A stretch of DNA of 34,001 nucleotides from Neocallimastix lanati (nom. inval.) (taxonomy: Eukaryota; Neocallimastigomycota; Neocallimastigomycetes; Neocallimastigales; Neocallimastigaceae), in NCBI GenBank assembly GCA_016946835.1, contig JACVTC010000383.1, positions 1 to 34,001 of the forward strand, in the 5' to 3' direction. Positions 1-34,001 of this stretch are shown one piece after another (position 1 is the first letter of the stretch; the number at the start of each line of letters is the position of its first letter). A program made the position numbers and the translations under genes. The notes under the pieces were generated by a model that was given only the letters and a program-made list of their open reading frames with translations, ran no database searches and had not been told where the DNA came from.

Positions 1-6
1 AAAAAA

Positions 7-1322
7 ATGGAAGATAATCTAATTATTGATGTAAATGAGTCTAATAAAGAAAAAGAGCAAATTATTATTAATAAAAAATATAAATTTAATTTTTCATATA
101 TAAGAAAAGATAATTCTAAAGTTTATAAATGTACCGAATATAAAAAAATAAATAAATGTAAATCTTTTGTTATTTTAAATGATAAGAAAGAAATCTTAAA
201 ATATGATAGTTCACATAATCATACTGAAAAAAATACAATGTATCTCTATCTATAATGAAACATAAAATAAAAAATGGAATTGAAAAAATCTCAATTCCTT
301 TTGGTATAAAAATGAAACCCCTATATAATAAAATTTCTAAAGAAATGGGACTTATATGTCCAGAATATAATTCAATTAAATCCCAAATATCAAGAAATTT
401 ATATAAAAAACTACCATCCAATGTAACAACATTTGCTGAAATTACTAGTGAATCTGAATATTATAAAACAAAGCGAGGTAAAAATTTTATGATATTCAAA
501 AATTTTAATTTAATAATTTTTCAATCTCCTTTTCAAGCAAAATTATTTAGGTAATATAATGATGATATATATGTTGATAGTACATTTTTTTATTGCCCCT
601 AAATTTAGTTATCAAATATTTATTACAAAAACTTATGCTAAAGAATTAGATAGTTTTTACACTATTTCTTATGCAATATTGAAAAATAAAGAACAAGAAG
701 CAGCAAAAGCAATATTTCCTAATACAAATATTAAATATTGCATTTGGCATTATAAATAATTACTAGAAATTAATAAAAATAAATTATGCTATAATGAAGT
801 AAAAAATGATAATAATATATTTATTTAATATAAAGCTATTTCAAATTTACAATTTATAAATCCTGAATACATATTTGATATTTATGTTATAATTAAAATT
901 AAATCCATTAAAAATAATTATTGTCAATTTTTAAAATTTTTAGAATATTTTTATAAAACATATTTAATTGATTATGATATGAAATTTTGGATTTATTATA
1001 ATAATATGGAATATATAACAAATAATGCCTTAGAATCACTCAATAATTATTTAAATAATTTATTACCAACAAAACCATCTATTTTATGAATTAATAGATA
1101 AATTAAATGAACTTGAACATTTATCATATTATGATTATAAAAGAAAAATAAGAGGAATTTGTAAAATAAAAAAAGAGCAATAAATAAAGCTAATAAAATC
1201 AGTGTCAATTAATTGAACGCTACAAAAATATTGAAGCCAAATTATTGATGTTAAATGTGATAGAAATAATATTATTAATTTGTGGTTTGATTGCTTAGCT
1301 GATTTAAATAATATAATATAAA
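7..1322 (+). pseudogene. Decayed FLYWCH zinc finger / MULE-type transposase gene
   Basis: A broken reading frame of a Mutator-like (MULE) transposase. Residues from 7-255 form a FLYWCH-type finger (C...C...H-N-H pattern, ending SHNHTEK). Frame changes near 253 to 255-554; after a TAA at 552-554 the same frame gives DDIYVDSTFF, then a T-run indel near 585-592 shifts to IAPKF...KNKEQ...CIWHYK (to 759), the usual MULE core with its first catalytic Asp in VDST. The same frame continues through stops at 757-759 and 826-828 to NNALESLNNYLNNLLPTKPS (about 1020-1080), shifts again near 1085 (ELIDKLNELEHLSYYDYKRK), and ends with VKCDRNNIINLWFDCL near 1240-1320. At least three frameshifts and three stops make it non-functional. 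No terminal inverted repeat or target duplication was recognised; the 5' end may lie outside the window. Whether it is a transposon copy or a domesticated relative cannot be told. Confidence 0.75.
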
Positions 1323-2243
1323 TTTTACTTTATATAATAAATAATTAAGAAATGAGGAATGACCAAATGAAATAATTAGAATTCTGTCATTCAAAAACTT
1401 AATTTATAAAGCTTATTAAATTTATACAGTTTAAATAAATATTCAAATACAATGTATAATTAATAGTTTTATCATTTTAATTATTATTTTTTTTAATAAC
1501 ATTTAAATAAAAGAATTATTATTAATAACATTTAAATAAAAGAATTAAAATTATAAAATCTAACCATTACATGATTTATTTAATTATTCACTTAATAATT
1601 AATTTAAAAATTGAAGTAACAAAATAATACAATAAAATAATATTATGTAGCATAATATAGCTATAGCCACATATTTATATATATCACGTGAAAAATTGGC
1701 ATAATGCCACCTCCCCTGCTATCAACTATAAAATCATTAGATTTAAATTTGATTTATGACATTAATTTATGTTTGAATAATAATATTTATTTTATATTAA
1801 TTAAGGTTTGAATATTTCATTTTATATTATAATACAATGTGTATTTCTTTTTATAATAAATAAAATTGTATAACATTTTTTTTAATTTTGTTAAGAATAA
1901 TTTATTGGATAAAATTTAACATTGCCATATTTTAATTTTTAGATTAGAATAGATAATAATATATTTACTTCATTTTAAATATGAAATAATATATTATATA
2001 ATATATATACATACATATTATTTAATTAAACTAACATATTGTCAATATGAATCTTATATAGAGTAATTATTCTAGCCCCTTTATTGAATATATAACTAAA
2101 AAAAAAAGTTAATAATAAAATATGAAGTATTTTTTTATAATTAAATTTATGTAATAAAATTATAGAATAATACAAACAAAAATAGAATAATAAAATTCAC
2201 AATAATAACAAATAAATATATATACCAAAAATATATTAAAAAT
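1323..2243. other. AT-rich intergenic region upstream of the GH114-like gene
   Basis: No coding pattern found. Contains a direct repeat of AACATTTAAATAAAAGAATTA at about 1498-1546 and an isolated GC-containing patch near 1685-1720 (CACGTG, then CCACCTCCCC) that could be promoter material for the gene starting at 2244, but distance (over 500 bp) makes this speculative. Confidence 0.4.
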
Positions 2244-3304
2244 ATGAAATTCTATTTACCAATTATTCTTATTGCAACAGTTTTATTTGCTACTAATGTT
2301 GAAGCAATATGGGAACCAGCTCCAGGTCTTACTTGGGATTATCTTCTTGGTGCTGAAAAAAACGTAATGTAAGTTCATAAAAAAAAAAAAAAAGAAATAA
2401 AAAAATAAAAAAATGGGAGTTTATAGTTCTATCAAAGATAATTAGTAATTTTTTAATAAAGAAAAATAATACCAAATAGAAACAGTGTATATAAATTTTT
2501 AAATAGTAAATTAATAAATAATGAAACAATAATAAACAAAATAAAATCAATAAAGTTAAATAAAACAAAATAAAATTTATATATTTAAGAGAAATATAAT
2601 AATAAATTTTTATTCTTTATTAAATTAGTAAAGCCAGTGATAAAAATATTGTTACTATTGATCTTATAGAAGCAGAAGAATTCGTTCCTTATTTCCACAA
2701 CCGTGGTCAAAGGGTTATCTGTTACTTCTCTACTAATATATATTACAGTGCAGATTACAAAAAAGCTAAAGGTGGAAGTAATAGTTCGGTTGATCAAGCC
2801 TTTGAAAAATCAAAGGAAAAATTAAAATCTGAAACTTTAATTAAAAGTCGTATGAAAAAAGCTATGAAATATAAATGTGACGCTATTGAAGTTGATTGTT
2901 TTAAAAATGTTGAAAAAGAATCATATGAATTTGCTAAGTGGGTTGCTAAAACTGCTCATAGTATAGGTATTTCTGTTGGTATTAAGGATGTAGCTAAAAA
3001 TTCAATAAAATTAGAACCATATTTTGATTTCGTCGTTGTAGAAAATTGTGCCGATTTTAATGAATGCTATCATTACACTTGCTTCACCAGACATGACAAG
3101 GCTGTCTTCGTTGTTCACTATGGTAATCGTGGTTATAGTCTTTCTGGTTCATCTTTATCTAAATTAATTAAAGAACAAAAAGGACGTAATTTCACTTGTG
3201 TTTTATGCCCAAACCAATTTCTAAATAACAATTGTGTTAACTATGATTGTAATACTGGTGCTGTTATTGGTAAAAGTAAATACACAAAAAATTTTTTATA
3301 TTAA
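2244..3304 (+). CDS. Secreted GH114-like glycosidase, two exons
   Basis: Exon 1 is 2244-2368, exon 2 is 2629-3304; the joined product is 266 residues. Residues 1-21 form a signal peptide (MKFYLPIILIATVLF..., cut after VEA). The mature start IWEPAPGLTWDYLLG, the RVICYFST strand (70-77), CDAIEVD (125-131) and FDFVVVENC (174-182) match the layout of family GH114 (endo-alpha-1,4-polygalactosaminidase-type TIM barrel), in which an Asp and a Glu are catalytic; D131 and E180 are the best candidates here. Such enzymes act outside the cell on galactosaminogalactan-like polymers; that role is inferred, not shown. The ATG is chosen because it directly opens the signal peptide. The frame of exon 2 is open from the acceptor to TAA 3302-3304, with no stops, unlike every other coding stretch in the window. 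Six or more cysteines in the C-terminal third suggest disulfides. Alternative: a divergent TM1410-like hypothetical glycosidase. Confidence 0.8.
2369..2628 (+). other. Spliceosomal intron of the GH114-like gene
   Basis: Donor GTAAGT at 2369 and acceptor TTAG ending 2628, 260 bp, phase 2. The unspliced frame hits TAA immediately (2370-2372). Splicing joins ...EKNV to ...KASDKNIVTIDL and restores the GH114 alignment between the N-terminal WEPAPG motif and the first strand. The intron is almost pure A/T, unlike the exons, which contain most of the G and C here. Confidence 0.8.
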
Positions 3305-4342
3305 TTTTTTTTATTAAAGATAGAAAAAATGTAGTTAACCATCCATTAATTTATATATATATATATAATATAGACTAAATTATTATTATTAATAATAAAA
3401 TATATTTATATAAATATCACGCAGTAAAGTAAAAAAAAAAAAAAAAAAAAATATTAACCAAAAAAAGGGTATTAAAAGATAAAATAAATATTAATAAAAT
3501 TATCATTAGTAGTAATAAAAATAGTATTAATTAAAAAATATTAAAAAAATAAATATATACATATTAAAAAATAATAATAATAATAATAATAATTTCAAAA
3601 TATATTAATTATTTATAAATATATTTTAATAAATATCACTCAAATCATTTTTAAAATTTATATTAAGAAAAAATATATATATATCATTTATAAGGAATTT
3701 ATTTAATTATTTGAATTATCTTTAATATGTTTTAAACTTATTAAACTATATTAAAAAATATATATAAATATTATTTAAAAAATAATATTTATATATTGTT
3801 AATTATTAATAATGAAATTAAAATTTTACTATTTGGAAATAAGATAAATTAATCCAAAATTTTATGGTATTTTTTTAAATATATACGTAATAATTCACCC
3901 CTATAATTAAATCTTATTAATATATTTAATTGTAATTTTAAATGAATCAATAAATATTGCTTATTAAAATTACTAAAATATTTAATTTAATAATGTTGTA
4001 TTAATAATTCTAAATATTAGAATTTCTTTAATTTTATTCAAATATGTAAAGTTCATATAAAAAATTGCTTCCAATGACATTATATCCATAAATCCTCAGT
4101 TTACAAAATATTTTCTTCTCCAATATGAAATGATACCAAATAAAAATAAAAAGATTTTATTTTATTTTATAAGTTATTATTTTTTAAAAATTTTGCACTC
4201 CAATAATGAATATTTCATGTAATGATGAAATTACATATTAAAACATTTTATCTCTAAAAAAATTTCTTATAATAATATGCTAAATATATAAATTTAAAAT
4301 ATAAAAATAATTATAATTAAAATGATATTTAGTAATAGTAAA
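3305..4342. other. AT-rich intergenic region with simple repeats
   Basis: Downstream of the GH114-like gene. Holds a TA-run near 3352-3367, an A-run at 3432-3450 and (ATA/TAA)n near 3571-3592. No coding or RNA gene pattern recognised. Confidence 0.5.
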
Positions 4343-4931
4343 CCTCCAATGATGTGGACTGTTTTTCCAGGTCCATGGAGGGTTGATGGAAAAGGAATGA
4401 CCTATATCAGGTGTACTAATTACAGCTTTCTGTGATTCTGATGATAATCGATGGTTATCCTTTCTAAAGTGGCTTCTAGTACGAAGAGAGAAAACTGGAA
4501 TACTGGAAGACTGTAGAAAGTGAACTTGATGTTTTATATTGTTTTAAACTGGATATGTAGTAACATTGGATTTGTATAATTATTAGTAATATCATGTAGT
4601 TTCTACATATTATCATTGTAATGAATCTATTGTATTTTTTACTTTTGCATTATTTTGTATATGTATTTTTCTATAGTATTATTTATACTTTCATGTAGCT
4701 ATTTTAAAATGGAAATGTAGGAGATTGATTCACTCTAAAGCTTGTGTTTAAGACATTATTTAACCGATAGGAATCTTTTTATTGTCTTTCACTACCTAGC
4801 ATTATTTACATTTTCATTTCAGTTTATTTATGATTTATGATTACATTAGAGAAAATTATTTTATCAATCAAAGCTTTACAAATCGATTAGAATTTCAGAA
4901 ACTCAAAAGTTAACAGAAAATACATAACAGG

Positions 4932-4971
<40 letters not shown>
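4343..4971 (+). other. GC-richer unknown segment ending in a 40-base poly(A): possible retroposed transcript
   Basis: The stretch 4343-4540 is clearly richer in G and C than its surroundings and begins with a bulged hairpin: CCTCCA (4343-4348) and TGGAC (4355-4359) pair with GTCCA-TGGAGG (4371-4381). The segment grades into AT-rich sequence and ends in 40 A's (4932-4971), the shape of a retroposed RNA (SINE-like or a 3' piece of a LINE). No long frame exists on the plus strand; the minus strand is open for about 70 codons from near 4545 to near 4300 but has no start and resembles no family I know. No Pol III A/B boxes and no convincing target duplication were found. Confidence 0.35.
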
Positions 4972-4973
<2 letters not shown>

Positions 4974-5245
4974 ATTTATTCATTACTAAAATAACAAGAA
5001 AAAAGATATTATTCATTACTACAAAATTCTTAAGTTGTTCATTTTTTTTTTTTAAACTTAATCAATTACTCCACGAAGATAGAATCTTCATATTATTATT
5101 ATTATTATTATTTTTTTTTTATTTATATTTTTCTATTTAATTATATATATTTATATATATATATATTTTTTATCTATATTTCTTAGTTTTTAGAATTTTA
5201 GTTTTCATTGTTTCATTTTTTTAAATTGTAATTTTTTAGTTCATT
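4972..5245. other. AT-rich spacer before the LINE remnant
   Basis: Contains a short direct repeat (TTATTCATTACTA at about 4977-4989 and 5008-5020) and T/ATT runs (5040-5120). It may hold the 5' untranslated part of the following LINE-type element; no 5' boundary could be placed. Confidence 0.4.
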
Positions 5246-6835
5246 ATGGAAAAGATATTTCACCGGGGTTCTCGCTGCTATGGAATATCTATTGACAACA
5301 CAGGGTTGATTATTATCCGTGGTATACACTCATGGACTAATGCTAAAATGAAGGAATTTATTCATTCTAAATGCAAAAAAATCAATGATAATATTTTGTC
5401 AGTAAAGAGAATTACTAAATTCAATGATAGCTTCTTCAGGATAAAAGTATACATTTCAAATTTCAACCTCAAAAAATTTAAAAAAGTATTTTAAAAAGCA
5501 CTATCAGGAGTTAAAATTTCATATTGTAGATGTTCCAAATGGAATCATAAGGTTTCTTTTCGGTATTTAAAACAAAATTTAATATCTAATAATACATCCA
5601 ATGATATTAACACAGTAAACCTCAATTCAACAAATTTAGTAAATGCTAATAATGGCAATCATGAACTAATTGCTCCCAGTATTCCTAATCTTAATTCTCA
5701 AAATCCATTTTCACATTCTAACACAGGAAAGTTTTCTTTTTGTCTAAGTTGGAATACCAACGGATGGAATTTTGTGAAAAGAGATAGTATTGAGTACTTC
5801 AACACAATATTTAAATCATTATTTATATGTTTTCAGGAAACAGGTAATGGTACCAATGATGCTAGAAATTCATGTAAAGTAACACTTCCCAACTATAAAT
5901 ATTTCTTGAAAAGAATGAATCCTACTACTCCAGGTTGCAGAGGTTTATATCTTAATTATCATGTCTCATGTCAAGCAGTACTTGAAGATAATTCCTATAC
6001 TTATCTTGTTTCTTTAACAACATATAGTCTCTGGAGTCATTCTAAGTGTTCCGTTGGTAATGTCTATATTCCCACTAAGAAACACTCATTACAAGTCCGA
6101 TATGCATTTTCAGAAGTTTTCACATAGCTTCAGAATCACACTAATCATCCATCTGTTCTTCTTGGAGACTTTAACATAAGTACCTCTGATTTACAAGATA
6201 AATTATCTAATAGTAACCTTGATAACTGGTTTATTCTTTCGATTAATGGTTCACCTATTTCATGGACAAGAGGTAGTTATTCATCAGTTATTGATCATGC
6301 GTTAGTCAATTCAAGTATGCTGGTTAAAATATCAAGTGCTTATTTTGTTGATTATCCTTCTGTATCTGATCATAAACTTCTCATGGTTTATTGTAAGAAA
6401 ATTACCACAGATGAATCATTTTTGTTACCAAAAAAATTTGTAAGATGGGATAGGTATAAATGTCTTGAACAAAAGAAAGAAATATGTCATCACAATAAAT
6501 TTGAAATTCTTAGTGAAGAAATAGGTAATGAAGAACTTTCAATAGATTGTGTTATTGAAATTCTTTATGAAATATTTTACATTATTTCTAAATATTGTCC
6601 AATATCTAATAGTAATGTAGACGCTGTTATCACAGATATGAATAATATAGAACAAAGTTCTGATTCTGATAGTAGTAACGAGGTATATAATATCAATAAT
6701 ATTAACAATAGAAATAATATTGTTAATAATAGTAGAAATAGTGATAGTGAAAATAGAAATATTAATATTAGTGATAATGAAAATTACAATATCGTTACTT
6801 CTAATTTAGTGAATAGTTCAATTGATGAAAAGTAA
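5246..6835 (+). pseudogene. LINE ORF with AP-endonuclease (EEP) domain, two nonsense codons
   Basis: One frame runs for 530 codons, broken only by TAA 5492-5494 and TAG 6125-6127. Residues 1-160 are a basic N-terminal region with a CRC motif just after the first stop (SYCRCSKWNHKV). The EEP nuclease follows: SWNTNGWN (about 168-175), CFQET with catalytic Glu198, GDFN with Asp308, IDHALVN, and SDH with Asp375/His376; all expected metal and catalytic residues are present. After about residue 430 the chain passes into IDCVIEILYEIFY...CPISN and a Ser/Asn-rich acidic tail (660-835 region of 6000s). A normal element would have reverse transcriptase between these parts, so an in-frame internal deletion near 6540-6555 is inferred. 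It would nick DNA during target-primed integration in an intact element. Confidence 0.7.
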
Positions 6836-6916
6836 TTTAAGTAATTTTATGAATAATGAGTGTGTAAATGTATATGTGACGTGGTACCGATTATATAACT
6901 TTCTTCTTGGTGGATA

Positions 6917-7186
6917 GGATACAATATAATAGATATAAATTATAAAAAGGAATGGAATATTTTGTTTAAGAACCAAATCATTTCTGATGATTATTCAAAA
7001 ACGCCATTCTTGGTGCGATCTGCGGCTCTCTTTATAGAAATTATGCCTTGGGCTAGTACTCGGCAAGGGTTACTATTCCGAAAGTATAAGCGCAAACTAA
7101 CCAGGAGCTTTAACGCTGAAAATGCAGTAAGACAGGCTAGCAGGACCAATGCCTCTGAGGAGAAGACCATAATTTCTTTTAGATAG
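6917..7186 (+). pseudogene. C-terminal end of the LINE polyprotein (fragment)
   Basis: Reading from 6917 gives GYNIIDINYKKEWNILFKNQ, continuing to KTPFLVRSAAL...LLFRKYKRKL...VRQASRTNASEEK and a TAG at 7184-7186. The codons here have more G/C than the surroundings, as in the EEP part. The text just before (ending NFLLGG at 6900-6914) is in another frame, so a small frameshift separates it from the tail of the 5246-6835 frame. Position right before the 3' untranslated region and poly(A) supports the C-terminal end of the same element; I know no domain name for it. Confidence 0.5.
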
Positions 7187-7448
7187 ACAATTCAAACCCT
7201 AATCCATAAGGAGATGAGGTTCGTTGTATATGAACTTTTTTCTGAATTTATTTATACACTTATTTTTGATTATTACTGTTTATTTCACGTTACTATTTCC
7301 TTTATTATTATGTTCAAGTTGGACAAATAATATTTATTTATTTTATTAATTCTGTGTTTTTTTATTTTTTTATTATAATTAAAAGTATTCATGTATTTTA
7401 TATATGAATAAATAAATAAAGATTAAAGTTCGCAATAATTACGGCTAT

Positions 7449-7475
7449 AAAAAAAAAAAAAAAAAAAAAAAAAAA
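7449..7475 (+). repeat. Poly(A) tail of the LINE-type element
   Basis: 27 consecutive A's after TACGGCTAT mark the 3' end of the retroposed copy. No clear target site duplication was found after it. Confidence 0.6.
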
Positions 7476-8147
7476 TAGTATTAGTAAACGAAATTAATAC
7501 TAATTATTATATATATAGTTATCATTCTAGTTTAGATATCGAAATAATAAAAAAAGTATATTGGTAATGTTTTTAATACTGTTATGCAAGAATAGATTGA
7601 GGAAGGTAAAAATGGTAAAACTTATTGTACAGTTACTATATATATGGAATACATTAATCAATATCAAAATTTTTAAATTTATATTAGTTTTAAAGATATT
7701 TTTACATTAAGAGAGTAACATAGCTGAAAAAATAATAGGACTAAAAGTTAGACATACAAAAGAATTTTAAATAATTATATACATTAATAATTTAATACTA
7801 CAATTTTAAATTTACTAATTTGTTATTTAAACATTAATAAATAATTATTCTAATATTTTAACATAAAGGTGTATTTAATATTAAATTCTATTTGGATTTT
7901 AATTAAAAAGACTATAATTATACAAAATAATGTGGTAAATATTTAATTATAAATATTTATAATTTCTATTACTATTTATTTATCTTATTTATTTGTTATA
8001 ATATTATATATATATATATAAAGAATGATAAAAAAAAAAAAAAAAAAAAGAAATATGGTCTACATATTTTGAATTTATTCTACAAAACGGTTTAAATATT
8101 GGTAGGTAAAATTATTAAATAATATTTCAAGTCCTGTACAAGAATAT
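7476..8147. other. AT-rich region with a possible decayed coding scrap
   Basis: From about 7560 to 7760 one plus frame reads GNVFNTVMQE*IEEGKNGKTYCTVTIYMEYINQYQNF*IYISFKDI, broken by several stops; codon texture suggests a dead coding sequence but no family was recognised. An A-run lies at 8031-8049. The rest shows nothing. Confidence 0.3.
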
Positions 8148-8390
8148 TGTTAAGGAGTCAATATAAGATATGATGTGTACACAACAAAATATATTATTAT
8201 TCAATTAAATTTTATTTATTATTTATTAATTTATATTATTTAATAAAGTATTTAAAGGACTCAAAATATTAATTTCATAAAAAAATTTTCTTTTTATATT
8301 TTACATACAAATTATTACATAATCAAATATTATAAATATTTATAATACTTTAATGTACAAAAGTTTAAATATTATGTTGAACTTTTAACA
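8148..8390 (-). repeat. 3' LTR of copia element 1
   Basis: Read on the minus strand it starts TGTTAA immediately after the polypurine tract and ends TTAACA, giving a 6-bp perfect terminal inverted repeat and the TG...CA form; length 243 bp. The far end is set by that inverted repeat, as there is no second LTR to compare. Confidence 0.55.
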
Positions 8391-8400
8391 TTCCCCTTAC
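8391..8400 (-). promoter_or_regulatory. Polypurine tract of copia element 1
   Basis: Minus strand GTAAGGGGAA directly abuts the LTR start TGTTAA; the same arrangement (GAGGGGGAA|TGTTAG) is seen in copia element 2. It would prime plus-strand DNA synthesis. Confidence 0.6.
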
Positions 8401-8486
8401 ATTAAGTATTATATAATATTTTAATTATCATATACAAGTTTTTTTTTTTTTTTATTTAAAAAAAATTATATACAATTAAAGAAATA

Positions 8487-10040
8487 TTATTCTTTGAAAA
8501 TTAAATTTGTAAATTTTGTCATTTGTACTCCTGAGATAGTTTTAGTTAATGGATCAGCTAACATGTTTTCAGTATTAATGTATTCTAATTCAATTTCGTT
8601 TATCATAATTTCTTCTTGAATAAATTTATATCTTAAGTCTATATGCTTACATCTTCCTTTAGAATTTGTATCTTGAGCAATTGCAATGCGTGCTTTATTA
8701 TCTACCATAATTTTAAATTTTATATCTTGGTTAAATATTGCCTTAAATAAATTTTTGAACCATAAAGCTTGTTTAGTACATTCAGTTAAACTAACAAATT
8801 CAGCTTCAACAGTAGATAAAGTTACGTTTTTCTGTAACTGAGATTTCCATAAAATAGGACTTTTTCCAAGTAAAAATATATATCCATTTGTAGATCTTCT
8901 CGTCTTTTCATCGTTAGCAAAATCTGAATCTGAGTATCCGATAAATTTATTATTTTTATTATAATGTATTGATTTATTTTTTGTACCTTTTAAATATTGT
9001 AAGATGCTCATTAAATTTTTATAATCAGCTTCTGTTGGATTTTCACATATTCTTGAGGCTTCACTTACAGAAAACATTATATCAGGCTTTGACTTTACAG
9101 CGATATATAGTAACGCACCAAGTAAAGATTTATATTCTTTTGGATTTATTAAATTTGAATTATTTCTTTCATATTCTGTAATTTTCCTGCATGGTGTTTT
9201 TATTTGTTTTGTTTTCTTCATATTATATTTTTCTATTAATTTATTAATATAATTTATCTGATTTATTTCATAACCATCACTTGTTTTATAAATATTTATA
9301 CCTATTATTTTAGTTGCATTAGAATCTTTAGAAATTTTATATTTATCTTTTAATTTGTTTACTGTATAGTTTATTTCATTTTTAATTCCTAATATTAAAA
9401 TATCATCTACATATAATGTTAGTAAACATGTTAATTTATTATTTTTATTATATTTTCCAAAGAGACATTTGTCAGTTTTGCATTTTCTAAAACCTATACT
9501 TACTATGTAATGTTATATTTCATTATACCACATTCTTCCATCTTGTTTTAAACCATAAAGAGCTTTTTTAAATAGCCAGAATTTATTAGTATTAAAATTT
9601 TAATCACCATAAGGAATCTTTGTAAAAATCTTTTCTTCCAAATCTGCATTCAAGTAAGCAGCTTTTATATCCAATTGTTTCAAATCTTAGTTGAACTTTG
9701 ATGCAATAGCGACCGTAAGTCTTAGACCGTCTGCTTGGACTGTTGGGGAGTATGTCTCTATAAAATCTTTTCCAACAACTTGTTGATAACCAAGAGCCAC
9801 TAATCTTGCTTTTTTCTTCTTATTATCCTTTTCGGCAAAGACCCATTTAGTACCGATTATATTTGCGTCAGTTGGTATGTTTTTTACCACTTTCATAACA
9901 TTGTTGTCGTACATATTTTTTAATTCGTCATCTATTGCTTCTTTCCATTCTTCACTTTATGGTGGATTAACAGCTTGTTGATACGTTGTTGGGATATTTG
10001 TTTTAATATTTAAAATTTTAAATCTTTTGTTTCTTTCTTT
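8487..10040 (-). pseudogene. Copia RT-RNase H polyprotein fragment with four in-frame stops
   Basis: One continuous minus frame from about 10040 to the stop at 8487. Order: SEEWKEAIDDEL, GTKWVF, ARLVALGYQQ, KQLDIKAAYLNADLEEKIF, ALYGLKQDGRMWY, then the RT active site YVDDIL (about 9395-9412), and RNase H with YSDSDFANDEKTRRSTNGY, LSTVEAEF, VDNKARIA and LADPLTK. In-frame stops lie at 9957-9959, 9687-9689 (at the conserved Trp of FNWDLKQ), 9600-9602 and 9513-9515; the stretch from 9512 down to 8487 is open, 341 codons. This is the C-terminal half of a copia Pol. No frameshift was needed, so decay is by point changes. Confidence 0.85.
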
Positions 10041-10050
10041 ATTTATTTAT

Positions 10051-13000
10051 TATTTTATTTATTAATTTTATTAATTGATTTTTTAAAAATTGGTAGCAAA
10101 ATTTACAACTATTTATACTTTTTTTTAAGGCATAAAAGTTGTTCTTGCCACTAAGTTTTATATTTTTATATTTTATTTTTTTTAAAAAGTTTTAAATTTA
10201 AATTGATTTTTATAATCAATTGTATAAAATTTTAATTATAATAATATAGATAAAATACATTTATAATATTAATAAAACATTTTTTTTTTTTTTTTTTTTT
10301 TATAATCTATTTAAAATATTACTAATAAGAATTTATTTAATTGGCTATAATTATAATTACAATCTGTTAAAATATTCAAATAAAAATAAAAATACTATTC
10401 TAATATAAAGGTTTTTAATAAAATAAAATATTTGTCAATATAAAATAAAACATTTTGATATAAAATTTTATAATAAAAGTTAAAAATATAATATATAAAT
10501 TTTAATTATCAATATATAAAAAAAAATATTATTAATAAAAATTTTCATTATTAATAAAAAAATAAGATTTATTATTAATATTGCTAATATAAGTTTTAAA
10601 TATATAAAAATATTACTATTAATATAAGATTTAATATAAAACTATAAAGTTTAATATAATTTTTGATTTAATTTTTGGTCTTTGGATTTAAAAATTTATT
10701 AATATAATAATGTACACATAATGCATTAGAAATAAATCATAAATTTAATTAAGAATGCATTATTTAGTACATTCTTATCAAAAGTGTAATAATCATACTA
10801 AGTACTATTACTTAATATGATTATTAACTTCAACTTAACGACTAATTCATTAAGTTGAGATAATATAATTAAATGATTTTTTACCTAAGTCGAGCTTATT
10901 ATAAACTTAATTATAATAATAACACAGAACAAAAATAAAAGAATGTTTAGATAAGATTTAATTTGTTAAATATTTTTTAATAGAAATTATTTTATTATTT
11001 ACTTAAAGATTAAAATATAAATTATTATTATTATTATTATTATTATAACTAGATTTTTATAATAATAACTCTTGATTTCTTAAAGAGAACTCAAGAGCCT
11101 TATTTATATTTTTTTGTGAAATTAAGGTTAAATAAAAATAAAAAAAAGGTTTTCTAATCTTAACAAATATCTTTTCTAGAAAAAGACTAGAAGAAAAAAC
11201 TAGATAAGTTTCGATCAATATTCTATTCATATTGATCATCGTATATTATAAGTAAAACCAAATATATTGTAATATTTGGATAAAACCTTAAATACCGATT
11301 TTCTATTTTTTAATTTAGATCATCAAATAAAAGGAAAAATAAATAATAACCGAATCTGATCTAAATTAATCTAATTTTCTAAATATCATTAAAATCTAAT
11401 CTAAGCTTATAAATATAACATTATCTTTTAAACTAAAATATAAAATTATACAAATATAGAAACTTATTAATTATTCCTTTAAATGTACAATGTAAATATA
11501 AATAAAGATAATGTTTTACATTAAATTAATAATTAAGTGAATAATTTAAATAAATTGCTAATATTAATAAGTGCATAAATAATAATTATTTAATTAAATC
11601 CTCTGATATTATTTAAGTGTATGAATAATTATAATATTAATAAAATTAATAATAATAATTTAATGTATGAATTAGTTATAATTTAAATAAATTTATAATT
11701 ATTATCAATAATTATAAAGACTAAGAAATATAATTATTAATAAATAATTAATATTTCTTACAAAAAAATGATACAGATATTTTATTTATGTATCTAAATT
11801 AATATTTATTTATGGGCAATGACAATAAGGAATTATGACAAAATAATATATTCTAATATTAAATAGAAATAACACATACAATAGTACAAAATAAAGTAAT
11901 AAATATATCTTTTTAATATTCTCTTTATTTATTATTAATTATTAATTATTACATTAATTATTATTATTACTCATATAAATATTATAATTAATTATCTCAA
12001 ATATATATCAAATCTCTTTTTAACTATACTAAAGTATAAAAATAGCTATTTATGTGAATTAATTTATCATTAAGTATAAACTTATAAATAAAAGAATTCA
12101 CCGTTTAATAATTATTATTATAAAATTATATATATTATTATAAAATTATTATTGACCAATAATATTTAAGTATTTCTTTAACCTAAAGAATCTACCTAAA
12201 TGCCATTTTTATGGTGGTCACGTATCAAAAATGTTGAGGTTCGGAAGAGATTAATAATAAATATAGAAATAAACACTAAAATAAAAAAAATTAAAAATTA
12301 AAATATGTCTTTTTTTTTAAAATATTTTATTTATTTATTTAATAAAAATTATTCAATTAAAACTAAAGATAATTTAATTTCTTGAATAAGATTATATTTT
12401 TTTTCTCTCTAGATTCTTTCTCTAAAATACAAATTTCTCATCTATTTATATTTATTTTATCGTTAGAAATGGTCAAGCCATTTCTTTAGAATATCTTAGA
12501 GTTACATGTTTGAATTGTATTTAAATTATAAATTCATAATCTATTCTATTATAATAAATAATTATTACATATTATTAAATTCTAAACTATTTATTATTAA
12601 TTGTAGTGATAATATATTTTAAAAATAATTTTATTACTTTTACAGAACTATTAGTAATAGAGTATTATTTAATTTTATACTATTTTTAAATAAAAGTATT
12701 TTAGATTATTATCTATTATTAATATTATTATAAATAGGGTGTATTTTGGAAGGAAGTATTACTAATTTTAATGACAAGGATCATGGATTTAAATAAAATA
12801 TTTTTAAATCATTATTAATTATATTAATTTTTATTAATAATAAATAATCTGTATTAGTAATATTTGTAAAATAAAATTTTCTTTAATAATAAAATATTGA
12901 TAGAATAAATCATATTAATAAAACTAGATATTGATAATAATATTGATATTAATAATATAGTATTAATTTTAATAATAAAGTATTGATATTAATAAAGAAT

Positions 13001-13332
13001 TTATATTAATAATAATAAATTTAATATTAGTAATAATTTGGCAGTAATAGAACATAAGAAAGTTCCCCAAGTAAGGAAATAAATAATTTAATTTTAGTGG
13101 TTAAGTTATTTGTTGAAATTATAACTGAATTGAAATCTCAATTTCAGTTATTTACATTTCAATAATTAAAAAATATTATTTATTTAATTATAAATAATAT
13201 ATATATTTAAATAATTAATAATTAATATAAATTCTTGTTTAATATTTAAAGGGTTATCTTAGGCCTAATAATTCTGAGAATATTAATAAATAAGGTTTAT
13301 ATTAATAATTAATTTCAATGATATGATACATT
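10051..13332. other. 3.3-kb AT desert with scattered hairpins, no gene seen
   Basis: No coding pattern on either strand. Long T run at 10282-10303; (ATT)n near 11022-11045. Inverted repeats with some G/C: 10788-10797/10816-10825, 10830-10838/10850-10858, 11069-11075/11091-11097, 11213-11220/11230-11237 and 12465-12472/12478-12485. Near 12217-12245 the text CACGTATCAAAAATGTTGAGG followed by TTCGGAAGAG resembles an LTR end plus primer site, not confirmed. Probably old, eroded LTR material. Confidence 0.45.
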
Positions 13333-13706
13333 TGATATAAAACAAATATGTGTAGTAACATATTTGTATATTTAATAATTATTAAATATTAAATTTATAT
13401 CTTTTTGATAATAATTATTTTATTTTATTTTATTTCAATATGTATTATTATAATTATAATAATTATAATACCTTACTTCATATAAAATTTATATATTTCT
13501 ATATATTAGAATATAATTAATATATTACCTATTTCTTATAAATAGATTAGATTATTTATATTAGAAATGGAGGGACTCTCTTGTAAATTTTTAGAAATTA
13601 GAATTATTATTTTAATTGTACGAATATTATAATTTTATTAATAAAATTTACTAAACTACCATTATTTAAAACCCACTGCTTATAAATTATTGCACATAAA
13701 AGTCCC
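13333..13706 (+). repeat. LTR copy A (outer, diverged)
   Basis: Starts TGATATAAAAC and ends ...AAAAGTCCC, lacking the last ~8 bases (GTATATCA) found in copy B, and runs straight into copy B. It differs from B and C by several indels and substitutions that B and C share, so B and C are the matching pair. Contains the hairpin CAAATATGT-GTAGTA-ACATATTTG near its start. Confidence 0.7.
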
Positions 13707-14087
13707 TGATATAAAACAGATATGTGTAGTAACATATTTGTATATTTAATAATAATTATTAAATATTAAATTTATATCTTTTTGATAATAATTATTTTAT
13801 TTTATTTTATTTCAATATGTATTATTATAATTATAATAATTATAATACTTTATTTCATATAAAATTTATATATTTCTATATATTAGAATATATAATTAAT
13901 ATATTACCTATTTCTTATAAATTAAAATATTTATATTAGAAATAGAGAACTCTCTTGTAAAATTTTAGGAATTAGAATTATTATTTAATTATACGAATAT
14001 TATAATTTTATTAATAAAATTTACTAAACTACCATTATTTAAAACCCACTGCTTATAAATTATTGCACATAAAAGTCCCGTATATCA
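13707..14087 (+). repeat. LTR copy B (5' LTR of the gag-only element)
   Basis: 381 bp, TGATAT...ATATCA. Closest partner of copy C (both have TTTAATAATAATTATTAAAT and AATATATAATTAA where A has shorter forms). Followed after five bases by the primer-binding site, which identifies it as the functional 5' LTR. Confidence 0.7.
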
Positions 14088-14092
14088 AAAAT

Positions 14093-14110
14093 TGGTGTAG
14101 ATATCGGGGA
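14093..14110 (+). promoter_or_regulatory. Primer-binding site of the gag-only element
   Basis: TGGTGTAGATATCGGGGA. Its complement ends in CCA and reads like a tRNA 3' end (acceptor strand TATCTAC, discriminator A, CCA), so the element would use a normal whole-tRNA 3'-end primer, unlike the copia elements here. The cognate tRNA is not identified; its acceptor 5' strand should be GTAGATA. Confidence 0.5.
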
Positions 14111-14435
14111 TGTGCTGTGTAAAAAATAATTTATAAGTAGTGGTGTTTAGTAATTTTGTTGAATAATTATAAATCCGTATATATTTACATAAATTCTCTT
14201 CAGTTAGGATTAATTAAAATACACTGTTTAGGATATAAATTTTTAATTTTTTTATTGGCTATTTATAATTATTTTATCTTTGGTGAAGAGAAAGTTATAC
14301 ACTATTTGTTATTTCATTCATTCATTTTAGTATAATTTAAATAAATTGTTTTAAAATAAATAAGAATTCGGAATATTTTATAATTATATTAAATAATAAT
14401 ATATATATATATAAACATTATAATTGTATATATAA

Positions 14436-14475
<40 letters not shown>

Positions 14476-14705
14476 AATTTAATAGATAAGTACTATTATT
14501 TTTTTTTTTTTTTTAAATTAATTGTTTATAATGAGGAATAATAATTTTAATTGCAATCGGGTAGATACTGGGACTATCTCGTAGAGATGCAGAAATCTGG
14601 AAGTTTAAAATTAATGATTGGTTTAAGAGGGAAGGTATTACTACCGATGAGAATAAATTTAGTTATATAATTACAGCTGTTGAAGATAACATCGTAAGGA
14701 TACTT

Positions 14706-15572
14706 ATGGAAAAAGAAAAAGAAGTAAATAGAGCTCTTACTTTGGATGAATGTGTTAAATTAATTAAAAAGAAATATTGGAGGGAGAATTTGAAGGAAGA
14801 TAAACTAAGTCAATTAAAAAAAATTATTATAACCCCAAATGAAAATGTTTGTGATTTTAATACTAGATTTTTGGAGCTATACGATCAATTGGATTTCAAC
14901 GATAAGTCTTATATATCTGTTATTGATTATGAAAATGCTTTACGACCAAGAGGTAGAATATATGAAATGGTTGCTATGGCTGATGTTGATAATCTAGAGG
15001 ATGCCTGTAGATTAGCCGAAAAATTTGAAAGTATAATAAACAAATCTCGAGTAGGCAATGAAATATGGGGTTCTTATACTACTAATATTAAGAATAATTA
15101 TAATGGTGTAATAAACTATGGCCAAATTGAAAGATCAAATTATAAAAATAATTTTTCTGATAAATATAATAAAAATGCATCTAATATATGGATTGGAAAT
15201 AATATTAGAAATCATAGGAATTTTAGGAATTATCCTATAAATATTGTGACTCAAGGAATACAAAATAATAACTTAAATAAATATACTAAACCTAGGCAAA
15301 ACACTTACAATTATTATAGATTTAGTGTAGATAATGATAATAACAGTAATTTAAATGTTAGTAATGATAATAATATATCATACCATTATAGAAATCGGAA
15401 AATTTTAAAATCAAATTTAAAAATTAGTTCATCAAATAGTTCAACAAATAATAATAAAGTAAACAGTAATAATGATAAAAATAATAGCAATATTAATAAT
15501 GTTAATGAAAACATAATTAATAATAATTCAATTAATAATATCATCAATAATAGTATATCTAACTTGGATACC

Positions 15573-15605
<33 letters not shown>

Positions 15606-16478
15606 AATGATGATATTTATAATAATAAAAATAATAAAAATAAAAATAACACTTTGAATAACATAGTAAATGTGGAACAAAATAAATTATACGCGTTCAA
15701 AATGGATAATTTCAGAAAAAAAAATTATAAAATAGGAAATACCAATAATGGAAAATTTGAAACAAATAGTAATATTATAATAACTAAAGAAGAAAATAAA
15801 AATAGTTTCGCTGGTAATACAGATATTAAGAAAAATCAAAATAATAATATGGAAATTAATAGTATTGTAACAATAAATATTAAAACTATTGATAATAATG
15901 AAAATATTAATTCAAATAGTAAAAAGAATAAAGATAATAATGATATTATTGGGAATTCTGAAAATATAATTAACAAGAGAAATAGTAATAAAAATATAAA
16001 AGAAGTAATAAATATTAATGAACCTTTAAAAGTTGAAAACATTAACAATAGAACTAATAAATCTATAACTCCTAGTTTAGTAATAGAATCAAAAGTTATT
16101 ATTAATAAAAATTCAAAAATAAACAATACTCAAATTATTCCAAATAATAATAAAAATAAGCAATTTACAAATAAAGTGAATTCAGTTAATAATAATATTT
16201 ATATAAAAGAAAGAAAAATTATTAACAAAAATTCTCAGATAGATGAATCTAGTAAAGTTGTTAATGTTGGTAGTGCTAAGAAAATAAAAATTAATAAAAT
16301 TAAAAAGATAATTAAAATTCCAAATATTCGTATTCAAAATAACAATAAAAATAAAATAAATATTAATAAAATTTTGATGTCCAAACCTGAGATTATGTTA
16401 AAAGATATTATTATTTATAGCAACAATCGCATTGATACAAAACGAACAAATAGGAATTATAAATATAAAAGAAAATAA
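14706..16478 (+). CDS. Gag-like protein with Ty3/gypsy-type gag domain and ~470-residue Asn-rich tail
   Basis: 590 codons without a stop. The first 115 residues match the retrotransposon gag fold seen in gypsy elements: LTLDECVKLIKKKYW, ENVCDFNTRFLELYDQL, YENALRPRGRIYEMVAM, DNLEDACRLAEKFES. The same frame is open back to 14565 and reads RRDAEIWKFKINDWFKREGITTDENKFSYIITAVEDN, clearly part of the domain, so the ATG at 14706 is internal and the true N-terminus has been lost (TAG at 14562). Residues 120-590 are low complexity: Asn, Lys, Ile and Ser, AAT/AAC-rich, ending in a basic stretch (KKIKINKIKKIIKI, NRNYKYKRK). There is no CCHC knuckle and no pol. That the tail has stayed open over 1.4 kb may reflect selection or simply that A/T-only AAT-type repeats rarely create stops in this frame. 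Confidence 0.6.
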
Positions 16479-16568
16479 AATTTTAAAATTATTATTTATA
16501 TTAATTAAACCTTATATTTTCTTTTAAAAAAAATATATATATAGTTTAATTTTTAGCAAGGGCATTTC

Positions 16569-16950
16569 TGATATAAAACAAATATGTGTAGTAACATATT
16601 TGTATATTTAATAATAATTATTAAATATTAAATTTATATCTTTTTGATAATAATTATTTTATTTTATTTTATTTCAATATGTATTATTATAATTATAATT
16701 ATAATACTTTATTTCATATAAAATTTATATATTTCTATATATTAGAATATATAATTAATATATTACCTATTTCTTATAATTAAATTAAATTATTTATATT
16801 TCAAATAAAGAACTCTCTTGTAAATTTTTAGGAATTAGAATTATTATTTTAATTGTACGAATTTATAATTTTATTAATAAAATTTACTAAACTACCATTA
16901 TTTAAAACCCACTGCTTATAAATTATTGCACATAAAAGTCCCGCATATCA
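16569..16950 (+). repeat. LTR copy C (3' LTR of the gag-only element)
   Basis: 382 bp, TGATATAAAAC...CCGCATATCA, preceded by the purine-rich AGCAAGGG tract and 90 bp after the gag stop codon. Same order of blocks as copies A and B, including the terminal AACCCACTGC...AAAAGTCCCG. Confidence 0.7.
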
Positions 16951-16954
16951 CATT

Positions 16955-17215
16955 TGACGTCACGTGTATTTTATTTATATTATTCTACTATTTATTTTAT
17001 TTTATATTATTTTATTTTATTCAATCTGTACTTTATATTCATATTCTACTATTTATTTTTTTTTTTTTATTTTATTTTATTAAATATGTACTTTATATTC
17101 ATATTCTACTATTTATTTTATTTTATTTTATATTATTTTATTTTATTTTATTCAATCTGTACTTTGTATTCATATTCTACTATTAATTTTATTTTATTTT
17201 ATTTTATATACTTTT
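16955..17215 (+). repeat. TTTTA-rich minisatellite
   Basis: Pentanucleotide TTTTA runs alternate with three copies of a unit containing TGTACTTTATATTCATATTC (at about 17026, 17085 and 17157), unit length about 60-72 bp. It lies between the 3' LTR of the gag-only element and the 5' LTR of copia element 2. Reading frames through it are only a product of the repeat. Confidence 0.7.
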
Positions 17216-17220
17216 ATTAT

Positions 17221-17484
17221 TGTTAGAATACAAAGAAAAATATATTAAAATTATATTAAAATAATTTATATGTATTAAATAAATAAAAGATATTTTTATA
17301 ATACAACGAACTCGTTGTTAAGCTTAAATACAATGAAATATATTATGTAATAATTTCTCGTTATATTTTTAATAAGCCACAAAATAGTATAAATACAAAT
17401 GTAATCTCATAAATTTTTAAAAATCAAGTAATTACTCATATTAAATAAATAAACTTTAATCAATAAAATATTTTATAAATAAAA
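17221..17484 (+). repeat. 5' LTR of copia element 2
   Basis: 264 bp, TGTTAGAATAC...ATAAATAAAA; note that it ends in AAAA rather than the usual CA, as fixed by comparison with the 3' LTR and by the ATTAT target duplication. Carries a palindrome ACAACGAACTCGTTGT (17303-17318) and a TATA box TATAAATA (17388-17395) followed by ACAA, the likely promoter. Confidence 0.85.
17388..17395 (+). promoter_or_regulatory. TATA box in LTR
   Basis: TATAAATA preceded by AAGCCACAAA, conserved at the same place in the 3' LTR (22616-22623) and in the related LTR of copia element 4 (31947-31956, TATATAAATA, also after AAGCCACAAA), although the LTRs are otherwise quite diverged. Conservation supports a promoter role. 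Confidence 0.5.
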
Positions 17485-17498
17485 GATTAAGAGTTTCA
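17485..17498 (+). promoter_or_regulatory. Primer-binding site of copia element 2
   Basis: GATTAAGAGTTTCA directly after the LTR. The complement, TGAAACTCTTAATC, matches the anticodon arm of tRNA-Lys(CUU) (arm sequence TGAGA-CTCTTAA-TCTCA known in eukaryotes) with one G-to-A difference. A primer would be a 5' tRNA half ending near nucleotide 40. Confidence 0.6.
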
Positions 17499-18381
17499 TC
17501 CTTATACTATCTACGACATGTCTAACGAAACCAAATTAAGAACCGAAGATATTCTCAATAAGGATAACTTCGAAAACTGGGAATTCCTTATTAAAAACAT
17601 TCTCAAATCTTTAAAAATTTTACAGTATGTAAATGAGAATGTAATCGGTAAATTAAATGATAAGCTTAAGGAGGAAAAGGGAAAACCCAAATCCGACGAA
17701 ACCGTCAAAGCTATCAAGGACTTGGAAAAGGACATCAAAGAAGCTGAAACCCAAGATGCCTTAGCCAGTACCATTATCAGTAAAAATGTAAGTCAAGAAG
17801 TTTTGAGCTACATAAGATATCTTACCACCGCCTATGATATTATGGAAAAATTAAAGGTCTTATATGGAAAAAAGAAAACTGCTGATCTCAACTACTGGTT
17901 GAAGAAGTTATATTCTTTAAAAGCCAAAAATCTTTCGGAATGCAAGGATATCATTAATCAAATTAAAGAAATCTTTGAAGTAATGGATAAGAACAATATC
18001 AAACTCGGAACTTGGGAAAAGATCAGGGTTTTATATTTTTCTTATCCAAAAGTTTTAAGAGACCTTATTCATCCTAGTGGAACAGAAACAGTTGATGACT
18101 TCCTCGAAGAGTCAATCAATAAGATTAATTTCCACATTTTCCTACATAGTGCTATCAATTTCGATAGAAGCGTCACAGATAAAGGTGACTTCATGGATAT
18201 TGATAACATTGAGTCAAGTGGTTCGAAAAATAATAAAACCAAACCAAGTCCGGAGCCAAACTATTGTTACCTGTGCAAAATGTTTGGACATACTACCGAT
18301 GAATGTAGATTTAACCTTATCAACAAAAACAGGAACAGATCGACTCAAAAAGGTAAGAAGCAATCAAACAAAAAGAAAACC

Positions 18382-18740
18382 AAAATCAATAAAAGGAAAG
18401 GTAAAAATAACCACCCAAAATCAATAAAAGGAAAGGTAAAAATAACCACCCAAAATCAATAAAAGGAAAGGTAAAAATAACCACCCAAAATCAATAAAAG
18501 GAAAGGTAAAAATAACCACCCAAAATCAATAAAAGGAAAGGTAAAAATAACCACCCAAAATCAATAAAAGGAAAGGTAAAAATAACCACCCAAAATCAAT
18601 AAAAGGAAAGGTAAAAATAACCACCCAAAATCAATAAAAGGAAAGGTAAAAATAACCACCCAAAATCAATAAAAGGAAAGGTAAAAATAACCACCCAAAA
18701 TCAATAAAAGGAAAGGTAAAAATAACCACCCAAAATCAAT
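18382..18740 (+). repeat. Ten perfect 35-bp tandem repeats inside copia gag, plus 9-bp partial
   Basis: Unit AAAATCAATAAAAGGAAAGG + TAAAAATAACCACCC, starting at 18382 and recurring every 35 bp to 18731, then a 9-base partial. All ten copies look identical. Because 35 is not a multiple of 3, frames rotate: units 1 and 2 code for KINKRKGKNNHP and KSIKGKVKITTQ, and unit 3 contains a TAA; units 6 and 9 repeat that stop. Nine extra units add 315 bp, a multiple of 3, so the frame after the array is the same as before it. A single-unit ancestor would have had an unbroken Gag-Pol frame here. Confidence 0.95.
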
Positions 18741-21700
18741 TGCAAACGTCGAATATGAAGAACGAAATTCTGATGAAGAACTTTCCTTAGAAGAACTTAG
18801 GACCATGTATGATAAAACTTTAAACAGCTTTGAGCCGTTAGAAGAAAAAGAGAACACTAAAGAAAACTACGAAAATAAATGTATTTCTTTAGTATTAAAT
18901 TCTTCAGAAGATACAACGATTTGAACCTTTGATACTGGTGTTTCAGAGCACATTACCAATAACAAAGATATCCTCTCAGACTTTAGAGAAGAAAAGATCT
19001 CTATGCAGTGTGCAAATAATTCAATCTGTGAGTTTGACGGGGTTGGTACCTATGAAGGAAGTATTAATGGTTACAACATTAAATTCGAAAATGTCCTCTA
19101 TTCTAAACAAGTTAACAAGAATCTTCTGAGTGGAATTAAACTTGCGAAGAATGGATTAAAATGTAACATTAAATCCAGGAGAGACAAAGTTTTTCTCACT
19201 TTAAAAACCACACTTGAAAACAAAAGAACAATTAACATAGGCACATTTAAAGCTAATAAAAACAATACAATTCACATACTTACGAAGAATAAATCGAATT
19301 TAAAGAATTGTATTGACATCGTTTCACCTGAAGAAACTATGGACATAAATGACCAGTCTAAAATGCTATGGCATAGAAGACTTGGACATTTTTATCACGA
19401 CAATTTAACTAAATATCTAAAACTCCACAATGTCAAAATTAATGAATGCTTAAATTGTAAAATTGCCAAATTAAATAGGAAACCCCATAATGGAGACACT
19501 CTAAAGGCAAAGCATCCATTAGACGTAATCCATTCTGATGTTATCGGTCCTATTTCAAAATCATACTCAGGGAAAAGGTATGTTCTTACTTTTATTGACG
19601 AATATACTCGCAAAAGTTGGATCTTCCTCTTGGAAAACAAATCAGAAGTTCCAAGAACAATTATAAATTTCTTTACTTACTTAAATAATCAATTCTACTA
19701 TAATATTAAAACTTTTCGTTCGGATCAAGGTACTGAATATAATAATAAAAAGGTACTAAACTACTGCAAGGAACACGGTATAATAAAAACATTTTCACCA
19801 CCATACAATCCGCAAAACCACGGGATTGCTGAACGATTCAACTACACCATTGTAAGTTGTGCAAAAACTTTAATTCAGTGGAGCAAAATGTCTAGTGAGT
19901 TTTGGGATTACGCTATCAAATATGCAAATTTACTTTATAACATAACTCCACATAAAGAAATTGGAAATAAAATTCCAAATGAAATTTATTATAACAAAAA
20001 GATCAGTCTTAAATATATTAAAGTCTTTGGTTGTGATGCCTACTATAAAGATTTTTCACAAGGAAAAATGAAATTTGATAGCAACAGTAAAAAGGGCGTA
20101 TTTTTAGGAATAAGCATTGAATCCAATTGCTATATAATTATGGATTCAAAGGACTACAGTATTCACTTAGTCAGAGAGGCAGTATTTGATGAAGAAACTC
20201 CATCAAATTTAACTACCAGAATACGCAACAATAAATTACCAACCAACATTTTTAATAACGATAATTATATTTACGAATTACCAATTATCAACTCTAATGA
20301 AAATGAAAATACATACGATGATTCTGGAAAATTAATATACAATGAAGAATCTAATGAAGAAAATACAGAATCTAAAGAAAATAATTCTTCATCAAGAAAA
20401 GGTAAGGAACCAGAAATCGATTCACCCGTTTCATCTATAAAAAACAATAATACTAATAAAATTATAGATACTCCTATTACTAACAACAAGAAAGATGAGA
20501 TTAATAACTCTGCTAAAAGTAAGGAACCTGAAGACAACTATATAAATGATGAAAAAATTGAATCCATCGATGATCTCGCTTCAGATTTCCAATCTATTAG
20601 TGTTTCAAATGATGAATCAAATTTCTCTGGGGACATTTCTTTAGAAAAGGATAAAATAAAATTTAACCCATCTACTAAAAGAAAGTCATCAACTTGTAAT
20701 AATACACATATCAAAAAGAAGATTAACTTAAATAATGAAATATTAAACACTGTTTCCCTTAAACATAAATTGATTCATTCAAAACTTCCGGATAGTAAGA
20801 AACTAAGACCATCTATGAATGAATCGCATAAAAGACCTGGAAACCCTATTCAATCCAACAGTAACTAAAAGTACAAGATCTCCCTTGACAATGTTGAAAC
20901 TTCTAAAGGATGCATTACTGAAACACCTCTTTCATATAAACAAGCCATCACACGTTCAGATAAAATCCGGTGGATAGAAGCTATGAATTCCGAATTACAA
21001 AACTTCTATGACAATCGAACCATGATTTTTGTTAAATCGCTTCCTCCTGGTATTAAACCCATAACTACTAAATGGGTTTATACTCTCAAAAAAGACGGCA
21101 ATGGTAATATCTCAAAATACAAGGCTCGTCTGGTTGCTCGTGGTTTCACCCAGAAAAAGGGAATTGATTATAACTTAACATATTCCCCTACTCTTAGTTT
21201 AGATAGTCTAAAACTTATAATTGCGCTTGCTTCAAAATTCAATTGGGATCTAATGCAGCTTGATATTAAAGCTGCCTATCTTAATGCTCCGTTGGATAAG
21301 GATATTTATGTTAATATTCCCCCTGGTGATAAGAATTTTGGTAAAGGTTATTGGCTTCTTAGAAAAGCTTTATACGGCTTAAAACAGTCAGGTCGCCAAT
21401 GGCACATCCACTTCACAAACTTTCTCAAAAATAATGGTTTCACTCAATTGACATCTGAACCATGTATTTTTGTTAAAATGTAGGGAGGTGGAGCTGTCTG
21501 TGTTATTGGAGTTTACGTGGATGATTTATTAATAACAGGTATAAAATACTGTATAAACAAAATTATTAAAAGAATTAAGAAAAACTTTAAAGTTTCAAAA
21601 TGCAGTGAAGCAGATTATATTTTAGGAATTAATATTGAAAAGGAAAATTCAAGCTACGTAATTTCTCAAATTCAATTAATAAATGATATATTACAAAAAT

Positions 21701-22449
21701 TCAAAGTTAAAAATATAAGAAAGTCAAAAACGCCTTGTTCAAGCATCTCAAATTCAGCAAAGAATAATGAACCATTCGATAAAACAACATTTAAAAGTGC
21801 AGTCGGATCGTTAATCTATCTAGCCAGGTGTACCCGTCCAGATATTTCTTACGCTGTAGGAAAGATTGCTAGAAATTCTGAGAATCCTACCATAGCTGAT
21901 TGGAAAATGGTAATAAATATATTAAAATACTTAAACTATACTAAATACTACAAAATTAAATATAAAAGACAGGGGGAAATTATGGCATATACTGATGCTG
22001 ACTACGCTAGTGACCCAAAAGATAGAAAATCTACTTCTGGGTATATAATATTAATGAATAATGATCCAATATGTTGACAATCCAAGAAACAAACAGTAGT
22101 TGACACATCTACCGCAGAAGCTGAATACATTGCTACCGCTGAATGTACTAAAAAGGCTTTATGGATTCGAAATATTTTATATGAAATATTCAACATTAAA
22201 AAACCAATAAAAATATTCACCGATAACTTAGCAAGTAAAACGACAATAGAAAACGGTGAACTCAACAATAAATTAAAACATATAGAAATAAAATTTTACT
22301 TCAATAAAGATAATATCAAAAATAACAAAATAAAATTAGAATACATCAATACCGAAAGGATGTTGGTCGATCCGTTAACAAAAGATTTTAATGGACCAAA
22401 AATGACTAAGTTTACAGACCAAATTTTTGACAAGCAAACATTCTGGTCT

Positions 22450-22458
22450 GAGGGGGAA
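22450..22458 (+). promoter_or_regulatory. Polypurine tract of copia element 2
   Basis: GAGGGGGAA directly before the 3' LTR start TGTTAG; overlaps the last sense codons of the RNase H frame. Confidence 0.75.
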
Positions 22459-22712
22459 TGTTAGAATACAAAGAAAAATATATTAAAATTATACTAAAAT
22501 AATTTATGTGTATTAAATAAATTAAAAGATATTTTTATAATACAACGAACTCGTTGTTAAACTAATGAAATATATTATGTAATAATTTCTCGATTTTTAA
22601 TAAGCCACAAAATAGTATAAATACAAATGTAATCTCATAAATTTTTAAAAATCAAGTAATTACTCATATTAAATAAATAAACTTTAATCAATAAAATATT
22701 TTATAAATAAAA
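22459..22712 (+). repeat. 3' LTR of copia element 2
   Basis: 254 bp, colinear with the 5' LTR; differences are a few substitutions, a short deletion after the CGTTGTTAA palindrome and one near CTCG. Followed by the target duplication ATTAT (22713-22717). Confidence 0.85.
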
Positions 22713-22717
22713 ATTAT

Positions 22718-23408
22718 TATATTCTTTATTTATTTATCTATTTATTTATTAATTTATACATTTATTTATTTTAAAATTAATTGTATTATAATTTTTTATG
22801 GCGTTAACAAATAATTTTACAAGCCATTAAAAATAAATGGCGTATTGAAAATTTGTATTTTAAAAATTGGCGAAATGAACCACATTCATGTTTTATATAT
22901 GTTTACAACATATCTATATTAATTTCAATTATTCAAATTAATTATATAATTAAATTTATCTTTATATTTTATTAATATTTATTTTACTATATTATTAATA
23001 TCTTATAATTAAATATTATTATTATGTAACTTACAAAGTATAAAAGAAAGATGTAAAAATCTATCTTTTATGTTCTTTGTAAGGTTATTGTAAAATTACC
23101 TTAATAGTAATATATTATAGATATTTTATTATTAAATAAAAAATAAATAAATTTAAAATCAAATTAATTTGATAATTCTAATTATCAAAGTTTATTATAA
23201 ATAAATATTTATTAAACTAAACATTTAAATATTTATTATTATTATTATATATCTATATAGTATATTACTATATAGACATATCGACTTAGTGAATATTTTT
23301 TAATAGAACATATTATTCTATTTAAATTTAAACTATAAATTATATCAAAATCTTAACATTATTTTTATGAAAAATAATAGAATTAACATTATTTGTTCAT
23401 TCCTTAAC
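22718..23408. other. AT-rich intergenic region with one long hairpin
   Basis: No gene found. Near 22797-22850 a short patch repeats GGCGTT/GGCGTA around AGCCATT. An imperfect palindrome spans 23030-23083: CTTACAAAG...ATAAAAGA...AGAT, a 5-6 base loop, and the complementary ATCT...TCTTTTAT...CTTTGTAAG. Confidence 0.45.
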
Positions 23409-23413
23409 AAAAA

Positions 23414-24020
23414 TGGTACGGTTGATATTAATTGTACCAGTTAAGGGCTTTGAAGACAGGGAATTTTATACTAAATAATATTTTAGATAAATAAATTATT
23501 TATTATTTCTTTAAAGTAAATTTATTTTACTTTGTCTTTATTAATTTTATTTAATTTATTTTATTACAATTATTAATTACATGTATTTATAACCCTATTA
23601 TAAATAATCTCTCTCTATTATTTACAATTAGTTCCTACAACACTATTAATATTCTTTTATTAACTAAACTAAAAAATTTTAATATTCTTTTATTAACTAA
23701 ACTAAAAAATTTTAATATTCTTTTATTAACTAAACTAAAAAATTTTAATATTCTTTTATTAACTAAACTAAAAAATTCCTCATTTTTAATTAATTCTCTC
23801 TCCTTTTATTTCTAATTGTTTTTATTCAAATACTATTTTATTATCCAATCAGAGATAATTTCTAATTAGGTATGATACATATTATATTTTTATAAGTAAT
23901 TATTTCCAATCAAGTCGTATTAAATTATATAAATATATTTAGATATTTATAGTAAATAATTATTGTTATTATTATTATATCATAGTACAATAATACATAT
24001 TTCTACTGTGGGTTGTACCA
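23414..24020 (-). repeat. 3' LTR of the gypsy element
   Basis: 607 bp; minus strand starts TGGTACAACC and ends CCGTACCA. The first 72 bases match the stub at 25459-25530 with three or so changes, which fixes its upper edge. It carries a 33-bp tandem repeat. Confidence 0.6.
23648..23776. repeat. 33-bp tandem repeat, about four copies, inside the gypsy LTR
   Basis: Units start with AATATTC at 23648, 23681, 23714 and 23747; each reads AATATTCTTTTATTAACTAA followed by ACTAAAAAATTTT. Copies are identical except that the last is shortened by a few bases. Confidence 0.9.
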
Positions 24021-24033
24021 TGACCTCCCTGCT
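24021..24033 (-). promoter_or_regulatory. Polypurine tract of the gypsy element
   Basis: Minus strand AGCAGGGAGGTCA directly before the LTR start TGGTACAACC. Conspicuous G-richness in an A/T stretch and exact position support it. Confidence 0.55.
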
Positions 24034-24251
24034 AATTTTAGGCTTCAATTATTGAAGACTAGAATTTCAAAAATTTAATATTAATCATTATTTATAAATT
24101 TTTTTTTTTTTTTTTTTTTTGTAATAAAAAAAAATTTTGTTAATAATATAAATATAAAATTTGAATAATAATATTACTATATATATATATAATTTTTTTT
24201 TTTTTTTTTTTGAAATTTGAAATTTGGAATTTGAAATTTTGATCATAAAAA

Positions 24252-24287
<36 letters not shown>

Positions 24288-24338
24288 CTACTATATCATG
24301 TTATATAATAGAAAATATAATTGAAATTTTATGAAATT

Positions 24339-24375
<37 letters not shown>

Positions 24376-24560
24376 AAATTTAAAAATTGAAAATTAAAAT
24401 TGAATTTTAAGATTTGAAATCTGAATTATAAATCCTGTTCATATTATATCATTAAGTTGAGTATGTATTATTATTTATTTATTATATAATTAAAACTATA
24501 ACTTGAATTTTATTGAAATTGAAGTTAAAATTTTGATCTAATTATTATTTTTATTATAAT

Positions 24561-24595
<35 letters not shown>

Positions 24596-24680
24596 TTTTA
24601 TTATTTTTATTATTATTATTATTAACTTGTCATTATCCTTGATAATTGATATAATGCAATTTCAATAATTCTACCTTCAT
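24034..24680 (-). other. 3' untranslated part of the gypsy element, long T-runs
   Basis: Between the integrase stop and the polypurine tract. Runs of 20-35 T's (about 24098-24120, 24191-24210, 24256-24282, 24342-24374) alternate with GAAATTTGAAATT-like words, and (AT)n/(ATT)n near 24565-24622. On the sense strand these are A-runs. No coding pattern. Confidence 0.5.
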
Positions 24681-25458
24681 TTAATTAGCATTCACTTCAG
24701 TAAAGTATGGGATTACATTTTTAAGGTGGATGTTTCTTTCTGCTATTTCTTCGGTTATGGGGTCACACACAGTTACCGTGTTTAATTCGCGTTTCACTAT
24801 TCTTAATGGACCGGTAAAGTAAGGATCCAATTTTCTCCTGTTGAATACCTTCACTAGTATTAAATCTCCTGGTTTATATTCAGAGCGCTGTCTTTTAATT
24901 TTTCTTCTTCTATCTACCTATAACTTATTTGCCGTATCAACATTTTCAATTGCTTCCGATATCCATTTGTGATGAATAATAAACTTTCTCATCCAATATT
25001 CCTCTTCTCCTTCATCTTTGTCTACTCCCTGTATATTTAGTCCCAACTCAAATGGCTGCAAATCGTGTCTTCCATATAGTAGTTCAAAGCTACTAAAACC
25101 TGTAGCTTCACTTTTACATGTACGTAACGCCCACAGAGCACTGGGTAATATCTCAAGCCAGTTTGTTTCCTTATTTCCCAAGACACGCAGATATTTCGAA
25201 ATTTCTTTATTCCTATTCTCAACTTTCCCATTAGAAGCTGGATGGTATGTGGTTACATTCAATACAATTACATCATGAAGATCTAAAAATATTTTTGTTT
25301 TATCCGAAATAAACTGGGGGCCATTATCCGTGATTAGAAGTTCTGGGGTTCCGTGTCTTGCAAATAATGATTTTAAGAATCTAATAACATCATCAGATTC
25401 AATATTTTGTACTGCTTCGTCTTCTACCCATTGCGTTAGGTATTCAACAACTACTAAT
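24681..25458 (-). pseudogene. Ty3/gypsy integrase, C-terminal two thirds, one stop
   Basis: One minus frame from the junction at 25458 to TAA at 24681-24683. It begins ILVVVEYLTQWVEDEAV, then FARHGTPELLITDNGPQF with the second catalytic Asp, TTYHPASNGKVENRNKE with the catalytic Glu (spacing D-X35-E), then ALWALRTCKSEATGFSSFELLYG, and a C-terminal region RSEYKPGDLILVKVFNRRKLDPYFTGPLRIVKR...HLKNVIPYF typical of gypsy integrase tails. A TAG at 24918-24920 interrupts between the two parts. The first catalytic Asp and the zinc-binding N-terminus are missing by deletion. GC content is higher than the flanks. Confidence 0.85.
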
Positions 25459-25530
25459 ATAGTAAATAATTATTGTTATTATTGTTATATCATAGTACAA
25501 TAATACATATTTCTACTGTAGGTTGTACCA
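25459..25530 (-). repeat. 5' LTR stub of the gypsy element
   Basis: 72 bp matching the first 72 bases of the LTR at 24020-23949 (minus), starting TGGTACAACC. It ends at TTTACTATA, where the full LTR continues AATATC but this copy goes into integrase codons; a few bases of A/T microhomology lie at the joint. Confidence 0.7.
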
Positions 25531-25535
25531 AAAAA

Positions 25536-26012
25536 TTTGTAAAAGGAAATCTTGGTATAGCTGTTAGAGCTATAGCCATGAATCGAACTACTCAAGTTTG
25601 ATTCACACTTAAAACCTACTTTTTGAATATTTTATTTTCATTGTTCTAGTTAATTCTTTTTGTATTTTCTTTAAGAATTTCATAGAAATTCTTAATAATC
25701 AAATTGAATTTTTTATTTTATTTTATCCTTTCTTCCATTAGTTTCTAAATTAATCGAGAAAATCAGTTTTAAACGATTTTTCTAAGATTCTAAAATTTTT
25801 GAAAATCATACAAACTATTTTTCCGTAAAAAGTATAAATATGAGTAAAATTTTCACAAAAGAAATATTTTTTAATTCGTGTTTTTATTAATTAATCAATT
25901 AATAATAAGTAATTTGATATATTACAAAATTAGTTAATTAATTAATAAATAATTACTTTAATAAATTTTATTTTAATAAATTAATAAAACAAAATTTTTT
26001 AAAAAAGACATT
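25536..26012. other. Intergenic region with tandem strong hairpins
   Basis: Starts with two adjacent inverted repeats (25554-25577 and 25580-25604) and a third at 25674-25694 (AAGAATTTC-ATA-GAAATTCTT). No protein frame. It separates the gypsy remnant from the truncated end of copia element 3; the missing RT and RNase H of element 3 would be expected here but are not found. Confidence 0.45.
25554..25604. other. Two consecutive stem-loops, possible structured RNA or cruciform
   Basis: First: TATAGCT (25556-25562), loop GTTAG, AGCTATA (25568-25574), extended by GG/CC with a one-base bulge. Second, three bases on: GAATCGAACT (25580-25589), loop ACTCA, AGTTTGATTC (25595-25604), 10 bp with one G-T pair. 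The TAGCTGTTAGAGC word recalls a tRNA D-arm, but the whole does not fold as a tRNA. Confidence 0.4.
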
Positions 26013-27830
26013 TTAACTTATTATTAATTTTCCAGTGTTGCCTATTGCTATATAAGTGACCAGCTCGTTACAGATGTTATCGTTTTCCATTGTATTGTGA
26101 AGTTCATTATTAATACTTTTTGGGTTATTATGTTGAACATTATTATTATTTGTTGATTCATTTCTTATTGTGCTGATATTTGTTTTGTTGATAATAATAG
26201 TATTATCATTATGATTAATATTACTACTGTTGTTATTTTTATCATTGTGTTTGTTGATGTATGGATTTATATTTTTGTAAGTGTTGGTGTCTTTTTGATT
26301 ATTTGAATTTATTTTTTTATCAAAAATATATTCATTAATCTTGTTTTTCTTTTGTAAGTTTTATTGTAATAATTGTACTGATTTAATTTCTTTATGTTAT
26401 TGGTAAAGTATTTGTTTATAAAAGAATTTCCGGGTTCATTTTCCATAAATTCGACTGGACGACCTAAAATAATTATATTTTTTATAATATCATACACTTT
26501 ATATCCATTAGTGTTGTTACTATAACCAAGAAAGATTCCAGGGTGAGAGTTGTTATTGAATTTTGAACGAAGTTCTTTAGGAACAAAGAAGTAGACCCTG
26601 CATCCAAAAACTTGAAAGATACTGTAATCTACAGGTTTGTTATGGAAAACTTCATAAGGAATTCTGCTTTGATTACTTTGGTGGGGGAGTCTATTATGAA
26701 TGAAGGTAGCAGTATCGACTGCATACTCCCAAAATTCATGACTAAATTTGGCTTCGTTGAGTAATGCTTTGGCAGAGGAAATAAGGATGCCATTAAATCT
26801 TTCTGCTCGACCATTTTGAGAGGGATTATACGGAATGGGGAATTGATGTTTGATCCCATTTTCTTGACAGAAAGTTTGAAATTGACTGTTTTGAAATTCT
26901 TTTCCATTGTCAGAGTAAATGGCTTATAGTATATTTTTTGAATTATATATTTCATTGTACCAAATAATTAATTTATTGAATATTTCACTTTTTCTCTCAA
27001 TGAAGATTACCCAACCGAATCTTGAATAGTCGTCTAAGATAGTGAGGAAGTATTTATTGTTGTTAATGGAATTGATGACAGGTCAAACAAGATCCATATG
27101 AATAAGATCTAAAATTTGACTTGCTTTATTTGTTGAAACTTTATAAGGTTTATTTTTTATTTTGGAGTTGATGCATATTAGGAAATTTAACTTTTATGTT
27201 AATATTGCTTAATTTATCTTGGATTTTATAAATATCAAAATGACCTAAGCGTCTATGCCAGAGGTCTGTTAATTGATTTTTATTTAAATTGTTGTTGATT
27301 TCATAAGAATTATTTGTTTTATTTTTGTTAAAATAAATTTGTTGTCTTGAAGTGATTATTTTAAAGGTGTTTTGATTATCTGATATTGATTTGTATATTC
27401 TGTTTCTTTTATTGTCATAAATTATGGCTTGTGGTGAATTATTATAATTGTTGAAAATGATTTTAAAATTTTGTTGAACTAACTGATTAATAGATATCAA
27501 ATTTTTATTTATATATTTTGAAAAATAAACATTTTTAAGAATAAAATTGTAATTATTGATAAATCCAATAAAATCACCACAATAGTTTTATAAAATTTTT
27601 CTTCCATTTGCGACTGAAATTTTTACACTGCATTTTGATATATTTAATATTTTATTATTGATTGAATTCCATAACTATCAATTTTGTTCCTATTTTAGGT
27701 TTAAGAATGAAGCTGAAATTTTTTTTTATATCTTTTAATTTTAAATAAATAATATTAGACATTTTACTTATATTTTCATCATATCTGATGTCTGGGTGAT
27801 ATTTTTGGGTACAATTTATTTTTTATTTAG
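26013..27830 (-). pseudogene. Copia protease-integrase polyprotein remnant
   Basis: Read down the minus strand: CTQKYHPDIR (knuckle-like), IDSYG at the protease active-site position near 27665, KISVANGRK, then YFSKYINKNLISINQLVQQNF...LWHRRLGHFDIYKIQ (27150-27500, pre-integrase). A frameshift near 27175 leads to ICINSKIKNKPYK and IHMDLV*PV (first catalytic Asp; TGA 27083-27085), LDDYSRFGWVIF, a TAA at 26924-26926, YSDNGKEF (second Asp), NPSQNGRAERFN (Glu, D-X35-E) and LGYSNNTNGYKVYD. From 26923 to 26309 the frame is open, 205 codons. A homopolymer frameshift near 26310 leads to an Asn-rich linker ending at TAA 26013-26015. Integrase geometry is conserved, but the gene is dead. Confidence 0.8.
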
Positions 27831-27995
27831 TCATATATTAATAAATATTATAAGATAAATGAAATATTAAATATATAAATAAATAAGTAATGATCAGTAT
27901 CGTAATAATTTTAAATATTGTATTATTTGAATAATATTCTATTCTTATATATAATGATATACTTAGCTTTTGCGTTTTATTCAATCGGATGAGAC

Positions 27996-28009
27996 TGAGA
28001 CTCTTAATC
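27996..28009 (-). promoter_or_regulatory. Primer-binding site of copia element 3
   Basis: Minus strand GATTAAGAGTCTCA; its complement TGAGACTCTTAATC is identical to the first 14 bases of the conserved tRNA-Lys(CUU) anticodon arm. The first base follows ...TTTTTGAAA, the presumed LTR end, which like element 2 ends in A's. Confidence 0.6.
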
Positions 28010-28234
28010 TTTCAAAAATTTAAGTTAATAAACACTTATTTTAAAATATCAATAATTACACACATGAATTTACAAAATAAATATTTATTTGTATTTTATA
28101 ATTATGTCTTTGTTAGAGGTATTTTATTATAAAATCAAGAGAATTCTTTTCAAATTTAACATAATTACTTAGTTTTATACTTTTATAATATATTGATTAT
28201 TATAATATTAAGAATAAATTAATAATTATTTTAA
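28010..28234 (-). repeat. Probable 5' LTR of copia element 3 (partial, far edge unresolved)
   Basis: By position next to the primer site this should be the 5' LTR. A TGTTAA start on the minus strand exists at 28162, which would make an LTR of about 153 bp, but with no second LTR or target duplication this is a guess. Confidence 0.3.
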
Positions 28235-28845
28235 TAATTTGTTACTTTTGACACTTTTTATTGGTTTTTATGTCCATAAATATAGAAATAAAGATGAAGA
28301 GTTAGCAATAGTTAGTAATGTTAATAACTAATAAATAATAATAATAATAACAATATTAATAATATATAATAATAATGAATAATAATAAGAATAATAATAA
28401 AAATAAGAATAAAATAAGAATAAATATAATTGTAATAATATAAGTTATATCATTTTTTTTATTTTTTATAATATTTTTTCTTCGTTTTTATCATAATAGA
28501 TTTTATTTAAAGAAATAAAATAATAAAAAGCAGATATTTTATAATTCAATCCTTCTCAATTTAATTTTTTTTATTTTTCACTGCTATAAATACAATTAAT
28601 AATTTAATGATATGGATATTTTTATAAATAATTACGGATTAAATGTAAACATCATATATATATATTTTTAATTTATTTATTTATTTAGTATTTTTTCATT
28701 TTAATTTGGAATTCTACAGGAATTGGTATTATTCAAAATTTATAATTTCAAAAATTATAAATTAAAAATAGATAGAAAAACATCTTTTCACTTTTAAAAT
28801 TTTAAACAATAAAAAATGTTTATATATATTTATGAAAATGAATAA

Positions 28846-28886
<41 letters not shown>

Positions 28887-28955
28887 TATTAAAATTATAT
28901 ATTTAAAGTAAAAATTAAATATTTTAATTCTAAAAAATTATTATATAATAATATA
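28235..28955. repeat. Duplicated segment, copy A
   Basis: Shares, in the same order and orientation, many blocks with 31000-31827: CTTTTTATTG...TTTTATGTCCATAAAT, a TAA-rich tract, CATAATAGATTTTATTTAAA, AATTTGGAATTCTA, TTCAAAATTTATAATTTC, GAATAACTAAAAAA with a long A-run, and AAATATTTTAATTCTAAAAA. It lies 3' of the minus-strand ankyrin gene, while copy B lies 5' of it. No coding pattern. Confidence 0.75.
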
Positions 28956-29285
28956 TAAAATAAATATTTTAATATTAAAATTAAAAAAATAAATATTATA
29001 AAATAAAGAAAAAAAAAATTTTTTTTTTTTAAATATAAATTTTTTATTTCTTATTTTTTTTTATTCCAGTTCATATATTTTTAAATTTTATTTTTATTTT
29101 TTTTTATATTTTTTTTTTTTTCATAATAATAACAATATTTTTCATTATTATTCATAAAAAAAGCAGTTTTAATAAATTCTATTGTATAACTTAAAAATAA
29201 TAATTTCTAATTTTTTTTTTCTAAAATAATCAATAAAATAAATAATGTACATATTGTGAAGAATAGGGTTTTATGAAATTATAAC
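28956..29285. other. AT-rich spacer 3' of the ankyrin gene
   Basis: Homopolymer A and T runs only (for example about 29016-29035 and 29098-29120); nothing recognised. Confidence 0.5.
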
Positions 29286-30640
29286 TTAACTTAATAAATA
29301 TTTTATTAATTCTATATTTCCATTTTTACATGCAATTAATAATGGTGTGTCTCCATCTTTATTCTTCCTATTGATATTCATTCCATACCGAATCAATTTT
29401 TTAACTTCTTCAATATTACCTTGTTTACATTCAGAGGTTAATAAGGTTTTATTATTATCTCTTTTATTATTATATTTTTCAATTATATAATTCTTCTTTT
29501 CCAATTATTCCTCTTTTTTTTTTTTTCTCTTTCTCCTTTTTTTTCTTCTTCCAATTCTTTTATTTTTATTTCATTTTCTTTTTCTATTTTTTCCTTTGCT
29601 TTTCTTTCATTTTTCAATTCTTTTCTCATTAATTCATTTTCTTTTTTTATTTTTTCCCTCTCTTTTCTTTCATTTTCCAATTCTTTTATTTTTATTTCAT
29701 TTTCTTTTTTTATTTTTTCCTTCTCTTTTCTTTCATTTTTCAATTCTTTTATTTTTATTTCATTTTCTTTTTTTATTTTTTCCCTCTCTTTTCTTTCATT
29801 TTTCAATTCTTTTATTTTTATTTCATTTTCTTTTTTTATTTTTTCCCTCTCTTTTCTTTCATTTTCCAATTCTTTTATTTTTATTTCATTTTCTTTTTTT
29901 ATTTTTCCTTCTTTTTTCTTTCATCTTCCCATTCTTTTTTCTTTAATTCATTTTCTTTTTTTATTTTTTCTTTTGCTCTTCTTTCTTTTTCCGATTCTTT
30001 TATCATTGATTCAATTTCATTTTCTATTCTTTCATTTTCATTAATTTCATTAAATTTTTTCAAAAAGTAACTGTTTCTGCTGAATATTACTTTAATTATA
30101 TTTTTATTTTTATAAAAATAGATTAATTCGATAAATTTAGAATTAATTTCTGAAATATTCCTTAATTTACAAAGGTAATATTTTTCTGAAATCATTTTTT
30201 CAATATCATTTTCATCAATGATTAATTTTATTCCTTTTTCGATGGAATATTTCACCAACAATTTAAACATTTCAATATTATTATTTTGTATTGCCCCAAA
30301 TATCGGAGTATATCCATAATTATTTTTTTTATTTTATTTTAAAATAATTTTATTTTTATTGGCGTAATCCTTTAATAATTGAATCATTTCAATATTATCA
30401 AAATAGGTGGCATCTAAAAGTGGATACCATCTATATTTATTTTTTTCATTTAATTCTAAAATAATTTTATTTTTATTGGCATAATCTAAAATATTTTTTA
30501 CTTTTTGAGTATTTTAATTTATAATTTCATCATGAAGTTCTTCTTTCAAATCTTCTTTTCTTTTATAAAAAAATAAATACAAATTTTTTAACTTTTTTTT
30601 TTTATTTTTATTTAATAATTTTTTATTTCTGGAATTTCCT
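29286..30640 (-). pseudogene. Ankyrin-repeat protein with central coiled coil, broken by stops and homopolymer frameshifts
   Basis: N-terminus (about 30610) KKLKNLYLFFYKRKEDLKEELHDEIIN, then two ankyrin-like units NKNKIILELNEKNKYRWYPLLDATYFDNIEMIQLLKDYA and YGYTPIFGAIQNNNIEMFKLLVKYS, stops at 30514-30516 and 30334-30336, then an open stretch 30270-29902 ending in a charged helix. A one-A deletion near 29898 shifts the frame into six or seven 21-residue repeats (pattern ERKEREKIKKENEIKIKELKN), a long charged coiled coil. A second A-run frameshift near 29515-29530 leads to a C-terminal ankyrin unit, LLTSECKQGNIEEVKKLI...DGDTPLLIACKNGNIELIKYLLS, stop at 29286. No ATG is seen at the N-terminus (ATA where one is expected). 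Scaffold or binding role only inferable. Since both frameshifts are in homopolymers, assembly errors could contribute, but the two stops are not explained that way. Confidence 0.65.
29552..29935 (-). repeat. 63-bp tandem repeat coding the 21-residue coiled-coil unit
   Basis: Plus-strand word CAATTC recurs at 29552, 29615, 29678, 29741, 29804 and 29867, exactly 63 bp apart, with a diverged seventh unit at about 29930 offset by one base (the frameshift). The unit is a multiple of 3, so copy-number change keeps the protein frame. Confidence 0.9.
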
Positions 30641-30999
30641 TATAACAGATGAAATTACTTATATTTTATTATCAATTTGTTTTTTTAATTTTTTATTTAT
30701 TTATTAATTTTTTATTCATTTTATGAATTTAAAAAAAAAATTTTTTATTTTTTTTTAAAAAATTTTCTTTTCTTTTTATACTATAAATAATAATTAAAAA
30801 AATTTTTAGATCCATTTTTTTTTTTAATTTATTTTCCGTTTTATTTTTTTTTTAAATAAAATAATTAAAAAAAATTGGAACTAATAAAAAAAAATTAATT
30901 TTTTTATTTCATTTTTTAATTTAAATTAAATAAATGAATATATAATATATTATAATATATATTTATATATTATTTACATATTTAATCAATTATTTTTAA
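30641..30999. other. AT-rich spacer 5' of the ankyrin gene
   Basis: Presumed 5' region of the minus-strand ankyrin gene. Alternating A- and T-runs; no clear promoter element or gene. Confidence 0.4.
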
Positions 31000-31827
<828 letters not shown>

Positions 31828-32046
31828 TGTTAGAATAATTAAAATATTGAATTAAATTAATAATAATTAGTAATAATTATTAATGCATTTATTTTAAGAA
31901 TATTCATGTAATTCATAATTAGTAATAAAGCCAAGCCACAAATTTTTATATAAATACAACTATATTTGTGTAAATACTAAAACAATTAACAGTAATATAA
32001 TAAATAAAATTATAAATTTATTAATAAAACTTAAATATTTCTTACA
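31828..32046 (+). repeat. 5' LTR of copia element 4
   Basis: 219 bp from TGTTAGAATAA to TTCTTACA, set by the TG start, the CA end and the adjoining primer site. Shares TGTTAGAATA, AAGCCACAAA, TATAAATACAA and AATAAA-rich ends with the element 2 LTR but lacks the ACAACGA palindrome. Confidence 0.7.
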
Positions 32047-32060
32047 GATTAAGAGACTCA
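32047..32060 (+). promoter_or_regulatory. Primer-binding site of copia element 4
   Basis: GATTAAGAGACTCA after the LTR. Complement TGAGTCTCTTAATC fits the tRNA-Lys(CUU) anticodon arm with one mismatch. Confidence 0.6.
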
Positions 32061-32078
32061 AGTCACTTAAAACTTAAA

Positions 32079-32940
32079 ATGTCTGAACTTATTTTATCCG
32101 AAAAAGAAAAACTCCAGGGAATAGATAATTTCCCAATTTGGTATTCTATAATGATGGATTACTTAAGGGCGAAAAAATTAACAAAATATATCAAATATAA
32201 TGTGAATGACATGTTAAAAAGCTACAAACAATGGGAATTTATCACCAGAAGACAGTGATTTCAATGAAAACCTAGAAACAGAAGACGCAATGGCCTGTAC
32301 TATTATCTTAACTAATGTCTGTGATAAAATAAAAACATATATAAAGTATTGTAAAACTGTACATGAGAGAATGAAGAAAATAGAAAAATTATATTAAAAC
32401 GATAATTCTGCCTTTTATGGTATGTGGATGAAAAGGCTATATTCAATCCGCGCAAAGGATGTTCAAGAAACAATGAACGTCACAAATGAAATAATGGAAT
32501 TATTCAGATTATTGAATGACTCCCCTACAAAACCTACTAATATAGAAAAGATCATAATCATGCACGATGCATTACCAAATGATCTTAAAAGCAAGGTGAT
32601 AGTTAGTTCAAAATTAACTCCAGAACAGTTTTACGAAGAAATAAAAGACAAATTCACTGTCTTCACATACAAAAATGATAGAGTTAATAACTCTAATATT
32701 GAAAAGCAAAAAACAGAAAGTATCCATTCAAGTGGAGATATACCAGATCTCAATAATATAGAAAATAAGAAAAGATATATGATACAAAGAAAATTCAAAA
32801 ATAAGACGAAGAAATATTCTTGATTTGTAATAAAAAGGACATTTAGCAAAGGAATTGTTACTTTAACCCATGCGGAACCAACAGAAATAACAAAAGATGC
32901 ATATTTAACAAGAACATTAAGAAGAAATTAAATAATACAA
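32079..32940 (+). pseudogene. Copia gag, frameshifted
   Basis: ATG 32079 opens MSELILSEKEKLQGIDNFPIW...DYLRAKKLTKYI, corresponding to the N-terminus of element 2 gag. A frameshift near 32230 leads to LSPEDSDFNENLETEDAMACTIILTNV...ERMKKIEKLY, TAA at 32395-32397, then GMWMKRLYSIRAKDVQETMNVTNEIMELF (matches YWLKKLYSLKAKNLSECKDIINQIKEIF of element 2, which fixes the alignment). The frame ends at TGA 32821-32823; another shift gives a broken CCHC knuckle ICNKKDI*QRNCYFNPCG. No 35-bp repeat array is present where element 2 has one. Confidence 0.8.
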
Positions 32941-33071
32941 ACTCAAATAAGAACAAAGAAAAAAACAATCAATAAATAATATATAAATCGATAAAGAGAA
33001 TTACAAGGACAAAACACTGTGTTATGATGAAATACAAACGATGTTTGGTCCATCTATAAACAACCTGGAAC

Positions 33072-34001
33072 ATGATGAATCGTCAACACAAAATGAAAGA
33101 TAGTTATACAACTTGGACTTATGACACAGGTGCCAGCGAACATATCACAAATAATAAAAATATACTGGAGGATTACACAGAAAATAAGACTACCATGAAA
33201 TGTGCAAATAATACTCTCTGCCATTTTGAAGGATATAGAACATATCATGAATAATAAATAACCATAAATTTACTTTAAATAAAGTATATTATTCAACAAA
33301 CAGCAATAAGAACATAATTAGTAGGATAAAATTAGCAAAATCTGGAATCAATGTAAGCATCAACAACATCAACGAAAAAATATCATTAACATTAACTAAC
33401 AACAACAATAAAATAATCGACATCATATTTCCAGATCAATTTAATATTGTTAGACTAAAAGCAACAAATTTAAAACCAATATCCTCAATTGAACAACAAA
33501 CAAGTTAATGGCATAGACGGTTGGGGCATTTTTACCAACCAGACATTAATAAATATATAAATTTACATAATGTAAACACAGAACAATGCCTAGATTGTAA
33601 AATTTCAAAATTAAAAATGAAACCCCACAACAAAATCACTCCAATGACTTCGACTCTATTAGAAGGTATACACTCTGATTTGATAGGACCAATTAAACCG
33701 ATCTCAATAGATGGTATGAAATATATACTAACATTTATTGATGAATTTAGTCGCAAATCATGGATATATCTACTAAAAGAAAAATCTTAAACAGTAAACG
33801 CAATATTATATTTTCTCAAATATATAGAAAACCATCACGGTAATAAGATAAAATTTTTTAAAAGCGATAATGCTAGAGAATACAACAATTCCAAAATAAA
33901 GAAATATTTTAGAAAACTTGGAATAAAGAAAATATTTTCTACTCCGTACAATCCGGAAAACAATGGCATCGCGGAACGATTTAACCAAACTCTTATGAAC
34001 T
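33072..34001 (+). pseudogene. Copia protease and integrase, partial
   Basis: Protease: TTWTYDTGASEHITNN (active-site DTGA) in the frame 33072-33254, then stop/frameshift near 33245. In the next frame, from about 33258 to the window end: pre-integrase region, TAA 33506-33508, WHRRLGHFYQPD with the HHCC site (CLDC), IHSDLIGPI (first Asp), TFIDEFSRKSWIYLL, TAA 33788-33790, then FKSDNAREYNN (second Asp) and NPENNGIAERFN (Glu; D-X35-E). The integrase core is complete to the Glu apart from the stop. Here the conserved Trp before the protease motif is intact (TGG), unlike element 2. Confidence 0.85.

Follow-up and report, generated by a model that had tools for sequence, protein, structure and literature searches.

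A putative primer-binding site for a tRNA-Lys(CUU) half in copia retrotransposons of an apparent anaerobic gut fungus

Results

The window, that is, the whole 34,001-nucleotide stretch of DNA analyzed here, is contig C316 of the 199-Mb genome that was searched. Element 2, on its plus strand, opens with a 5' LTR (TGTTAG...TAAAA; 17221-17484) that shares 94.3% identity with the 3' LTR at 22459-22712, the latter preceded by the polypurine tract GAGGGGGAA. The target duplication ATTAT stands just before the first LTR and just after the second. Inside lie a gag ORF (17518-18462; PF14223 Retrotran_gag_2, E 7.6e-10) and a pol region interrupted by stops (18925-22464) that matches PF00665, PF25597, PF22936, and then PF07727 (RVT_2; E 3.1e-42). 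The domain order gag, pre-integrase, integrase, RVT_2, with integrase upstream of reverse transcriptase (RT), makes element 2 a copia element; the gag match, the paired LTRs, and the 5-bp duplication are further Ty1/copia features. A 35-base unit is repeated in tandem about eleven times at the end of its gag (18264-18810), and the gag ORF stops inside this array; since the unit does not hold a whole number of codons, its expansion shifts the frame. Some relatives have a single open frame of about 1,600 amino acids, unlike the element 2 gag.

Elements 3 and 4 are more fragmentary, and no RT was found in the stretches of either that were subjected to domain search. Element 3, on the minus strand, retains pre-integrase and integrase fragments at 26309-27587 (PF00665, PF25597), with a weak PF13976 match, below the cut-off, at 27150-27587. 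Element 4, on the plus strand, is cut by the contig end and consists of gag and pre-integrase remnants (32081-34001) recognized by their similarity to element 2, with 27.7% identity over 119 amino acids between the two gags and 58% over 93 amino acids at 33509-33790.

The pattern GATTAAGAGNNTCA occurs without mismatch at 17485-17498 (+), 27996-28009 (-), and 32047-32060 (+), and there is no other exact copy in the window. With up to two mismatches allowed, the window holds five matches against a shuffle mean of 3.74, i.e., no excess, so that the case for the motif comes from its position and from the genome. The first-pass annotation of this DNA had placed it directly after the 5' LTR in all three elements, which our data confirm. 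The two LTRs of element 2 diverge exactly at 17485, the first base of its site (GATTAAGAGTTTCA). No second LTR was found in the window for element 3 (site GATTAAGAGTCTCA) or element 4 (site GATTAAGAGACTCA), and the border was therefore judged by where other genomic LTR copies end. For element 3, 13 of 41 matches to a query running from the LTR into the site end at 28010, 5 end within 4 bases of it, 22 continue through the site, and 1 ends elsewhere; the corresponding element 4 query gave 42 matches, with 11 ending at 32046, 9 within 4 bases, 15 passing through the site, and 7 ending elsewhere. One relative of element 2 has the same last 70 LTR bases at both ends and GATTAAGAGTCTCA after the 5' copy only. 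The exact site also recurs in L088 and L089, two other relatives of element 2, and in L105, a relative of element 4, for which reason the deviations of elements 2 and 4 look private to those copies. Upstream of element 1 of the window no such site was found, the best candidate having three mismatches.

The complement of the motif had been read as the anticodon arm of tRNA-Lys(CUU), exact in element 3, and the host gene bears this out: nucleotides (nt) 27-40 of the host tRNA-Lys(CUU), TGAGACTCTTAATC, are the exact complement of the element 3 site (14/14 pairs, nt 40-27). With three more bases added, the arm in its tRNA-gene form (TGAGACTCTTAATCTCA) is found at 73 places in the genome; all of the 30 loci that were read are tRNA-Lys(CUU) genes with one identical 73-base sequence. 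Of the single mismatches that had been assigned to elements 2 and 4, the latter is a true one (13/14 pairs), while that of element 2 is a G-U wobble pair in RNA, added to 13 Watson-Crick pairs. No better-fitting tRNA emerged among the 13 host species compared, which were taken from loci at hand and form part of the host set: tRNA-Lys(CUU) pairs best with the three sites (13-14 Watson-Crick pairs), followed by tRNA-Arg(UCU) (10-11). The tRNA-Lys(CUU) genes lie within regular mixed tRNA arrays on contigs C94, C160, C188, C251, and others, and on C188 they are spaced 5.4-5.7 kb apart in alternating orientation; tRNA-Arg(UCU) genes form large clusters at C555:170732-399007 and on further contigs.

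Across the genome, the exact 14-mer GATTAAGAGTCTCA occurs 1902 times and its reversed control never. Subtracting the 73 tRNA-type places leaves about 1,829 non-tRNA sites. The looser pattern GATTAAGAGNNTCA occurs 2030 times (reversed control, 16), hence about 128 sites carry another NN. To avoid choosing elements by the motif itself, copies were sampled by gag similarity: a search with the element 2 gag gave 143 matches from the 142 scored out of 1119 candidates, and 39 pre-gag regions were selected by hand so that the gag start was reached and identities of 27-100% were spanned. The site was present with at most two mismatches in 37 of these 39 regions, compared with 0 of 780 shuffled motifs, and the opposite strand never came closer than three mismatches. 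The survey of other copia elements that the first-pass annotation had proposed thus returned the same site nearly everywhere sampled. Mismatches numbered 0, 1, 2, 3, and 5 in 27, 7, 3, 1, and 1 regions, respectively, and the two most divergent copies have apparent small insertions. Over 21 non-redundant rows, complementarity held in 18-21 at each position from nt 27 to nt 40 and fell to 1/21 at nt 26 and 0/21 at nt 42; opposite nt 41 stands an A in 20/21, which is also the final base of the LTR. In some families an inverted copy of the site's core lies beside it, as in L001 (9 bases, upstream), L004 (8 bases, downstream), and L080.

A gag-independent survey by RVT_2 (150 matches scored of 2891 candidates) included eight matches on contigs C1-C11, where the list of sites is complete. 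By hand comparison, six of these eight have a same-strand site 4.5-5.3 kb upstream, one has a site at 2.7 kb, and one has none; in the latter, on C2, the expected 1.7 kb contains no site, and the best candidate has four mismatches. Use of this one tRNA arm is thus nearly universal among the copia elements sampled. The 14-mer is also present in at least 120 stretches of the viral_contigs collection, in which an RT search for relatives found none.

Two other tRNA arms were considered as primers and rejected. The arm of the host tRNA-Arg(UCU), tried as a second primer, yielded 68 exact 14-mers genome-wide, 62 of them inside tRNA matches by hand comparison, and so has no population of primer-binding sites (PBSs). 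The initiator-Met arm (GGTTATGRGCCC) occurs at 54 places (reversed control, 0), a total that cannot amount to a population like that of the Lys arm. In these genome-wide counts, neither arm shows an excess comparable to that of Lys(CUU).

Discussion

Directly seen here are the 14-base site next to the LTR, its recurrence in nearly all copia elements sampled, a host tRNA that is exactly complementary to it, and the lack of a like excess for two other arms. These observations are best read as half-tRNA-Lys(CUU) priming, the cleaved half being the probable form of the primer. We consider it highly probable that the motif is a copia PBS primed by a 5' portion of the host tRNA-Lys(CUU), from nt 1 to about nt 40, which anneals through nt 27-40. 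The 14 bases past the 5' LTR would serve as PBS of these Ty1/copia-type LTR retrotransposons, to which the fragment would anneal by the 5' strand of the anticodon stem, the anticodon loop, and the two bases that open the 3' strand. Cleavage of this stem at about 40/41 would leave a 3' hydroxyl on the fragment, from which the minus strand may be extended into the 5' LTR. The border and the complementarity profile support a primer 3' end near nt 40, as predicted in the first-pass annotation. Because the base opposite nt 41 is the last base of the LTR, nt 40 is preferred over nt 41. If integrase leaves the ends untrimmed, the position of the LTR border defines the primer end to about one base; integrase trimming could shift it, and the predicted position is probably good to a base or two.

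Other explanations of the motif fit these data less well. One possibility, which we regard as very unlikely, is that no tRNA site is involved and that the motif serves self-priming of the kind seen in Tf1, or forms part of a hairpin like the conserved one of the GalEa elements in fungi. Inverted complements of at least six bases are indeed enriched, within 30 bases downstream of the site (9/32 non-redundant sites against 3.3 expected) and upstream of it (7/32 against 3.4), yet most sites have no inverted copy, and only 1/32 on each side reaches eight bases; the excess is genuine yet slight and does not extend to the sites as a whole, and a conserved hairpin as the main device was accordingly set aside. 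Self-priming of the Tf1 type uses 11 bases (PMC7175516), whereas in elements 2, 3, and 4 the longest complements of the PBS within the 5' LTR (its start being a guess for elements 3 and 4 in this test) are 6, 7, and 5 bases, i.e., 5-7 bases of LTR RNA at shuffle level. Nor would either device explain why all 14 bases fit a host tRNA exactly. This fit could in principle come from tRNA-Lys SINEs or scattered tRNA pseudogenes, since a tRNA-derived repeat would spread the 14-mer too. We give that origin almost no credence, as only 73 of the 1902 sites continue like a tRNA arm, the sites read in context have no tRNA sequence flanking nt 27-40, and their place between LTR and gag, together with the LTR border data, contradicts it.

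If the site is a PBS, its partner could still be a tRNA outside those collected, given that the comparison covered 13 species and thus less than the whole set. This is very improbable, for 14/14 pairs including the CUU anticodon cannot be bettered over that length, although an equal match is possible. It is similarly hard to credit that the site binds the anticodon loop of an uncleaved tRNA-Lys(CUU) while the actual primer lies elsewhere. DNA alone cannot separate binding from cleavage, but the site stands exactly at the LTR border, the place of a primer end, and the TGG that would pair with a tRNA CCA end, already noted as lacking in the first-pass annotation, is absent past the LTR in the window elements and in the 39 gag-chosen regions. 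Priming by a tRNA-Lys(CUU) half thus remains the reading that we prefer.

Copia elements primed by tRNA halves elsewhere are likewise marked by a PBS that abuts the LTR and pairs with the anticodon arm of a host tRNA, as found here. The Candida element Tca2 uses a tRNA-Arg half. Drosophila copia and yeast Ty5 use half of the initiator tRNA-Met as primer (PMC5371799, PMC10886601); they share the position of the anticodon-arm PBS, and their primer comes from an internal tRNA cut, but the tRNA differs from the tRNA-Lys(CUU) proposed here. In plants, half-molecule PBSs are reported only from Ty1/copia, where the lineages Osser, Bryco, Gymco-II, and Bianca employ tRNA-Met and tRNA-Ile rather than Lys halves (Neumann et al. 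2019, PMC6317226). In rust fungi, Copia and Helenus elements have anticodon-loop PBSs for non-initiator tRNAs, namely, those of Tyr, Ile, Asp, and Asn, and the passages considered mention no tRNA-Lys loop (Kojima 2024, PMC10886601).

The choice of tRNA-Lys in place of the initiator tRNA, which had appeared to be a different one, turns out to have a precedent, for Donnart et al. (2017, PMC5445492) report it for the FunCo1 copia elements of Pezizomycotina. Their PBS after the 5' LTR, ATTAAGAGTCT, pairs with a stretch inside tRNA-Lys, the comparison involving the melanogaster tRNA. It is contained in GATTAAGAGTCTCA; element 3 matches it exactly, and elements 2 and 4 each differ from it by a single change, a likeness of PBSs as distinct from one in RT/RNaseH tree placement. 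FunCo1 elements are reported almost only from Pezizomycotina, and the passages considered mention neither the CUU isoacceptor nor a tRNA cut in half (PMC5445492).

The novelty of our findings is therefore limited, as half-tRNA priming was already known in fungi and plants, and a PBS for tRNA-Lys in fungi. Outside subscription papers, a literature search returned no paper joining Neocallimast, primer binding site, and retrotransposon. CBM_10 (dockerin-like) matches number at least 150 in the genome (150 of 1440 candidates scored), and the window has a GC content of 20.7%. Many such matches and a low GC content point to an anaerobic gut fungus. The present analysis adds this apparent host, identification of the exact isoacceptor among the host's own tRNA genes, and the near-exclusive use of one arm by the elements sampled.

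It is a tentative proposal, to which we give somewhat less than an even chance, that nearly the whole copia population of this genome, with gags as little as 27% identical, is tied to a single primer, the 5' half of tRNA-Lys(CUU). Since the ascomycete FunCo1 elements have the same primer, the choice would then be either a legacy of an early fungal ancestor or the outcome of movement between distant fungi. Should the proposal hold, cleavage of tRNA-Lys(CUU) would be a long-standing activity of the host that thousands of elements need. With the tRNA-Lys PBS of FunCo1 now recognized in what is probably a distant fungal lineage, ancestry and transfer could be told apart by a tree, and a genome with some 1,800 candidate sites for the half of a single non-initiator tRNA would make a good system for finding the tRNA-cutting agent and the reason why the primer is kept.

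Two further features of the window deserve mention. The segments 27965-28200 and 31880-32090 have copies at 100% identity on contigs C90, C393, and C479, and this region hence seems duplicated, unless the contigs are uncollapsed alleles. On the minus strand, 24918-25469 holds an integrase-like reading frame that is gypsy-type in appearance by eye.
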